Shown here piece by piece: positions 1 to 64,000 of a stretch of DNA of 64,000 bases (its first letter is position 1; each line of letters begins with the position of its first letter). The stretch comes from Streptomyces sp. PCS3-D2 (lineage in GTDB: Bacteria; Actinomycetota; Actinomycetes; Streptomycetales; Streptomycetaceae). The notes below the pieces were generated by a model. That model did no database searches. It was not told where the DNA came from and saw nothing but the letters and a program-made list of their open reading frames with translations. A program made the position numbers and the translations under genes. Where the stretch lies: positions 248,001-312,000 of the forward strand of contig NZ_CP097800.1 in assembly GCF_000612545.2 (NCBI RefSeq). Direction: 5' to 3'.

Positions 1-606
1 CACGACGGTGTAGGCGGACGGTGTGTTGACGGAGATCTGGTAGGAGGCCTTGTCGGCCGGGCGATCGTTGCACGGGTACCAGGAGGGGGCACCCACGGGC
101 TGGCTGGCCACGAGCGCGCCGTCGGTCAGCTCCTCCCAGCCGAGACCGCCCCACGGGCTGCGCACCGGCTTGGGGTTACCCGACCAGTGCACGTCGACGG
201 TGAAGGCGGCACCGGCGGGCAGCGGCTTGGCCGGCCGGATGCGCAGCCTGCCGCCCCGATGGGTGTACTGCGGTGCCCGCCCGTTGACCAGGACACGGCC
301 CAGCTTGAAATCGGCCAGGTTCAGGTGGAACTCGGTGAGCGGCGCACGCCCGGCGATCGCGCTGAGGCGGCCGGTGCCGGCCAGCCGATTGGGGCCGGGA
401 CGGTAGTCCAGGGCGAGCTCGTACCGGTGCACACGGTAACGGGAGTCGCCGTTGGCCGGAAAGTACGGATCCGATACCGCTGTGGTCTGGCCGCTCACTG
501 CCGCATCCGCTCCCTGCGCCGTGCTCGTACGCCGTGCTGGTGTGCCCCTGCCGATCCTGCTGCCGCTCCCGGCCCGGCCGGCGCCACCGCCCCTCAGGGC
601 CGCCAC
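1..606 (-). CDS. M1 family metallopeptidase, N-terminal part (cut by window edge)
   Basis: Reading the minus strand from a GTG at 606 gives an open frame to position 1. Its sequence YRVHRYELALDYRP...LAGTGRLSAIAG...PAGAAFTVDVHWSGNPKP...GAPSWYPCNDRPADKASY is the N-terminal beta domain of M1 (aminopeptidase N-like) zinc peptidases; the catalytic HExxH domain lies outside the window. The GTG overlaps the last codons of the upstream Pls-type synthetase by 13 bases, so the genes look translationally coupled; an alternative GTG lies at 498. No signal peptide is evident from either start. Inference: the peptidase acts on, or protects against, the product of the synthetase. Epsilon-polylysine producers are known to carry polylysine-degrading aminopeptidase activity. 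The family call is firm, the substrate is not. Confidence 0.85.
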   Translation of the reverse strand, partial: MAALRGGGAGRAGSGSRIGRGTPARRTSTAQGADAAVSGQTTAVSDPYFPANGDSRYRVHRYELALDYRPGPNRLAGTGRLSAIAGRAPLTEFHLNLADFKLGRVLVNGRAPQYTHRGGRLRIRPAKPLPAGAAFTVDVHWSGNPKPVRSPWGGLGWEELTDGALVASQPVGAPSWYPCNDRPADKASYQISVNTPSAYTVV

Positions 607-3600
607 GCCTCGATCGGGTTGCCCAGCCAGCGGGTGTCGGCGGGGACGGACTCCCCGGCCATCACCAGGGAGGCGGGACCCAGGGTGCTGCGTGCCCCGA
701 CCGTACTGCCGGGCAGGACGATTCCGCCCGGGCCCAGAGTGGCGCCCTCGCGGAGGACCACAGTATCCGTCCTCAAGATCCGGTCGTGGAAGAGGTGTGT
801 CTGCAGCACGCAGCCCCGGTTCACGCTCACCCCGTCGCCCAGTGTGACCAGGTCGCTCTCGGGCAGCCAGTAGCTCTCGCACCACACGCCGCGGCCGATC
901 CGGGCACCGAGCCCCCGCAGCCACAGGGTCATCAGCGCAGTGCCCGGCACGGATCCGGCCAACCAGGGGACGGCCAGGACCTCGACGAAGGTGTCGGCGA
1001 GCTCGTTGCGCCACACGAAGCCGCTCCACAGCGGGTGCTCTCCCGGCCGGTGCCGGCCCACCAGGAGCCACTTCGCGCCGACCGCCACGCAGCAGGCGGC
1101 CGTTCCGGCGGCCAGCAGGACGGCGCCCGAGAGCAGTACGGCGCCCCAAACGCCCAGGCCGCTCCACGCGGTCAGCGCGCTCAGCGCCGCCACGGCCAGT
1201 ACGGCCAGGGCGGCCGAACAGAACACGGGGACGAGGCGGCACAGCTCCACGAGGCCGCGCGCCCACAGCAGGCGCGCCGGCGGGTCGTAGGTCCGGCTGC
1301 GGTCGGTGTCGGCGCTGGAACGGGGCAGCCTGACCGGCGGCAGGCCCAGGTACGAGCTGCCCTTCTTGGCCTTCTTCGGTGCCGCGGAGAGCACGCCGAC
1401 CAGGCCGTCGTCCGGCACCGCGCGGCCGGGTGCGGCCATGCCGGAATTGCCCAGGAAGGCTCGGCGGCCGATCGCGGAGTGTCCGATCCGCACCCAGCCG
1501 CCGCCCAGCTCGAAGGGGGCGGTGAGGGTGTCGTCGGCCAGGAAGGCGCCTTCGCCCACCGTGGTGAGGCTCGGCAGCGCCAGTACGGTGGAGACCTCGG
1601 CGCCGCGGCCGATCTTCATGCCGAGCAGGCGCAGCCAGACCGGTGTGATCAGCCCGGCGTAGAGCGGGAAGAGGGTCTCCCTGGCCAGGTCCATCAGTTG
1701 GGTGACCGTCCAGGCCTGCCAGCCGATCCGGCTGTGCGTCGGATGGTTCCCGGCGCGCAGGCCGAGGCTGAGCAGGCGTACGGCGGCCAGTAGGAGCAGT
1801 GCGTAGGCGAGGCCGAAGGCGAGGGCCGCGGGCACTACGGCGCACAGCGCTCCGCGCAGGGCCGCGGCGAGTCCGGCGTCCGCGGGCACGAAGCTGCTCA
1901 GCACCAGCAGGGCGGGCACCGTGGCGAGGACGGGCAGCGCCGTGAGGCCGAAGCCGGTGATCCCGTACATGGCCCGCCAGTGGACGGCCCGCGGCGGGCG
2001 CCCGTCAGGCCAGTTCCGCTTGGCCCTGCCGAGTTTGGCGGCGGGCGCTCCGGCCCAGCGCTGGCCGGTCGGAACGGTCCCGGCGACGGCGGAGCCCGGG
2101 GCCACCTCGGCCCGCTTGCCGATGCGCGCCCCGGGGAAGAGCACACTGCGGGTGCCGACCACCGCTCCGGCGCCGACCTTGACGGGCCCGATCTCCAGCT
2201 GGTCCCCGTCCAGCCAGTGTCCGCGGAGGTCGACCTCGGACTCGACGGCGCAGCCGCGGCCGAGCTTGAGCATGCCGGTGACGGGGGGCAGGGCGTGCAG
2301 GTCGACCTCGGGACCGACCTTGGCACCGAGGGCCCGCGCGTAGCGTTCGAGCCAGGAGCCGGTCAGGGCGGTCGCGCCCGCGTACTCGGCCAGGCGCTCG
2401 GCGGTCCAGAGCCTGAGGTGCACGCTGCCGCCGCGCGGGTACCGTCCGGGCCGTACCCCGCGCAGGAGCAGGCGTGCGCCGCCGGCGGCGACGGCCAGCC
2501 GGCCCGGAGGGCTGAAGAGCAGGACGGCGCCGACGGCGACGAGCCACCAGGAGGCGGTCGGCGCCCACGGGTAGGGTCCGAACCGGTGCAGCACGTTGCC
2601 CAGCGCCAGCAGCGCGACCGTCCAGCGCAGGCCGAGGACGGTGAGCAGCGGGAGCAGCAGGAGCGACTGGAGGGCCTGGGAGTGGAGGGGGACCGGTGCG
2701 ACGGGGCGGATCGCGCCCTCGTGGGTCACCGACTTCTCCAAGCGGCGGGCCAGCCTGCGCAGGGTGGGCTGCTGGTAGATGTCGAGCACGGCCGCGTTCG
2801 GATAGCGGGTCCGCAGCCGGGTGGTGAGGCGGGCGGCGGCGAGGCTGTTCCCGCCGATCGCGAAGAAGTCGTCGCCGGCGCCGGTGACGGGCGCGCCGAG
2901 GGTTTCGCGCCACTGCTCCGCGAGCCAGGCCTCGGTGCCGTGGAGCTCTTCGGCCGGGCCGGCGGTCTCCAGGTCGGGCAGCGGCCAGGGCAGCGCGTCG
3001 CGGTCCACCTTGCCGGAGGTGCGGGTGGGCAGTTCGGTGACGGGCGCGAGGAGGGGTACCAGGGCGGCGGGGAGTTCGGCGCGCAGCCGTTCGACGGCTG
3101 CGGCGCGGTCCCAGCCGTCCTGGGTGACCAGGTAGCCGACCAGCAGTTGGTTTCCGCTGCGCGCGGTGCGGACGGCGGCCGCGGCGCCGGCCACGTGCGG
3201 CAGGGCCTGGAGGGCGGCGTCGACCTCGCCGAGTTCGATGCGGCGACCGCCGAGTTTGATCTGCTCATCCGCGCGGCCGAGGAAGACGAGCCCTTCGGGT
3301 TCCGCGCGGACGAGATCGCCGCTGCGGTAGGCGCGCTGCCAGCCCAGGGACGGGAGGGGGGCGTACTTCTCGGCGTCCTTGTCGGGGTCGAGGTAGCGGG
3401 CCAGGCCGACGCCGCCGATGACGAGCTCACCGCTGCCGCCCATGGGCACCGGTTCCCCGCAGCCGTCGACGACGGCGAGTTCCCAGCCGTCGAGCGGGAG
3501 GCCGATGCGGACGGGTTCGCCGCCGGTCAGGAGGGCGGCGCAGGCGACGACGGTCGCTTCGGTGGGACCGTAGGTGTTCCACACCTCGCGGCCCTCGGTG

Positions 3601-4535
3601 ACCAGGCGCTGGGTCAGTTCGGGCGGACAGGCCTCGCCGCCGAAGACGAGCAGCCGGACCTCGGCGAGGGCCTCGGGCTCCCAGAGGGAGGCCAGGGTCG
3701 GCACGGTGGAGACCACGGTGATCTCCTGCTCGACCAGCCAGGGGCCGAGGTCGGCGCCGCTGCGGACCTGGCTGCGCGGGACGGGTACGAGGCAGGCACC
3801 GTGGCGCCAGGCCAGCCACATCTCCTCACAGGAGGCATCGAAGGCGACGGACAGGCCGGCCATGACCCGGTCGCCGGGGCCGAGTGGTTCCTCGGTGAGG
3901 AACAGTGCGGCTTCGGCGTCGACGAAGGCGGCGGCGCTGCGGTGGGTGACGGCGACGCCCTTGGGCCTTCCGGTGGAGCCCGAGGTGAAGATGATCCACG
4001 CGTCGTGCCCGGGGCCGGGGCGCGCGGAGCGGTCACCGGCGCCGGGGCGGGGCGCGCGGAGGGTGTCGATGCGCCGTCCAGCGCCCACGACCGCCCGCAC
4101 TCCGGCTTCGCCGAAGACCAGGTCGGCCCGTTCGTCCGGGTCCTCCGCATCGACGGGCACGTAGGCGGCGCCCGCGGCGAGGACGGCCAGGATCGCCACG
4201 TACAGCTCGTTGGTACCGGACGGGACGCGTACGCCCACCCGATCCCCGCCGCCGACCCCGGCGTCGGCGAGGGCGCGGCGGCCGCGGTCGACCTCGGCGG
4301 CCAGGGCCCGGTAGCTGAGGCGGGTGACGCCGTCGTCCAGGGCCGGTTCGTCGGGGTACGCCCGTACGGAGGCTTCGAAGACGTCGATGAGGGTACGGGG
4401 CGGGGCGGCGGGCCCGGCGCGGAACCGTGCGGACTTGCCGGGCTCCTCGTGCGGTCCCGTGCCCGTGGCCGGGGTGCCGTACGGGCCGCCGTCGTCGAGG
4501 AGAGCGAGTTCAGAGCGTTCGGGTGTGGCTGGCAT
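594..4535 (-). CDS. pls: Pls-type membrane-bound NRPS (epsilon-poly-L-lysine synthetase homologue)
   Basis: 1313 aa. Domain order: adenylation domain (about 50-530), with FTSGSTGRPKG, NTYGPTEA, YRSGDL, GGRRIELGEVDAAL and the catalytic Lys in RTSGKVDRDALP; then a carrier domain with the phosphopantetheine Ser in GGNSLAAARL; then about 690 residues of membrane segments alternating with three left-handed beta-helix (acetyltransferase-like) modules, each rich in G-x-G-A-x-hexapeptides. There is no condensation or thioesterase domain. This is the architecture of Streptomyces Pls, which polymerises lysine through its epsilon-amine. Hand alignment to GrsA gives a pocket code near DAESVGTVVK, close to the published Lys code DAESIGSVCK. 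The ATG at 4535 is preferred over one at 4574 because GAGGG precedes it at normal spacing. Exact product (polylysine versus a related polycation) is inference. Confidence 0.9.
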   Translation of the reverse strand: MPATPERSELALLDDGGPYGTPATGTGPHEEPGKSARFRAGPAAPPRTLIDVFEASVRAYPDEPALDDGVTRLSYRALAAEVDRGRRALADAGVGGGDRVGVRVPSGTNELYVAILAVLAAGAAYVPVDAEDPDERADLVFGEAGVRAVVGAGRRIDTLRAPRPGAGDRSARPGPGHDAWIIFTSGSTGRPKGVAVTHRSAAAFVDAEAALFLTEEPLGPGDRVMAGLSVAFDASCEEMWLAWRHGACLVPVPRSQVRSGADLGPWLVEQEITVVSTVPTLASLWEPEALAEVRLLVFGGEACPPELTQRLVTEGREVWNTYGPTEATVVACAALLTGGEPVRIGLPLDGWELAVVDGCGEPVPMGGSGELVIGGVGLARYLDPDKDAEKYAPLPSLGWQRAYRSGDLVRAEPEGLVFLGRADEQIKLGGRRIELGEVDAALQALPHVAGAAAAVRTARSGNQLLVGYLVTQDGWDRAAAVERLRAELPAALVPLLAPVTELPTRTSGKVDRDALPWPLPDLETAGPAEELHGTEAWLAEQWRETLGAPVTGAGDDFFAIGGNSLAAARLTTRLRTRYPNAAVLDIYQQPTLRRLARRLEKSVTHEGAIRPVAPVPLHSQALQSLLLLPLLTVLGLRWTVALLALGNVLHRFGPYPWAPTASWWLVAVGAVLLFSPPGRLAVAAGGARLLLRGVRPGRYPRGGSVHLRLWTAERLAEYAGATALTGSWLERYARALGAKVGPEVDLHALPPVTGMLKLGRGCAVESEVDLRGHWLDGDQLEIGPVKVGAGAVVGTRSVLFPGARIGKRAEVAPGSAVAGTVPTGQRWAGAPAAKLGRAKRNWPDGRPPRAVHWRAMYGITGFGLTALPVLATVPALLVLSSFVPADAGLAAALRGALCAVVPAALAFGLAYALLLLAAVRLLSLGLRAGNHPTHSRIGWQAWTVTQLMDLARETLFPLYAGLITPVWLRLLGMKIGRGAEVSTVLALPSLTTVGEGAFLADDTLTAPFELGGGWVRIGHSAIGRRAFLGNSGMAAPGRAVPDDGLVGVLSAAPKKAKKGSSYLGLPPVRLPRSSADTDRSRTYDPPARLLWARGLVELCRLVPVFCSAALAVLAVAALSALTAWSGLGVWGAVLLSGAVLLAAGTAACCVAVGAKWLLVGRHRPGEHPLWSGFVWRNELADTFVEVLAVPWLAGSVPGTALMTLWLRGLGARIGRGVWCESYWLPESDLVTLGDGVSVNRGCVLQTHLFHDRILRTDTVVLREGATLGPGGIVLPGSTVGARSTLGPASLVMAGESVPADTRWLGNPIEAWRP

Positions 4536-4746
4536 CGGCCCTCGCGTGTCGTTCCGGCAGGTGGTCCGGTTCATCGGCGGAGACGCTTTTCACCCTTTTT
4601 GTTCCGGTCTGTCGCCGAACAACCCACCAGCGTAGTACGCGGTCGAGGATTTTCTCGTTGAAGCGTCGGGTGTGGCCGGTTGGCGACGGTCGGCGGGCCG
4701 GCGCACCCGATCGAGCCGGGCAGGGGCTGCGGGCAGGCCGCCGGAA

Positions 4747-4771
4747 GGGTCAGGTCGCCGCGATCGGGTAT
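4747..4771 (+). promoter_or_regulatory. Putative SigB/SigF-type promoter of the downstream sigma gene
   Basis: GGGT at 4747-4750, a 15-nt spacer and GGGTAT at 4766-4771 fit the Streptomyces general-stress consensus GNNT-N14-16-GGGTAC/T. The -10 element lies within a 15-nt inverted repeat (CGGGT-ATATA-ACCCG, 4765-4779), one of the few AT-rich spots nearby. The sigma-factor start is 73 bases downstream of the -10, suggesting autoregulation. Confidence 0.5.
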
Positions 4772-4843
4772 ATAACCCGACGGGAAACCCACGACGGCCC
4801 CGTTGCGCTCCGGCGCAGCCCCCCGACCCGTCGGAGGACGCTC

Positions 4844-5740
4844 ATGACCCCTCTGTCCCGCAACACCCTGGACCCTGTCCATACCGGGACCACGGTGGAG
4901 GGCATCGACATCCCGGAGAACCCCCTCGCCGTCAGCACCGACGACGCGAGGAGCCTGTCCGTGGCGCTCTTCCACCGTCTGCGCTCCCTGGACGAGGGCA
5001 CGCCGGAGTACTCCTACGTCCGCAACACCCTGGTGGAGCTGAACCTCAGCCTGGTGAGGTACGCGGCCCGGCGCTTCCGCAACCGCAGCGAACCCTTCGA
5101 AGACATCGTGCAGGTCGGCACCATCGGCCTGATCAAGGCCATCAACCGGTACGACGTCGAGCGCGGGGTCGAGTTCGCCACCTTCGCCGTGCCGACGGTC
5201 ACGGGCGAGATGAAGCGCTTCTTCCGGGACACCAGCTGGTCCGTGAAGGTGCCGCGGCGCCTGCAGGAGCTGCGCCTGGACATGGCCAAATGCTGCGACG
5301 CGATGGAGCAGGACCTGGGCCGCCGGCCGACCGACCACGAACTCGCGGAACAGCTCGGCGTCAGCGACGACGCGCTGGCCGAGGGCCGGCAGGCCGCCAA
5401 CTGCTACGTCGCCGAATCCCTCAGCACCTCCGTCGGCCAGGACGCGGACGGCGGCGCGCTGCCGCGTTCCCTGGGCAGCGAGGAGGAGGCGTACGAGCGC
5501 ATCGAGGACCTGGAGACGCTGAAGCCGCTGCTGACCGCGCTGGGTGAGCGCGACCGGCTGGTGCTGCGCCTGCGCTTCGGCGAGGAACTCACCCAGTCGC
5601 AGATCGGCGAGCGCCTCGGCATCTCGCAGATGCACGTGTCGAGGCTGCTGAGCCGGATCATGGACCGGCTGCGGGCCGGGATGCTGGAAGACCCCGACGA
5701 CACCGGGGCGCCCGAGGACGGCGACGCCGGCGCACCCTGA
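4844..5740 (+). CDS. SigB/SigF/SigG-family RNA polymerase sigma factor
   Basis: 298 aa. The ATG at 4844 follows GGAGGACGCTC. Region 2 reads LVRYAARRFRNRSEPFEDIVQVGTIGLIKAINRYD, followed by FATFAVPTVTGEMKRFFRD and WSVKVPRRLQEL, typical of the group-3 SigB/F/G sigma factors that drive stress and sporulation genes in Streptomyces. Region 3 (GRRPTDHELAEQLGVSDD) and region 4 (LGERDRLVLRLRFGEELTQSQIGERLGISQMHVSRLLSRI) are intact. An RsbW-like kinase and a STAS protein lie convergently downstream, so a partner-switching circuit is plausible, though Streptomyces has many such proteins and the pairing is not proven. Which of the several Streptomyces paralogues it corresponds to cannot be decided here. 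Confidence 0.93.
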   Translation: MTPLSRNTLDPVHTGTTVEGIDIPENPLAVSTDDARSLSVALFHRLRSLDEGTPEYSYVRNTLVELNLSLVRYAARRFRNRSEPFEDIVQVGTIGLIKAINRYDVERGVEFATFAVPTVTGEMKRFFRDTSWSVKVPRRLQELRLDMAKCCDAMEQDLGRRPTDHELAEQLGVSDDALAEGRQAANCYVAESLSTSVGQDADGGALPRSLGSEEEAYERIEDLETLKPLLTALGERDRLVLRLRFGEELTQSQIGERLGISQMHVSRLLSRIMDRLRAGMLEDPDDTGAPEDGDAGAP

Positions 5741-5750
5741 GACCACGGCA

Positions 5751-5779
5751 CGGCCCGGGCGGCGCCGGCCACCGGGCCG
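5751..5779. terminator. Possible bidirectional hairpin
   Basis: CGGCCCGG at 5751-5758 pairs with CCGGGCCG at 5772-5779 between the convergent sigma and ATPase genes. The stem is only 8 bp and there is no T-tract. Confidence 0.35.
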
Positions 5780-5783
5780 CCGG

Positions 5784-6233
5784 TCACCACGACACGGTCT
5801 GCGGTCCCCGAGCACCGTCCGGGGACCGCAGCGGCGAGTCGATCTCGGCCCACACGCACTTGCCGTCCGCGAGGGGCAGCGTGCCCCAGCGGCGGGCGAT
5901 CCGCTCCACGATGAGCAGCCCGTACCCGCCCGGCCGGGCCGGATCCGGTCGTGAGCGCGCCGCGGGGGCGGCGGGGTCGCTGTCGGTGACCTCGACGCGC
6001 AGCAGGTCGTCCGTGCACACCAGCAGGAGTGTGCGGGGTCCGCCCGCGTGCAGGCAGGCGTTGGCGACGACCTCGGACACCAACAGCAGGACGTCCTCCG
6101 CGTCGTCGCGGGCGTCCGGCATCCACTTCCAGTCGACGAGGGCGTCACGGGTGAAGTCACGGCAACGGGTGACGACGTCCGTCATGCCCGTCAGCAGGAT
6201 GCCCCGCCTCCGGTCGGGGGACCGCGGCTCCAT
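5784..6233 (-). CDS. RsbW/SpoIIAB-like ATP-binding regulatory kinase
   Basis: 149 aa from the ATG at 6233, which is preceded by GGGAGGAG at good spacing; a GTG at 6251 would overlap the STAS stop codon. The HATPase_c fold of anti-sigma kinases is visible: N-box DVLLLVSEVVANACLHAGG, then LRVEVTDSDP, then GGYGLLIVERIARRWGTLP. Such proteins bind a sigma factor or phosphorylate a STAS antagonist. The gene follows the STAS gene in the same direction with 14 bases between them, forming a likely antagonist-kinase operon, and converges on the sigma gene. Many Streptomyces RsbW-like proteins have partners elsewhere, so the target is inferred. Confidence 0.88.
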   Translation of the reverse strand: MEPRSPDRRRGILLTGMTDVVTRCRDFTRDALVDWKWMPDARDDAEDVLLLVSEVVANACLHAGGPRTLLLVCTDDLLRVEVTDSDPAAPAARSRPDPARPGGYGLLIVERIARRWGTLPLADGKCVWAEIDSPLRSPDGARGPQTVSW

Positions 6234-6247
6234 GACGCGCTCCTCCC

Positions 6248-9687
<3,440 letters not shown>

Positions 9688-9689
<2 letters not shown>

Positions 9690-9705
9690 TCACTGATCAG
9701 TGATC
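9688..9705. repeat. 18-bp perfect palindrome at the katG stop codon
   Basis: GATCACTGA followed by TCAGTGATC, overlapping the TGA of katG. It sits just before a larger hairpin and may be part of the terminator or an mRNA 3'-end stabiliser. Confidence 0.6.
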
Positions 9706-9709
9706 ACCG

Positions 9710-9757
9710 GGTCCGGGCCCGGGTCGGCACCGTGCGGTGCCCGCCCGGGCCCGGACC
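9710..9757. terminator. Strong bidirectional terminator between katG and the PaaX gene
   Basis: Outer stem GGTCCGGGCCCGGG (9710-9723) with CCCGGGCCCGGACC (9744-9757), inner stem GGCACCG/CGGTGCC around a TG loop; a 21-bp nearly perfect hairpin lying between convergent genes. Confidence 0.85.
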
Positions 9758-9764
9758 GCTGTGC

Positions 9765-10604
9765 TCAGTCCTGCGCCGTAGCCTCCGGCAGACCGGTGAC
9801 CTCCCGGACGTGCCGCAGGGCGGGGGCGGCCAGCACGTCGTTCAGCCGCTGGAAGACCTGGCGGGCGGCCACCGCGTTCCAGTCGGCAGGGAGCAGTTCG
9901 GCGGGCAGACCGGGATCGAGGTAGGGCAGCCGCCGCCACTGCGTGAGCATCGGCACGTAGTGGCGGAACGCCTCGGCGCCCCCGATGTCGCACCGGTGCG
10001 ACAGGTCCGCGACGACAGGTGCGTAGGCGTCGGTGAAACCGGCGTACTGCTCCTCGATCGCGGGGAAGTCCCACCACGAACTGACCGTCCCGGGCAGGTC
10101 GCTGAAAGCGGCGTAGTCGGCGGCGAACAAGTGTACGTACGCACTGAGTCCGCGCCGCACGAGCATGTCGCGGGCGTCACCGAGGAGGCGGGCCGGCGCC
10201 AGCCACACGCCGGGGGCGATGTTCCCGAAGCCCAGCCACATCAGGCGGGTGCGCAGCTGGTAGCGGTACGCGCGCTCGGATTCCGGCACGGAGAAGACCG
10301 CCATCGCCCAGCCGTCGCTGAGCTTCGCCGGCTCCAGGCTGCCGAAGATGCGGCGGTCGCCCTCGTCGAAGACGGGGTGCGCGGCGGCGCTGAGCCGGTA
10401 GCCGGGGGCACCGCGGCGCTCCGGTTCCAAGACGCCCTTCTTCTTGAGCCGGGAGATCGCCGAGCGGGCGGCCGGGCCCTCGACGTCCAGTTCCGCCATC
10501 AGGGTCAGCAGGTCGGCGACGGAGATCCAGCCGCCCAGACGTCGCAGGAACGCCCCGTAGACCGTGTTGATCAACGAGCTGGGCCTGAGGGGACTGTCCG
10601 TCAT
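9765..10604 (-). CDS. PaaX-family transcriptional regulator
   Basis: 279 aa. The N-terminal winged helix (SLINTVYGAFLRRLGGWISVADLLTLMAELDVEGPAARSAISRLKKKGVLEPERR) and the long middle and C-terminal segments (WAMAVFSVPESERAYRYQLRTRLMWLGFGNIAPGVWLAP) are characteristic of PaaX, the phenylacetyl-CoA-responsive repressor family. No phenylacetate catabolic gene is nearby; the closest divergent gene is an MFS carboxylate symporter 272 bp away, so that transporter is the most likely local target. The ligand is unknown. Confidence 0.88.
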   Translation of the reverse strand: MTDSPLRPSSLINTVYGAFLRRLGGWISVADLLTLMAELDVEGPAARSAISRLKKKGVLEPERRGAPGYRLSAAAHPVFDEGDRRIFGSLEPAKLSDGWAMAVFSVPESERAYRYQLRTRLMWLGFGNIAPGVWLAPARLLGDARDMLVRRGLSAYVHLFAADYAAFSDLPGTVSSWWDFPAIEEQYAGFTDAYAPVVADLSHRCDIGGAEAFRHYVPMLTQWRRLPYLDPGLPAELLPADWNAVAARQVFQRLNDVLAAPALRHVREVTGLPEATAQD

Positions 10605-10876
10605 GATCGCCTTCCGTCGGGTGCGGTGGCGATCCTACCGAGCGGGCGGCCGCGGATCCCCGGGAGCGTGCGGCGGCGCGACGATCACGCCCGGGGGCCG
10701 AGGGAGCGGCCGCGGGTGACCGCCGAGGAGCGGGCACGACGGGCTGCTTCCTTAGCGGAACGTTAGATCTGCGCGACGGAGCTTGTCCGGGTATCACGGC
10801 GGCCACATGCTCTGGATCGTTCCCCCGACCGCGGGGCCGCCCCCTCTCCCGTCAGGGATTTCCCCCTGGAGCCGCC
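10605..10876. other. Divergent intergenic region (PaaX gene / MFS gene)
   Basis: 272 bp with no ORF of credible coding character. It must hold both promoters. The only low-GC patch is around 10745-10770 (CTTAGCGGAACGTTAGATC); I see no clean inverted repeat there. Confidence 0.5.
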
Positions 10877-12313
10877 ATGTCCCCGTCCGCCGTCGCACCC
10901 GGCCCCCAGCCCGGAGACACCCCCGGCCCGACCGCCGCCGCGCCGCCCGGCGAGGAGCGCCGCACGCGCCGCCTCGCGCTGATCGGCGGCTCGCTCGGCA
11001 ACCTCGTCGAGTGGTACGACTGGTTCGTCTACGCCAGCTTCGCGATCTACTTCGCCGACTCCTTCTTCCCCGGCGACAACCCGACCACGCAGTTGATGAA
11101 CACCGCAGGCATCTTCGCGGTCGGCTTCCTGATGCGCCCCGTCGGCGGCTGGATCCTGGGCCGCGCCGCCGACCGTCACGGACGCAAGAGCGCGCTCACG
11201 CTCACCGTCACCATGATGTCGGTCGCCGCGCTGCTCATCGCCGTCGCACCGACCTACGGTCAGGCCGGCTCCTTCGGCGCGCTGGTGCTGCTTCTCGCCC
11301 GCCTGCTCCAGGGGATGAGCATCGGCGGCGAGTACGCCGCCAGCGCCACCTACCTGACCGAGGCCTCCGCCCGCAACCGGCGCGGCCTCGGCTCGTCCTT
11401 CCAGTACGTGTCGATGACCTGCGGGCAGCTGCTGGGCCTGGGCATCCTGATCACCCTGCAGCACACGCTCACCACGGACGAGTTGGAGACCTGGGGCTGG
11501 CGGATCCCCTTCGTCCTCGGGGCGCTCTTCGCGGTGGTCGTCTTCTGGCTGCGGCGCCGACTCCAGGAGACCGACGCCTTCCGGGAGGAGGCGGATGCCG
11601 GCGGGGCGGCGCACGACGAGAGTGCGCGCGGCACGCTGAGGGCCCTGTGGCAGTACCGGCGGCAGGCCGGCCTGGTCATGGCCCTGACCCTCGGCGGCAC
11701 CGTGGCCTACTACACCTACACCACCTACCTGACCAAGTACCTGGTCGGCAGCGCGGGCATGGAGAAGAAGACCGCCACCCTGGTCAGTTTCACCGCGTTG
11801 ACCCTCTTCGCCGTACTCCAGCCCTTCGCCGGGATGCTGTCCGACCGGATCGGCCGCCGCCCCCTGCTGATCACCTTCGCGGTGGGCTGCACGGTCGGCA
11901 CGTACCCGATCATGACGGCGCTCGGGTCGGCGTCCTCGTACTGGTCCGCGCTCGGCCTGTCCCTGCTGGCCCTTGTCGTCATCACCGGCTACACGTCCAT
12001 CAACGCGGCGGTCAAGGCGGAACTGTTCCCCACCCGGGTGCGCGCCCTGGGGGTGGCCCTGCCGTACGCCATCGCCAACGCGCTCTTCGGCGGGACCGCG
12101 GAGTACGTGGCGCTCTGGTTCAAGGACAGCGGCCACGAGACCATGTTCTTCTGGTACGTCTCCGGGTGCGCGCTGGTCTCTCTCGTGGCCTACGTCTTCA
12201 TGCCGGACACCCGCGACGCGGCCCTCAGCCGGGCCGAGGCCGAGGCGGACGGCGCGGACCGGGCGGGCGACCGGGGAGACCCGGCCGCTGCTCCCGCCCA
12301 AGCCGTGCGCTGA
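10877..12313 (+). CDS. MFS metabolite:proton symporter (KgtP/ProP-like)
   Basis: 478 aa, 12 predicted membrane helices. The start region GGSLGNLVEWYDWFVYASFAIYFADSFFP is the hallmark of the metabolite:H+ symporter branch (alpha-ketoglutarate permease, proline/betaine ProP). The RPVGGWILGRAADRHGRKSAL loop between helices 2 and 3 and the repeated SDRIGRRPLLI loop are intact, as is LLQGMSIGGEYAASATYLTE. The substrate is probably a small carboxylate or zwitterion, unproven. The position opposite a PaaX regulator suggests an aromatic or dicarboxylic acid. Confidence 0.9.
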   Translation: MSPSAVAPGPQPGDTPGPTAAAPPGEERRTRRLALIGGSLGNLVEWYDWFVYASFAIYFADSFFPGDNPTTQLMNTAGIFAVGFLMRPVGGWILGRAADRHGRKSALTLTVTMMSVAALLIAVAPTYGQAGSFGALVLLLARLLQGMSIGGEYAASATYLTEASARNRRGLGSSFQYVSMTCGQLLGLGILITLQHTLTTDELETWGWRIPFVLGALFAVVVFWLRRRLQETDAFREEADAGGAAHDESARGTLRALWQYRRQAGLVMALTLGGTVAYYTYTTYLTKYLVGSAGMEKKTATLVSFTALTLFAVLQPFAGMLSDRIGRRPLLITFAVGCTVGTYPIMTALGSASSYWSALGLSLLALVVITGYTSINAAVKAELFPTRVRALGVALPYAIANALFGGTAEYVALWFKDSGHETMFFWYVSGCALVSLVAYVFMPDTRDAALSRAEAEADGADRAGDRGDPAAAPAQAVR

Positions 12314-12378
12314 ACGGCGGCGGTAGCCTGGGGCCGCGGTCGCGCGCGCCGCACCGCCCGTCCGGAGGGGGCTTTCCC

Positions 12379-13059
12379 ATGCACGCTCTCCTCGTCGAGG
12401 ACGACGACAGGATGGCCCGGGCGCTGGGCACCGCGCTCGTCCGGCGCGGGCACACCGTCCGCCGGGTCGCGCGGGCCCAGGACGCACTGCGCCACGCCCG
12501 CGAGGCCGAGTTCGTCCTGCTCGACCTCGGGCTGCCCGACCTGGACGGGATAGAGCTGCTCCGGCGGCTGCGGACCGTGTGCGGCGTGCCGCTGATCGTG
12601 GTGACCGCGCGCTGCGAGGAGCGGGACGTCGTACAGGGGCTGCGGGCGGGCGCCGACGACTACGTCGTCAAGCCGTTCCGGATGGCGGAGCTGATGGCCC
12701 GGATCGACAGCGTCCGGCGCCGCACCGACGCACACGTCGACCGCGTCGCCCCGGACACGGGAACGGGCACGGTACGCCGCGGCGATGTGGAGGTGGATCC
12801 GGCGAGCCGCACGGTCACCGTTGCGGGTACCGAAGTACGACTGACCCGGCGGGAGTTCGACGTCCTGGCCCTCCTGGCCGCCCGACCGGACGAGGTGCGT
12901 TCCCGCGAGGAGATCCTGGACCGCGTCTGGGGCGACGTCTTCCTCGCCGCCTCCCGCTCGCTGGACGTCCACGTGGCCGGGATCCGCGCCAAGACCGGCC
13001 GATCCGGACTCGTGCGTACCGTCCGCGGGTACGGCTACCAGCTCGGCGGGGAGCGGTGA
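12379..13059 (+). CDS. OmpR-family response regulator
   Basis: 226 aa from an ATG with GGAGGGGG upstream. Receiver domain: acidic pair EDDD near residue 8, phospho-acceptor Asp in FVLLDLGLPDLDG, Thr/Lys switch in VVTARCE and VVKPF. The C-terminal winged helix ends in the usual VRGYGYQL. Two bases separate it from the histidine kinase gene, so the two form one operon. The regulated genes are not evident; the convergent TAXI lipoprotein is the nearest candidate partner. Confidence 0.94.
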   Translation: MHALLVEDDDRMARALGTALVRRGHTVRRVARAQDALRHAREAEFVLLDLGLPDLDGIELLRRLRTVCGVPLIVVTARCEERDVVQGLRAGADDYVVKPFRMAELMARIDSVRRRTDAHVDRVAPDTGTGTVRRGDVEVDPASRTVTVAGTEVRLTRREFDVLALLAARPDEVRSREEILDRVWGDVFLAASRSLDVHVAGIRAKTGRSGLVRTVRGYGYQLGGER

Positions 13060-13060
13060 G

Positions 13061-14470
13061 GTGAGGCGCAGGCTCCTCGCCGTTCTGACGACGCTCATGG
13101 GCGTCGCGGCGCTGCTCCTGTGCCTCCCGTTCGCCGAGGGGTACGCCCGCGGTCGGACCGAGCATCTGCTGCTCCAGCGGCGCTCCGAGGCCGTGCGCTT
13201 CGCCGGCCTCGCGGAGCGGATGCGTACCGAGGCCGACCGGGCGGAGCTGGCGGCCGAGATCGGCCGGTACGCCGAGCTGTACGGCGCGGGCGTGGTGGTG
13301 GTCGACTCGGCCGGCGCGACGTCGGCGCGGGCCGGGGCGGCGCCGGGCGCCGGGGTGGCGGAGGCGCTCGGGCGGGCACTGACCGGCCGTTCCACCGAGC
13401 GGCTCCCGACCCTGCGCCCGTGGGGGCCGGGGACCGTCGTGCTCGCCGAGCCGGTGGGCCGCGACGAGCGCGTCAGCGGCGCGGTCCTGCTGGCGGTCCC
13501 CACCGATACCGCCCGCCGGGACGTCACGGTCCGCTGGACGCTCATCGCCGCCGGGGCGCTCGCCGCGTTCGCGACGGCCGCCCTGGTCGCCGCGGGAATC
13601 GCCCGCTGGCTGGTGCGGCCGCTCCTGGACCTGGACCGGGCGGTGGAACGGCTGGCGGCCGGCAGCCTGCGGGCCCGGGCCGGATCGGACACCGGCCCTC
13701 CCGAACTGCGGCGCCTGCGGCAGCACTTCAACGCCATGGCCGAGGCCGTGGCCGACTCCATCGGCCGTCAGCGCGACTTCGTCGCCGACGCCTCCCACCA
13801 GCTGCGCAATCCGCTCGCGACGCTGGTGCTGCAGCTGGAGAACGTCGAACCGCACATCGCCCCCGGACCGGGCCTCGCCGAGCACGCCCGCGCCCTGGAC
13901 GAGGCGGAGCGCCTGGAGGAACTGCTCGACGGTCTGCTGGCGCTGGCGCGCGTCGAGTCCGGCACGGCCGAGCCGACGGACCAGGACGTGTCGCACGCGG
14001 TACGGCACCGGGTGGTGGCCTGGGACCCGGTCTTCCGCGCGGCGGGGCTGGAACTGTCGGCCGCCGGTGTACCGGACGGCCTGTGGGCGCACGCCCTGCC
14101 CGACGCAGCCGGCCGGATCCTGGACGCGCTCCTGGACAACGCGGTCAAGTTCGTGCCGTCCGGCGGACACGTCACGGTGGAGGCCTCCCGGCAGGCGGAC
14201 GGAAGCGCGCTGGTCCGGGTCGCGGACGACGGTCCGGGCGTGCCCGAGGAGCAACTGGATCTGCTGCTGCGGCGGTTCGCCCGCTCCCCCGCGCACCAGA
14301 ACGTCCCCGGCAGCGGGCTGGGCCTGGCCATCGCCGACGAGATCGCCCGGGTCAGCGCCGGCCGCCTCGAACTCGCCGCGAACGCCCCACGCGGCCTGGT
14401 CGCGCGTCTGTGCCTGCCGCCGGCCCGGGACTCCCGGCCGGTGCGTGGGCCGGAGGTGCGGCAGCCCTGA
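13061..14470 (+). CDS. Sensor histidine kinase
   Basis: 469 aa from a GTG. Two membrane helices (about 5-25 and 160-185) flank a short extracytoplasmic sensor of roughly 130 residues. HAMP-like linker, then the H-box FVADASHQLRNPLATL, N-box LDALLDNAVKFVP, G1 VADDGPGVPEEQ and G2 GSGLGLAIADEI are complete, so it should be an active kinase of the response regulator just upstream. Convergent with the TAXI solute-binding lipoprotein; pairs of this kind may use the lipoprotein as a ligand-capturing co-sensor, which is inference. Confidence 0.93.
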   Translation: MRRRLLAVLTTLMGVAALLLCLPFAEGYARGRTEHLLLQRRSEAVRFAGLAERMRTEADRAELAAEIGRYAELYGAGVVVVDSAGATSARAGAAPGAGVAEALGRALTGRSTERLPTLRPWGPGTVVLAEPVGRDERVSGAVLLAVPTDTARRDVTVRWTLIAAGALAAFATAALVAAGIARWLVRPLLDLDRAVERLAAGSLRARAGSDTGPPELRRLRQHFNAMAEAVADSIGRQRDFVADASHQLRNPLATLVLQLENVEPHIAPGPGLAEHARALDEAERLEELLDGLLALARVESGTAEPTDQDVSHAVRHRVVAWDPVFRAAGLELSAAGVPDGLWAHALPDAAGRILDALLDNAVKFVPSGGHVTVEASRQADGSALVRVADDGPGVPEEQLDLLLRRFARSPAHQNVPGSGLGLAIADEIARVSAGRLELAANAPRGLVARLCLPPARDSRPVRGPEVRQP

Positions 14471-14522
14471 TGCCCGGCCCGACGCAGACCCTGGAGCCGG
14501 GCACCCTGCTGAGGCATCGCCG

Positions 14523-14558
14523 CCTCCCCGGCCCCCGGAACGGAGCGGCCCGGGGAGG
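14523..14558. terminator. Hairpin between convergent kinase and TAXI genes
   Basis: CCTCCCCGG at 14523-14531 pairs with CCGGGGAGG at 14550-14558. Confidence 0.5.
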
Positions 14559-14583
14559 TGACGGCCTGGACCGGCCGGGCGCC

Positions 14584-15549
14584 TCAGCCGTAGACCGCTC
14601 GGTAGTACGCAGCCGCGCCCGGGTGGAGGGGGACGCGTCCGGTCGAGATGGCGAAGCGCGGCTCCAGGCGGGCACCGGCGGTCACCTCCCGCAGGAGGTC
14701 GCGCCAGCGGTCGAAGACCACCCGCAAGAGGTCCCGCACGACGCCCTCGGCCACGTCGGCACGGGCCAGGAGGTAGTTGCCGACACCGATGGTGCCGACC
14801 GGATCGGTCAGCCCGTAGACCCCGGCCGGCAGGGTGACCGCCGTGTAGACCGGTGCGTGGCGGGCCCGCAGCGGCCCCACGTAGGCGTCCAGCGGCAGGA
14901 AGCGCAGGGGCAGTTCGCGTGCCAGTGCGGACAGGGACGGTGTGGGCACGCCCCCGGACCAGAACAGCGCGTCGACCGCGCCGTCGCGCAGCGCGGCGAC
15001 CGACGGGGCGAGGCCCAGGGGGCGTTCGTCGGCCGGTGCGGCTCCGCCGGCCGGTGCGGCCGCCCGCAGGACCCGCTGGGCGACCACCCGTACCCCCGAG
15101 CCCGGTGCCCCGGCCGCGACCGGGCGCCCGGCGAGGTCCGCCACCGCATGGACCGGGCCGCCGGCCGGGACGGCGAGGTGGGTGTAGTTGACGTAGACGC
15201 GGGCCAGCGCCGTCACCCCCGCCGCGGGCGTGGGGAAGGAGTCCCGCCCGAGGACGGCGTCCTCGGCGGCGTCCGCCATGGCCAGGGCCAGCTCCGCGGA
15301 TCCCTCGTCGAGGCCGCGCAGGTTGTCCACACTCGCCGCCGTACTGACGGGGACGATCTCCAGCGGCAGGCCGCTCGCCCCGACAGCGAGCGCCAGGGCC
15401 TTGCCGAAGGCGTTGTACGGGCCGCCCTCCGGACCCGTCGCGAGCCGCAGCCGCCGGACGGGGCGGGGGTGCCGCGAGCACCCGGCGAGCGCCGTCGCGG
15501 TGGCGCCGAGCCCGGCGGCCAGCACGGCGCGGCGAGACGGTCGGTTCAT
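14584..15549 (-). CDS. TAXI-family TRAP solute-binding lipoprotein
   Basis: 321 aa from the ATG at 15549. A twin-Arg-like/lipoprotein signal (PSRRAVLAAGLGATATALAGC) ends in the lipobox LAGC. The mature protein starts LRLATGPEGGPYNAFGKALA, the characteristic beginning of TAXI-type periplasmic binding proteins, and has ELALAMADAAEDAV, the GPVHAVADLAGRPV lid and a typical C-terminal helix. TAXI proteins normally deliver carboxylates or amino acids to a TRAP permease, yet no TRAP membrane gene is in the window; the neighbours are a two-component system and a cyclodipeptide locus. A sensory role is a reasonable alternative. Confidence 0.85.
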   Translation of the reverse strand: MNRPSRRAVLAAGLGATATALAGCSRHPRPVRRLRLATGPEGGPYNAFGKALALAVGASGLPLEIVPVSTAASVDNLRGLDEGSAELALAMADAAEDAVLGRDSFPTPAAGVTALARVYVNYTHLAVPAGGPVHAVADLAGRPVAAGAPGSGVRVVAQRVLRAAAPAGGAAPADERPLGLAPSVAALRDGAVDALFWSGGVPTPSLSALARELPLRFLPLDAYVGPLRARHAPVYTAVTLPAGVYGLTDPVGTIGVGNYLLARADVAEGVVRDLLRVVFDRWRDLLREVTAGARLEPRFAISTGRVPLHPGAAAYYRAVYG

Positions 15550-15785
15550 CGGCCGGCCTCCGGTGTGTCGTCGGGCGAACGGGGTGGCCCCCATCATGCG
15601 CCACACGGCCGGGCGGCCGTTCGGACCGGCGAAGGATGCCCAGGTCAACTGGTCTGTCCGCCAGATGAGTTACTACCCAGAAGACATGGAACGTCGCTCA
15701 GAGTTCGGGTACCTTCCATCACGTCGCCGCCACACCCGGGGCACAGGGCCCCACGGGACTTGCGGCGCAAAGGACCCGACCCCTG
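15550..15785. other. Divergent intergenic region (TAXI gene / cyclodipeptide synthase)
   Basis: 236 bp without a credible gene. It is less GC-rich than its surroundings near 15650-15700. A weak inverted repeat GAAC-N10-GTTC is seen around 15692-15709 but nothing strong enough to call an operator. Confidence 0.4.
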
Positions 15786-16493
15786 TTGACGACAGCGACC
15801 GAAGTCTTCACAGTCCGGCCATACACCCCGCACTGCCAGGTGATCAACGACGAGGGCGATCACGCCGTCATCGGCATCTCGCCCGGCAACAGCTATTTCT
15901 CAGCACAGCGTGTCCTCGATCTCGCCCAGTGGGGCATGCGCAACTTCGCGCAGGTCGACCTCATCTACACCGACATGCACGTCGCGGAGATGTACGAGGC
16001 CCTCGGATACGGCGAGGACGAAGCACGCCGCAAGGCGGTGAAGAACCTGCGCGGAGTCCGCGCCAAGGTCAACAACGCCGCCGCCGAGGCCGACCCCACC
16101 GGTGTCCGCCTCCGGGCGCGCCCGATGTCCTCCCTCACCGACATCCCGGCGTACCGCACACTCCACAGCCACCTGATCAACCTGCTCGACATCGATGCGG
16201 AGTTCCGCGAGACCTGCAACTGCCTTGTCGATGCGTTCCTTTCCTCGAAGGTGCTGAACGGGAAGGCCGCCACCGCCCGTCAGCGCGAGGTCTGCCTGGA
16301 ATACGTCTGCGCGGAGGCGCCGCTGTTCCTGGACACGCCCGCCATCCTGGGCGTGCCCTCCTCCCTCAACTGCTACCACCAGCTCCTGCCCATGGCGGAA
16401 CTGCTCTACTCGCGCGGCTCGGGGCTTCGCGCCTCACGCAACCAGGGCCACGCCGTCATCACCCCCGCCGAAGGAGATTCCGATGCCCGCTGA
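15786..16493 (+). CDS. tRNA-dependent cyclodipeptide synthase (NYH subfamily)
   Basis: 235 aa from a TTG preceded by AAAGGA. CDPSs take two aminoacyl-tRNAs and form a 2,5-diketopiperazine. All AlbC catalytic positions are present with one uniform offset of 5: the nucleophile Ser32 and Asn35 in GISPGNSYF, Tyr173 and Glu177 in EYVCAEAP, Tyr197-His198 in NCYHQ. Asn, Tyr and His place it in the NYH subfamily. Its stop overlaps the start of the P450 gene by 11 bases, so both are one translationally coupled unit. Because the P450 closely resembles Mycobacterium tuberculosis CYP121, cyclo(Tyr-Tyr) is the best guess for the product, but the pocket residues were not read reliably. Confidence 0.93.
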
Positions 16494-17667
16494 CACCCTC
16501 CTCGACTTCCCGTTCTCCGCGCGCGGCGACCAGCTCCCGGCCGAGGTCGAGCAGCTGCGGAGTGAGCCGGTCAAGCGCGTCCGCACCATTGCGGGCGACG
16601 AGGCCTGGCTGGTCTCGTCCCATGCGCTCTGCAAGCAGGTCCTCGAGGATCCGCGTTTCAGCCTGAAGGACACCTCGGCCCCCGGCGTGCCCCGGCAGTA
16701 CGCGCTGACGATCCCACCCGAGGTCGTCAACAACATGGGCAACATCACCGGCGCCGGCCTGCGCAAGGCCGTGCTCAAGGCGATCAACCCGAAGACCGGC
16801 AACCTCACCGTCTGGATGCGCGAGCAGGCGAACGGCCTCGTCGACGACCTCCTGCGCAGCGGTGCACCCGTCGACCTGCGCGGCCGGTTCACCAATCCGT
16901 ACGCGGAGAACCTCCACTGCCGCATCCTCGGCATTCCGGAGGCCGACGCCCCGCGCCTGGCCGCCAGCCTCGACATCGCGTTCATGAACTCGGCCTGCCC
17001 CGTCACGGGCGCCAAGCTCAACTGGGACCGCGACATGGCCTACATGGTGGAGCGGCTCGACGACCCGGCCACCACCGGCCTGATGGCCGAGCTCGCCGCA
17101 CTGCGCGAGGATCCCGACTACGCGCACCTGACGGACGAGATGCTGGCGGTCGTCGGCGTCACACTGTTCGGCGCCGGTGTCATCTCGACCATGGGGTTCC
17201 TGACCATGGCGATCGTCTCGCTCCTGCAGAACCCCGACGTGTGGGAGCAGCTGCGCAAGGCCCCGGAGAAGATCCCGGCCGCGGTGGACGAGCTCCTGCG
17301 CGTCAATCTGTCGATCGCGGACGGGCTGCCGCGCCTCGCGCTGGAGGACGTCACCCTCGGCGACGTCGAGGTGAAGAAGGGCGAACTGCTGCTCGTCCTG
17401 GTAGAGGCCGCCAACACCGACCCGGCCGTGTACTCCGACCCGCACGTCTTCGACATCGACCGCGGGAATGCCGGTACCCACCTGTCGTTCGGCGGCGGAC
17501 CGCACTACTGCCCGGCCACCGCGCTCGGAAAGCGGCACACGGAGATCGCCATCGAGGTGCTGCTGGAGAAGATGCCCCGCCTGCAGCTGGCCGTGCCCTT
17601 CGACCAGCTCGTCTGGCGCACCCGGTTCATGAAGCGCCTGCCGGAGCGGCTCCCCGTCCTCTGGTAG
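16483..17667 (+). CDS. CYP121-like cytochrome P450 acting on a cyclodipeptide
   Basis: 394 aa, ATG after AAGGAG. Haem-binding FGGGPHYC; I-helix [12 protein letters not shown]. It resembles remembered CYP121 (Rv2276, 396 aa) along its whole length: FSARGD near the start, [29 protein letters not shown], and the ending [19 protein letters not shown]121 makes the C-C bond of mycocyclosin from cyclo(Tyr-Tyr). CYP121 residues Thr229 and Ser237 are kept, but the active-site pair Gln385-Arg386 appears as Met383-Lys384 in an ungapped C-terminal alignment. So a tyrosine-type diketopiperazine substrate is likely, with possible change of recognition. Ferredoxin and reductase partners are not local. Confidence 0.92.
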
Positions 17668-17702
17668 CGGATCCGGCACACGGCGGCTGCTTCGGAGAGG
17701 GG

Positions 17703-17749
17703 GCGGGCGGCGGCACCGGCCGGGGGGAATCCGGCCGGCCGCCGCCCGC
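17703..17749. terminator. Bidirectional terminator after the P450 gene
   Basis: GCGGGCGGCGGC (17703-17714) and CCGGCCGG pair with CCGGCCGG and GCCGCCCGC downstream, around a GGGGAAT loop. It lies between two convergent genes. Confidence 0.75.
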
Positions 17750-17751
17750 GG

Positions 17752-18621
17752 TCATCCCAGGAACGCCGCGACGGCCGCGGTGAACCGGGCGGCGTCGTCC
17801 AGCCAGGGGTAGTGGCCCGCTCCCGGCTGCACGACGAGCGTGGCGTCGGGGAACAGCTGCGCGCATGCCTCGACCGACCCGGGCGGGCTGTTCAGGTCGA
17901 ACTCCCCGGCGAGCAGGAGCACCGGGGCGCGGAGGGCGGCGAGGCCCGCGCGGGTGGCCTCCGGGTCGAAGGCGCCGTCGGCCCCGAACAGGGCGACCGC
18001 CTCCGGGTTGTCGGGGCTGCCCGCCGCATGGTGGCGCCGGGCTTCGTCGTCCCAGCGGCCGTAGAGGAACGGCCCGACGGCCTCGCGGTCGCCGCCGGTG
18101 CCCGCGATGAGCGCCTCCAGCGCGGCGAAGGCCGCGGGGAACCACGGCTCACCCGACCGCAGCAGGGCGAGTTCGCGCCGGGCCTCCCCCGTGATCACCG
18201 TTCCGACGGCACGGGTGCCGGGGGTGATCAGGGCGAGCCGGCCGACGCGGTCCGGGTGCCGGGCCGCGTACTGCATCGCGGTGTTGGCCCCGGCGGAATG
18301 GGCGAGCAGGTCGATCCGGCCGAGCCCGAGGTGCGCGCGCAGCGCTTCGATATCGTCGGCGAGGCGGTCGCTGCGGTAGGACGAGGCGTCCCGCGGGACC
18401 GCGGAGCGGCCGGTGCCGCGCAGGTCCAGGACGACCAGGCGGCGGTGGGCGGACAGGCCGCCGAGTTCGCCGAGGTAGGCGGAATCCGCCGGGCCTCCGG
18501 GGATGCAGACCAGCGGGTCGCCGGTGCCGTGGGTGCGGTAGGCGAGGCGGGTTCCGTCGGGCGCGGTGAACGCCGACTCGGACCCGGACGCGCCTGGGGA
18601 TGCTGCTAGTGGTGCGGACAT
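17752..18621 (-). CDS. Alpha/beta hydrolase (proline iminopeptidase-like)
   Basis: 289 aa from the ATG at 18621. Fold markers: LVCIPGGPADSAYLGELGGLSAHRRLVVLDLRGTGRS (oxyanion loop and DLRGTGRS), nucleophile elbow LLAHSAGANTAM, acid in LLLAGEFDLNSP, and the histidine in VVQPGAGHYPW. The elbow is HSAGA rather than the classical GxSxG with a leading Gly. It is divergent from a small HTH regulator across a 30-bp perfect palindrome that lies just upstream of its start, so it is very likely that regulator's target. Substrate unknown. Confidence 0.86.
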   Translation of the reverse strand: MSAPLAASPGASGSESAFTAPDGTRLAYRTHGTGDPLVCIPGGPADSAYLGELGGLSAHRRLVVLDLRGTGRSAVPRDASSYRSDRLADDIEALRAHLGLGRIDLLAHSAGANTAMQYAARHPDRVGRLALITPGTRAVGTVITGEARRELALLRSGEPWFPAAFAALEALIAGTGGDREAVGPFLYGRWDDEARRHHAAGSPDNPEAVALFGADGAFDPEATRAGLAALRAPVLLLAGEFDLNSPPGSVEACAQLFPDATLVVQPGAGHYPWLDDAARFTAAVAAFLG

Positions 18622-18638
18622 GCAGCGGATCATGACAG

Positions 18639-18668
18639 CCATAACCAGGTTGTACAACCTGGTTATGG
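18639..18668. promoter_or_regulatory. 30-bp perfect palindrome, presumed operator
   Basis: CCATAACCAGGTTGT (18639-18653) followed immediately by its exact reverse complement (18654-18668). It lies 17 bases before the hydrolase start and 45 before the regulator start, where it would block both promoters. Within it AACCAGGTT and AACCTGGTT are themselves repeated half-sites. Confidence 0.85.
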
Positions 18669-18713
18669 TGCAGGGCTGGCCCGGTGTATAACCGAGCGGT
18701 GGAAGGAAACGGA

Positions 18714-19382
18714 GTGCGGTACGAGCCCGGTGCGCTGACCGAGGAAGAGGCGGCGCGGATGCTCGCCGGAATGAACGAGGTCATCCGGGCGGGCGAGGAG
18801 ATGCGCAGGCTGCGCACCGAGATGATCAGGCTTTTCACCGGCTTCGGGTGGACTCAGGACAAGATCGCCCGGATCACGGAGATGAGCCAGCCCGCCGTCT
18901 CCAAGCAGATCACGCGGTTCGCGGCCGGCGATCCGCCGCCGCGGCTCCGACTCGCCCTCGACCAGCGCGACGTCGCGTGGCTCGAAGGGCGCCTGTGGGC
19001 GCTGGCGGAGGAGGTCGCCGAGACCCTCGACGCAGCGCGCTGCGCACGCTTCGTCGGCTCCCTCTCCAGGGGACGGAAGCACTTCACGCCGGAGAGCACC
19101 GACGAGTTGCGGCGCCTGCTCGAAGCAGACCTGAGAACGGGCGCGAGCGAACTGCCCGCCGCTTTCAGGGCCGCGTACGACGAGATCGGCCGCGGCCTCG
19201 ACACCGGCCCGGAGCCGGCCGCCGCCGCGTCGGGCCCGGCGTCGGTACGCCGGACCGTCGCCCGCCAGCTCCAGCGCGACCGCCTCAGGGGCGCTGCGAC
19301 CAGTCGCTCACGGCCGCACTATCGACCCACCACGGCCGAGCGGCACGCCGGCGGCACGGGCACGGCAGGAGTCAGAGGGTGA
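18714..19382 (+). CDS. HTH-domain transcriptional regulator
   Basis: 222 aa using the GTG at 18714 after AAGGA; a further GTG lies at 18684 without a Shine-Dalgarno. A helix-turn-helix is visible at about 43-65 (FGWTQDKIARITEMSQPAVSKQI), reminiscent of sigma region 4 or sporulation-type HTH proteins. The rest is helical with no recognised ligand domain and a basic, low-complexity tail (RSRPHYRPTTAERHAGGTG). It most likely binds the adjacent palindrome and controls itself and the divergent hydrolase. Its 3' end overlaps the convergent GNAT gene by 11 bases. Confidence 0.75.
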   Translation: MRYEPGALTEEEAARMLAGMNEVIRAGEEMRRLRTEMIRLFTGFGWTQDKIARITEMSQPAVSKQITRFAAGDPPPRLRLALDQRDVAWLEGRLWALAEEVAETLDAARCARFVGSLSRGRKHFTPESTDELRRLLEADLRTGASELPAAFRAAYDEIGRGLDTGPEPAAAASGPASVRRTVARQLQRDRLRGAATSRSRPHYRPTTAERHAGGTGTAGVRG

Positions 19383-19896
19383 TCCAGTAGCGGCGCTTGG
19401 GGCCGATCAGGGTCTCGCGCACGTCCTCCAGCACGCCACCGCCGCGCTCGATGGTGCGGACGGACCCCGTGTTGCCGGGGTCGCAGGTGAGCAGGACCCG
19501 GTCCATGCCGAGGACCCGCGCCTCGTGGAGCACGGCGGTCAGGGCCCAGGTGGCCAGGCCGCGCCTGCGGGCCGAGGGCCTTATGCCGTAGCCGATGTGG
19601 CCGCCGGCGTCGAGGAGGAAGCCGTTGAGGTAGTGGCGCAGGTCGATGGCGCCGAGGTACGTGTCGTCCTCGGTGATCCACCAGTACGTCGCGTGGACGC
19701 GGCCGTGCTCGACCGGCACCGAGCGGTCCGCGTACCGGCGGAGCTTCCGTGTCCAGGCCGCGAAGCCCTCCGGGGTGTCGACGTCGTCGCCGGAGCCGAG
19801 CCCCGCACCGTCCATGTGGGCATCGGGTCCCCATTCCTCCCGTGCGGCGATCCAGGTTCCGTGCAGGTGGGGGCTGGGGGCGATGAGCTGGGGCAT
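19372..19896 (-). CDS. GNAT-family N-acetyltransferase
   Basis: 174 aa from the ATG at 19896. RimJ/RimL-like GNAT fold: YWWITEDDTYLGAIDLRHYLN, acetyl-CoA loop GGHIGYGIRPSARRRGLATWAL, and a C-terminal LTCDPGNTGSVRTIERGGGVLED. The substrate may be an amine-bearing small molecule or a protein N-terminus; nothing nearby tells. Its end overlaps the end of the HTH regulator gene. Confidence 0.88.
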   Translation of the reverse strand: MPQLIAPSPHLHGTWIAAREEWGPDAHMDGAGLGSGDDVDTPEGFAAWTRKLRRYADRSVPVEHGRVHATYWWITEDDTYLGAIDLRHYLNGFLLDAGGHIGYGIRPSARRRGLATWALTAVLHEARVLGMDRVLLTCDPGNTGSVRTIERGGGVLEDVRETLIGPKRRYWITL

Positions 19897-19984
19897 GGCA
19901 GGGACCCTAACAGTCCGATGATCCGACCCAGCCTGCCCGGGCGGGCCGGGCAGGCGTGCGGGGCCGGGCGGGCCGGGCAGGCCC

Positions 19985-21214
19985 TCAGCCGGACCTCGGC
20001 TCCGACGGCTTGCGGCCGGGGTAGACGTTGTCCGGGGTGACGATGGAGGTGATCGCCTCACCGAAGAGCGTGCTGGGCTCCTGGCCGTCGTGGAGGATGT
20101 CGGTGTTGAGGATGACGACCAGGGTCGCCTGGGCCTGCGGGAGGTACACCGCGAGGCTCTGGTAGCCGGGGAGCGAACCGTTGTGCCCGATCCAGCCCTG
20201 GACGTCGAAGAGGCCCAGCCCGTAGCCGGCGCCCGGGATGCCGACCGACTGGGTCTTCAGACGCTGGGCCTGGGTCGCGGGCGTCAGGAGCGTGCCGGTG
20301 GCGAGCGTACGGGCCCAGCTGCGCAGGTTCTGGAGGTCGGAGATCATCGCTCCGGCCGCCCAGGCCCAGGACGGGTTCCAGTCCGTCGACACCTCGACCT
20401 TCCCCGACGCGGTCTGGTCGGTGTAGCCCTGGGCGTGCGGAGCGGGGAACTCCGCGCCGGTCGGGAAGAAGGTCCGGCGCAGTCCGGCCGGGTCCACGAC
20501 GTCCTCGTCGACCACCTCGGCGAGCGGTCGGCCGGTGATCTTCTCGATCACCAGGCCGAGCAGGATCAGGTTGGTGTTGGAGTACTGGAACTTCGCGTCC
20601 GGAGCGAACTGCACCGGGTGCCTGAAGGAGTAGTCGAGCAACTCCTGCGGGGTGAAGGGGCGGTCGGGGTCGGCGGTGAACGCCTTGTCGAAGTCAGGAT
20701 CCTCGCTGTAGTTGAACAACCCGCTGCGCATGCCGGCCAGTTCGCGCAGGGTGATGGCGCCGCCGTTCGGCACGCCGGAGATGTAGTCGCCGATCGGGTC
20801 GTCGAGGCCGACCTTGCCCTGGTCGACCAGCTGGAGGAGGGCGGTGACCGTGAACGTCTTGGTCAGGCTGCCGATGCGCGTGTTGAAGTCCGTCCGCATG
20901 GGCTCGCCCGTCGCCTTGTCGGCCACGCCGAAGGCCTTCACGTAGCTGCCCTTGCCGGGTGCCCACAGGCCCACGACCACACCGGGCACCTGTGCCTCGC
21001 GCATGACCTGGCGCACGGCGGCGTCGAGCTGGCCCGCGACAGCCGGGGTGATCTGCTTGAACTCCCCGTCCGCGTCCGGCGAGGGCGTGGCCGAGGCGGA
21101 CGGTCCGGGGGTGGGCGCCCCGTAGGCGGGGGCCGTGACGGCCCCGGTGAGGAGCAGCCCTGCCGCGGCGGTGGCCGCGCAGGTCCGGCGAAGCCGTAGT
21201 TGCGTCGTTTTCAC
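19985..21214 (-). CDS. Secreted serine hydrolase of the beta-lactamase/D-Ala-D-Ala carboxypeptidase class C fold
   Basis: 409 aa from the GTG at 21214, chosen for AGGAGG at ideal distance. Sec signal peptide (RRTCAATAAAGLLLTGAVTAPAYGA), then a Pro/Ser/Thr spacer. Catalytic SxxK in GSLTKTF, YxN in YSNTN, and HxG in GHNGSLPGY are all present, so it should be active. Family members are D-alanyl-D-alanine carboxypeptidases or esterases acting outside the membrane. A damaged remnant of a related gene is found at about 35885-36290. Confidence 0.92.
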   Translation of the reverse strand: MKTTQLRLRRTCAATAAAGLLLTGAVTAPAYGAPTPGPSASATPSPDADGEFKQITPAVAGQLDAAVRQVMREAQVPGVVVGLWAPGKGSYVKAFGVADKATGEPMRTDFNTRIGSLTKTFTVTALLQLVDQGKVGLDDPIGDYISGVPNGGAITLRELAGMRSGLFNYSEDPDFDKAFTADPDRPFTPQELLDYSFRHPVQFAPDAKFQYSNTNLILLGLVIEKITGRPLAEVVDEDVVDPAGLRRTFFPTGAEFPAPHAQGYTDQTASGKVEVSTDWNPSWAWAAGAMISDLQNLRSWARTLATGTLLTPATQAQRLKTQSVGIPGAGYGLGLFDVQGWIGHNGSLPGYQSLAVYLPQAQATLVVILNTDILHDGQEPSTLFGEAITSIVTPDNVYPGRKPSEPRSG

Positions 21215-21261
21215 CAATGCCTCCTGCGGTACGGGGACCAGGGTCGGCATACACGGTCAGG

Positions 21262-23385
21262 CTAGGCCCGTACCGGCGCGGCCGCGAGACGGGAGTCCTG
21301 GGTCAGGGACCGTGCGCGGGCGATGACGAGGGCCACGTCGTCGTGGTCGTCGGGGCGGCGCAGGGAGTCCAGGAGCCGGTCGCAGGTCTCCTCCAGGGGG
21401 CGCCCGGTGTCGGCCAGCAGGTCCAGCAGGAGACCGAGGCGCTCGTCGATGGGCTGGTCACGGGTCTCCACCAGGCCGTCCGTGTAGAGCACCAGTTGGT
21501 CGCCGGGGGCCATGGCCACGGTGGTCGCCTCGAAGGGGATGCCGCCCACGCCGAGCGGTGCTCCGGTGGGCAGGTCGAGCAGCCGGGGTGCGTGGCCCGC
21601 CCGGATGAGCACGGGAGGCAGGTGTCCCGCGACGGCGATGCGGCATTGCGCGCGGTGCGGGTCGTGGACGACGTAGACGCAGGTGGCGATGGTCTCCTCC
21701 AGGGCGGCCGTGGTGCGGTCCAGCTGCTGGAGCACCTGGGGCGGGTCGAGGGCGAGTTCGGCGAGGGTGCGGGTCGCGGTGCGCAACTGCCCCATGCTGG
21801 CTGCCGCGTTGATCCCACTGCCCATGACGTCGCCGATGACGAGGACGGTGGTGTCGTCCGGTCCCGCAATGGCGTCGAACCAGTCGCCGCCGATCTCGCT
21901 GCTGGCCGCGGCAGGCCGGTAGCGGGAGGCCACCTCCAGACCGGGTGTGGGCGGCGGGTGGTGGGGCAGCAGGTGGTGCTGGAGGGCGAGTGCGGTGTGG
22001 TGGGCGTTGCGGTACCAGCGGGCGTTGTCGATGCACACGGCTGCGCGCGCGGCCAGTTCGCCGGCCAGCACGATGTCGTCGTCGTTGAACGGGAGCGGAT
22101 TGCGGGTGCGTTTGAGGTCCAGGGCGCCCAGGACCTCGCCGCGCGCGATGAGCGGGACGGCCAGGTAGGAGCGCAGTCCGGCGCGGGTCAGGAGGGAGGC
22201 GGCGTTGCTGTCGCGAGCGATCCGGGAGATGTCCCTGGCCTGCACGTGGGCGACGAGGACCGGGTGGCCGGTGGTCACGGACCGGGTGACCAGCCGGTCG
22301 GCGGCGTAGCGGGCGATGTCTCCCGGCGGGTCCGCGGCGCGGACGGCCTCGCTCGGATAGGCGGCGGCGACGGCGAGGGCGCGGAACACGGCCGGCTCGT
22401 GGGCCGACGACCTGAGCGTGGGCCGCCCTTCGAGGACCGAGTCGAGGATGTCGACGGCGGCGATGTCGGCGAGCTCGGGCACGACGACGTCCGCGAGCTC
22501 GCGGGCGGTCTGGTCGAGGTCGAGGGTGGTGCCGATGCGGACGGTGGCGTCCGCGATCAGCGCGAGGCGGCGGCGGCTGCGGGCGATCTCGAGGGCCGCC
22601 TGGTGGCTCTGGGTGACGTCGACCACCGAGGTGGCCAGGCCCAGGACCCGTCCGGTGGCGTCCTCGAGCCGGTAGTAGGACACCGACCAGGCGTGTTCGG
22701 TGCGGTGCCCGCCGTGGGTGCGTCCGGCCGTGAACTGCTCCAGCAGCGGAGTCCCGGTGGCCAGGACCTGGCGCATCGCCGACTCGGCGGCCTCCGTGTC
22801 GTCGAGGAAGGACAGGGCCTCCCGGACGCCCCGGCCGATGTGCTCGGAGGCGGGCAGCCCGTTGATCCGCTCCAGCGTGGGGTTGACCAGGACGTAGCGC
22901 AGCTCAGTGTCCAGGACGGCGAGCCCGATCGGGGACTGGGCCACGAGGCGGGCGGAGAGGGCGAGGTCGCGCTCCAGCTGCCGCAGTGTGGTGCGATCGG
23001 TCGCGATGCCCAGGGCGTACAGGTCGCCGCGATCGTCGAGCAGCCGCATGTTGCGGAACTCCACGAGGCGTGTGCTGCCGTCCTTGTGCCGTACCGGGAA
23101 GGCGCCCGCCCAGTCGCCGGCGCCGCCCATGACCCGGGCGAACAGCTCCGTCACCAGTCCGACGTGCTGCGTGTCGGCCAGCAGCCGGGCCGCGGGCTGG
23201 CCGAGCGCCTCGTCCGCCGCCCAGCCGAACAATTGTTCTGCTTGTGGGCTCCACAGGGCGACCCGGCCGTCGGAGTCGAGCACGACGGCGGCCACGTTCA
23301 GGACGTCGAGGAGGCCGCTCGGCGGGGCGATCCCGGCTGCGCCGGGCTGGCTCTCGCTGGTCCCCGACCCGTCGATCGCACCCAT
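21262..23385 (-). CDS. PAS-PAS-GAF-SpoIIE (PP2C-type) protein phosphatase
   Basis: 707 aa, ATG preceded by AAGGGAG. Two PAS domains (about 22-140 and 145-270), a GAF domain (about 285-445; LRSYLAVPLIARGEVLGALDL) and a C-terminal SpoIIE phosphatase domain with the metal-binding EIGGDWFDAI, VIGDVMGSG and DDVALVIAR. Such multidomain phosphatases dephosphorylate STAS antagonists in response to signals bound by the PAS/GAF part. It could serve a STAS protein like the one at 6248-6616, but no direct link is visible. No membrane helices; cytoplasmic. Confidence 0.93.
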   Translation of the reverse strand: MGAIDGSGTSESQPGAAGIAPPSGLLDVLNVAAVVLDSDGRVALWSPQAEQLFGWAADEALGQPAARLLADTQHVGLVTELFARVMGGAGDWAGAFPVRHKDGSTRLVEFRNMRLLDDRGDLYALGIATDRTTLRQLERDLALSARLVAQSPIGLAVLDTELRYVLVNPTLERINGLPASEHIGRGVREALSFLDDTEAAESAMRQVLATGTPLLEQFTAGRTHGGHRTEHAWSVSYYRLEDATGRVLGLATSVVDVTQSHQAALEIARSRRRLALIADATVRIGTTLDLDQTARELADVVVPELADIAAVDILDSVLEGRPTLRSSAHEPAVFRALAVAAAYPSEAVRAADPPGDIARYAADRLVTRSVTTGHPVLVAHVQARDISRIARDSNAASLLTRAGLRSYLAVPLIARGEVLGALDLKRTRNPLPFNDDDIVLAGELAARAAVCIDNARWYRNAHHTALALQHHLLPHHPPPTPGLEVASRYRPAAASSEIGGDWFDAIAGPDDTTVLVIGDVMGSGINAAASMGQLRTATRTLAELALDPPQVLQQLDRTTAALEETIATCVYVVHDPHRAQCRIAVAGHLPPVLIRAGHAPRLLDLPTGAPLGVGGIPFEATTVAMAPGDQLVLYTDGLVETRDQPIDERLGLLLDLLADTGRPLEETCDRLLDSLRRPDDHDDVALVIARARSLTQDSRLAAAPVRA

Positions 23386-23612
23386 TGGCGATGCTCCCTT
23401 CCGGCACCATCGGCCCGGCGGCCACCCGCCCCGGCCCGGTCCGGCCCCGTCCGGGCGGTCCGGGGCGCACGGTCACCTCTCATCGTCCCCCGGAAACCGC
23501 CGGGAAGCGTCCGGAGCGGCCCGGCCCGGGCCCGGCGGCGCCGGAGCGGCCGGGGCTCGGAGGCGGTCGGACGTGGTCGAAGGCGGTACCGGCGACCGCG
23601 TAGGCTCGGCGG
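23386..23612. other. Divergent intergenic region with leaderless -10 box
   Basis: 227 bp between the SpoIIE phosphatase and YrdC-like genes. TAGGCT at 23601-23606 lies 6 bases before the ATG at 23613, the Streptomyces pattern for a leaderless mRNA. No other feature recognised. Confidence 0.5.
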
Positions 23613-24233
23613 ATGGCGAAATACTTCGACGTGCACCCCGAGAACCCGCAGCGGCGCACCATCGACAACGTGGTCGGCATGATCCGCTCGGGCGGGCTCG
23701 TCGCCTACCCCACGGACTCCTGCTTCGCGCTGGGTTGCCAGCTGGGCAACCGGGACGGCATCGGACGGATCCGCTCGATCCGCGATCTGGACGACCGCCA
23801 CCACTTCACCCTGGTGTGCCAGAACTTCGCCCAGCTGGGGCAGTTCGTACGGATCGACAACAACGTGTTCCGCGCCATCAAGGCGGCCACTCCCGGCAGT
23901 TACACCTTCATCCTCCCGGCGACCTCGGAGGTGCCGCGCCAGCTGCTGCATCCGAAGAAGAAGACGGTCGGCGTCCGGATCCCCGACCACGTGGTGACCC
24001 AGGCCCTGCTCGCGGAGCTCGGCGAACCGCTGCTGTCGAGCACGCTGCTGCTGCCGGACGAGGCGGAGCCGATGACCCAGGGCTGGGAGATCAAGGAGCG
24101 TCTCGACCACGAGGTGGACGCCGTACTGGACTCGGGTGACTGCGGCACCGAGCCGACCACGGTCATCGACTTCTCCTCCGGCGACGCCGAGATCGTCCGT
24201 CGCGGGGCCGGCGACACCTCGCGGTTCGAGTAG
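23613..24233 (+). CDS. YrdC/Sua5-domain protein (YciO-like)
   Basis: 206 aa. VGMIRSGGLVAYPTDSCFALGCQL, DDRHHFTLVCQNFAQLGQF, ATPGSYTFILPATSEVPRQLL and the KKKTVGVRIPDH motif are those of the YrdC fold, which binds ATP and threonine to make threonylcarbamoyl-adenylate for the t6A37 modification of ANN-decoding tRNAs. Sequence and length fit the YciO branch, whose role as a true TsaC is less sure. Transcription is probably leaderless. Confidence 0.85.
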   Translation: MAKYFDVHPENPQRRTIDNVVGMIRSGGLVAYPTDSCFALGCQLGNRDGIGRIRSIRDLDDRHHFTLVCQNFAQLGQFVRIDNNVFRAIKAATPGSYTFILPATSEVPRQLLHPKKKTVGVRIPDHVVTQALLAELGEPLLSSTLLLPDEAEPMTQGWEIKERLDHEVDAVLDSGDCGTEPTTVIDFSSGDAEIVRRGAGDTSRFE

Positions 24234-24347
24234 CCGGCGCTCGGATCGTCGCACGGCGGGGCGGGCTGCACACAAACCGGTGGACCGGTATGCATTCACC
24301 GGCAGGCGGGCATGCTGCAAGGGCTCGCGTTCTCGGGAAGGAGCGAT

Positions 24348-25088
24348 GTGCTCACTCAGGTTCTCGACCGGATCCGACGGCTCCTCGGACGTTCCACCTC
24401 CACCACCACCGACGGTGATGCCGTCAGCCCGGCGAGCGCCCGGGCCCCGGTCTTCACGGCGGACTTCGGCTCGACCCGCCAGTGGGTCGCCGGCCGTTCC
24501 TGGGCCTATCCGAACGGCGGCCCCACCAACCCCGGCGACAACAAGCTGGACCACCTGGTACCGGACCCCTTCTACAGCCGCACCGGCACCTTCCGTGCCG
24601 TCCGCCGCCCGGACGGCAAGTGGAACGCCGGGCTGCTGACCACCGAGGGCAGCGAGGAGGGCTTCATGGTGCGGACCGGCGACGTACTGGAGTCCCGCGT
24701 ACGGCTGCCGGCCGAACTCGGGGCCTGGCCCGCGATCTGGACCTGGCTGGACGGCGGCAACGAGATCGACGTCTTCGAGTACCACCCGGACAACCCCGAC
24801 CTCCTCGAACTGTCCAACCACGTCAGGGGCGGCTCCCGTTACCACCGGGACCCGACCGTCGGCCACGGCCGCTGGGTCGACCTCACGGTGGAATTCGGGT
24901 CCCGCTCGGTGGTGTGGTGGGTCAACGGCAAGCAGGTCTTCGCCGACCGGCGCGGTGTGGGACGGCGCTGGCGGGCCTATCTCATCGTCAACCTCTCGGT
25001 CTGCGCGGGCCGCTACCACCCGGCACCCGAGGCGGGAGTGTCCGAGATGGCCTTCGAGGTCGCCCACCTCCGCGTGTTCCGACCGTAG
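24348..25088 (+). CDS. GH16-like beta-glucanase domain protein without signal peptide
   Basis: 246 aa from the GTG at 24348 after GGAAGGAG. The catalytic GH16 signature ExDxxE is present as GNEIDVFEY, with ESRVRLPAELGAWPAIWTW before it and VEFGSRSVVWWVNGKQVF after, the usual order of a laminarinase-type jelly roll. Unlike most GH16 enzymes it has no secretion signal from this start or from the ATG at 24312, so it may act inside the cell or leave by another route. Substrate unknown (beta-1,3 or 1,4-glucan or another glycan). Confidence 0.78.
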   Translation: MLTQVLDRIRRLLGRSTSTTTDGDAVSPASARAPVFTADFGSTRQWVAGRSWAYPNGGPTNPGDNKLDHLVPDPFYSRTGTFRAVRRPDGKWNAGLLTTEGSEEGFMVRTGDVLESRVRLPAELGAWPAIWTWLDGGNEIDVFEYHPDNPDLLELSNHVRGGSRYHRDPTVGHGRWVDLTVEFGSRSVVWWVNGKQVFADRRGVGRRWRAYLIVNLSVCAGRYHPAPEAGVSEMAFEVAHLRVFRP

Positions 25089-25123
25089 ACGCCGCAGAAG
25101 AACGAGTCCACATGAAGGTGCCC

Positions 25124-25837
25124 TCACTCCACGGCAGCATCCAGGAGAATCTGCGCCAGCTCGCGCGGCTGGGAGAACATCGGCCAATGGCCGGTGTCCA
25201 TCGTGACCAGCCGCCAGAGCTCGCTGTTCAGCAGCTCAGCCACATCCTCGTCGGGCTCGGCGTCGTCAGGCTCGGCCCCCGGCATCACGCATAGGACGTA
25301 GGTCGCCGGAAGTTCACCGAGCGGCCCCGACAGCACAGCGGGCTCGGTCAGCGTGGCACCTGGGTGGGGCGTCGAGCCACGCACGAGGCGTGCGATCTGC
25401 TCTTCGGTGAGACCCTCGCCGTCGTAATGAGCAGCCGGCGCGAGCGGCCAGAACCCCCCGTTCTCGGCGATCGCCGCCTCCACCGCCGCCCCGCCGTCCG
25501 GCCAGGCGGAGACAAACGACTCGCCGTCAACCGGAACGCTTGAGTCGACGAATACCACGCGAGCCAGTCGGTCACCGATCCGCTCAGCGGCCTGACCCAC
25601 CGGGATGCCCGAGTAACTGTGACCCACCAGGACCACGTCACGCAGACCCTGGCGTTCCACCTCGGCAACGATGTCCTGGACGTGAGTCGCCTGCCCCGCC
25701 GGTACACCCCGCTTGTCAGCAAGACCGGACAGCGTCAACGGATGGACGCCGTGGCCGGCCGCGCGCAGATACGGCACCACGTCGCCCCACGCCCACGCCC
25801 CGAGCCGCGCACCGGCAACCAGCACGAAATTCACCAT
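25124..25837 (-). CDS. Alpha/beta hydrolase (salicylate-esterase/HNL-like)
   Basis: 237 aa from the ATG at 25837. FVLVAGARLGAWAWGDVVPYLRAAGHGVHPLTLSGL, the elbow VLVGHSYSGIPVGQAAERI with nucleophile Ser in GHSYSG, and the terminal MDTGHWPMFSQPRELAQIL with the catalytic His place it with plant-type methylesterase/hydroxynitrile-lyase-like hydrolases. It is the downstream convergent neighbour of the GH16 gene. Codon bias is somewhat weaker than in neighbours. Substrate unknown. Confidence 0.87.
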   Translation of the reverse strand: MVNFVLVAGARLGAWAWGDVVPYLRAAGHGVHPLTLSGLADKRGVPAGQATHVQDIVAEVERQGLRDVVLVGHSYSGIPVGQAAERIGDRLARVVFVDSSVPVDGESFVSAWPDGGAAVEAAIAENGGFWPLAPAAHYDGEGLTEEQIARLVRGSTPHPGATLTEPAVLSGPLGELPATYVLCVMPGAEPDDAEPDEDVAELLNSELWRLVTMDTGHWPMFSQPRELAQILLDAAVE

Positions 25838-25874
25838 GCCCGCACGGTAGCCGGGCAGCCTGACGATCATCTAG

Positions 25875-25885
25875 GAAATATTTTC
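25875..25885. promoter_or_regulatory. AT-rich palindrome upstream of the hydrolase
   Basis: GAAA-TAT-TTTC within an unusually AT-rich patch (25870-25890) in the gap between RNase H and the hydrolase; a possible operator or promoter element for the minus-strand hydrolase gene. Confidence 0.35.
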
Positions 25886-25915
25886 GATATGCGCCCTGGT
25901 CCGCGGCCGGCCTGC

Positions 25916-26629
25916 TCAGCCCTCGGCCCCGATGGCGACGGCCGCGCAGCTCTCGTGGCCCCAGCGGCTGCCGTTCTTGGCGATCATGTCGCCGACGGCG
26001 TACGGCGCACCGCAGGGGCAGCTGCCCGGGAACTTCGCCTTGATGGCCCGGCTCCCCCGGCTCGCCCGGCCCGCAGCCGATCCCGCACTCGATCGCTTCT
26101 TCGCCGTGGCGGCTCCCCGCCGTGCGGGCGCCGCGGGGGCCGGTACCGGCAGGTCCGTGTTCCCCAGGGCCGTGCCCGCGGCCTCCTGCCTGAGCGCCGC
26201 GTCACTGGCGGCCTGGTCGGCGATCGCGTTGAGGTGGTCGCCGTCCTCGCGGTGCGCGGGAACGTACCGGAAGGTCACGTCGCGCTCGGCGAGCAGGCCG
26301 TCGATCTCCTCGACGAGTTCGCGGTTCGCCACGGGCCCGCCGGAGGCGGTCTTCCAGCCGTTGCGCTTCCAGCCGGGCAGCCACTGGGTGACCGCCTTCA
26401 TCGCGTACTGCGAGTCCATCCTCACCTCGACGGACGTCCCGGGCTCCAGCGCCTCCAACAGCCGCTGGAGCGCGGTCAGCTCCCCGATGTTGTTGGTGGA
26501 CCGCCCCAGCGGACCGGCCTCCCAGCGTTTCGGGTGTCCCTCGGCGTCGGCGATGACCCATCCCCAGCCGGCGGGTCCGGGGTTCCCCTTCGCCGCTCCG
26601 TCACAGGCGGCAATGATGCGATCAGACAT
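25916..26629 (-). CDS. rnhA: Ribonuclease HI with C-terminal extension
   Basis: 237 aa from the ATG at 26629 (an in-frame ATG six codons upstream at 26647 is equally possible; neither has an ideal ribosome site). RNase HI catalytic carboxylates lie in ACDGAAKGNPG, NNIGELTAL, RMDSQYAMKAV and DHLNAIADQAA, and the KRNGWKTASGGPVANREL handle helix is present. It cleaves RNA in RNA-DNA hybrids. After residue 150 a basic Ala/Arg linker leads to a small extra domain with PGSCPCGAPYAVGDMI...WGHESCA, whose CxC and C resemble a zinc-binding knuckle seen in many actinobacterial homologues. Confidence 0.92.
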   Translation of the reverse strand: MSDRIIAACDGAAKGNPGPAGWGWVIADAEGHPKRWEAGPLGRSTNNIGELTALQRLLEALEPGTSVEVRMDSQYAMKAVTQWLPGWKRNGWKTASGGPVANRELVEEIDGLLAERDVTFRYVPAHREDGDHLNAIADQAASDAALRQEAAGTALGNTDLPVPAPAAPARRGAATAKKRSSAGSAAGRASRGSRAIKAKFPGSCPCGAPYAVGDMIAKNGSRWGHESCAAVAIGAEG

Positions 26630-26650
26630 CCTCCGATCATGCCTCATCCG

Positions 26651-26700
26651 CGGAGCGGTACGGCCCCGGCCGGCGCGGAGCGGTACGACCCCGGCCGGCC
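26651..26700. repeat. Two tandem copies of a 25-bp unit
   Basis: CGGAGCGGTACG-G/A-CCCCGGCCGGC at 26651-26675 and again at 26676-26700, in the 259-bp gap between RNase H and the cold shock gene. Function unknown. Confidence 0.7.
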
Positions 26701-26779
26701 AGGCTCACGGCCCGTCCCCCGGCGCGCGGCCCGCGCGTGCCGGAGGGGCCCGCGGACTCGGAGGCGGAGGAGACGAAAC

Positions 26780-26808
26780 AGGGCCGTGCGGCGATGCCGC
26801 ACGGCCCT
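26780..26808. terminator. Hairpin terminator downstream of the cold shock gene
   Basis: AGGGCCGTGCGGC, loop GAT, GCCGCACGGCCCT: a perfect 13-bp stem. It lies about 80 bases past the stop of the minus-strand csp gene. Confidence 0.8.
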
Positions 26809-26887
26809 GATCCTCCCTCCACCGGTTGGCCCCGAGAGGAGGAAACGGTTCTCCGGTACCCGGACCACGGCCCGGGTCGACCGGGGA

Positions 26888-27091
26888 TCAGGCGGGGGTG
26901 ATGTTCTCCGCCTGCGGGCCCTTCTGGCCCTGCGTGATGTCGAAGGTCACGGCCTGACCCTCCTGGAGCTCACGGTAGCCCGTGGCGTTGATCGCCGAGT
27001 AGTGGGCGAAGACGTCCGGGCCGCCGCCGTCCTGCGCGATGAAGCCGAAGCCCTTCTCGGAGTTGAACCACTTCACGGTTCCCGTAGCCAT
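26888..27091 (-). CDS. Cold shock protein (CspA family)
   Basis: 67 aa from the ATG at 27091 ([18 protein letters not shown]), preceded by GGGAAGG. The RNP1 motif KGFGFI and the RNP2-like DVFAHYSAI are intact. CspA-family OB-fold proteins bind single-stranded nucleic acid and act as RNA chaperones. The mRNA leader carries a short hairpin 27 bases upstream of the start. Single-gene unit closed by a strong terminator. Confidence 0.96.
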
Positions 27092-27117
27092 GTTCATGCC
27101 TTCCCGTTGACGTACGC

Positions 27118-27136
27118 CCTCCACACGGCGTGGAGG
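27118..27136 (-). promoter_or_regulatory. Hairpin in the csp leader
   Basis: CCTCCAC-acggc-GTGGAGG, 7 bp, 27 bases upstream of the csp start codon on the transcript. Its strand holds GGAGG-like bases, so it could influence translation; unproven. Confidence 0.4.
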
Positions 27137-27380
27137 ACGGAGGTGATCGCCCTGGTCCTACGGCACAACACAGCAAAACTGCCCACACCTGAAGGCGCGG
27201 GCAAGGCACTTGGAACCACGACAGCTACCGGAGAAGGTACACGCCTGCACGCACTGTCACCAGGGGGAATGATCACGCCTGCGCGGCGGGAATTCGCCCT
27301 TGTACGGACTTGCCGGGCGCCGCCGCCCGAAAAACCCGCCGCGGACCGTCCCCCGGATGCCGTAGGGTGAGGTCCACCGA

Positions 27381-27454
27381 CGCGGGGTGGAGCAGCTCGG
27401 TAGCTCGCTGGGCTCATAACCCAGAGGTCGCAGGTTCGAATCCTGTCCCCGCTA
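27381..27454 (+). tRNA. Initiator tRNA-fMet (CAT anticodon)
   Basis: 74 bases, cloverleaf complete: acceptor CGCGGGG with CCCCGCT, D arm AGCTCGGTAGCT, anticodon arm CTGGGCTCATAACCCAG, T arm GGTTCGAATCC. The unpaired 1-72 position (C1 opposite U72) and three consecutive G-C pairs under the CAT loop are the marks of the initiator and not of the elongator Met-tRNA. CCA is not encoded. A -10-like TAGGGT lies at 27363-27368. Confidence 0.96.
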
Positions 27455-27462
27455 CTGCTCCC

Positions 27463-27494
27463 AAGGGCCCGGATCCACGAGGATCCGGGCCCTT
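27463..27494 (+). terminator. Terminator of the initiator tRNA gene
   Basis: AAGGGCCCGGATCC, loop ACGA, GGATCCGGGCCCTT: a perfect 14-bp stem starting 9 bases after the tRNA. Confidence 0.88.
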
Positions 27495-27598
27495 GCGCCG
27501 TTCCGGACGGTCGCCGCGGCCCGTCCCCGCGCACGGCGTGACCGGCGTCACAGGATTTCCCGTCGTCGGGTGTCGACCGGATCCGGTGCGCCGAGCGT

Positions 27599-28135
27599 AT
27601 GCCGGGTGAGAGCGACATACGGATTCGGGAGCGATTTTTGACCGTCGAGGAGTTCGAGGCGTTCTACGCACAAGCGGCGGGGAGGCTCACGGGACAGCTG
27701 TACGTGATGCTCGGCGACCACCACGAGGCACAGGACGTGGTGCAGGAGGCCTTCGTCCGGGGGTGGGGGCGCCGTCGTCAGCTGGACCGCGAGGGCCGCC
27801 CGGAGGCATGGATCCGCACCGTGGCGTGGCGGCTCGCGGTCAGCCGCTGGCGGGTGCGCCGGCGTTCGGCCGAAGCCTGGCGGCGCAGTGCTCCGGCGGC
27901 GCACGTCGAGGGACCCGGTCCCGAGGCGGTGGCCCTGGTCGAAGCGCTGCGACAGCTGCCACTGAAGCAGCGCCGCACGATGGCGCTGCACTACCTGTGC
28001 GACCTGACGGTCGAGCAGATCGCCGCCGAGACCGCGCTGTCCGCGAGCACGGTCAAGACGCACCTGTCCCGCGGCCGGGCCGCGCTCTCCCACCATCTGC
28101 AGGATCCGCGCACCGAGGAGGCTCCCGATGCCTGA
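27599..28135 (+). CDS. SigE-like ECF RNA polymerase sigma factor
   Basis: 178 aa. Region 2: FEAFYAQAAGRLTGQLYVMLGDHHEAQDVVQEAFVRGWGRRRQLDREGRPEAWIRTVAWRLA; region 4: LPLKQRRTMALHYLCDLTVEQIAAETALSASTVKTHLSRGRAAL. These fit the SigE-type ECF group common in Actinobacteria. The next gene starts 8 bases before its stop and encodes a one-pass membrane protein, which would be the expected position for an anti-sigma factor. Confidence 0.93.
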   Translation: MPGESDIRIRERFLTVEEFEAFYAQAAGRLTGQLYVMLGDHHEAQDVVQEAFVRGWGRRRQLDREGRPEAWIRTVAWRLAVSRWRVRRRSAEAWRRSAPAAHVEGPGPEAVALVEALRQLPLKQRRTMALHYLCDLTVEQIAAETALSASTVKTHLSRGRAALSHHLQDPRTEEAPDA

Positions 28136-28568
28136 GTCCCACGACCCGCTGCGGTCCGCCTTCCGCGCCGCCGCCTCGGCCGGGCAGGCCGCGGCGGCAC
28201 TCCCGCCCGTCACCGTCATCGCACACCGGGGCGAACGGGTCCGGCGGCGCCGGATCGTCGGCATCGCCGCCGCCTGCTGTCTGCTGTTCGGCGGATCCGG
28301 CGCGGCGCTGGCCGCGTTCCTGCCGCAGGACTCCGGCCGCCCGACCCTTCCGGCGACCACCCCGTCTCCCCCACCGGCGTCCGATCTGCCGACCACCGCG
28401 CCGACCACCGCGCCTCCCTCCGCGCAGAGCAGCGCGTCCTCGCGGACCCCGCCCACCGCGACCGCCGGAGTGGGCGATCCCGACGCCACCGGGACGATGA
28501 GCGCCCGTCCGCCGCACAGCCCGACCAACCCCGGCGCGCCCAGCGCCACCACCGCGCCACCCCGCTAG
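28128..28568 (+). CDS. Single-pass membrane protein, possible anti-sigma partner
   Basis: 146 aa, overlapping the ECF sigma gene by 8 bases. About 45 N-terminal residues (MPESHDPLRSAFRAAAS...VIAHRGERVRRRR) precede one membrane helix (RIVGIAAACCLLFGGSGAALAAFL); the outside part is a Pro/Thr/Ser-rich low-complexity tail. Topology (basic cytoplasmic head, one helix, extracytoplasmic tail) fits an anti-sigma factor, but no zinc-binding HxxxCxxC motif is present. Role inferred from operon position only. Confidence 0.75.
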   Translation: MPESHDPLRSAFRAAASAGQAAAALPPVTVIAHRGERVRRRRIVGIAAACCLLFGGSGAALAAFLPQDSGRPTLPATTPSPPPASDLPTTAPTTAPPSAQSSASSRTPPTATAGVGDPDATGTMSARPPHSPTNPGAPSATTAPPR

Positions 28569-28571
28569 CGG

Positions 28572-28607
28572 GGTGTCCCGCGGATCGGGCCTGATCCGCG
28601 GGACACC
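28572..28607. terminator. Terminator after the ECF sigma operon
   Basis: GGTGTCCCGCGGATC, loop GGGCCT, GATCCGCGGGACACC: a perfect 15-bp stem four bases after the stop codon. Confidence 0.88.
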
Positions 28608-28750
28608 TTCCGGCGGGCGCCCGGCCCCCACCCCTCGCCCGCCGCGCGCCCGCCCCGGGTGCGCCACCGCCCACACCGCCGCCTGCGGACAGCGGCCCGG
28701 AAAACCGGGCCGGTGGTTCCGCACGCCCTCAGACGGCCAGGAGATCCCCC

Positions 28751-29986
28751 GTGCCCGTTTCCGCACCGCACCGGCCGGCCGCCGCCGGCCGCTCGCGGCC
28801 CGCCCCGCCGGGTCGGCCGGCGCTCCCCCGTTCCCGCCGCGCGCTCCGGGCCCCGCGGTGGCTCGGGCCGGCCGACCGCGAGGTGCTGTGGCTCTACCTG
28901 CTGACCCGCGTCGGCCTGTGGACCACCGCGGGGGCCGTCGGCTGGCTGTTCCCCTCCGACGGCGAGAGCCGCCGCCCCCCGTCGCTGCTCGCGCCCTGGG
29001 AGCGCTGGGACTGGGCGTTCTACCTCCGCATAGCCCGGGACGGGTACTTCCCCGATGCGACGGGTCCCTGGACGGTCGGCTGGGACAACAGGGAGGCCTT
29101 CCTGCCCGGTTTCCCCCTCGTCCTGCGCGCCGTGCACACGGTGGTCCCCTCCTGGGCCGCGTCCGGAGCGCTGATCTCCTTCGTCGCGGGTGGCGTCGCC
29201 GTCCTGGCCCTGGCCCGCCTCGCCCGAGAACGGCTGGGCCACGACGACGCGGGCCGGCGTGCAGCGGCCTTCCTGCTGGTCTCGCCCTGCGCGGTGTTCC
29301 TCGCGGCGGGCTACACCGAGTCGCTCTTCCTCGCGCTGGCCCTGCCCGCCTGGCTGGCGGCGCAGCGCCGGAGCTGGGCCGCCGCCTCGGTCCTGACCTG
29401 CCTGGCCTGCTCGGTGCGGGTGACCGGGTTGTTCCTCGCGGCGGCGCTGACCCTCCACTTCCTGATGACCGTACGGATCCGCACCGCCTGGCGGGCGGCC
29501 CCGTGGCTGCTCCTGCCGGCCCTCCCCCCGCTGCTCCACACCTGGTACCTGCATGCGGGGACGGGCGACTGGCAGGCCTGGAAGCACTCCCAGGAGCGTG
29601 GCTGGTACCGGGAGTTCCACCTGCCGTGGGAGGCCTGGTCCCACACCTGGACGGCCGCCTTCGGCCACACCCGGCCCACCGGCTACGCGATCATGTGGCA
29701 GGCGGAGCTGCTGGCCATGGTGACCGGGCTCGTCCTGCTCGCCGTACTGGCGCGGGGCCGCCACTGGCCGGAGGCCCTGTACATCGCCCTCACCCTGTGG
29801 GCCCTGGGCACGTCCTACTGGTACACCTCCGTGCCCCGCTCCACGCTGCTGTGGTGGCCGCTGTGGATCTCCCTGGCCGGCTGGAGCCTGCACCGCCGGT
29901 GGGTACGCGGTGCCTACCTGTACGTCGCGAGCCCGCTGTGCACCACGGTGGCCATCACCTTCCTCACCGGACGCTGGGCCGGATAG
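28751..29986 (+). CDS. PIG-V-like polyprenol-dependent mannosyltransferase
   Basis: 411 aa from a GTG after CCAGGAG. About ten membrane helices. WERWDWAFYLRIARDGYFPD near residue 90 carries the acidic loop of GT-C enzymes, and NREAFLPGFPLVLRA plus AAGYTESLFLALALPAWL are typical of the PIG-V (GPI mannosyltransferase 2) family. Bacterial members use a polyprenyl-phosphate sugar outside the membrane, for protein or lipid glycosylation. The acceptor is unknown. It is preceded by the ECF operon terminator and looks monocistronic. Confidence 0.85.
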   Translation: MPVSAPHRPAAAGRSRPAPPGRPALPRSRRALRAPRWLGPADREVLWLYLLTRVGLWTTAGAVGWLFPSDGESRRPPSLLAPWERWDWAFYLRIARDGYFPDATGPWTVGWDNREAFLPGFPLVLRAVHTVVPSWAASGALISFVAGGVAVLALARLARERLGHDDAGRRAAAFLLVSPCAVFLAAGYTESLFLALALPAWLAAQRRSWAAASVLTCLACSVRVTGLFLAAALTLHFLMTVRIRTAWRAAPWLLLPALPPLLHTWYLHAGTGDWQAWKHSQERGWYREFHLPWEAWSHTWTAAFGHTRPTGYAIMWQAELLAMVTGLVLLAVLARGRHWPEALYIALTLWALGTSYWYTSVPRSTLLWWPLWISLAGWSLHRRWVRGAYLYVASPLCTTVAITFLTGRWAG

Positions 29987-30046
29987 CGCGTGCCCCGGCG
30001 CGGCGAACAGTCCCCCGGCCGGCCACCGGGCGCGCATACTCGGAGG

Positions 30047-30277
30047 ATGGCCGACACCACCACCGTCGAGGTCGACACCGACGTGCGCGACCGGCTCGCC
30101 GCACTCGCCGCCGACCGCGGACTGAGCCTGCGCGCGTACCTTGCCGAACTCACCGCCGCCCAGGAGCACGCGACCGCACTCGCGCTCGCCGCCCGGGCCT
30201 TCGAGGAGGCGCTGGAGCGGCCCGGCTTCCGCGAGGGCTTCGCCCGCGACTTCGGAGGCCTCACGGCTCACGACTGA
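30047..30277 (+). CDS. Ribbon-helix-helix antitoxin-like protein (orphan)
   Basis: 76 aa from the ATG at 30047. TTTVEVDTDVRDRLAALAADRGLSLRAYLAELTAAQ is an Arc/MetJ-type ribbon-helix-helix, as in MazE/VapB-type antitoxins. The C-terminal part (ALAARAFEEALERPGFREGFARDFGG) would bind a toxin, yet no PIN or MazF toxin gene follows; the next gene is a methyltransferase 109 bp on. A stand-alone regulator is an alternative. Confidence 0.7.
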   Translation: MADTTTVEVDTDVRDRLAALAADRGLSLRAYLAELTAAQEHATALALAARAFEEALERPGFREGFARDFGGLTAHD

Positions 30278-30386
30278 CCCTCCGGCGGGCTCCGCCGACA
30301 CCCGGGTGGCTCCACCGGCGGGCCGGTCCGCCGGTCGGTCCCTAGGCTCAGGGTGGAAACGCTTCGAGCGCTGGAGGACGGCTGTC

Positions 30387-31217
30387 ATGACCGATGCGGG
30401 CGAGGCGCGGCAAGCCGACCGCACCCTGAAGGCAGGGCACCGGGCGATGTGGGCGCTGGGTGACTATCCGTCCGTGGCCTCCCACGTCATCCCCCGGCTG
30501 GGACCGCTGCTGGTGAAGGAGTGCGGGGTCCGAACCGGTGACCGGGTCCTCGACATCGCCGCGGGGTCCGGCAACGCCTCCATTCCGGCGGCGCTGGCCG
30601 GCGCGGACGTCGTGGCGTCCGATCTGACCCCCGAGCTGCTGGAGACCGGGCGGCACCTGGCCGCCGTACAGGGCGCGAAGCTGGAGTGGCGGGAGGCTGA
30701 CGCCGAGGACTTGCCCTTCGCGGACGGCGAGTTCGACGTCGTGATGTCCTGCGTCGGCGTCATGTTCGCCCCGCACCACCGCACCGCCGCCGATGAGATG
30801 CTCCGCGTGTGCCGGGCCGGCGGGACGGTCGGGCTGATCAACTGGACCCCGGAGGGCTTCGTCGGGCGGCTGTTCGCCGCGATGAAGCCGTATGCTCCGC
30901 CGGCCCCGCCGGGTGCGCAGCCGCCACCTCTGTGGGGGGACGAGGAGTACGTCCACGACCTGCTCGGCGACGCGGTCACCGATGTCGTCGCCCGCCGCAG
31001 GACGGTCCGCGTGTCCCTCTTCAAGAACCCTTGGGACTTCAGGGAGTTCTTCAAGGCCTGCTACGGGCCGACGATCGCCGTGTACCGCGCGGCGGGCGGC
31101 GATCCCGACAAGGTCGCGGCCCTGGACGAGGTGCTCGACGCCCTCGCCGCCGAACACACCACGGACGGCGTGATGGAGTGGGAGTACCTGCTGCTGACCG
31201 CCCACCACCGCGGCTGA
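30387..31217 (+). CDS. SAM-dependent class I methyltransferase
   Basis: 276 aa, ATG after TGGAGG. Rossmann motifs: I VLDIAAGSGNASIPAALAGA, II DLTPELL, post-II WREADAEDLPFADGEFDVVMSCVGVMFAPHH, III AGGTVGLINW. The UbiE/COQ5-like layout suggests a small-molecule or quinone substrate. A -10-like TAGGCT lies at 30343-30348. No biosynthetic neighbour hints at the substrate. Confidence 0.9.
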   Translation: MTDAGEARQADRTLKAGHRAMWALGDYPSVASHVIPRLGPLLVKECGVRTGDRVLDIAAGSGNASIPAALAGADVVASDLTPELLETGRHLAAVQGAKLEWREADAEDLPFADGEFDVVMSCVGVMFAPHHRTAADEMLRVCRAGGTVGLINWTPEGFVGRLFAAMKPYAPPAPPGAQPPPLWGDEEYVHDLLGDAVTDVVARRRTVRVSLFKNPWDFREFFKACYGPTIAVYRAAGGDPDKVAALDEVLDALAAEHTTDGVMEWEYLLLTAHHRG

Positions 31218-31254
31218 CGATGCCCGCGCCCGGGTCGGCCGGCCGGCCGGTGCG

Positions 31255-32214
31255 TCAGTCGACGACCGGGTGGACCTCGGGGTGCGCGTCCCACCACTCG
31301 CGGTGGAAGCGGTTGTTGTCGATGTTGGCCAGGTACGCGCGGGCCGCCGCCCGGTAGAGCTGCTGGGCCTGGTCGGCCGAGAGCGCCGAGCGGTTCCAGG
31401 CCAGGCGGATGCGGCCGGTGACGGGGCTGCCGACGAGGGGGCGCAGCACCGTGCCCGCGGCCGTCGGCGCCGTCGGCTGGCTGAGCGAGACCGCGCGGCC
31501 CGCCGCGATCAGGTCGTAGTGCATCTTGCGGTCGGTGATCCGGTAGCGCAGTGACGGGCTGAACCCGGCCTCGGCGCAGGCCGCGACGAGTGCCTCGGGG
31601 CCGCCGTCGTCGTCCTCCACCGGAGTCATCCACGCCTCCCCCGCGAGGTCGGCGAGGTCGATGCGGTCCGCACCGGCCAGCCCGTGGCTCGCGGACAGTC
31701 TGATCCCGAAGGGCTCCTTCGCGATCAGCGTCCTGGACAAGGTCCCTTCCGGCAGCGGCACTTCGTGGCCGTTGACCTCGCCGTAGACGATGGCGTCGTA
31801 GCGTCCGGCGCCGAGCATCCGGGCGAGCGCCGTCACCGAGTCCTCCAGATCGACAGCGATCTCCCGCCCGGACATCGACAGGTCGGTCTGAGCCAGCAGG
31901 CCGTCGAGCAGCACGAGCATGATGCAGCCGAGGCGCAGCGGGCCGGCGGCCGAGAGGGCGCGCGCCTCGGCCCCCAGGGCGTCCATCTCGCTGAGCACCC
32001 GACGTGCTTTGGCCAGGACGAACTGTCCCAGCGCCGTGGGCTCCACGCCGCCCCTGCCCCGCACGAACAGGTCGCCACCGGTGACCCGTTCGATGCGCCT
32101 CAGCTGCGCGGACAGTGCGGGCTGCGAGACTCCCAGCCGCCGCGCCGCGCCCCCCAGGCTGCCCGCCTCCGCTATCCGGAGGACAGCTTGCAGATGCCTC
32201 AACTCCAGCTGCAT
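31255..32214 (-). CDS. LysR-family transcriptional regulator
   Basis: 319 aa. N-terminal HTH LRHLQAVLRIAEAGSLGGAARRLGVSQPALSAQLRRIERVTGGDLFVRG is canonical; the rest is the two-lobed inducer domain. It is divergent from the large secreted metalloprotease gene, the same layout as the SnpR/MprR-type activators of Streptomyces neutral protease genes. A CATAA-N8-TTATG dyad between the two genes is a likely binding site. Confidence 0.93.
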   Translation of the reverse strand: MQLELRHLQAVLRIAEAGSLGGAARRLGVSQPALSAQLRRIERVTGGDLFVRGRGGVEPTALGQFVLAKARRVLSEMDALGAEARALSAAGPLRLGCIMLVLLDGLLAQTDLSMSGREIAVDLEDSVTALARMLGAGRYDAIVYGEVNGHEVPLPEGTLSRTLIAKEPFGIRLSASHGLAGADRIDLADLAGEAWMTPVEDDDGGPEALVAACAEAGFSPSLRYRITDRKMHYDLIAAGRAVSLSQPTAPTAAGTVLRPLVGSPVTGRIRLAWNRSALSADQAQQLYRAAARAYLANIDNNRFHREWWDAHPEVHPVVD

Positions 32215-32248
32215 CCGGGCAGCGTACGCAGGGCGCCCGCGACCGCAC

Positions 32249-32266
32249 CATAACGCGGACCTTATG
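32249..32266. promoter_or_regulatory. LysR-type binding dyad
   Basis: CATAA (32249-32253) and TTATG (32262-32266) with 8 bases between, containing the T-N11-A core of LysR boxes; 35 bases upstream of the LysR start and 96 upstream of the protease start. Confidence 0.6.
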
Positions 32267-32361
32267 CCTGCCGGGATGTCCCATTCTCGTCATGCACACA
32301 CTCATACTCGGCCGCGAACGACCACCACTCATCCCCGACCCCCCCACGATCGGAGTGGACG

Positions 32362-35300
32362 TTGCAACCCACCAGATGGACCGCGGCCGTGGCAGCGATG
32401 GCGCTGACCGCGAGCCTCGCCGGCGCCCTGGCCGGGACGGCATCGGCAACGCCGCAGGCGCAACCCGCACCGTCCCAGAAGGACACCCCCGCCGCACGCG
32501 CGGTCGCAGCCGCCGACCAGGCCGTCGACAGCGGTCTCGACTCCCTGGTCAACTCCGCGCAGGAGCAGTACGAGCGCAGGCTCGTCACCCCCTGGGTGAA
32601 GGACCTCTATTCGGTGTCGTACGAGCGCAGCTACCGCGGCCTGCCGGTCGTCGGCGGCGACGCGGTCGTCCTCGCGGACGGCGCCGGGAAGGTCCGAGCC
32701 CTCCAGTCCGCCTCTTCCGTACGCATCGACATCGCTACCCGGGCCACGGTGTCCGCGAAGGACGCCGAGGCCACCTCGCGGGCGAAGCTCGCCGCGGTCG
32801 ACAAGGTCGAGAGCAGCCGGCTCGTCGTCCGGCTCAAGAACGACAAGCCGGTGCTGGCGTGGGAGACCGTGCTGCGCGGCCGTACCAAGACCGCCCCCAG
32901 CAGGCTCCACGTCTTCGTCGACGCCCGCACGGGCGCGCTCGTCGACACCTACGACGACGTCGTCGCGGGCACCGGCAACAGCAAGTGGAACGGGCCCGGC
33001 CCGATCACCATCGACACCACCAACTCCGGTTCGACGTACACGCTGCGCGACCCCAACCGCACCGGCCTGAGCTGCGCGGACTACAGCACCGGTACGGTCT
33101 TCACGAAGTCCTCCGACTCCTGGGGCACCGGCAACCCCACGAGCAAGGAGACTGGCTGCGTCGACCTGATGTTCGCAGCTCAGAAACAGTGGGACATGCT
33201 CTCCCAGTGGCTGGGCCGCAACGGCGTCAGCGGAAACGGCCGCTCCTTCCCCGCCAAGGTCGGGCTGAACGACCTGAACGCCTACTGGGACGGCAGCTCG
33301 GTCACCATCGGACGCAACACCGCGAACGAGTGGATCGCCGGCGTCGACGTGGTGGCCCACGAGTACGGGCACGCCATCGACTCCAACACCCCCGGCGGTA
33401 CCAGCGGCCAGGAGGCCGGTCTCGGCGAAGCCACCGGTGACATCTTCGGCGCGCTGACCGAGGCCTACATCAACCAGCCCGCCCCGTACGACACGCCGGA
33501 CTACACCGTGGGCGAGGTGATCAACCTCCAGGGCCGGGGCCCGATCCGCAACATGTACAACCCGCCGGCCGTCAACAACGACCCGGCCTGTTACAGCTCC
33601 GCGATACCCGGTACGGAGGTGCACGCGGCCGCCGGTCCCCTGAATCACTGGTTCTACCTGCTGGCCGAGGGCACCAGTCCGGGCGGTGGCAAGCCCAACA
33701 GCAGCACCTGCAACGGAACCACGCTGACCGGTGTGGGCGTGCAGAACGCCGGCAAGATCTTCTACGGCGGCATGCTGCTCAAGACCAGCAGCATGTCGTA
33801 CCGGAAGTACCGCACGGCGACGCTGAACTCGGCAAAGTCGCTGGACGCCACCTGCGGCCTCTTCAACACGACGAAGGCGGCCTGGGACGCCATCAGCGTG
33901 CCGGCCCAGTCCGCCGACCCGACCTGCACCCCGAGCGGCCAGAACAACGACTTCTCGATGGCGCTGACCCCCTCGTCGGGCACCGTCCAGCAGGGCGGCA
34001 CGGTCACCACCACGGTCGGTACCACCGTCACCACCGGCACCGCCCAGTCGGTGACGCTGACCGCGTCCGGCCTGCCGGCCGGAGTGAGCGCCTCCTTCAA
34101 CCCCGCCACCGTGCAGTCCGGACAGTCCTCGGTGCTGACGCTGACCGCCGGCTCCAACGCCGCGCCGGGCACGTCCACGGTCGTCGTCAAGGGCCAGGGC
34201 ACGGCGCTGTCCCACACGGTCGACTTCACGCTGAACGTCGGCGGGACACAGCCCGGCAACGACCCGCCGGACATCGACGTCGCCAACGTGCGAGCGCACC
34301 TGGCACAGTTCAACACCATCGCCTCGCAGAACGGCGGTCACCGCCGTGCGGGCAGCGCCGGCTACAACCAGTCGCTGGCCTACGTCAAGGGCAAGCTCCA
34401 GGCGGCCGGCTACACGGTCACGGAGCAGTACTGCTCCTCGTGCGCCTACCCCTCCAACAACCTGATCGCCGACTGGCCCGGCGGTCCCACCGACCAGACC
34501 GTCATGTTCGGCGCCCACCTGGACGGCGTCTCGGCCGGCCCCGGCATCAACGACAACGGCTCGGGCTCCGCGACCCTACTGGAGAACGCGCTCGTCCTCG
34601 CCCAGAAGAACCCGACGATGACCAAGCACGTGCGCTTCGCCTGGTGGACCGACGAGGAGCAGGGCCTCAACGGCTCGAAGTTCTACGTCAACCAGCTCAG
34701 CAGCAGCCAGCGCGCGGCCATCAAGGGCTACTACAACTTCGACATGGTCGGCTCGACCAACGGCGGCTACTTCATCAACAACCTGAACTCCGCCACCGCC
34801 GCGCCGCTCAAGGCGTACTGGACCTCACTGAACCTGGCGCCCGAGGAGAACACCGAGGGGCAGGGCCGCAGCGACGACTACTCCTTCCAGCAGGGCGGCA
34901 TCCCCACCTCCGGCTACGCGGCCGGAGCCAGCGCCCGCAAGACCTCGGCACAGGCCTCGAAGTGGGGCGGCACCGCGAACGCCGCCTACGACTCCTGCTA
35001 CCACAGCTCCTGTGACACCGCGAACAACATCAACGCCACGGTGCTCGACCGCAGCGCGGACGGCGTCGCCTACGCACTGTGGAAGCAGGCCGTCGGCGGC
35101 GAGACCCCGGCGCAGGACTTCTCCATCGGGGTCAGCCCGGCCGCGGGCAGTACGGCTCCGGGCGGTTCGGTCTCGGCGACGGTGAACACCGCCACCGTGA
35201 GCGGCACCGCGCAGACGGTCGCGCTCTCCGTCTCCGGCGCACCGGCCGGCGTGACTGCCTCGCTCAGCCCGTCGTCGGTGGTGTCCGGCACCTCCTCGAC

Positions 35301-35871
35301 GCTGTCCGTCCAGGTCGGCGCGGGCACGGCGCCCGGCACGTACACCCTGACCGTCACCGGCTCGGGCACCGTCGCCCACACCACCACCTACACGCTGACC
35401 GTCACGGGCGGGGGCAGCTGCACCCCGCGCCAGCTGGTGGTCAACGGCGGCTTCGAGAACGGCTCCAGTCCGTGGAGCGCGACCGCCGGCGTGATCACCA
35501 GCCAGTCCGGCCAGGCCCCGCACAGCGGCAGCTACAAGGCCTGGCTCAACGGGTACGGCTCACCCCACACGGACAGCGCCTCGCAGTCGCTGGCCATCCC
35601 CTCGGGCTGTGCCTCGTACCGGCTCTCGTTCTTCCTCCACATCGACACGGACGAATACGCGAGCGTCGTCTACGACCGGTTCACGGTCTCCGTGGCCGGC
35701 CAGACGCTGGGGTCCTTCTCCAACCTGGACGCGAAGCCCGGATACGCCGAGAAGACCTACGACCTGTCGGCGTACGCGGGCCGGACCGTCACCCTGAAGT
35801 TCAACGGCGTGGAGGACCAGTCCCTCCAGACCTCCTTCGTCGTGGACGACGTCGCCCTCCAGGTGAGCTGA
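32362..35871 (+). CDS. Secreted M4-M28 double metalloprotease
   Basis: 1169 aa from a TTG after GGAG. Order: signal peptide (about 1-30); FTP/PepSY-type propeptide; M4 (thermolysin-like) domain with HEYGH at 333-337 and the third ligand in [10 protein letters not shown]; first Ig-like domain (about 530-630); M28 aminopeptidase domain like S. griseus SGAP, with zinc ligands in GAHLDG (His719), [23 protein letters not shown] and CYHSSCD; second Ig-like domain; C-terminal jelly-roll ([15 protein letters not shown]...[10 protein letters not shown]) resembling a carbohydrate- or P-type binding module. Joining an endopeptidase to an aminopeptidase in one chain would let it both cut and trim proteins. 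Probably activated by the divergent LysR protein. Confidence 0.93.
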
Positions 35872-35884
35872 GCCCTCGGGCTGA

Positions 35885-36290
35885 GCCCTCCCGACCCGAC
35901 GCAGCCCATGCCCCAGACCGTGGCACCGCAGGACAGCGCCATCGACGACATGCCCAGGCCGTAGGAGGCGCCGGGGATCCACTGGCCCGCGGGAGCCGGG
36001 CGGACCGCGAACATCTCCTCCTGCTGGGCGGGCGGCAGCAGCCGGCCGCCCAGCAGTTCGGCGAAGAAGCGGTTCAGGTCCCCGGCGGTGGAGACCATGC
36101 CGCCGGCCGACCAGGCGAAGCTGGTGTTCAGCTCGGTCACGTCGTGGATCTCGGCGTCGGGGGCGGTGAGGAAGTTCTTGCTGTAAGAGCGGGCGTGCGG
36201 GCCGCGCAGTTCGTACTCGTCGGCGCCCGGGGCGCGCTGGCCCGCTCCCGGCCACCATCCGTACGACCGAAACGCCCCGGTTGACCCGTT
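35885..36290 (-). pseudogene. Remnant of a serine hydrolase (beta-lactamase fold)
   Basis: The minus strand reads ELRGPHARSYSKNFLTAPDAEIHDVTELNTSFAWSAGGMVSTAGDLNRFFAELLGGRLLPPAQQEEMFAV...YGLGMSS, the middle part of a D-alanyl-D-alanine carboxypeptidase-like enzyme. The N-terminal catalytic SxxK and YxN part is absent, and the C-terminal HxG motif is replaced by WGMGCVGSGG before the frame runs into the protease gene. No start codon or ribosome site is fitting. The intact paralogue type is seen at 19985-21214. Confidence 0.75.
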
Positions 36291-36299
36291 CGCCCGCCG

Positions 36300-36587
36300 C
36301 TACGTGCGGCGGGATCCGCGGCCCCCGCCCTCGGGGGCGATCATGGCGATCAGCCCGTAGTCCAGCTCCGCGCCGTCGACGAGCAGGGCCTCGATGGTGC
36401 GCGTGGTGGGGTCGATGTCGGCCTCCACGCCCTGCCCCCGGTAGCGGGGGTATCCCGAGGCCCCTCGCTCTCCGGTCGCCTCGACCACGGCCGACCTCAG
36501 GGCGCGGTCCGCCGGCGAGGCGCCGCGGAGGTTCTCGATGTGCTCGGGCACCACCAGGATCTCGAAGCTCTGCGGCTCAGTGGTCAT
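36300..36587 (-). CDS. Small conserved hypothetical protein
   Basis: 95 aa from an ATG at 36587. Acidic, soluble, no signal peptide or membrane segment: TEPQSFEILVVPEHIENLRGASPADRALRSAVVEATG...VEADIDPTTRTIEALLVDGAELDYGLIAMI. Codon use matches real genes. Function not recognised. It lies between the serine hydrolase remnant and a repeat-bearing gap. Confidence 0.6.
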   Translation of the reverse strand: MTTEPQSFEILVVPEHIENLRGASPADRALRSAVVEATGERGASGYPRYRGQGVEADIDPTTRTIEALLVDGAELDYGLIAMIAPEGGGRGSRRT

Positions 36588-36674
36588 GGAACCGAAGCTA
36601 CCGGATGGGGCGCCGCACAGCCGGTTTCACACGTCGCGGCGCCGCACCGCGAACACCGCGAGAGCCGCGGAACT

Positions 36675-36708
36675 CAGCACGCAGCACGCAGCACGCAGCA
36701 CGCAGCAG
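36675..36708. repeat. CAGCACG heptamer array (4.9 copies)
   Basis: Four perfect CAGCACG units from 36675 to 36702 and a partial fifth. Its last bases enter the hairpin stem that follows. Confidence 0.9.
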
Positions 36709-36740
36709 AGCCTCCGGCCCGGTCGGGCGGGAGGCTCTGC
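36705..36740. terminator. Hairpin downstream of the rodlin gene
   Basis: GCAGAGCCTCC (36705-36715) pairs with GGAGGCTCTGC (36730-36740). It is 170 bases past the rodlin stop on the minus strand. Confidence 0.55.
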
Positions 36741-36909
36741 GGTGCGGGGTTCGGTGCCCACGTCGACGGCCGTCCGGCCGGCGCGCGCCGTTCTGTGCGT
36801 CGGATCGGTGGATCCGGGTGGAGCAAGCCGGGGCCTCGTGGGCACTCGCGCAGGCGTCGGAGGCCCCGGCTCGTACAACTCGTACAACTCTTGCAAGAAG
36901 GGGACTGCG

Positions 36910-37320
36910 TCAGCTGCCGGCCGAGACGTTGCCCGAAAGGACCGGGATGTTGTCCAGGATGTGGGAGAGCGGCTCGTCGCCCTTGGCCTGGGTGGAGTTC
37001 TCGGTGCACTGCTGGTTCTGCGGGTTGGACAGGACGTTGATGTCCTGGACGCCGACGTTGACCAGGGCCAGGATCGACTGGGCGTTGACCTTCGCCGGCA
37101 GACCGATGCAGGGCTTGTTCAACGTGCCCTGGACCAGGCCGAGCTGCGGGCTCTGGTCGCCCGTGGTCTTCTGGTTACCGTAGATCTGCTGGGCACCGTT
37201 TCCGTTGACGGTGTTGACCCCGTTGTCGTTGCCGACGGCCATGGCCGGGGCGGCGACTGCGGCGCCCGCGCCGACGATGGATGCGGTGGCGGCGGCGGTG
37301 GCCATAATCTTCTTGAGCAT
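36910..37320 (-). CDS. rdl: Rodlin (aerial hypha/spore surface protein)
   Basis: 136 aa from the ATG at 37320 after AAGGACACC. Signal peptide KKIMATAAATASIVGAGAAVAAPAMA, then VGNDNGVNTVNGNGAQQIYGN, SPQLGLVQGTLNKPCIGLPAKVNAQS, VQDINVLSNPQNQQCTENSTQAKGDEPLSHILDNIPVLSGN. This matches RdlA/RdlB of S. coelicolor closely, including both Cys. Rodlins form the paired rodlet layer of aerial hyphae and spores together with chaplins. S. coelicolor has two adjacent divergent genes; here only one is visible and no chaplin gene is near. Confidence 0.95.
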   Translation of the reverse strand: MLKKIMATAAATASIVGAGAAVAAPAMAVGNDNGVNTVNGNGAQQIYGNQKTTGDQSPQLGLVQGTLNKPCIGLPAKVNAQSILALVNVGVQDINVLSNPQNQQCTENSTQAKGDEPLSHILDNIPVLSGNVSAGS

Positions 37321-37424
37321 CAGGTGTCCTTGTGTCACACGGGTGCATGAGGGTGAGCGCCTTGATCAACGGCCGGAGGGACGCCGGGTTCCGGGGCTTC
37401 ACCCGATTGGCGGCACGCCCCGTC

Positions 37425-38162
37425 TCAGCGGGCCCGGACGGCCACGTTCAGCTCGACCACGTAGCGCTCCTCGACCCACCCGTCGGGGAAGCGGAGCATG
37501 AGCAGGGCGCGTTCCTCGGCCAGGAACGCCTCCGTCCCGGGCTCGCCGACGAGGAAGAGGGAGTGCGTGGACAGTTTGGCCAGGTGCGTGTCGACCGGGA
37601 CCCGGCGCGACCAGGACAGGTGACGGCCGGTGAAGCGCAGCCCGTCCTGGGGGCGGGCCCGTTCGTTGATGTACCAGCCCGGCCCGAACCGGGCCTCGAT
37701 GCGGGCCTGCTGCTCCGCGATCCATCCGACCGTCACGTCCGGGTCGTTGTGCCAGATGGCCAGTGCCCCGCCGGGCCGCAGTACCCGCAGCGCCTCGGGG
37801 ACGGCCCGGTCCGGATCGGTCCAGTGCCAGGACTGCGCGTAGGTCAGCAGGTCCAGACATCCAGACGACAGCGGCAGCCTGTTGCCGTCGGCCCGCACCA
37901 GCGGGGTGCCGGGATTGCGCCGCCGGAACTCGGCGGCCATGCCCTCGCCCGGCTCCACCCCGACCACGCGGGCGCCGCGCGCCTCCAGCAGCGACGTGGC
38001 GATTCCCGTACCCGCGCCCACGTCGGCGACGCGGGCGCCGTCCAGGGGGAAGCCGGCCAGTTCCGCCAGCGTGTCGAAGAGCTCGGGCGGATACGAGGGG
38101 CGGCTCGCGGCGTAGCGCGCGGCCGCGGAGCTGAATGAACGAGCACGGGATTCGGTCGTCAT
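37425..38162 (-). CDS. SAM-dependent class I methyltransferase
   Basis: 245 aa from the ATG at 38162 (MTTESRARSFSSAAARYAASRPSYPPELFDTL). Motif I VADVGAGTGIATSLLEARGARVVGVEPGEGM, post-I ADGNRLPLSSGCLDLLTYAQSWHWTD, motif III RPGGALAIWHND. The Y.ASRP.YP start and the SWHW motif place it among the TMT/SAM-transferase type enzymes related to trans-aconitate methyltransferase. Divergent from the acyl-adenylating enzyme with 117 bp between. Confidence 0.9.
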   Translation of the reverse strand: MTTESRARSFSSAAARYAASRPSYPPELFDTLAELAGFPLDGARVADVGAGTGIATSLLEARGARVVGVEPGEGMAAEFRRRNPGTPLVRADGNRLPLSSGCLDLLTYAQSWHWTDPDRAVPEALRVLRPGGALAIWHNDPDVTVGWIAEQQARIEARFGPGWYINERARPQDGLRFTGRHLSWSRRVPVDTHLAKLSTHSLFLVGEPGTEAFLAEERALLMLRFPDGWVEERYVVELNVAVRAR

Positions 38163-38279
38163 GACGCCCATGATGCCGCTGGGCCGGCCGTCCGTGGAGT
38201 GCGCCGCCGGTGTGGTGGGAGCCGGCTCGGCGGGAGTGACCGTACGATCGCCCTCGGTACGGCGAGAGGCGGATCGCAC

Positions 38280-39791
38280 GTGGTGGCCGCACGGTATGTC
38301 ACGGACCTGGTAGGGGCGTTCGAGCGGTATGCCGGGCGGCCTGCCCTCGGGGGCGGTCCGGTCGTGCTGCGGTTCGAGGAGGTGCTCGACGCGTCCTGGC
38401 GGCTCGCCGCGGTGCTGGCCGAGGCGGGGATCGGGCATGGCTCGGGGCTCGCCTGCGTGGCGGGCACCAACCGGCCCGAGGTGCTGCTGCTGCGGATCGC
38501 CGCACACCTGCTGGGTGCGCGGCTGACCCAGGTCGTGACCGGACCTGCCCTGTACGGGCTGGACTTCATCCTGCGGGACTGCCGGCCGGACCTGGTGGTG
38601 CACGACGTTCCGGTACCCGGCACCGGGGCGCGCCGGCTAGGCCTGGACGAGGCGATCCGACGCTCGGGGCGGCGCGCCGCCGTACCGGTGACCGTGCGGG
38701 CGCGGGACGACGACGTGGCGCGGGTGACCTACACCGGCGGGACGACGGGGCGGCCCAAGGGGGTCGCCTCGACCTTCGGCGCGATGGCGGCGCGCAACTC
38801 CGTACGGCCGGCCGGCTGGGCGAGGACCGGCTACCTGTCGGTCACCTCGCTCGCGCAGCGGTCCGGGGGGCGGTGCCTGGAGCAGTTCCGGGCCGGCGGG
38901 CGGGTGGAGATCCTCGATCCCTTCGGGACGAGGGAGTTCGCGGCGGCCTGTCAGCGTCTGGGACCCGTCTCCACGTACCTGACGACCTCGATGGTCTACC
39001 GGCTGCTGGACGATCCCGCGACCGCCCACGGAGTGCCCGGGCTGGCGATCGTCTCGTACGGGGACTCGCCGGTCCATCCGGAGCGGCTGCGGGAGGCGGT
39101 GACGCGCTGGGGCGGACGCTGGCGGCAGGGCTACGGCACGAACGAGGCAGGGGTGATCTGCCGGCTGACGCCCGCCGACCACGACGCGGGGGTGGGCGGG
39201 CGGCCCGAGCTGCTGGCTTCGGTCGGCAGGCCCGTCGCGGGGGTGGAGGCCGAGGTGCGGGACGGGCGGGGTGCGGTGGTGGCCGCCGGGCAGACGGGTG
39301 CGGTGTGGATCCGGTCGGCGGCGATGATGTCGGGCTACTGGGGCCGGTCCGGGACGACGGCGGAGGCGGTGCGCGACGGCTGGCTGCGGACGGGTGACCT
39401 CGGGCACTTCGACGGGGCCGGCTACCTGTACCTCGACGACCGGGACGCGGACGTGGTGATGGTCGACGGGGACAACGTGTACTGCGTGCCCGTGGAGGCG
39501 GCGCTCGCCCGGCATCCCGCGGTCGCGCAGGCCGTGGTGGTGGGCCGGCACAGCGAGCTCACCGGCGAGCAGGTGTGCGCCTTCCTGGTCCCGGCGGCCG
39601 GTCGCGTGCCGGGGCCGGGGTTGGCCGACGAGGCCTGCGACCTGGTGGAACGGACACTGGCGCGGGCACACCGGCCCACCGCGGTGTTCTGGGTACGGGA
39701 GATCCCGCTCACCGCGCGGGGCAAGCCGGACAAACGGCGGCTGCGTGAGCGCGCGGCAGCGGCGGCGCGGTCGCCGGGCGGTGGGGAGTAG
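38280..39791 (+). CDS. Acyl-adenylate-forming enzyme (AMP-binding)
   Basis: 503 aa from a GTG at 38280 after AGAGGCGGA. ANL-superfamily motifs: YTGGTTGRPKGV, GYGTNEAG, WLRTGDLGHFDGAGYLYLDDR, and the catalytic Lys in LTARGKPDKRRL. Fatty-acid or aromatic-acid:CoA ligase is the likely activity; no carrier domain is fused. The sensor motif is GYGTNEAG rather than YGxTE. Followed 31 bases later by an HSL-type esterase, which may be co-transcribed or have its own leaderless promoter. Confidence 0.88.
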   Translation: MVAARYVTDLVGAFERYAGRPALGGGPVVLRFEEVLDASWRLAAVLAEAGIGHGSGLACVAGTNRPEVLLLRIAAHLLGARLTQVVTGPALYGLDFILRDCRPDLVVHDVPVPGTGARRLGLDEAIRRSGRRAAVPVTVRARDDDVARVTYTGGTTGRPKGVASTFGAMAARNSVRPAGWARTGYLSVTSLAQRSGGRCLEQFRAGGRVEILDPFGTREFAAACQRLGPVSTYLTTSMVYRLLDDPATAHGVPGLAIVSYGDSPVHPERLREAVTRWGGRWRQGYGTNEAGVICRLTPADHDAGVGGRPELLASVGRPVAGVEAEVRDGRGAVVAAGQTGAVWIRSAAMMSGYWGRSGTTAEAVRDGWLRTGDLGHFDGAGYLYLDDRDADVVMVDGDNVYCVPVEAALARHPAVAQAVVVGRHSELTGEQVCAFLVPAAGRVPGPGLADEACDLVERTLARAHRPTAVFWVREIPLTARGKPDKRRLRERAAAAARSPGGGE

Positions 39792-39821
39792 GCGGGCCGG
39801 GGCGGGTGGTTGACTGGGGGC

Positions 39822-40850
39822 ATGGATCTCGCGCGAAACGGGCCCGGACCCGACTCCGCGGTGCGGTGTGCGCCGCCGTTCGACGCCGAACTGGCCGCCG
39901 CGCTGGCGGTCTCGGCGGACGGGAAGGCCGGGGAGCCGTTCACTCCGGAGAACCTCGCCGCCCGGCAGGAGCGGGACGTCGCGGAGCGGCCGCGGCCGAC
40001 CGTGCCGGAGCTTCGCGCCGGCGGGTGCTTCGAGGTCGACGAGCTGTGCGTGCCCGGGCCGCCCGGCGGCCCGGACGTGACGCTGCTGAGCGCGCGGCCC
40101 GCCGGCCTCGACGAGGCTCTTCCACTGCTCTACTACATGCACGGCGGCGGCATGATCCTGGGCAACGCATCGGTCGTGCTTCCCCAGTTGCTCCGCGAGT
40201 GGGCCCTACCTCTGGAGACGGCCGTCGTCTCCGTCGAGTACCGGCTGGCTCCCGGGGTGCGCCATCCCGGACCGGTGGAGGACTGCTACGCCGGTCTGGT
40301 CTGGGCGGCCGCGCACGCCGCGGAGCTGCGTATCGACCCGGAGCGCATCGTCATCGGCGGGAAGAGCGCCGGCGGCGGCCTCGCCGCGGCGCTCGCCCTG
40401 CTCACCCGTGACCGGGGCGGGCCCCGACCCATCGGCCAATTGCTGCTGTGCCCGATGCTCGACGACCGCGGCGACACCTTCTCCAGCCGCCAGATGACCG
40501 GCGTCGACGTCTGGGACCGGTCCTCCAACGCGACGGCGTGGCAGGCGCTGCTGGGCGACCTGTACGGCACCCCGGATGTGCCGCCGTACGCGGCTCCCGC
40601 ACGTGCCGCGGACCTGTCCGGACTGCCCCCGGCCTACATCGACGTCGGGTCGGCCGAGACGTTCCGCGACGAGGACGTGGCCTACGCCAACGCGATCTGG
40701 CAGGCGGGCGGTCAGGCCGAACTGCACGTATGGCCAGGGGCCTTCCACGGGTTCGACACCGTCGCGCCGAACGCGGCCCTCAGCCGGGAGGCCCGTGCCG
40801 CCCGCACCCGCTGGCTCCGGCGCGTCCTCAGCCGGTCCGCGGGCGCCTGA
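39822..40850 (+). CDS. HSL-family alpha/beta hydrolase (esterase)
   Basis: 342 aa from the ATG at 39822. Hormone-sensitive-lipase family motifs: oxyanion loop YYMHGGGMILG, nucleophile in IVIGGKSAGGGLAAALA, acid in YIDVGSAETFRDED and His in GAFHGFD. The elbow is GKSAG rather than the usual GDSAG. TTGACT at 39810-39815 sits 6 bases before the ATG and may act as a -10 for a leaderless transcript. Substrate unknown. Confidence 0.9.
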   Translation: MDLARNGPGPDSAVRCAPPFDAELAAALAVSADGKAGEPFTPENLAARQERDVAERPRPTVPELRAGGCFEVDELCVPGPPGGPDVTLLSARPAGLDEALPLLYYMHGGGMILGNASVVLPQLLREWALPLETAVVSVEYRLAPGVRHPGPVEDCYAGLVWAAAHAAELRIDPERIVIGGKSAGGGLAAALALLTRDRGGPRPIGQLLLCPMLDDRGDTFSSRQMTGVDVWDRSSNATAWQALLGDLYGTPDVPPYAAPARAADLSGLPPAYIDVGSAETFRDEDVAYANAIWQAGGQAELHVWPGAFHGFDTVAPNAALSREARAARTRWLRRVLSRSAGA

Positions 40851-40934
40851 ACGCCTCGGCGAGCGGGGCCGGTGCGCGGCCGGGCCCAGGGCGCCTCGCG
40901 CGGCGCGGCTACGGCTACGGCGGCAGCTGTTCGC

Positions 40935-41117
40935 TCAGGCGGCCGGGACCACCGAGGCCCGCATGACCGCGGCCCATTCCCGGAGCAGGGCGGCGTGGCG
41001 GATGCGCTCCGCGTCGGAGAGGCGGCCTTCGGCGCGCGCGAACAGACAGCGGATGTCGGCGTTGATCTCGGCGAGGCTGCGGTCGGGGGCCGGGCGCTGG
41101 TCAGGAGTCGGGCTCAC
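40935..41117 (-). CDS. Small conserved hypothetical protein
   Basis: 60 aa from a GTG at 41117. RSLAEINADIRCLFARAEGRLSDAERIRHAALLREWAAVMRASVVPAA is a two-helix, charged, soluble protein of a type I remember as common in Streptomyces and unnamed. Divergent from the next GNAT gene. Confidence 0.6.
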   Translation of the reverse strand: MSPTPDQRPAPDRSLAEINADIRCLFARAEGRLSDAERIRHAALLREWAAVMRASVVPAA

Positions 41118-41237
41118 GTGATCAACAGTAGGGCCGGGGGCCGACAACCGTGGACCGTGTCCGACATGCGGACGGCGGGTTCCCACTTCGGACACGCGTG
41201 CGTGCCGCCACCGCATCGGGTCCCGTACCCTGCCGCC

Positions 41238-41669
41238 GTGAAGATCATCGACCTGGAGCCCGGTGACGCCCGGCTCGTCTCCGACCTGCTCCCCGTGCTG
41301 CTCGAATTGCGTCCGCATCTCACCGAGGAGCTCTTCCTCTCGGTCGTCGCCGAGGGCCGGGCCCAAGGACTGCGCTTCACGGCGGCCTACGACGCGGACG
41401 GTGTGTGCGTGGGCGCGGCGGGCTGGCGGATCGTGGCCAACACGTCCATGGTCCGCAAGCTCTACGTGGACGATCTGGTCACCTCGGCCACCGCCCGTTC
41501 CGGTGGCGTGGGACACGCACTGCTCACGCACCTGGAGCAGCACGCCCGCGCCTCCCGGTGCACCGCCCTCACCCTCGACTCCGGCACCCAGCGGACCGAC
41601 GCGCACCGTTTCTACTTCCGCGAGCGGATGGCCGTGACCGCCTTCAGCTTCGAGAAGCCGCTCGGCTGA
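41238..41669 (+). CDS. GNAT-family N-acetyltransferase
   Basis: 143 aa from the GTG at 41238; TACCCT at 41225-41230 is 7 bases upstream and suggests a leaderless mRNA. KIIDLEPGDARLVSDLLPVLLELRPHLT at the start, core VRKLYVDDLVTSATARSGGVGHALLTHLEQHAR (acetyl-CoA loop SGGVGHALL), end DAHRFYFRERMAVTAFSFEK. Typical small single-domain acetyltransferase; substrate unknown. Confidence 0.88.
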   Translation: MKIIDLEPGDARLVSDLLPVLLELRPHLTEELFLSVVAEGRAQGLRFTAAYDADGVCVGAAGWRIVANTSMVRKLYVDDLVTSATARSGGVGHALLTHLEQHARASRCTALTLDSGTQRTDAHRFYFRERMAVTAFSFEKPLG

Positions 41670-41798
41670 GGGCGGCCGGGGGACCGGCCTGCCTCCTCCG
41701 TGACCGGATCGTCGCCGCCCCGAGGCCCGATCGGGCTCGTGGGGCCGAAGCTCGCCTGTTAGGTTCCTGACGTCGTCGACCCCGGGGGAACCGAACCC

Positions 41799-42533
41799 AT
41801 GCCCGTAGCCAGACCTCGCCGCCGCGGCCTGCGTGCCGCGGCCGCAGCCGCCGCCCTGCTCGCCGGATGTTCCGGATGCGGGAACGGGGACGGCGGGGAC
41901 ACGCAGGCCACGCCGTCGTCCTCGTCATCCCCGTCGCCGTCGTCATCCCCGTCGGCATCGGCATCGGCATCGCCGTCGGTGTCGGTGTCGCCGTCCGTGT
42001 CGGTGTCGGCCACGGCCGCGCCCACCGTCGCGGCCACGACCGCCGCGCCCCGTTCGGCGGCTCCGCCGGTGACGCCGCCCCCGGCTCCGACCCGCCTGAC
42101 CGCTGCCGTGGCCACCCTCGGCGGCCGGCTCGGCCTCGTACGGGGCGGCGCCGCAAAGGAGTTCACCGTGACCCTGCGGAACGGGAACTCCGCCGACTAC
42201 CGGCATCTGCTCGTGACCTTCCAGATGGAGATGCTGGTCGGCGAACCGGGTGACCGGCCGGGCGACGGTCCGGGCTTCCTGCTGGAGCGCCTCGACCAGG
42301 CCTCCGGCACCTGGCGTCCGGCCGAACTGCGCGTGGCGAACGATGTCAAGCCCCTGTCGCTGTTCACGGGAGGCCGTCCCCTCGCCCGTGATGCCGTCCG
42401 GGTCGAGCGCTACCGGCTGCGCGCGACCGCCGGCGGCCCGACGGGCAGCACCCCGTTGGTGGTGTCCTTCGTCGACACGGATGCCGATCGCGAGGCCACG
42501 CCCCATGTCCTGCTCGGGCACAGCACCGCCTGA
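41799..42533 (+). CDS. Putative lipoprotein with Ser/Pro linker
   Basis: 244 aa. Signal and lipobox LAGC (RGLRAAAAAAALLAGC). A long low-complexity linker of Ser, Pro, Ala and Val (SASASPSVSVSPSVSVSA) spans about 35-75. The C-terminal domain (about 95-240; LTAAVATLGGRLGLVRGGAAKEFTVTLRNGNSADYRHLLVTFQMEM...LRVANDVKPLSLFTGGRPL) looks like an extracytoplasmic beta-sandwich. The DNA under the linker is itself repetitive. Function not recognised. Confidence 0.75.
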   Translation: MPVARPRRRGLRAAAAAAALLAGCSGCGNGDGGDTQATPSSSSSPSPSSSPSASASASPSVSVSPSVSVSATAAPTVAATTAAPRSAAPPVTPPPAPTRLTAAVATLGGRLGLVRGGAAKEFTVTLRNGNSADYRHLLVTFQMEMLVGEPGDRPGDGPGFLLERLDQASGTWRPAELRVANDVKPLSLFTGGRPLARDAVRVERYRLRATAGGPTGSTPLVVSFVDTDADREATPHVLLGHSTA

Positions 42534-42537
42534 GCCG

Positions 42538-43197
42538 TCATCCTGCCGCGCGGGCCTCCCCGACGGCGGACGCGGCGGTGCGCCAGGCCTCGGTGACGGC
42601 CTCACGGACCCGGTCGGTCGCCTCGGGCACCCCGGCGGGAAGGTGCAGCGGCGCCCCGATGTGTACGTGCAGGCAGGGCCGGCGCAGCGGCGCCGTGAGG
42701 ACCCCGGCGAGTTGCTTCGCGCGGCTGCCGGAGCACAGCCGGCGGGAGCCGGCCTGGCCCACGGGTACGACGGGGGCTCCCGTGGCGGCGGCGAGCCGGG
42801 CCAGTCCGCTGCGGAAGGGGCCCGGAGCGGTCTCCCCCGCGTCGCGGCGCGTCGGCAGCCGGCCCTCGCCGTAGAGCAGCACGCTGCGGCCCGAGGCGAG
42901 GGCCACGGCGGCGGCGTCCAGCGCGTCGCCGGCCCGGGCGGTGCCGCGGTGAACGGCGATGTGCCCCTCGCGGCGCAGTGCGGGGCCCAGCAGAGGTACG
43001 CGCCAGAGTCCGGCGGTGGCCAGGATGACCGGCTCGATCCCGTGCCGGCGCAGGGCCGTGACCACGACGGCGGGGTCGGCGAGCGAGGTGTGGTTGGCCA
43101 CGAGGATGGAACCGGTGGCGGGCCGGGCACCGGGGTCGGCGGTGACGGTGAGCCGCCCGAAGGCGGGGACCAGGGCGGCGGCGATTCGGCTGAGCAT
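42538..43197 (-). CDS. PlsC-like lysophospholipid/1-acylglycerol-3-phosphate acyltransferase
   Basis: 219 aa. Acyltransferase motif I as SILVANHTSLADPAVV (NHxxxxD), motif III-like region LLYGEGRLPTRRD and motif IV VPVVPVGQAG. The third motif differs from the usual EGTR (here EGRL). Membrane-associated phospholipid synthesis enzyme or a specialised acyltransferase. Divergent from the DacA gene, with two small palindromes between. Confidence 0.88.
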   Translation of the reverse strand: MLSRIAAALVPAFGRLTVTADPGARPATGSILVANHTSLADPAVVVTALRRHGIEPVILATAGLWRVPLLGPALRREGHIAVHRGTARAGDALDAAAVALASGRSVLLYGEGRLPTRRDAGETAPGPFRSGLARLAAATGAPVVPVGQAGSRRLCSGSRAKQLAGVLTAPLRRPCLHVHIGAPLHLPAGVPEATDRVREAVTEAWRTAASAVGEARAAG

Positions 43198-43263
43198 GGG
43201 CGGGCCCGTTCGTTCGTGCGGTGGGGTCGCGCTCCATGGTCGACGGCGGCGGCGGTGCGGTCA

Positions 43264-43300
43264 TGAGTAGGCGTACTCACCGAATATGACCGAACGGTCA
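43264..43300. promoter_or_regulatory. Two adjacent palindromes between plsC-like and dacA-like genes
   Basis: TGAGTA-GGCG-TACTCA at 43264-43279 and TGACCG-AA-CGGTCA at 43287-43300, 7 bases apart. The second resembles TetR-family half-site symmetry. Both lie upstream of the acyltransferase start. Confidence 0.5.
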
Positions 43301-43415
43301 CAAGATCGGGGTCGGGGAACGCGTGGTGCGGGGCCCGCATCTAGCAGCGTGGCGGGGCCCTCTCGGCTGCCCGTCGAAGGTATCTGCACGGTGTGAACGG
43401 CAAGGCGGGGCTTGG

Positions 43416-45719
43416 ATGAAGGCGGTAGCAGTGACGGACGGTTCCTCGGACGACCCGAAGGACACGGGAACCACCGTCGCGGGGGCGGAACCCGGGAAGG
43501 CGGGGTCCCCTTCGGCGGACACGAACGCGGAGGCCGAAGACACCGCGGCGGACGCATCGCGGCCCGCGACGGGGTCGGACGACGAGCCGGAGGACACGGC
43601 CGAAACCGAAGCGGACCAGGAGTCCGCGCAGACCCCTTCGACGGCACGGAAGGAAAGCCGGGCGGAGGCCGGCGCGGGGAAGGCGCCGGACGCCGCCTCG
43701 GCGGACGACGAGCCCGCGGCCGACACACCGGCCGACACCGATGCCCGGGACGACGGGCCCAGCGCCGCCGCCCCGGACGCCGAGCCCGCGGCCGAGGCAC
43801 CGGCCGGCCCCGACACCGACGCCGACGCTGACGCTGACGCTGACGCCGACAGCGGTGCCCGAACCGAAGACCCCCGGGCCGACGCCCCCGGCGACGACAC
43901 CGATGCCGACACCGACGCCGAACCGGCAGCGGACGCCGGGGACTCGCGCACGCAGATCCTCCGCCTCCCCCGCGCCACCGCCGAGGACCGCAAGGCGCGG
44001 AGCAAGCCTGAATCTGAGGCCGAGGTCGAGGTCGAGGTCGAGGTCGAGGTCGAGGTCGAGGCCGACGCCGACGACTCGCGCACGCAGACCCTGCGCGCGC
44101 CGGGCGCCGCCGCTCCGGACCGCAAGGCTGGGGAGACGCCCGGCACCGCAGGCGCCGGTGTGGGCGAGAAGGCGTCCGCCGCCGGAACCGCGCCGAAGGT
44201 GCCGTCCTGGGCGGCAGTGCGTGACAAGGCGGCACGTGAAGAGGCGGCGCGTGCAGGGGAATCCGATCCGGTGTCGGACTCCGATCCGGACTCGGATGCG
44301 GTTTCCGACCCGGAGCGGACGAGCCGGTTCGTCGCGCTGAAGGATCCCGACGCGCCGGCGCCCGTCGCGGCGCGCCCCCTGCCTCAGGCGCCCGCGCAGC
44401 CGGCCGCGCCGGGCCCCCTGCCGCCGCTGGACCTGCTGGCCGAGCTCACCAACACCCCTCCCCCGCCGGAGACCCCTCGCCGGACCGTGCTGCGCCGCGT
44501 CAAGGTGTGGACGCCGATTCTGCTGTTGCTCGCCGGTGCCTGCATCGGCGGCCAGATGCTGCGGCCCCTTCCCGCCCCCCGGCTCGTCGCCGCGGAGACC
44601 GAGCACACCGTCGACGGGCAGTTCTCCATGCCGTGGCCCGGCCAGGGCCAGGGAGCCGTCCGCGTCGTCGGTTCCGGCGACATCGGCACCTTCGGTGAGC
44701 AGCGGCCCGTACCGACGGCCAGCGTCGCCAAGATCATGACGGCCTACGTGATCCTCAAGGGCCATCCGCTGCGCAAGAACGAGGCCGGCCCGGACATCAC
44801 CGTCGATGCGAAGGCGGTGGCGGACGGAAATTCCGAGCACGAGTCCCGGATCAGGGGTCTCACCGCCGGGTCGAGGTTCAGCCAGCAGGACATGCTGAAG
44901 ATGCTGATGATCCCCTCGGGCAACAACATCGCCCGCCTGCTGGCGCGCTGGGACACGGGCACCGATTCCGAGGCCGCGTTCGTGGAGAAGATGAACGCCG
45001 CCGCCCGGGAACTCGGCATGAAGGACACCACGTACACCGACCCGAGCGGTCTGGACGCGGGCACCGTCAGCACGGCCGCCGACCAGCTGAGACTCGCCGA
45101 GGCGGTGATGAAGGACGACGCCTTCCGGGCGATCGTCGCCCTGCCGGAGGCCTCCATCAAGGGCCTGGGCGAGAAGCTCGTCAACAACAACCACCTGCTC
45201 ACCGACTCCAACCTCAGCATCCGCGGGATCAAGACCGGCTCCAGCACACCCGCCGGCGGCACCTTCGTGTGGGCGGCCTACAAGACGGTCGGCGAGGAGA
45301 CCGAGCTGATCGTCGGTTCGTTGATGGAACAGCGCGCGCCCGCCCCGGACGTGGACGCCCTCAACAGCCTGGCCCTGGTGAAGACGAACAGCAAGAAGAT
45401 CATCGAAGCGGTACGGACGGCCCTCGCCTCCGGCCCGCTCGTCCGCAAGGGCGACGTCGTCGGCTACGTGGACGACGGACTCGGCGGCCGTACTCCGCTC
45501 GTGGCAGTCAAGGACCTGAACGTGACCAGCGTGCCCGGGCAGCGGTTCAGGCTGTCCCTCGACGCCGGCTCCTCAGCGCTCCCGCGCACGGCGAAGTCCG
45601 GGACGGAGGTCGGTGTGCTGACGGCGGGTGAGGGTGAGGGCGCCAAGAGCGTCCCGGTGGCCGTCAAGGGAGCTCTTGCGGAGCCCTCGTTCGGGACGAG
45701 GCTCACGCGTCTCGGCTGA
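43416..45719 (+). CDS. DacA-type D-alanyl-D-alanine carboxypeptidase with long acidic N-terminal region
   Basis: 767 aa from the ATG at 43416 (a GTG 15 bases further is possible). The first about 350 residues are cytoplasmic, acidic and low-complexity (DTDADADADADAD; a Glu-Val run; Asp/Glu/Ala/Pro). One membrane helix follows (VWTPILLLLAGACIGGQM). The outer part is a serine-type S11 penicillin-binding domain with SxxK in TASVAKIM, SxN in PSGNN and KTG in GIKTGSS, then a C-terminal beta domain. It trims the fifth residue of peptidoglycan stem peptides. The acidic head carries a twice-repeated DSRTQxLRxP..A..DRKA motif. Confidence 0.92.
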   Translation: MKAVAVTDGSSDDPKDTGTTVAGAEPGKAGSPSADTNAEAEDTAADASRPATGSDDEPEDTAETEADQESAQTPSTARKESRAEAGAGKAPDAASADDEPAADTPADTDARDDGPSAAAPDAEPAAEAPAGPDTDADADADADADSGARTEDPRADAPGDDTDADTDAEPAADAGDSRTQILRLPRATAEDRKARSKPESEAEVEVEVEVEVEVEADADDSRTQTLRAPGAAAPDRKAGETPGTAGAGVGEKASAAGTAPKVPSWAAVRDKAAREEAARAGESDPVSDSDPDSDAVSDPERTSRFVALKDPDAPAPVAARPLPQAPAQPAAPGPLPPLDLLAELTNTPPPPETPRRTVLRRVKVWTPILLLLAGACIGGQMLRPLPAPRLVAAETEHTVDGQFSMPWPGQGQGAVRVVGSGDIGTFGEQRPVPTASVAKIMTAYVILKGHPLRKNEAGPDITVDAKAVADGNSEHESRIRGLTAGSRFSQQDMLKMLMIPSGNNIARLLARWDTGTDSEAAFVEKMNAAARELGMKDTTYTDPSGLDAGTVSTAADQLRLAEAVMKDDAFRAIVALPEASIKGLGEKLVNNNHLLTDSNLSIRGIKTGSSTPAGGTFVWAAYKTVGEETELIVGSLMEQRAPAPDVDALNSLALVKTNSKKIIEAVRTALASGPLVRKGDVVGYVDDGLGGRTPLVAVKDLNVTSVPGQRFRLSLDAGSSALPRTAKSGTEVGVLTAGEGEGAKSVPVAVKGALAEPSFGTRLTRLG
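44022..44057 (+). repeat. GAGGTC hexamer tandem repeat inside dacA
   Basis: Six GAGGTC units in frame, encoding Glu-Val repeats in the acidic region. Likely prone to slippage-driven length change. Confidence 0.85.
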
Positions 45720-45731
45720 GCAGGGTCCCGT

Positions 45732-45757
45732 CCGCCGGTTCGGCCCCGAACCGGCGG
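45732..45757. terminator. Bidirectional terminator between dacA and the subtilase gene
   Basis: CCGCCGGTTCGG (45732-45743) pairs with CCGAACCGGCGG (45746-45757). Confidence 0.75.
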
Positions 45758-45788
45758 CGGGCGGCTGAGGACGGGCGACGACCGTCCG

Positions 45789-46979
45789 TCACATGCCGTC
45801 CGTGAACAGCAGTCGGCCGGGGCTGCCTGCGTCGGTGCCGGTCAGGACGTCCTCGGTGGCCTTCTCCACGAGCCACCCGGCGACCTCCTGCGGGGCGGCC
45901 GCCGGATGGGCCGCCTTGTAGAGGGCGCCCGCTCCGGTGACGTGCGGGGCGGCCATGGACGTGCCGTCGAGGGCGATGGTGCCGCCGCCGAGCAGTGCGG
46001 AATCGATCTGCTCGCCGGGGGCGTGGATCTCCACGCACTCGCCACGGTTGGAGAAGCGGGACTGCTCGTCGCGCCGGCTGCTGGCGGCCACGGTCACCAC
46101 CCGCTCCGCCGAGGCCGGGGAGACCGTGCAGGCGTCGGCCGCCGCATTCCCGGCGGCGACGACCGGGAGGGTGCCGGCCTCGGCCACGGCGGTGGCGGCC
46201 CGGTTGACGGCCTCGGAGCGGCCACCGCCCAGGGAGACGTTGAGTACAGCGGGCTGCCGGGCGTTCGCCGCCACCCAGTCCAGTCCGGCGATGACCGCCG
46301 AGTGGTCGCCCCGGCCGTCGCAGCCGAGTACGCGGACGCTGACCAGGCGCACGGAGCGTGCGACGCCGTACGTCCGGCCGCCGATGGTGCCCGCGACGTG
46401 GGTGCCGTGGCCTTCGCAGTCCTGGCCGCCACCGCCGTCCCCGACGGCGTCGAAACCGGGCTCGGCCCGGCCCTCGAACTCGGGGTGGGAGTAGTCGATG
46501 CCGGTGTCGAGGACGTAGGCCGTCACGCCGGCGCCGTCGCCGCCGGTGGTGAAGTGACCGTCGAGCGGGAGGGTCCGCTGGTCGATGCGGTCCAGGCCCC
46601 ATGTCGGTGCAGGGGCCCGGGCGGTGGACGGTGCGGCCGGGCCGGGCGGCGTCGGTGGGGCCGAGATCTCCGCGTCGGCCTCCACCGAGCGCACCCCGGG
46701 GGTGGTGCGGACGTCGTCCAGCTGGCCGGGGGTCAGCGGCACCGCGAAGCCGTTCATCGCCGATTCGTAGACGAAGGTGGGCTCCAGTCCGAGCCGGTGT
46801 GCGAGGGCGCCGGCGTCCACGTCGTCGTCGAGGCTGACGATGAACGCGCCGGGAACCGCGGCGGCGGGCAGCAGGAGCGGAGCCGGCACGGGTTCCGGAA
46901 CGTCCGCGGCCGCGGCGCCGGCGCGTGCGGGGGCAGCCGCGATCAGGGCGGCGACGGTCAGGCGGACGAGCAGGCGCAT
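45789..46979 (-). CDS. Secreted S8 (subtilisin-family) serine protease
   Basis: 396 aa from the ATG at 46979 after GGGGAG. Signal peptide (RLLVRLTVAALIAAAPARAGA), I9 inhibitor propeptide (GAFIVSLDDDVDAGALAHRL...MNGFAVPLTPGQLDDVRTTPGVRSVEAD), then the catalytic domain: Asp in YVLDTGIDYSHPEF, His in GHGTHVAGTIGG, oxyanion Asn in VVAAGNAAADAC, Ser in LDGTSMAAPHVTG. No C-terminal extra domain. Extracellular proteolysis of proteinase-K type. Confidence 0.95.
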   Translation of the reverse strand: MRLLVRLTVAALIAAAPARAGAAAADVPEPVPAPLLLPAAAVPGAFIVSLDDDVDAGALAHRLGLEPTFVYESAMNGFAVPLTPGQLDDVRTTPGVRSVEADAEISAPPTPPGPAAPSTARAPAPTWGLDRIDQRTLPLDGHFTTGGDGAGVTAYVLDTGIDYSHPEFEGRAEPGFDAVGDGGGGQDCEGHGTHVAGTIGGRTYGVARSVRLVSVRVLGCDGRGDHSAVIAGLDWVAANARQPAVLNVSLGGGRSEAVNRAATAVAEAGTLPVVAAGNAAADACTVSPASAERVVTVAASSRRDEQSRFSNRGECVEIHAPGEQIDSALLGGGTIALDGTSMAAPHVTGAGALYKAAHPAAAPQEVAGWLVEKATEDVLTGTDAGSPGRLLFTDGM

Positions 46980-47177
46980 GGAGGTACTCCCCGGGAGATG
47001 GGCGGTCATCAGGAGACGGCCGCGCCCTCGCCGGCGTCCAGGTGCGGCCTCCCTCTCCTTCGGACAGGGCCCGGGCGGGCTTGAGGAGCCGCCCTCACAT
47101 GGCCCAGCACTCCTGCCGGGCCCGGCCTCGGACCGGGCGGTCACGACCGGGGCGGCGACCGCCCTCCGCTCGCCCGG

Positions 47178-47218
47178 CACCGGCCGTTCTCCCGCCGAGG
47201 GCGGGAGAACGGCCGGTG
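47178..47218. terminator. Terminator of the VWA operon
   Basis: CACCGGCCGTTCTCCCGC, loop CGAGG, GCGGGAGAACGGCCGGTG: a perfect 18-bp stem 9 bases beyond the stop of the minus-strand membrane-protein gene. Confidence 0.9.
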
Positions 47219-47226
47219 AGCCGGGG

Positions 47227-48030
47227 TCAGGCGCCGGGCGGCACCCGGGACGGGCGGCCCCGGCCGCGCGTCAGGGAGTAGCCGAAGATGCCCGCGAGGG
47301 CTCCGAGCACTCCGCCGGCCGCCGTCCAAAGCCAGCGGTCGGACCACCAGCCGCCGGACCAGCCGTCCTCCGGGTCGCGCAGGGAGCCGGTCACCGTACC
47401 GGCGACCAGCGGTTCGGCGAGGGCCCCGTCCACCGCGAAGGCGCCTCCCTGCTCCCGGGCGTCGGCCTCGACGGCCACGCGCACCGGCAGGCCCAGGTCC
47501 TCCTCCGGCAGGTCCACGACCGTCAGGCGGACGTAGTAGCTGCCCGGGAGCGGGTCGTTGGCCCACGGCTCCGCTCCGGCGCGTACCGTGCGCAGGGTGC
47601 AGGACAGCTCGACCGAGGCCGCCTCCTTGGCCGCCGCCCTGCTCTGCATGCCGTACGTGCAGGCCTGCCGGCGGCGGAGCCCGTCGTACACGTCGAGCCG
47701 CCAGGTCGAGGTGCCGTGCCGGGCGGCGGACTCGGGCAGGGTGACGTCGGCCTTCACGGTGACGCGCTGCTGGGCATCGACCGGAAGCACCCAGTACAGG
47801 TAGTCGCCGCTGGAGGCGCCGGCCGTGGCCTTCTGGCCGGGCCACAGCGGTGTTGCGGTGCGGAAGCTCGTGCCCGCCTCGGTCGGGGCGGCGGCCCCGG
47901 CGGTGTCCTTTCCGGGGGTGGCACTCGGCGACGGGGTGTCGGCGATGGCCGTACCGGCGGCCGTACCCGCCACCGCGAGGGCGGCGGCCGCCGCGAGCAG
48001 GCCTGCGGCCAGTCTGCGTACGGTACGCAT
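47227..48030 (-). CDS. Secreted/membrane-anchored protein, partner of the VWA protein
   Basis: 267 aa, ATG at 48030 after GGAGGA, overlapping the stop of the VWA gene by one base. Signal peptide (RRLAAGLLAAAAALAVAGTAAGTAIA), a beta-rich outside domain (TSFRTATPLWPGQKATAGASSGDYLYWVLPVDAQQRVTVKADVTLP...WRLDVYDGLRRRQACTYG) and a C-terminal helix (WTAAGGVLGALAGIFGYSLTRGRGR). The beta domain recalls bacterial pre-peptidase C-terminal folds. It forms a two-gene unit with the VWA protein; function unknown. Confidence 0.8.
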   Translation of the reverse strand: MRTVRRLAAGLLAAAAALAVAGTAAGTAIADTPSPSATPGKDTAGAAAPTEAGTSFRTATPLWPGQKATAGASSGDYLYWVLPVDAQQRVTVKADVTLPESAARHGTSTWRLDVYDGLRRRQACTYGMQSRAAAKEAASVELSCTLRTVRAGAEPWANDPLPGSYYVRLTVVDLPEEDLGLPVRVAVEADAREQGGAFAVDGALAEPLVAGTVTGSLRDPEDGWSGGWWSDRWLWTAAGGVLGALAGIFGYSLTRGRGRPSRVPPGA

Positions 48031-49307
48031 CAGTTGGTCCTCCAGACGGAGATGCGCCAGCGGGAGATCCATCCCCACACCAGTCCGGCCAACAGTCCGG
48101 CCAGCACCAACACGGCCAGCGTCCACCAGCCGCGCCCGAGGCCGAAGGCCGCGGCGTCGGAGGCGTCACGCGGGCCGTCGACCAGGTCGATGGTCAGCTC
48201 GACGGGCATGCCGGGAGTGGTCTTCACGGAGGCGGGAGCGGAGAAGGAGTTGCTGACCTGGAGGCAGACGGTTTCGGCCGCGGGCTTCGCGTCCGAACCG
48301 GTGTCGTCGGTCTCGGCCTTGGGGTAGCGCAGGCCGGTGGAGAGGACGTCGGTGCGGCCGTCGCCGGCCTCCGAGCCGCGGACGATCTCCCGCCCGTGGA
48401 CGGTCGTGGCGCGCAGCAGGACGCCGTAGTCGTTGTTGACCGCCCTGTCGGCTCCGATGCTCACCGAGGCGCGCAGTTCCTGGCCGGGCAGCACGTCCAC
48501 CCGGTACCAGCGGTGCTCGCCGAAGGTCTCGCGGTCGCTGTAGAGACCGGCCTTGAGCTGCGGGGCACTCGCGCACTGCTTCGCGCCCTCGGTCGCCACC
48601 GGGTTGACGACCGGGTCGGCGGCCCGGTCAACGAGTTGGCGGACCCGGCCGGAGAGGTCCGCCTTGTGCTGGACGGAGGTGTAGGTACCGCCGGTGGCTT
48701 CGGCGATGCAGGTCAGCTGGGCCCGGGTCTTGGCGTCGGGAACCAGGCCGAGGGTGTCGATGACCAGGTGGATGCCCTTGGCCGCGATGTCGCGGGCCAC
48801 TTCGCACGGGTCGAGCGGGGCACAGGTGTCCTCGCCGTCGGTGATGAGCACGATCCGCTTGGTGGCGTTGCCTCCCTCCAGGTCCTGGGCCGCGCCGAGC
48901 AGGGCCGGCCCGATCGGGGTCCAGCCGGTCGGGGCGAGGGTCGCCACGGCGGTCTTGGCCTCGGTCCGGTCGAGGGGGCCCACCTTGTAGAGCTGCTTGG
49001 TGTCCTTGCAGCCGAGCGTGCGGTCGTCACCCGCGTAGTCGGCGCCCAGGGTCCGTATCCCGAGCTGGACTTCCGCGGGGACGGCGTCGATGACCTCGTT
49101 GAAAGCCTGCTTCGCGGCGGCCATGCGGGACCCGCCGTCGATGTCGTTGGTCCGCATGGAGCCACTGACGTCCAGGACGAGGTCGACCTTGGGGGGTTCC
49201 TTCGCCGCCGGTCCGTCGGCGGCCGTGGCGCTCGCCGGGAAGAGCCCGACGGCCAGAGCGGCGAACAGGGCGCAGGCCCTGGCCGCGAGCCGTTTTCTTG
49301 TGATCAT
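48030..49307 (-). CDS. Secreted VWA-domain protein with C-terminal membrane anchor
   Basis: 425 aa from the ATG at 49307. Signal peptide (RLAARACALFAALAVGLFPASATA); VWA domain with MIDAS DVSGSM, the Thr region GWTPIGPALLGAA and Asp in VLITDGEDTC; a second beta domain (LYSDRETFGEHRWYRVDVLPGQELRASVSI); membrane helix WTLAVLVLAGLLAGLVWGWI. VWA proteins bind ligands through a metal site. Start and stop are coupled to the next gene, so both probably form one envelope complex. Confidence 0.88.
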   Translation of the reverse strand: MITRKRLAARACALFAALAVGLFPASATAADGPAAKEPPKVDLVLDVSGSMRTNDIDGGSRMAAAKQAFNEVIDAVPAEVQLGIRTLGADYAGDDRTLGCKDTKQLYKVGPLDRTEAKTAVATLAPTGWTPIGPALLGAAQDLEGGNATKRIVLITDGEDTCAPLDPCEVARDIAAKGIHLVIDTLGLVPDAKTRAQLTCIAEATGGTYTSVQHKADLSGRVRQLVDRAADPVVNPVATEGAKQCASAPQLKAGLYSDRETFGEHRWYRVDVLPGQELRASVSIGADRAVNNDYGVLLRATTVHGREIVRGSEAGDGRTDVLSTGLRYPKAETDDTGSDAKPAAETVCLQVSNSFSAPASVKTTPGMPVELTIDLVDGPRDASDAAAFGLGRGWWTLAVLVLAGLLAGLVWGWISRWRISVWRTN

Positions 49308-49411
49308 CGCCGGATCGTATTGAGGATCGTCCGGCAATCCAAAAATGGGGGTGGGGCGGACCGGTCGATATCCGGATGCGGGGTACGGAGCCCCCGTCCT
49401 AGGCTGCGCGG

Positions 49412-49777
49412 ATGAGTACCCGTACTTTCCGTATCACCGTCCGCGGCGCGTTCGACGGACTGACCGACGATCAACGGGCCGAACTGCTCGCCGCCGCGTC
49501 CGAGCACGACATGCTGCGCGCGGAGTTCACGGCCGAGGGGCATCTGACGTACGACCTTGCGGCGCGCCCCTTCTTCACCTTTCGTTTCCTGGACTCGGGG
49601 GAGGCGGAGGAGGACATCCTTGACGCGGCGGCCCGGGCGGAGCTGGCGGCAGAGGCCTGGCTGACGGAGCGCGGCTACGGTTTCAAGCAGCTGCGGTCAC
49701 AGGCGCAGGACCTGTCGCTGGCCCCGCTGGGCAAGCGGGGGCGCCGGGAGGCCGCGCGCGCCGGGGCGCGGGACTGA
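49412..49777 (+). CDS. DUF6204-like protein
   Basis: 121 aa: STRTFRITVRGAFDGLTDDQRAELLAAASEHDMLRAEFTAEGHLTYDLAARPFFTFRFLDSGEAEEDILDAAARAELAAEAWLTERGYGFKQLR. Small soluble protein of a family I recall as DUF6204, common in Streptomyces; function unknown. TAGGCT at 49400-49405 lies 6 bases upstream of the ATG, fitting leaderless transcription. Confidence 0.8.
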   Translation: MSTRTFRITVRGAFDGLTDDQRAELLAAASEHDMLRAEFTAEGHLTYDLAARPFFTFRFLDSGEAEEDILDAAARAELAAEAWLTERGYGFKQLRSQAQDLSLAPLGKRGRREAARAGARD

Positions 49778-49815
49778 CGTCCGGCGAGGAGCCGTCCGGG
49801 CGGGCCTCCGAGGGG

Positions 49816-51447
49816 TCAGCCACGGACGCCCGGGGCGAACACGGTCGCGAGATGTGCGGCCAGTCGCCCCGGGGTCGGCGGGGAGAGCCGGGCGCCGAGG
49901 TATCCGTCCGGGCGCACGAGGAGCGCGGTCGGCGGCCGGGAGGCGTAGATGCGGGCGAACTCGCCGCCGGTGTCGTGGTACGCGGGCAGGGCACCCGGGC
50001 CCGCCGGGGCGTCGGGCGGGGTGTCGGCCGGCAGGACGACGCACGTCTCGACCCGGCCGCCGGAGTACTCCCGCGCCGTCAGGGCGAGTTCGTCGAGGCC
50101 GGTACCGTGGAGCAGGAGGACGTGTTCGCGCCCGCGGAACAGGTCGGCGAGGCGCAGCGGGACGGCCGCGATCGGCGAGGTGAGGCCGCCGCAGTCCGGG
50201 GCCCGGTCGCCGGGACGGGGTCCGGGGCCCTCTCCCGGGGGGTCGGTGACGGGGCTTCCGCGGTAGCCGACGAGCAGTTGGGCCTCGCGCAGGATCAGGG
50301 TGCGGGCGTCCTCGGGGTCGGACTGGACTCCTCGGGCGGAGGCATGGCGCACCGTGCGGCCCACGACCTCCTCGCCGACGGGGCGGCGTTCGGCGTCGTA
50401 GCTGGGCAGGAGGCCGGGGTGGGCGGCGCCGTCGACGGCCAGGGCGAGCTTCCATGCCAGGTTCCAGGCGTCCTGGATTCCGGTGTTCATGCCCTGGGCG
50501 CCGGTCGGCGGGTGGATGTGCGCGGCGTCGCCGGCGATGAGGACGCGGCCGTGCCCGTACCGGTCCACGATCCGGTGGCTGATCCGGAAGACCGAGGACC
50601 AGCGCATGTGCGAGGCGGTGGCGGGGGTCGGCGAGAGCCGGTCCAGGACGGTCTGGATGTCGGCCAGTTGTGGAGCCGGGCCGTTCTGGAGGCCGTGGGC
50701 GACACCGTCGGCGGCCTGTTCGGCCGTGGACAGTTCGGGCGGTACCTGCATGGACATCCGGTAACGGGAGCGGCCCGGCAGCGGGATGCACACGAGTACG
50801 TCGTCCACGGCGCCGGCGGCGTCCAGGTGCATGGCGCGCAGGGAGTACCCGTACGGCAGGTCCCCGTCGGCCTCGACGTCGGCGAGCATGTACTCCTCGG
50901 GGAAGGCGCCGCCCTCGAAGGACAGCCCGAGTCCCTTGCGCACGACGCTGTGGGCGCCGTCGCAGCCCACCAGGTAGCGGGTGCGCAGTTCTTCCTCGGC
51001 GCCCGAGCGGGTGCGCAGCCGGCTGGTGACGCCGTCCGCGTCCTGGCGGAACGAGACCAGTTCGGTGCCGCGTTCGACGGCGGTTCCCCAGCGGGCCAGG
51101 TGCTCTTCGAGGATGCGCTCGGTCTCGTACTGCGGCAGCGCCGCGAAGCGGTAGGGCACTTCGGGCGGCAGGACGAGGTCGATGCGGGGCTGCTCGACGC
51201 CGTTGACGTACGTGAGCTGGCCGCGCAGCGGGACGGCCGCGTCCAGAACGGCGCGGACCATCCCCATCCGGTCCCAGATCTCCAGGGTGCGCGGCTGGAT
51301 GCCCACGGCCTTCGCATAGGGCAGCCGGGCGGGGAGCCTGTCGACGATCCGGCAGGCGACGCCCCTGCGGCGCAGCTCGGCGGCGGCGGTCAGGCCCACC
51401 GGACCCGCGCCGACGACCAGTACGTCCGTCGTGTTGGTGTGCGCCAC
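49816..51447 (-). CDS. FAD-dependent aromatic monooxygenase
   Basis: 543 aa from the GTG at 51447 after GGGAGGCG. FAD motifs: GxGxxG in VLVVGAGPVGLTAAAELRRRG, DG in LVGCDGAHSVVRKGLG, and GDAAHIHPPTGAQGMNTGIQDAWNLAWKL. The thioredoxin-like C-terminal domain of the PheA/TetX/Rox class is present (HDTGGEFARIYASRPPTALLVRPDGYLGAR). Group A flavoprotein hydroxylases act on phenols or polyketides and some inactivate rifamycins. Substrate not deducible. Upstream neighbour is ohr, 115 bp away in the same direction. Confidence 0.92.
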   Translation of the reverse strand: MAHTNTTDVLVVGAGPVGLTAAAELRRRGVACRIVDRLPARLPYAKAVGIQPRTLEIWDRMGMVRAVLDAAVPLRGQLTYVNGVEQPRIDLVLPPEVPYRFAALPQYETERILEEHLARWGTAVERGTELVSFRQDADGVTSRLRTRSGAEEELRTRYLVGCDGAHSVVRKGLGLSFEGGAFPEEYMLADVEADGDLPYGYSLRAMHLDAAGAVDDVLVCIPLPGRSRYRMSMQVPPELSTAEQAADGVAHGLQNGPAPQLADIQTVLDRLSPTPATASHMRWSSVFRISHRIVDRYGHGRVLIAGDAAHIHPPTGAQGMNTGIQDAWNLAWKLALAVDGAAHPGLLPSYDAERRPVGEEVVGRTVRHASARGVQSDPEDARTLILREAQLLVGYRGSPVTDPPGEGPGPRPGDRAPDCGGLTSPIAAVPLRLADLFRGREHVLLLHGTGLDELALTAREYSGGRVETCVVLPADTPPDAPAGPGALPAYHDTGGEFARIYASRPPTALLVRPDGYLGARLSPPTPGRLAAHLATVFAPGVRG

Positions 51448-51562
51448 TGGCGCCTCCCGGCGTGCGGCCCCCGTCGGAGTCGGTCCGACTCCATGGTGGC
51501 CGCACGCCGGGCGTCCGGCATCTCCACCGGTCCCCGGCAGGTTCCCGGCCGGGCGGCCCGCG

Positions 51563-51973
51563 TCACTCGATGACGAGGTCGACCTCGATGTTGCCGCGGG
51601 TGGCACGGGAGTAGGGGCAGACCTCGTGGGCCTGCTTGACCAGCAGGGCGCCGGTCTCACCGGCGAGGGAGTCCGGGAGTTCGACGCGCAGGGTGGCGGC
51701 GAGGCCGAAGCCGGCGCCGTCCTTGAGGATCGAGACCTCCGCGGTGACCGAGGCCTCGCTGGTGTCGACCTTGGCCTGGCGGCCGACCAGGCCGAGCGCG
51801 CTGGCGAAGCAGGCGGCGTAGCCGGCGGCGAAGAGCTGCTCGGGGTTAGTGCCCTGTCCGTTGCCGCCCAGCGCCGGGGGCATGGCCAGGGCGAGGTCGA
51901 TCTGGCCGTCGGAGCTGACGGCGCGGCCCTCGCGGCCGTTGGCGGTGGCGACAGCGGTGTAGAGCGCGTCCAT
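51563..51973 (-). CDS. ohr: Organic hydroperoxide resistance protein Ohr
   Basis: 136 aa. Both redox cysteines are in place: AGYAACFASAL and HEVCPYSRATRGN, with the conserved Arg/Glu environment of the Ohr/OsmC fold (NPEQLFAAGYAACF). Ohr reduces organic and fatty-acid hydroperoxides using lipoylated partners. It is divergent from its MarR-type repressor OhrR with a clear operator between them. Confidence 0.96.
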   Translation of the reverse strand: MDALYTAVATANGREGRAVSSDGQIDLALAMPPALGGNGQGTNPEQLFAAGYAACFASALGLVGRQAKVDTSEASVTAEVSILKDGAGFGLAATLRVELPDSLAGETGALLVKQAHEVCPYSRATRGNIEVDLVIE

Positions 51974-52045
51974 GAGAGTTCCTCTCGCAAGCGGTGAACC
52001 GTGGTGGCGGCCGAGGCCGGCCGCGCCCCATCAGTAGAGCACGCA

Positions 52046-52067
52046 ATTGAGTTGTGCGCAATTCAAT
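52046..52067. promoter_or_regulatory. OhrR operator
   Basis: Inverted repeat ATTGA-x-TTG ... CAA-x-TCAAT over 22 bp in the ohr-ohrR gap. It sits between the start codons at 51973 and 52102, upstream of the -10-like TAGACT (52089-52094) of ohrR. Confidence 0.8.
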
Positions 52068-52101
52068 GCCTCTCCAGGTCTTGCCGGGTAGACTGGCCGG
52101 C

Positions 52102-52611
52102 ATGACCGAGCAACCCACCTCCATCGGCTCCGACCAGGACTTTCTGCGCCTCGACGGGCAGATCTGCTTCGCGCTGAACGCCGCGAGCCGCGCCTTCGGA
52201 GGCCTCTACCGCGTGGTCCTCAAGGACCTGGGGCTCACCTACCCGCAGTACCTGGTGATGCTGGTGCTCTGGGAGCACGGCCAGCTGCCGGTCAAGGAGA
52301 TCGGACAGCACCTGCGGCTGGACTCGGGCACCCTGTCCCCCTTGCTCAAGCGGCTGGAAGCGGCCGGGCTGGTACGCCGCGAGCGCAGCACCGAGGACGA
52401 GCGCTCCGTCCGCGCCCACCTGACCGAGGAAGGTGCGGCGCTGCGCTCCCGCGCGGCGGAGGTGCCCCGGCGGATCGCGGCGGCCACCGGTTTCGAGCTC
52501 GCCGAGGTGGCCGATCTCCAGGACCGCCTGGGTCGGCTCACCGCCGCGCTGGACGCCGCCGTGCCCCTGGCGGAGGTGCAGGAGGCGGCCCAGGGTCCAC
52601 GGGAGGCGTAG
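52102..52611 (+). CDS. ohrR: MarR-family organic peroxide sensor OhrR
   Basis: 169 aa from the ATG at 52102, seven bases after TAGACT, so probably leaderless. The peroxide-sensing Cys is in LRLDGQICFALNAASRAF, as in OhrR proteins; the Tyr pair follows (GGLYRVVLKDLGLTYPQYLVML). Winged helix: VKEIGQHLRLDSGTLSPLLKRLEAAGLVRRERSTEDERSV. Oxidation of the Cys releases the protein from the operator and derepresses ohr. Confidence 0.94.
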   Translation: MTEQPTSIGSDQDFLRLDGQICFALNAASRAFGGLYRVVLKDLGLTYPQYLVMLVLWEHGQLPVKEIGQHLRLDSGTLSPLLKRLEAAGLVRRERSTEDERSVRAHLTEEGAALRSRAAEVPRRIAAATGFELAEVADLQDRLGRLTAALDAAVPLAEVQEAAQGPREA

Positions 52612-52662
52612 CCGCCGTCCGCGACGGACACTGGGGCCACCCCGTGCGGCAGGAGGTGGCCG

Positions 52663-53697
52663 ATGGACCCGGCTGCGGCGCTGGACCGGATCGCGTTCCT
52701 GCTGGAACGCGCGCAGGCGCCCGGCTACCGGGTGCGGGCGTTCCGCACCGCGTCCGCGGTGGTCGTGCGCCTGGGGCCCGAGGAGGTGGCGGAGCGGGCC
52801 GCCGCCGGCTCCCTGGAGGCGGTCAAGGGACTCGGCCCCAAGACGGCCGCAGTGGTACGGGAGGCACTCGCCGGCGGGGTGCCGGCCTATCTGCGCGGCC
52901 TGGAGGACCAGGCCGCGGCGCTTCCGGAGGGCCCCCCGCCGTCACCGGCCGCCGCCGCACTGCGGGCGGCCCTGCGCGGGGACTGCCACCTGCACTCGGA
53001 CTGGTCGGACGGCGGCAGCCCGATCGAGGCGATGGGCCGGGCGGCTGCCGACCTGGGCCACGCATGGGCCGTGCTGACCGACCACTCGCCGCGACTGACC
53101 GTGGCACGCGGCCTCTCCCCCGACCGCCTGCGCGAGCAGCTGGACGCCGTGGCGGCGCTCAACGCCACCTGGGCGCCCTTCCGGCTGCTCACCGGGATCG
53201 AGTGCGACATCCTGGACGACGGGGCCCTCGACCAGGAGCCGGAACTGCTGGACCGGCTCGATCTCGTGGTCGGCTCGGTGCACTCGAAACTGCGGATGGA
53301 CGCGCCCGCGATGACCCGGCGGATGCTGGCCGCCGTGCGCAACCCGCTGATGGACGTCCTGGGGCACTGCACGGGGCGGCTGGTCACCGGCCGGACCCGG
53401 CCGGAGTCCCGGTTCGACGCCGAGGCGGTGTTCGCGGCCTGTGCGGAAACGGGCACGGCCGTGGAGATCAACAGCAGGCCCGAGCGGCTGGATCCGCCGC
53501 GGCGGCTGCTGCGGACGGCCGTGGCCGCCGGGACCTTCTTCGCCATCGACACCGACGCGCACGCCCCGGGCCAGCTGGACTGGCAGGTCCTCGGCTGCGA
53601 ACGGGCCGTGGAGTGCGGTGTTGCGACGGAGCGTGTCATCAACACCTGGCCGGCCGGCCACCTCCTGGCCTGGACCCGCACCCGCCGGGCCCCCTGA
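52663..53697 (+). CDS. PHP-domain phosphoesterase with HhH (PolX C-terminal type)
   Basis: 344 aa, ATG after GGAGGTGG. Residues 1-75 form the 8-kDa-like HhH part of PolX (LEAVKGLGPKTAAVVREAL); the PHP domain has all metal motifs: DCHLHSDWSDG, LTDHSP, TGIECDIL, GSVHSKL, LGHCTGR, INSRPERLDPP and IDTDAHAP. The DNA polymerase X palm is missing, so this is a nuclease or phosphatase relative of PolX, probably acting on DNA ends. Starts 51 bases after ohrR. Confidence 0.88.
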   Translation: MDPAAALDRIAFLLERAQAPGYRVRAFRTASAVVVRLGPEEVAERAAAGSLEAVKGLGPKTAAVVREALAGGVPAYLRGLEDQAAALPEGPPPSPAAAALRAALRGDCHLHSDWSDGGSPIEAMGRAAADLGHAWAVLTDHSPRLTVARGLSPDRLREQLDAVAALNATWAPFRLLTGIECDILDDGALDQEPELLDRLDLVVGSVHSKLRMDAPAMTRRMLAAVRNPLMDVLGHCTGRLVTGRTRPESRFDAEAVFAACAETGTAVEINSRPERLDPPRRLLRTAVAAGTFFAIDTDAHAPGQLDWQVLGCERAVECGVATERVINTWPAGHLLAWTRTRRAP

Positions 53698-53782
53698 GGC
53701 GCGACCGACCGTGAGGCCGTCGCGGGGGCGGACGTCGCGGGGGCGGCCCGGCCCGGCCGGGCGAACGCCGCCCGCGGGGTGC

Positions 53783-54670
53783 TCACGGGCGGAGCTCGGC
53801 GACCAACAGGACCACGTCGGCCGCGGCCACCGCCATCACCGTCAGGAACGGGAGCTTCCCCGCGGGCCTGCGGGACGCCAGCAGCAGTGCCGCCGCGGTC
53901 GAGCCCAGTAGTGCCCAGCCGTACGCCGTCACCTGCCCCGGCGGTCCGGCGACCAGCGCCGCGGTCGAGCCCAGGACGAGCAGCCCGGCCACCGTGGCCG
54001 AGCGCCGGGCGCCCAGCCGCTGCGGCAGCCCGAGCACCCCGGTGGCCAGGTCGTCGTCGATGTCGGGCAGCACGTTGGCGAAGTGGGCGCCCGCCCCGAG
54101 CAGGGCCGCCGCCGCCATCAGCCACGGCGGCGGCCAGGGCCCACCGGGCAGCCCCAGGGTGACGAAGGCCGGCAGCAGGCCGAAGGCCAGGGCGTACGGG
54201 GCCCAGGAGGCGGCCGTGGCCTTCAGCCGGAGGTTGTATCCCCAGGCGGCCGCCACGCCGACCAGGTGCACCGCGCCGGCGAGCCCGCCGGCCGCCAGGG
54301 ACAGCGGCACACAGAGCAGGAGCGCGACGACCGCCGCCCGCGCCACGGCGGCGGCCGACACCCTACCGGCGACCAGGGGCTTGTCCCTCCGGCCCGAGAC
54401 CAGGTCGCGCCGCAGGTCGGCCCGGTCGTTGCACCAGCCGACCGACAGCTGGCCGGCAGCCACGGCCCCCGCCGCGAGGGCGGCCCCCGCCGGCCCGTGC
54501 CCCGCCGCGACGGCCAGCACAGCGGTGAAGAGCGTGACGGCCGCCGCGGGCAGCGGGTGGGAGGCCGCAGCCAGGGCGGCCAGGGCGCGGGCGGCGCCGA
54601 CCGCGCCGGGGCCCTCGGCATTCTCGGGGCGCTCGGGACGCTGGGCACTCTGCGCGGTTCGCACGGGCAC
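53783..54670 (-). CDS. UbiA-family prenyltransferase
   Basis: 295 aa, GTG start, with TAGCGT 6 bases upstream (54676-54681), hence probably leaderless. About nine membrane helices and both aspartate motifs: SVGWCNDRADLRRD (NDxxDxxxD) and NVLPDIDDDLATG. UbiA enzymes attach a polyprenyl chain to an aromatic or quinoid acceptor. It is divergent, by 76 bp, from a type III PKS operon of phenolic-lipid type, which makes a polyketide phenol a plausible acceptor. Alternatively it serves another pathway. Confidence 0.88.
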   Translation of the reverse strand: MPVRTAQSAQRPERPENAEGPGAVGAARALAALAAASHPLPAAAVTLFTAVLAVAAGHGPAGAALAAGAVAAGQLSVGWCNDRADLRRDLVSGRRDKPLVAGRVSAAAVARAAVVALLLCVPLSLAAGGLAGAVHLVGVAAAWGYNLRLKATAASWAPYALAFGLLPAFVTLGLPGGPWPPPWLMAAAALLGAGAHFANVLPDIDDDLATGVLGLPQRLGARRSATVAGLLVLGSTAALVAGPPGQVTAYGWALLGSTAAALLLASRRPAGKLPFLTVMAVAAADVVLLVAELRP

Positions 54671-54708
54671 GGCGACACGCTAGGCGGCGCCGCGCCCGAA
54701 TCGACGCA

Positions 54709-54719
54709 TTCGTAACGAA
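54709..54719. promoter_or_regulatory. Small palindrome in the UbiA/type III PKS gap
   Basis: TTCGT-A-ACGAA, 27 bases before the PKS start; possible operator for the divergent pair. Confidence 0.4.
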
Positions 54720-54746
54720 GTGTCAGTTCTTTTCTATGGTGACTCA

Positions 54747-55805
54747 ATGACACGTGTTCTGGCAGTGCGCAGCGTGTTCCCGCCCCACCGCCATTCCCAG
54801 GCCGAGATCACGGAGGCGCTCGTCCGGTTCCAGCCGCCCGGCGCCGACACCGCCCTGCTGCGCCGGGTCCACGCCTCGGTGCGCGTGGAGAGCCGTCATC
54901 TCGCCCTCCCGCTGGAGCGCTACGGGCCCGCCAACGACTTCGGCACGACGAACGCCCTCTTCCTGGAGACGGCCCGGGAAATCGGATCACGGGCGCTGGA
55001 ACTGACCCTCGCCGACGCCGGTCTGACGGCCCCCGAGATCGATCTGGTCATGTCGACCACCGTGACCGGGCTCGCCACCCCCTCGCTGGAAGCCCGCCTG
55101 GCCGCACCCGCCGGGCTGCGACCCGACGTACGGCGGCTGCCGCTCTTCGGCCTCGGCTGTGCCGCCGGGGCAGCCGGAGTGGGCCATCTGCACGAGCTCC
55201 TCGCCGGCCGGCCGGGTCACGCGGCCCTGCTGCTGTCCACCGAGCTGTGTTCGCTCACCCTCCAAGCCACCGACTCCTCGATGGCGAACCTGGTGGCCGG
55301 GGCCCTCTTCGGCGACGGTGCGGCCGCCCTGGTCGCGGTGGGCCGCGGCCATCCGCTGCACGCGACAGGCACCGGCCCCGAGGTCGTCGCCACCCGCAGC
55401 CGCCTCTACCCGGGCACCGAGCACGCCCTGGGCTGGGACATCGGCCACTGGGGCATGCGCATGGTCCTCGGCCGCGAGCTCCCCGATCTGGCCCGGCTGC
55501 ACGTGGCCGAGGAGGTGGAGAGCTTCCTCGCCGCGCACGACCTCAAGCCCGCGGACGTCGACGCGTGGATCTGCCATCCCGGCGGCCCGAAGATCCTCGA
55601 CGCCCTCTCGGACGCACTGGCCCTGCCGGAGGCGGCCTTCGCGGCGAGCCGGCGGTCACTGGCCGCCGTGGGCAACCTCTCGTCCGCCTCGGTCCTGCAC
55701 ATCCTGGAAGGCGTCCACCGCGACGGACCGCCGCCCGGATCCGTCGGGCTGATGCTCGGCATCGGCCCCGGCTTCGCCTCCGAACTCGTCCTCCTGCGCT
55801 GGTGA
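54747..55805 (+). CDS. srsA: Type III polyketide synthase (alkylresorcinol/alkylpyrone type, SrsA-like)
   Basis: 352 aa from the ATG at 54747. Catalytic Cys138 in LFGLGCAAGAAG, His in AWICHPGGPKILDAL and Asn in AAVGNLSSASVLH complete the chalcone-synthase triad. First gene of a three-gene operon with overlapping ends followed by an ICMT-type methyltransferase and a flavoprotein hydroxylase: the same set and order as srsABC of S. griseus, where SrsA condenses a fatty acyl starter with malonyl and methylmalonyl units to alkylresorcinols. Starter specificity here is unknown. Confidence 0.92.
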   Translation: MTRVLAVRSVFPPHRHSQAEITEALVRFQPPGADTALLRRVHASVRVESRHLALPLERYGPANDFGTTNALFLETAREIGSRALELTLADAGLTAPEIDLVMSTTVTGLATPSLEARLAAPAGLRPDVRRLPLFGLGCAAGAAGVGHLHELLAGRPGHAALLLSTELCSLTLQATDSSMANLVAGALFGDGAAALVAVGRGHPLHATGTGPEVVATRSRLYPGTEHALGWDIGHWGMRMVLGRELPDLARLHVAEEVESFLAAHDLKPADVDAWICHPGGPKILDALSDALALPEAAFAASRRSLAAVGNLSSASVLHILEGVHRDGPPPGSVGLMLGIGPGFASELVLLRW

Positions 55806-56374
55806 ACCCCGTGAACTCCCTGAGCCTGTACCAGCTGCTCGTCTGTCTCGTCGCCGCCGAACGGCTCGCCGAGCTGGCCACCGCCCGCCGCAACACCGCG
55901 TGGAGCCTGGCGCGCGGCGGCCAGGAGTACGGCCGCGGCCACTACCCGGCCATGGTCGCCCTGCACACCGCGCTGCTGGTGGGCTGCGTCGTCGAACCCT
56001 GGTCGGCCGGGCGGCCTTTCGTCCCCCTGCTCGGCTGGTCGGCCCTCGCCGTCGCCGTCGCCGCCCAGGGCCTGCGCTGGTGGTGCATCGCCTCCCTCGG
56101 CCCGCGCTGGAACACCCGGGTGCTCGTCGTCCCCGGACTTCCGCTGGTGGAGAGGGGTCCGTACCGCATGCTGCGCCATCCGAACTACGTGGCGGTGGTC
56201 GCGGAGGGCGCCGCGCTGCCGCTCGTGCACTCCGCCTGGCTGACCGCGCTCGGCTTCACCGTGCTCAACCTGGCCCTGCTGCGGGTGCGGATCGGCTGCG
56301 AGGACGCCGCCCTGACGGACGGCGGACGGCTGCGGGCGCCCGCCTCCGTCCCGTCGGCGGGAGCGCCGTCATGA
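55802..56374 (+). CDS. srsB: Isoprenylcysteine-methyltransferase-family membrane methyltransferase (SrsB-like)
   Basis: 190 aa from a GTG overlapping the PKS stop by 4 bases (a second GTG is three codons later). Membrane helices around LLVCLVAAERLAELATARR, LGWSALAVAVAAQGLRWWCI and VLNLALLRVRI; the SAM-binding signature LPLVERGPYRMLRHPNYVAVV is that of the ICMT/PEMT family. In srs loci the homologue O-methylates alkylresorcinols. Next gene overlaps it by ATGA. Confidence 0.9.
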   Translation: MNPVNSLSLYQLLVCLVAAERLAELATARRNTAWSLARGGQEYGRGHYPAMVALHTALLVGCVVEPWSAGRPFVPLLGWSALAVAVAAQGLRWWCIASLGPRWNTRVLVVPGLPLVERGPYRMLRHPNYVAVVAEGAALPLVHSAWLTALGFTVLNLALLRVRIGCEDAALTDGGRLRAPASVPSAGAPS

Positions 56375-57396
56375 TCGACCTGCTGGTCGCCGGCGGCGGT
56401 CCGGCCGGGCTGGCGACCGCCATCCACGGCGCCCTCGCCGGCCTGGAGGTCGTGGTGGCGGAGCCGCGCCCCACCCCGATCGACAAGGCCTGCGGGGAAG
56501 GCCTGATGCCCGGGGCGGTACGCCGCCTCGGTGCGCTGGGCGTATCCGTCTCCGGACAGCCGTTCCGAGGCATCCGCTACGTCGACGGCACCAGCGGCCT
56601 GCGCGCCGAGGGGCTCTTCCGGTGCGGGCCGGGCCTCGGATCCCGCCGCACGGACCTCCAGTCCGCGCTCGCCGGCCGGGCCGCGCAGCTGGGCGTACGG
56701 TTCCTGCCGCGACGCGTCGACCAGGTGCACCAGAGCGCCGAACACGTCACCGCGGCCGGATTGACCGCCCGCTATCTCGTCGCCGCGGACGGCCTGCACT
56801 CCCCCGTCCGGCGTGGGCTCGGCCTGTCGGCCCCGGCCGCCCCCCGCCGTCCGGCCCGCTACGGACTGCGCCGCCACTTCACCGTCGCGCCGTGGAGCGA
56901 CCTGGTCGAGGTGCACTGGTCGGCGCGGTCCGAGGCCTACGTCACCCCGCTCGCGCCCGACCGGATCGGCGTCGCGGTGCTCACCGCAGACCAGGCGCCC
57001 TTCGACGAACAACTCGCTCACTTCCCCCACCTGGCGGACCGACTGAGCGGATACGCCGACACACCGGTGCGCGGCGCCGGTCCGCTGCGCCAGGGGGCAC
57101 GTGTCCGCGTCGCGGGGCGGGTGCTGTTCGTGGGGGACGCAGCGGGCTACGTGGACGCTCTGACCGGCGAGGGGCTCACCCTGGCCGTGACGGCCGCGGG
57201 CGAACTCGTGCGGTGCGTACGGGCCGGACGACCCCAGGCCTACGAGCAGGCCTGGCGGGAGCTGTCGCGCAGCTACCGCGCGCTCACCGAGGCGCTGCTC
57301 TGGGCGCGGCGGCGGCCGCGCCTCGCGCCCCGCATCGTCCCGCTGGCCGCCCGCCTGCCGAGGGTGTTCACCGGGGCGGTCAACCTGCTCGCCTGA
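56371..57396 (+). CDS. srsC: FAD-dependent hydroxylase (SrsC-like)
   Basis: 341 aa. Group A flavoprotein: LLVAGGGPAGLATAIHGALAGLEVVVAEP, CGEGLMPGAVRRL (geranylgeranyl-reductase-like CGE loop), VAADGLHSPVRRGLGL, and LFVGDAAGYVDALTGEGLTLAVTAA. Last gene of the operon. By analogy with SrsC it hydroxylates the methylated alkylresorcinol ring, which then oxidises to a quinone. A strong terminator follows 13 bases after the stop. Confidence 0.9.
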   Translation: MIDLLVAGGGPAGLATAIHGALAGLEVVVAEPRPTPIDKACGEGLMPGAVRRLGALGVSVSGQPFRGIRYVDGTSGLRAEGLFRCGPGLGSRRTDLQSALAGRAAQLGVRFLPRRVDQVHQSAEHVTAAGLTARYLVAADGLHSPVRRGLGLSAPAAPRRPARYGLRRHFTVAPWSDLVEVHWSARSEAYVTPLAPDRIGVAVLTADQAPFDEQLAHFPHLADRLSGYADTPVRGAGPLRQGARVRVAGRVLFVGDAAGYVDALTGEGLTLAVTAAGELVRCVRAGRPQAYEQAWRELSRSYRALTEALLWARRRPRLAPRIVPLAARLPRVFTGAVNLLA

Positions 57397-57408
57397 GGAG
57401 CGCGCGAA

Positions 57409-57447
57409 CGCAGCGGCACCCCGCGCGGTGCGCGGGGTGCCGCTGCG
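57409..57447. terminator. Terminator of the phenolic-lipid operon
   Basis: CGCAGCGGCACCCCGCGC, loop GGT, GCGCGGGGTGCCGCTGCG: perfect 18-bp stem between convergent genes. Confidence 0.9.
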
Positions 57448-57464
57448 GCGGTCGGAGCCGCCCG

Positions 57465-58499
57465 TCAGGCCGAAGCCTCCTGACGGTTCCTCAGTGCCAG
57501 GCCGGCAAGGACCGCCCCGGCCGCCGCGCACAGCATGACGGCGGCACCCGCCCAGGCCAGGCCGCCGCCCACGGTGCCGGCCAGCGGGTCGAAGGCCAGC
57601 GAGCCACCGAGGACGTGCAGGGCCACCACGCCCACCGCCGTGGCCGCGCCGGCCCGCCACACGGCCGTGGTGTCGCGCAGCGCCACGAGCGCGCCGACGG
57701 CGAGGCACACCAGGGTGACCAGGAGAGGCAGCAGGCCGAGGGGGCCCGCCGACGACAGGGCCGTCAGGTCCTGCGGCAGGTGCAGGGCGCCGCTGACCAG
57801 CAGGGCGATCGCCACGGGCCAGCGCAGCGCGTGCCCGCGCGCCGCACTGCCGGCCGGTGCCGGGACGGGAGCCGGCGGCCGGGGCTTCGCCCGGCGGGGC
57901 GCGTCGAACGGCTCCCTGTACGTGGGCTCGTGAGGCTTCGCGTACGGCCCCGGCGTCGGCGCCGGGTGCGGCTCGGCGGCGGGTGCGGGCGCCTCGGCGG
58001 GTCGGGCGCGGTCCTGCTGCTCCGGCTCGCCGGGCGCGTCCCGGCCGAGGATGTTCACCAGCAGGGCGACGTCCTCGATGGACCGCCCGACGGCGGCGGC
58101 GCGCAGCGTCATGTCCGCCTCGCCCACCTCCTGCGGGGCGTCGCCCAGCAGGGTGACCATCCGTTCCACGTCCTGCACGGGCCGGGTCACGGCGGCCGCG
58201 CGCAGCGCCTCCTGTCCCGCGTCGGGCAGCCGGCCGTCCTCCTTGAGGAGGCCCACCAGAGCGGTGACCTCCTCCACCGGGCGGCAGGTGGCGGCCGTTT
58301 CCAGGAGGGTCCGCATGCGCAGCGTGCTCGGCGCGTCGGAATCGTCCGGGACATCCGGGACATCCGGGGCGGCTGGGGCGACCGCTCGGTCCGGGGCGGC
58401 CGGCTCCGGTGGGGCATCGGGGGCTTCGGGGGCGGTGTTGTCGGGGGTCCCGCGGCTGCTTTCGTGCTGCGTCGCCGAGAGAGTGATGGGGTCATTCAT
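57465..58499 (-). CDS. Membrane protein with three helical repeats
   Basis: 344 aa from the ATG at 58499 after GGAGC. The N-terminal half is cytoplasmic: a Pro/Ala/Asp-rich start, then three copies of a unit of pattern LRxAAxxRPVxxVxxLVxLL (LLETAATCRPVEEVTALVGLL; LRAAAVTRPVQDVERMVTLL; LRAAAVGRSIEDVALLVNIL), then a Pro-rich linker. The C-terminal half has four membrane helices. I recall related proteins throughout Streptomyces, without a known function; the repeats look like a protein-interaction scaffold. Confidence 0.75.
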   Translation of the reverse strand: MNDPITLSATQHESSRGTPDNTAPEAPDAPPEPAAPDRAVAPAAPDVPDVPDDSDAPSTLRMRTLLETAATCRPVEEVTALVGLLKEDGRLPDAGQEALRAAAVTRPVQDVERMVTLLGDAPQEVGEADMTLRAAAVGRSIEDVALLVNILGRDAPGEPEQQDRARPAEAPAPAAEPHPAPTPGPYAKPHEPTYREPFDAPRRAKPRPPAPVPAPAGSAARGHALRWPVAIALLVSGALHLPQDLTALSSAGPLGLLPLLVTLVCLAVGALVALRDTTAVWRAGAATAVGVVALHVLGGSLAFDPLAGTVGGGLAWAGAAVMLCAAAGAVLAGLALRNRQEASA

Positions 58500-58666
58500 G
58501 GAAAGCTCCGTTCGCCGACGCGCGGGTCTAGGCAATCGCACGCCGGTCATCGTGCGTCATGGTGAGCGCACGCTTTGTTACATTGAGTGCCACTTCCGCC
58601 CACTGCGCCATTCGGGGCGGGCAAACGGGGGGCGCCGTGACGGGCCCCGAGGGGAAGGGCGAAGCC

Positions 58667-60277
58667 GTGCCCGACATGCGCGGGGTCCGACGCCGGTGCG
58701 CGCTGCTGCTGCCCGTCGTGCTGCTGCTGACGGGCGCCTCGGCCGGGCCGGAGGGACCCGTCGTGGACACCGACCGCGGTCCGGTGCGGGGCCGGACCCA
58801 CGGGGCGTACAGCACCTTCGAGGGGATCCCCTTCGCCGCTCCCCCCACCGGCCCGCGCCGTTGGCGGCTACCGGAGCCGGCAGACCGCTGGAACGGCGTA
58901 CGGGACGCGGGGACGCCCGGCGCCCGCTGTGTCCAGCTGCCCGTACTCGCTCCCGGCGGACCGGTCGGCTCCGAGGACTGCCTGTACCTCAACGTGACCG
59001 CCCCGGCCGGCCCGGCGGTCCGGGCTCGGCCGCGGCCGGTCATGGTCTGGTTCCATGGCGGAGGCTTCTTCAGCGGCTCCGGAGACGCCTACCGGCCGGA
59101 CCGCCTGGCCGTCCAAGGTGATGTGGTCGTCGTGACGGTCAACTACCGGCTGGGCGTCTTCGGGCTGTTCGGTCACCCGGAGCTCGGCGGTGCCCCCGGC
59201 TTCGCCCTGGCCGACCAGCGGGCGGCACTGCGCTGGGTAGGGGCGAACGCGACGCAGTTCGGCGGGGACCCGGGCAACGTCACCGTCTTCGGCGAGTCGG
59301 CGGGCGCACTGAGCGTCTGCGCACACCTCGCCTCGCCCGCCTCGGCCGGCCTCTTCCACCGGGCGATCGTGCAGAGCGGCTCGTGCTCGACCGCGGCACC
59401 GCCGTCGGCACTGCTCGCGGACGCCGGGACCTACGAGCCCTTCGTGCCGGCGCGGCGCACGACCGAGGAGGGCGCCCGCGCGGCGGCCCGGCTCGGCTGC
59501 GACCGGCCCTCGGGCGTGCTGGACTGCCTGCGCGCACTGGACGCCGGCACCCTCGCGACCGCCGACCTGATGCAGCGTTTCTCACTGGTTCCGTACGGCG
59601 ACGGCACCCTGCCGACGGAGCCGCGCCGTGCGCTGGAGGCCGGACGGTTCCACCGGGTGCCGGTGGCACTGGGAACCACGCGGGACGAGATGCGGCTCTT
59701 CCTGGCCCAGACCCTGGCGGCGTACCCGATCGGGGACGAGAACGCCTATCGGGCCCGGACCGAGCGGTCCTTCGGGGCGGAGACGGCCCGCGCCGTGGAG
59801 GCCGCGTACCCGGTGTCGGCGTACCCGACCCCCGCGATCGCCTGGGCCACCGTACTGACCGACGCGTCGTTCATCTGCCCGACGCTGCGGGACGGCGCGG
59901 CGCTGGGGCGGCACGTGCCCACGTACGGCTACCGGTTCGACGACCGCGACGCACCCGACTTCACCGGGCTGCCGCCGGTGCCGGGGCTGCCGCTCGGAGC
60001 GGCCCACGGCTTCGAACTGCCGTACCTGTTCACCCTCACCCCACTGGCGCGGCCACAGCAGCGACTCGCGGACCGGATGGCCGGCTACTGGACCGCCTTC
60101 GCCCGGACCGGCCTGCCGACGGCACCCGGCGCGCCGGGGTGGCCGCTGCTGGGCGTGCCCGCGCGGCTGCTGTCGCTGGCTCCCGGCGCCGACGGGATCC
60201 GCACGGTGGACGGGCGCGCCGAGCACCACTGCGGCCTCTGGGACGAGCGGTGGCCCGGTGTCGCCACTGCTGAGTGA
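58667..60277 (+). CDS. Secreted type-B carboxylesterase
   Basis: 536 aa from the GTG at 58667 after GAAGGG (an ATG three codons later also works). Signal peptide (RGVRRRCALLLPVVLLLTGASA). Markers of the cholinesterase/type-B family: EDCLYLNV, oxyanion VMVWFHGGGFFSGSG, nucleophile GGDPGNVTVFGESAGA, and the His region GAAHGFELPYLF. Hydrolyses carboxylic esters outside the cell; substrate unknown. Confidence 0.93.
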   Translation: MPDMRGVRRRCALLLPVVLLLTGASAGPEGPVVDTDRGPVRGRTHGAYSTFEGIPFAAPPTGPRRWRLPEPADRWNGVRDAGTPGARCVQLPVLAPGGPVGSEDCLYLNVTAPAGPAVRARPRPVMVWFHGGGFFSGSGDAYRPDRLAVQGDVVVVTVNYRLGVFGLFGHPELGGAPGFALADQRAALRWVGANATQFGGDPGNVTVFGESAGALSVCAHLASPASAGLFHRAIVQSGSCSTAAPPSALLADAGTYEPFVPARRTTEEGARAAARLGCDRPSGVLDCLRALDAGTLATADLMQRFSLVPYGDGTLPTEPRRALEAGRFHRVPVALGTTRDEMRLFLAQTLAAYPIGDENAYRARTERSFGAETARAVEAAYPVSAYPTPAIAWATVLTDASFICPTLRDGAALGRHVPTYGYRFDDRDAPDFTGLPPVPGLPLGAAHGFELPYLFTLTPLARPQQRLADRMAGYWTAFARTGLPTAPGAPGWPLLGVPARLLSLAPGADGIRTVDGRAEHHCGLWDERWPGVATAE

Positions 60278-60304
60278 GGACCTCCTGCTCCGCGGTGCGC
60301 AGGG

Positions 60305-60544
60305 TCAGGGTGCCGTGATCGCCGTAGATCTCGCGGCGCCACCGCGTGAACAGGGCGGCGACGGCCCGTGCGTCTCCTCATCCGTCGTCGCGTCCAGGTC
60401 GCAGTCGGCCGGTGCCGGCATGCGCACCCCGGTCTGCTGCGCTGCGGTCCGGTCCGCCCCGGTGGTCCCGCACCCCGCCAGGACCGCGCACAGGAGCCCC
60501 GCCACCGCCAGGCGTCCGGCCCCGGACACCGCTGTCTTCGTCAT
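60305..60544 (-). pseudogene. Putative lipoprotein, probably frameshifted
   Basis: From an ATG at 60544 the frame gives 79 aa: signal peptide and lipobox (AVAGLLCAVLAGC), then ADCDLDATTDEET, after which it becomes unconvincing (HGPSPPCSRGGAARSTAITAP). The next frame continues with sensible protein, AVAALFTRWRREIYGDHGTLTLRTAEQEVLTQQW, reaching back to about 60265. This pattern fits a one-base indel near 60360. Either a decayed gene or a sequencing error; the short form could also be real. Confidence 0.55.
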
Positions 60545-60664
60545 CGCGTGCATCCCCCCTCGGGCTCCAAGAGGCGTTCACGCGCGCAGCGGTTCCCTCC
60601 GGCCTCTCGGCCGGGGCCCGGAAGGCCGAGGCGCATCCGGGCCGGGGACCGGCCGCCGGAGACC

Positions 60665-62548
60665 TCACGGCGCTGCGGGCCTGCTTGCGGTCGGTGCGGC
60701 CGTCCACGACGCGGCGACCAGGGAGCGTTCCGCCGCCGCCAGGTGTGTGGCCGCGGCCAGCCAGGCCCAGGCGTAGCCGTCGGACGAGGGGTCGGCGAGC
60801 CGGCCGAAGGCGTCGCGCGGGCGCCGGTCGGCCTCGGCCGCGAGGGCGGCGGCCAGGTCCGCCGCGCCGGTGAGCCCGGCCCTGCGCAGCGGACCGTACG
60901 CGGCCGGCGGCGCCGTGCCCCGGGCCGCCTCGGCAACGGCGCGCCGGCCGCCGGCGACCCCGGTCTCAAGGAGACGGCGCACCCGCCACAGCGGGGAGTC
61001 CGCCAGCGGGTCCGGCGCGCCGGCCGCCGCCACCCGGCCGGGCTCGGGGGCGGGACCGGCGGCGTCCGGCGGGGGGAAGTGCTCGCCTTGGAGGCGGTCA
61101 TAGCCGAGGTCGGCCCGTGCCAGCCACTCCTCGGGCAGCCGCAGCGTGTACGGCTCGCCGGGCACCGGGCCCACCGCCACCGGGCGGAGGGTGGCGGCGC
61201 GGCCGAGATCCGGACGGCCCAGGACGCGCAGCCGCAGTCCGGGGTACGAGGCGATCCGCCGCAGGTTCTCGGTGTGCCGCAGCTCCGGGTGCGGATGCGC
61301 GGGCAACAACCTCAGCAGGGGCGCGTCCGGCCGTGCCTCACGGACGAGGAGGTGGTCGCCGGCCGGCCCGGCCACCACGACGTCGCAGCCGATCAGAGCG
61401 GTTTCCGCGTCGGCCGCCTGGGCCGGGTCCGCCAGCAGCGCGGCGACGGCCTCGGCGGCGGGCCGGGCAAAGAGCGCGGCCGCGGGCCCGTCGGCCCACG
61501 CGGCGCCGGGCAGCGGGGTCGCCTTGACCCCGCGTCCGGCGCCGAGCCGACCCTCCGCCGAGACCGTCGCGCCGACGATACTCAGGCCGCCCCGGGCGAG
61601 TCCGGCGTGGTCGAGGGTGGCGCCCCCGAGGGCGACGGAGGCGCGAGCCGCCCCACGGGCACGGGCCAGGCCTCCCGGTCGGACGTCGGAGATCGAGTAA
61701 CGGGAGCCGTCCGGGGCGAGCAGGTGGGTGACGACACCGCCGTAGCCGGTGGCCGAGAGCACCGGCTCGCGGCACAGTCCGTGCACCCGGAGGCTGCCGC
61801 CCGCCGTGTAGGCGCGCCGGGAGGTACCGGTCAGCGCCGGATCTGCCGTGCCGGAGGCCAGCACCCCGGCCGTGTGCAGGAGTTCGCGGAAGGATCCGGT
61901 GAGGTCGCCCAGCCGGTGTGCGGTGTGGCGTTCGCGGGCCGCGCGCAGGCCCCGTACGACGCGCAGGGCGGCCGCTTCCGCGCGGGGCAGTCCGGCGAGG
62001 CGGGCGGTGTGCGCGGCGCGCAGCAGCTCGGCCTGGACGACGGCGCCGCCTGCGGTGACGCCCGCCGCCAGGGCTTCGGCCGCAGCGTGCCAGAGCGCGG
62101 CCGCGGCGCCGAGCTGTGCCGGTGTGAGGGCCGCAACGGGCTCGGCGGTCGGGGCGGCGCCGGCGGCGGGCGGCGCCGCCTCGCGCGCTCCCGCGGCCAC
62201 GGCACCGGCACCGGCGACGGCCGCGTCCGTGTCCGGTTCGGGCTTCGGCGGTACCGCGTCCGCGAGCGGGGCGGCGCCCAGGGCCGCGGCCCGGTGCAGG
62301 CACCGGGGTGCCAGCAGGCACGTGCAGGTGGCCTGTCCGGCCTCGGTCACCGTCCCCGACGGGCCGGGGCGCAGGGTGACGAGGGCATCCGCACCGAACC
62401 GGAAGGCGACGCTTCCGTCAGCTGCGCGGAGGGCGGCGTCCGCACAGCCGGCGGTGGCGTCGTCCAGCTTCTTGCGTAGCCGTGCCGTCAGGTTTTCGAC
62501 CGCCTCGGCGAGTACCTCGGGTGCGACGGGCGGCAGTGCGGTGCTCAA
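60665..62548 (-). CDS. SWIM zinc-finger family protein
   Basis: 627 aa from a TTG at 62548 that overlaps the stop of the VWA gene by TTGA. The SWIM motif CxCx5CxH is present near residue 85 as CTCLLAPRCLH. The remaining 500 residues, Ala-rich with a beta-rich middle (VLSATGYGGVVTHLLAPDGSRYSISDV), contain no enzyme motif I can name. I recall actinobacterial operons with a SWIM protein, a VWA protein and a MoxR-type ATPase; here only the first two are inside the window. Confidence 0.82.
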   Translation of the reverse strand: MSTALPPVAPEVLAEAVENLTARLRKKLDDATAGCADAALRAADGSVAFRFGADALVTLRPGPSGTVTEAGQATCTCLLAPRCLHRAAALGAAPLADAVPPKPEPDTDAAVAGAGAVAAGAREAAPPAAGAAPTAEPVAALTPAQLGAAAALWHAAAEALAAGVTAGGAVVQAELLRAAHTARLAGLPRAEAAALRVVRGLRAARERHTAHRLGDLTGSFRELLHTAGVLASGTADPALTGTSRRAYTAGGSLRVHGLCREPVLSATGYGGVVTHLLAPDGSRYSISDVRPGGLARARGAARASVALGGATLDHAGLARGGLSIVGATVSAEGRLGAGRGVKATPLPGAAWADGPAAALFARPAAEAVAALLADPAQAADAETALIGCDVVVAGPAGDHLLVREARPDAPLLRLLPAHPHPELRHTENLRRIASYPGLRLRVLGRPDLGRAATLRPVAVGPVPGEPYTLRLPEEWLARADLGYDRLQGEHFPPPDAAGPAPEPGRVAAAGAPDPLADSPLWRVRRLLETGVAGGRRAVAEAARGTAPPAAYGPLRRAGLTGAADLAAALAAEADRRPRDAFGRLADPSSDGYAWAWLAAATHLAAAERSLVAASWTAAPTASRPAAP

Positions 62549-64000
62549 CGGGACTCCCCACGGAGGCGGTCGCCCACCCAGCGGGCGAGGGCGAGAGGGC
62601 TGAGGGCGGCCACCGGCATACCGGCCGCGACGAGTTGCCGGGCGACCGGGACCGAGTAGCGGGGGTGGCCCGTGTCGTCGAGCGCGGCGCAGCCCATCAG
62701 GTGGGCACCGGAGGCGGCCAGCGCGCGGACCTCGCCGAGTAGGCCGCCGATCGGAGCGCCCTCCTCGAAGTCGCTGACCACGACGACGAGGGTGCGGCTG
62801 GGGACGGTGATCAGGGAGCGGGCGTGGGCGAGACCGGCGGCGATGTGGGTGCCGCCGCCGACGCGCACCTCCAGCAACAGCGACAGCGGGTCCTCGACCC
62901 GGTCGGTGAGGTCCACGACCTGGGTGGAAAAGGCGAGGAAGTGGGTGGACAGGGTGGGGACGCCACCCAGTACCGCCGCGGTCAGGGCCGACCAGATGAC
63001 GGAGGCCTCCATGGAGCCGGACACGTCGACCACCAGGACAAGCCGCCAGTCGGCCTCGCGGCTCGCCCGGGTGCTGAAGACGGGCCGCTCCGGCACGACG
63101 ACCACCGTGCCGTCGGCACGACGGCGGGCCTGTGCGAGGTTGGCGCGCAGGGTCCGGGCGAGGTCGAGCGCACCACCCGGGCGTCGGGTGGGACGGGGGG
63201 TGCTGAGCCCGGACAGGGACGGGCGCAGCCTGGTGGCGAGCTCTCGGGAGAGCTCGTCGACCAGCCTCTTCACCAGGGGCCGGAGACGGGCGAGTTGGGC
63301 CTCCGGCAGGCCGCCGGCGAGGGACAGTACGGAGCTCAGCAGTTCCACGGAGGGCCGTACGGCCGCCGGGTCGAGTTGGGCGAGCACGTCGGTGCGGCCC
63401 GCGTCGGCGGCACCGGCCAGGACTTCTTCCCGTACGTCGGCGCCGAACAGCGCTTCGAGCTCCTGCGACCATGCGCGGGCGGTCGGGAAGGAGGCCTCCT
63501 GGCCGCCGCCCCGGCCCGGCCCCCGGCCGGTGCCGAGGTCGCCGGCGCCTTCGCCGTGTCCCGTGCCGTACAGCTCGTCCAGTGCACGGGCATAACGGCG
63601 GGCGCCGGCGGGGAGCCGGTCGCGTTCGCGGCCGAGCAGCAGCCGCCAGCGGTCGGCCGGGGCGAGCCGGCGCTGCCCGGCGTCGGACCCGGAGGTCCGG
63701 ACGGGCGGTGCGCCGAGGGCGGCCGAGTCCGCGGCCGGGACCGCGGGCAGGGCCGCGGCCGGGTCCCGCGGCGGGGGCAGCGGGAGGGCCTTGAGTGCGG
63801 CGAGGCCCGCGGCATCGGCGGCGGCCCAGAGGCCGAGCAGGGCGGGCGGGGCGTCGAGCGCGAGGTCCACGCGGTCGCCGAGACGTTCGGTGACCGTGTC
63901 CAGCAGCCGGTCGCGGGCAGCCGGGGCGAGGGCGTCGAAGCCCCCGCGCAGGGCTGGGAGCCGGTCGAGGAAGTCCTGGTCGGCGAGGTGGTCGACGCGG
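62545..64000 (-). CDS. VWA-domain protein (5' end outside the window)
   Basis: At least 484 aa; the frame is open to position 64000 (VDHLADQDFLDRLPALRGGFDALAPAARDRLLDTVTERLGDRVD before the internal Met-like GTG). The C-terminal VWA domain has an intact MIDAS: VVDVSGSMEASV, the Thr in GGGTHIAAGL and the Asp in VVVVSDFEEGAP. The N-terminal half is helical. No signal peptide visible in the part present, so cytoplasmic. Forms an operon with the SWIM protein; by analogy to MoxR-VWA systems it may be a chaperone partner of an AAA ATPase further upstream. Confidence 0.88.
   Translation of the reverse strand, partial: RVDHLADQDFLDRLPALRGGFDALAPAARDRLLDTVTERLGDRVDLALDAPPALLGLWAAADAAGLAALKALPLPPPRDPAAALPAVPAADSAALGAPPVRTSGSDAGQRRLAPADRWRLLLGRERDRLPAGARRYARALDELYGTGHGEGAGDLGTGRGPGRGGGQEASFPTARAWSQELEALFGADVREEVLAGAADAGRTDVLAQLDPAAVRPSVELLSSVLSLAGGLPEAQLARLRPLVKRLVDELSRELATRLRPSLSGLSTPRPTRRPGGALDLARTLRANLAQARRRADGTVVVVPERPVFSTRASREADWRLVLVVDVSGSMEASVIWSALTAAVLGGVPTLSTHFLAFSTQVVDLTDRVEDPLSLLLEVRVGGGTHIAAGLAHARSLITVPSRTLVVVVSDFEEGAPIGGLLGEVRALAASGAHLMGCAALDDTGHPRYSVPVARQLVAAGMPVAALSPLALARWVGDRLRGESR

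Follow-up and report, generated by a model that had tools for sequence, protein, structure and literature searches.

The window, by which we mean the whole 64,000-nt stretch of Streptomyces sp. PCS3-D2 DNA analysed here, carries on its forward strand a gene for a cyclodipeptide synthase (CDPS) and a gene for a cytochrome P450, with a conserved hairpin just upstream. The CDPS gene (15786..16493) starts with TTG and encodes a 235-aa protein predicted to be a cyclo(L-Tyr-L-Tyr) (cYY) synthase of the GymA type. The P450 gene (16483..17667) encodes a 394-aa GymB-type member of the CYP121 family, predicted to couple cYY intramolecularly and also to a nucleobase. The two ORFs share 11 nt, and the coordinates given by the first-pass annotation, which had placed two overlapping ORFs at 15786-17667, were borne out. 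The Shine-Dalgarno sequence of the CDPS gene, AAAGGA (15769..15774), lies 11 nt before the TTG; all eight of the nearest relatives shown (L002-L009) have the TTG start, together with AAAGGA or GAAGGA. That of the P450 gene, GAAGGAG (16470..16476), lies within the CDPS gene, and the two genes are likely translationally coupled. Purifying selection was evident on both genes in all nine comparisons with close relatives, with dN/dS values of 0.13-0.19 for the P450 and 0.08-0.21 for the CDPS. The host genome (7.63 Mb, 3 contigs) contains a single CDPS match and a single P450 of the CYP121-like kind.

From a scan of GTDB contigs, the best 80 of 186 relatives were kept. Around 80 loci, annotated with a home-made gene caller, no gene family recurred near the pair in more than 4 of 23 P450 groups, and further tailoring genes were rejected; the sole family reaching 4 groups was an antisense shadow ORF. 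Because no other gene family was seen to accompany the pair, the operon was taken to consist of two genes. Most neighbours of the pair in the window were kept in close relatives only. Just upstream of the operon, a histidine kinase gene (13061-14467, forward strand) stands beside a gene for an NMT1-like binding protein (14587-15648, reverse strand). The window also encodes, at 6423-9686 on the forward strand, a protein of 1088 aa in which the haem peroxidase domain PF00141 matched two stretches, and a 707-aa PAS/GAF/SpoIIE protein at 21265-23385 on the reverse strand. At E <= 1e-100, a CYP121-like P450 was present in 70 of 296 Streptomyces genomes, with G004 and G285 giving a partial match only; in a phylum-wide sample of 396 genomes, four had a match at E <= 1e-90, one of them outside Streptomyces. 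Plasmid carriage was rejected, the P450 having no match at E <= 1e-80 in 72,556 plasmid records. A CDPS-P450 pair of this kind outside Mycobacterium is common and already published.

The AlbC residues S37, N40, Y178, E182, Y202 and H203, which we take to be the catalytic positions (N40, Y202 and H203 presumably forming the NYH trio), correspond to S, N, Y, E, Y and H in the window CDPS; all six mapped correctly at the constant offset of 5 reported in the first-pass annotation. The protein scored 427.7 bits against the NCBIfam model of cyclodityrosine synthase (NF052540; cut-off, 300) and also passed PF16715. Its best solved relative was Rv2275 (E 3e-95, 64% identity). The motifs of the two substrate pockets, VGITMLFN for pocket P1 and LAFSQLP for pocket P2, stand together in a single row of Table 2 in PMC5816076. 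There, the P1 motif of the cYY set is given as VG[IV]TMLFN, the set consisting of CDPSs 94-97, four NYH enzymes of Streptomyces and Streptacidiphilus. Positions 65 and 200 of pocket P1 were taken from this text, the others are presumed, and the pocket P2 positions were fitted to the form of the motif. As a control on this motif reading, we used the locus of Streptacidiphilus melanogenes (L046), a species whose CDPS is reported in the same text to make mainly cYY; its motifs, VGVTMLFN / LAYSQLP, likewise match a row of the table, a different one. A pocket fitting non-aromatic residues had been named beforehand as a possible refutation; the pockets found are of the Tyr/Tyr type. The window CDPS is thus predicted to be an NYH cyclodipeptide synthase of the cyclo(Tyr-Tyr) type.

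The closest solved relative of the window P450 was GymB1 (8q6z; E 1.5e-230, 768 bits, 86% identity). Identity was 66% to 8q6x and 61% to CYP121A1 of Mycobacterium tuberculosis, with which the P450 aligned over the full length (E 2.4e-158), as had been noted earlier. The similarity of the two proteins to Rv2275 and CYP121A1 is far beyond chance; both families are shared with M. tuberculosis, where the gene order is presumably that of the window pair. Over the columns compared, GymB1 and the P450 of Streptomyces flavidovirens DSM 40150 (L010) showed 100% identity. A tree built from 106 P450s put the window enzyme into a clade of 89 rows together with GymB1, 8q6x, CYP121A1 and Nocardia (SH-aLRT 100), CYP121A1 being nested inside the actinobacterial gym clade; PtmB, 9o4d and loci with Trp-type CDPSs lay outside it, across a long branch. 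The tree was rooted at its midpoint, and 38 of its 103 inner branches were weak. The rows set aside were duplicates (L082-L085, L105, L109), partial P450s (L102, L103), CDPS pieces of insufficient length (L027, L036, L039) and loci without a CDPS (L092, L096); L061 was additionally excluded from the upstream comparison. The other refutation foreseen was a P450 placed among guanine-transferring or dimerising enzymes. In the tree, the window P450 sits in the cYY clade, apart from PtmB, which couples cWW to nucleobases, and far from the dimerase P450s, which scored about 160-180 bits against it.

We compared the 18 pocket positions of CYP121A1 named in PMC11084333. The window P450 equals GymB1 at all 18, the haem cysteine equivalent to C345 included, and this one string is common to 87 of the 106 P450 rows, window and GymB1 among them. 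Residues M62, V78, F280, Q385 and R386 of CYP121A1 are replaced in the window P450 by L, I, I, M and K; CYP121A1 and the probably mycobacterial L108 deviate from the GymB1 string at these five positions, and the combination Q385/R386 occurred only in these two among the 106 rows. Wherever the partner CDPS is of the Trp type (13 of 13 rows), the P450 carries S229 and I385. In CYP121A1 numbering, T229/M385 accompany Tyr-type and S229/I385 Trp-type CDPSs, a possible specificity code. The window P450 is predicted to be of the GymB type, with the dual function of the gym family.

According to a review (PMC10092475), expression of six gym pairs in S. albus led to mycocyclosin together with two nucleobase adducts, guatyromycine A with guanine and guatyromycine B with hypoxanthine. 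The gym BGC of Streptomyces and the window locus have the same gene order, genus and P450 pocket letters, and each has a CDPS of the cYY type; the organism differs. GymB1 differs from the window P450 by 14%, and the ratio of mycocyclosin to adducts is not readable from the sequence. From the GymB1-like pocket, the clade placement and the published gym products, the likeliest reading of the window pair appears to be gym chemistry, not mycocyclosin alone. A P450 strictly equivalent to CYP121A1, making mycocyclosin without nucleobase coupling, would be in keeping with the clade and the 61% identity shared with CYP121A1, with the cYY-type CDPS and with the description of CYP121, in PMC11610984, as acting on cYY alone; it is nevertheless improbable, because all 18 pocket positions are those of GymB1, five of them (62, 78, 280, 385, 386) unlike CYP121A1, and because the six gym pairs also yielded nucleobase adducts (PMC10092475). 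The first-pass designation of the locus as mycocyclosin-type agrees with the Tyr/Tyr pockets and the cYY clade but appears too narrow, as the P450 is of the GymB type and published gym pairs also give nucleobase adducts. Nor did its opposition of mycocyclosin to guanine transfer survive: the gym family is dual-function, and guanine transfer does not refute mycocyclosin because gym pairs are reported to make both.

Under gym chemistry, the gene pair would very probably join two tyrosines into a ring and then cross-link this ring or attach a DNA-type base to it. The two genes would form a gym-type operon of their own, in which the CDPS would draw tyrosine from two Tyr-tRNAs to form cyclo(L-Tyr-L-Tyr), as its family, motifs and characterised relatives suggest. 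By a radical route, the P450 would either join the phenol rings, giving mycocyclosin, or attach guanine or hypoxanthine to the ring system, giving guatyromycines; for this step GymB1 and the published gym family serve as the model. The enzymes are a further member of that family.

The first-pass description began at 15786 and left out the structured leader immediately upstream. In the alignment of upstream DNA, this stretch was better kept than coding sequence would suggest. The conserved hairpin (15725..15767) ends 1 nt before the Shine-Dalgarno sequence of the CDPS gene. It is formed by a 6-bp helix P1 (15725-15730 with 15762-15767), a CC/GG step of 2 bp (15735-15736 with 15755-15756) and a 5-bp helix P2 (15738-15742 with 15748-15752) with a 5-nt loop; a strongly conserved internal loop, CACA / GACUA, lies between P1 and the CC/GG step. 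A pattern search found the leader at 91 of 103 loci; L108 was judged false and removed, and the remainder gave 82 distinct sequences (alignment A2). Missed by the pattern were 12 loci (L027, L049, L066, L068, L073-L075, L092, L094-L096, L104). Model R1 recovered seven of them (L027, L049, L066, L068, L092, L096, L104), bringing the leader to 97 of 103 loci; it found none before the CDPS of the Nocardia loci L073-L075, nor in L094, L095 and L108, the last having a P450 92% identical to CYP121A1.

In A2, 96.6% of 1066 cells were paired, compared with 92.2 +/- 0.3% after shuffling and 36-50% when the arms were slid by 1-3 columns. Two-sided changes occurred at 6 of 13 pairs, in 76 cells against 23.0 +/- 9.7, and none of 500 shuffles did as well. 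Because kinship among the sequences inflates covariation counts, we used independent contrasts on the supported branches of the P450 tree; summed over the six pairs, the concordant contrasts came to about 8.2 and the opposite ones to about 0, with the partner unchanged in about 5.8, and no individual base pair was significant by itself on this tree. Length changes inside the hairpin were confined to one loop. In the internal loop, A18, A46 and C47 were each kept in 80 of 82 leaders at positions that the search pattern left half free. Since the pattern fixed C17, C19, A20 and the CC/GG pairs and limited G45-C47, it accounts for part of the loop invariance in A2. Of the seven leaders that the model alone recovered, two retain CACACC and three have TACACC instead (T at 17), while L027 and L104 depart further from it.

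Helix P2 was part of the minimum-energy fold of all 82 leaders. For P1, a second register lies three columns off (A2 columns 10-13 / 13-16 versus 50-53), and RNAalifold chose it. This alternative pairs 309 of 328 cells (225 Watson-Crick, 84 G-U), whereas the adopted register pairs 317 of 328 (310 Watson-Crick) and includes 13-53, the pair with the strongest two-sided change (C-G in 40, U-A in 37). The lowest-energy folds used the adopted register in 63 of 82 leaders, the alternative in 11 and neither in 8. A slip between two P1 registers three bases apart could be part of a switch. Taken singly, the leaders often have unremarkable folding energies, with z < -3 in 3 of 8 of the CDPS type; the window leader stood at -1.46, with 17 of 200 shuffles as good. 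Known RNA families were rejected, as no Rfam 15 family matched the leader at its curated score and the sole match in a permissive search of 15640-15830 was a microRNA family at E 9.3.

Model R1 had one match in the host genome at E <= 1; at E <= 0.01 with strict filters, it matched 79 of the 296 Streptomyces genomes. Linkage was counted by joining CDPS matches at E <= 1e-15 (199 of the 296 genomes) with the P450 list at E <= 1e-100, the P450 lying at most 600 nt downstream of the CDPS and the leader at most 400 nt upstream. The leader preceded 48 of 51 CDPS matches followed by a CYP121-like P450 and none of the 35 without one. Of the three exceptions, one stems from a gene split in two, of which it is the second half, and the other two accompany those full-length P450s that diverge most (47 and 52%). 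Counted from the P450s, the leader was found at 78 of 80 CYP121-like enzymes. It is common to Tyr-type and Trp-type CDPS genes. The gut/ptm loci for cWW-nucleobase products (PtmB, GutD) share the P450 family and the CDPS-P450 order with the window but differ in their Trp-type CDPS pocket (LG[VI]ALFF.) and in a P450 that is 47-62% identical and carries S229/I385, not T229/M385; of the 16 non-gym loci retrieved, 14 have the leader. Two of these, L092 (G085:C91) and L096 (G114:C61), found through the model only, have a CYP121-family P450 behind the leader and no CDPS match alongside. The pocket string of the L096 P450 is altered.

Sixteen of the 94 R1 matches precede no listed P450. Seven of these stand before a LuxR gene (L141, L143, L146, L147, L150, L152, L153), two before a broken or partial CDPS/P450 (L145, L149) and three before an apparent CDPS start recognised by eye, with no gene-length match (L140, L142, L148); L144 has nothing recognisable behind it, and L151, L154 and L155 were judged chance matches. 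The leaders of L140, L142, L145, L148 and L149, with their decayed or incomplete CDPS-P450 remnants (three of them seen by eye), suggest that the operon has been lost repeatedly within Streptomyces. Across the class, R1 matched 17 of 345 genomes, six of them outside the genus: G836 had a strong match with a CDPS-P450 pair by eye, and the five weak matches (L167-L171) were judged chance.

The variant before LuxR genes, which R1 matched more weakly, lies directly upstream of small single-domain LuxR/GerE proteins (115-125 aa where measured); besides the seven Streptomyces loci named, it was seen in L172-L175 and L179-L181. In a set of 10 LuxR loci, R1 found the leader at E < 0.01 in five (L172, L174, L175, L179, L180), L173 and L181 gave weak partial matches that were aligned by hand, and L176-L178 had no R1 match. 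Model R2 comprised 33 leaders, nine of the LuxR type. In this set, 93.7% of cells were paired, and two-sided changes were found at 9 of 13 pairs, in 41 cells against 11.6 +/- 3.7 (0 of 500 shuffles). In 199 genomes, R2 matches up to E 3e-4 preceded CDPS-P450 operons (some decayed or incomplete), P450s without a CDPS and LuxR genes, together with one match in G117 with nothing recognisable behind; the next match came at E 0.0165. None of ten LuxR-type leaders had a folding energy z below -1.5. In several, inspection by eye suggests a possible hairpin around the start, in which the Shine-Dalgarno region would pair with codons 4-6; these codons may be constrained by the protein.

CDPSs bind tRNA acceptor arms, and the leader might be an autoregulatory site at which the CDPS meets a mimic of such an arm; its presence before both Tyr- and Trp-type CDPS genes would suit this. 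We consider this very unlikely, since the leader is missing from all 35 CDPS matches without a CYP121-like P450 and does occur before P450 genes with no neighbouring CDPS. In addition, LuxR-type leaders occurred in seven genomes with no CDPS match at E <= 1e-15 (G014, G023, G056, G080, G101, G139, G164), and the CDPS is therefore disfavoured as the trans-acting factor, although in G080 a further leader stands before a sequence that by eye resembles a CDPS remnant (L142).

A -10-like hexamer, TACCTT (15710..15715, forward strand), starts 15 nt before the hairpin, and the transcript would start at the hairpin foot. Relative to the hairpin, a TANNNT or TTGACT-like box starts exactly at -14 in 53 of 82 leaders. 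The count for a -35/-10 pair immediately ahead of the hairpin was also 53 of 82, compared with a mean of 0.2 (maximum 4) in 200 base shuffles, the patterns having been chosen after looking. Since this pair ends just before the hairpin, the hairpin was placed at the 5' end of the mRNA. The TTGAC-like -35 is absent from the window and its nearest relatives, which keep only the -10-like box; because its clade lacks this element, the promoter type of the window clade (15660-15715) may differ from that of most gym and gut leaders.

The conserved -35/-10 elements directly upstream, and the fact that palindromic sites are common operators, could also point to a DNA operator or merely a conserved promoter-proximal stretch. 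This is an unlikely explanation: the arms of P1 and P2 vary yet stay complementary across clades and LuxR-type leaders, P2 has a 5-nt loop, hairpin length changes in one loop only among the 82 leaders, and the estimated transcript start places the element inside the mRNA. We infer that the leader acts as RNA, and we infer likewise the direction of its control and its trigger. With a covarying structure and a conserved unpaired core, and with its mRNA-leader position deduced from the promoter, it shares these features with riboswitches. Like riboswitches and protein-binding leaders, it is a short covarying hairpin with a conserved internal loop adjoining the ribosome binding site, and like structured mRNA leaders it is common to two unrelated gene contexts; unlike them, it matches no Rfam 15 family.

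Three specific mechanisms found no clear support. For an anti-Shine-Dalgarno stem downstream of CDPS-type hairpins, the mean stem was 3.95 versus 3.91 in shuffled sequences, and 40 of 80 leaders exceeded their own mean. A leader peptide was inconsistent: from the estimated start to the end of P1, 10 of 82 leaders contain an ATG and 35 of 82 any start codon. An intrinsic terminator after the hairpin was not apparent, as 5 of 82 leaders had TTTT in the 40 nt that follow.

The leader could also be a simple 5' hairpin without a signal, shielding the mRNA or fixing a constant level of translation. This would account for the position at the likely 5' end and would fit the outcome that CDPS-type leaders yielded no switch partner. 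It has a modest chance of being correct, but stability needs no conserved internal loop, and a plain hairpin would not be restricted to two gene contexts.

The leader is conserved, covaries and is genomically linked to CYP121-like P450s, and it is a strong candidate for an undescribed cis-regulatory RNA. No published control element for CYP121-family CDPS operons was among the literature matches listed, of which only part came from a search with RNA terms, and the leader was not mentioned for the gym BGC among the matches listed. The explanation that we favour, with a probability of roughly three in four judged from sequence comparison, is a gym-type operon whose translation would be controlled at the leader hairpin. 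The pair would be controlled at a conserved hairpin at the mRNA 5' end, 1 nt before the Shine-Dalgarno sequence; a ligand or protein at the internal loop would hold P1 closed and hinder ribosome access to the CDPS start, and the P450 would follow the CDPS by coupled translation. More tentatively, and at somewhat less than even odds, the leader may represent a new regulatory RNA class, a riboswitch or protein-sensed element, that in Streptomyces gates both small LuxR regulators and nucleobase-coupling cyclodipeptide-P450 operons at the level of translation, perhaps senses guanine/hypoxanthine or the cyclodipeptide product, and was apparently lost towards the mycobacterial CYP121 locus.

If regulatory, the leader would matter more than the enzyme pair, which adds one species to a published family. 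The mycobacterial pair, which lies inside the lineage, apparently without the leader and with five pocket differences, becomes a framed question. Being tied to the lineage of CYP121-like P450s, the leader would offer a handle for switching on these clusters and for asking which signal they answer.
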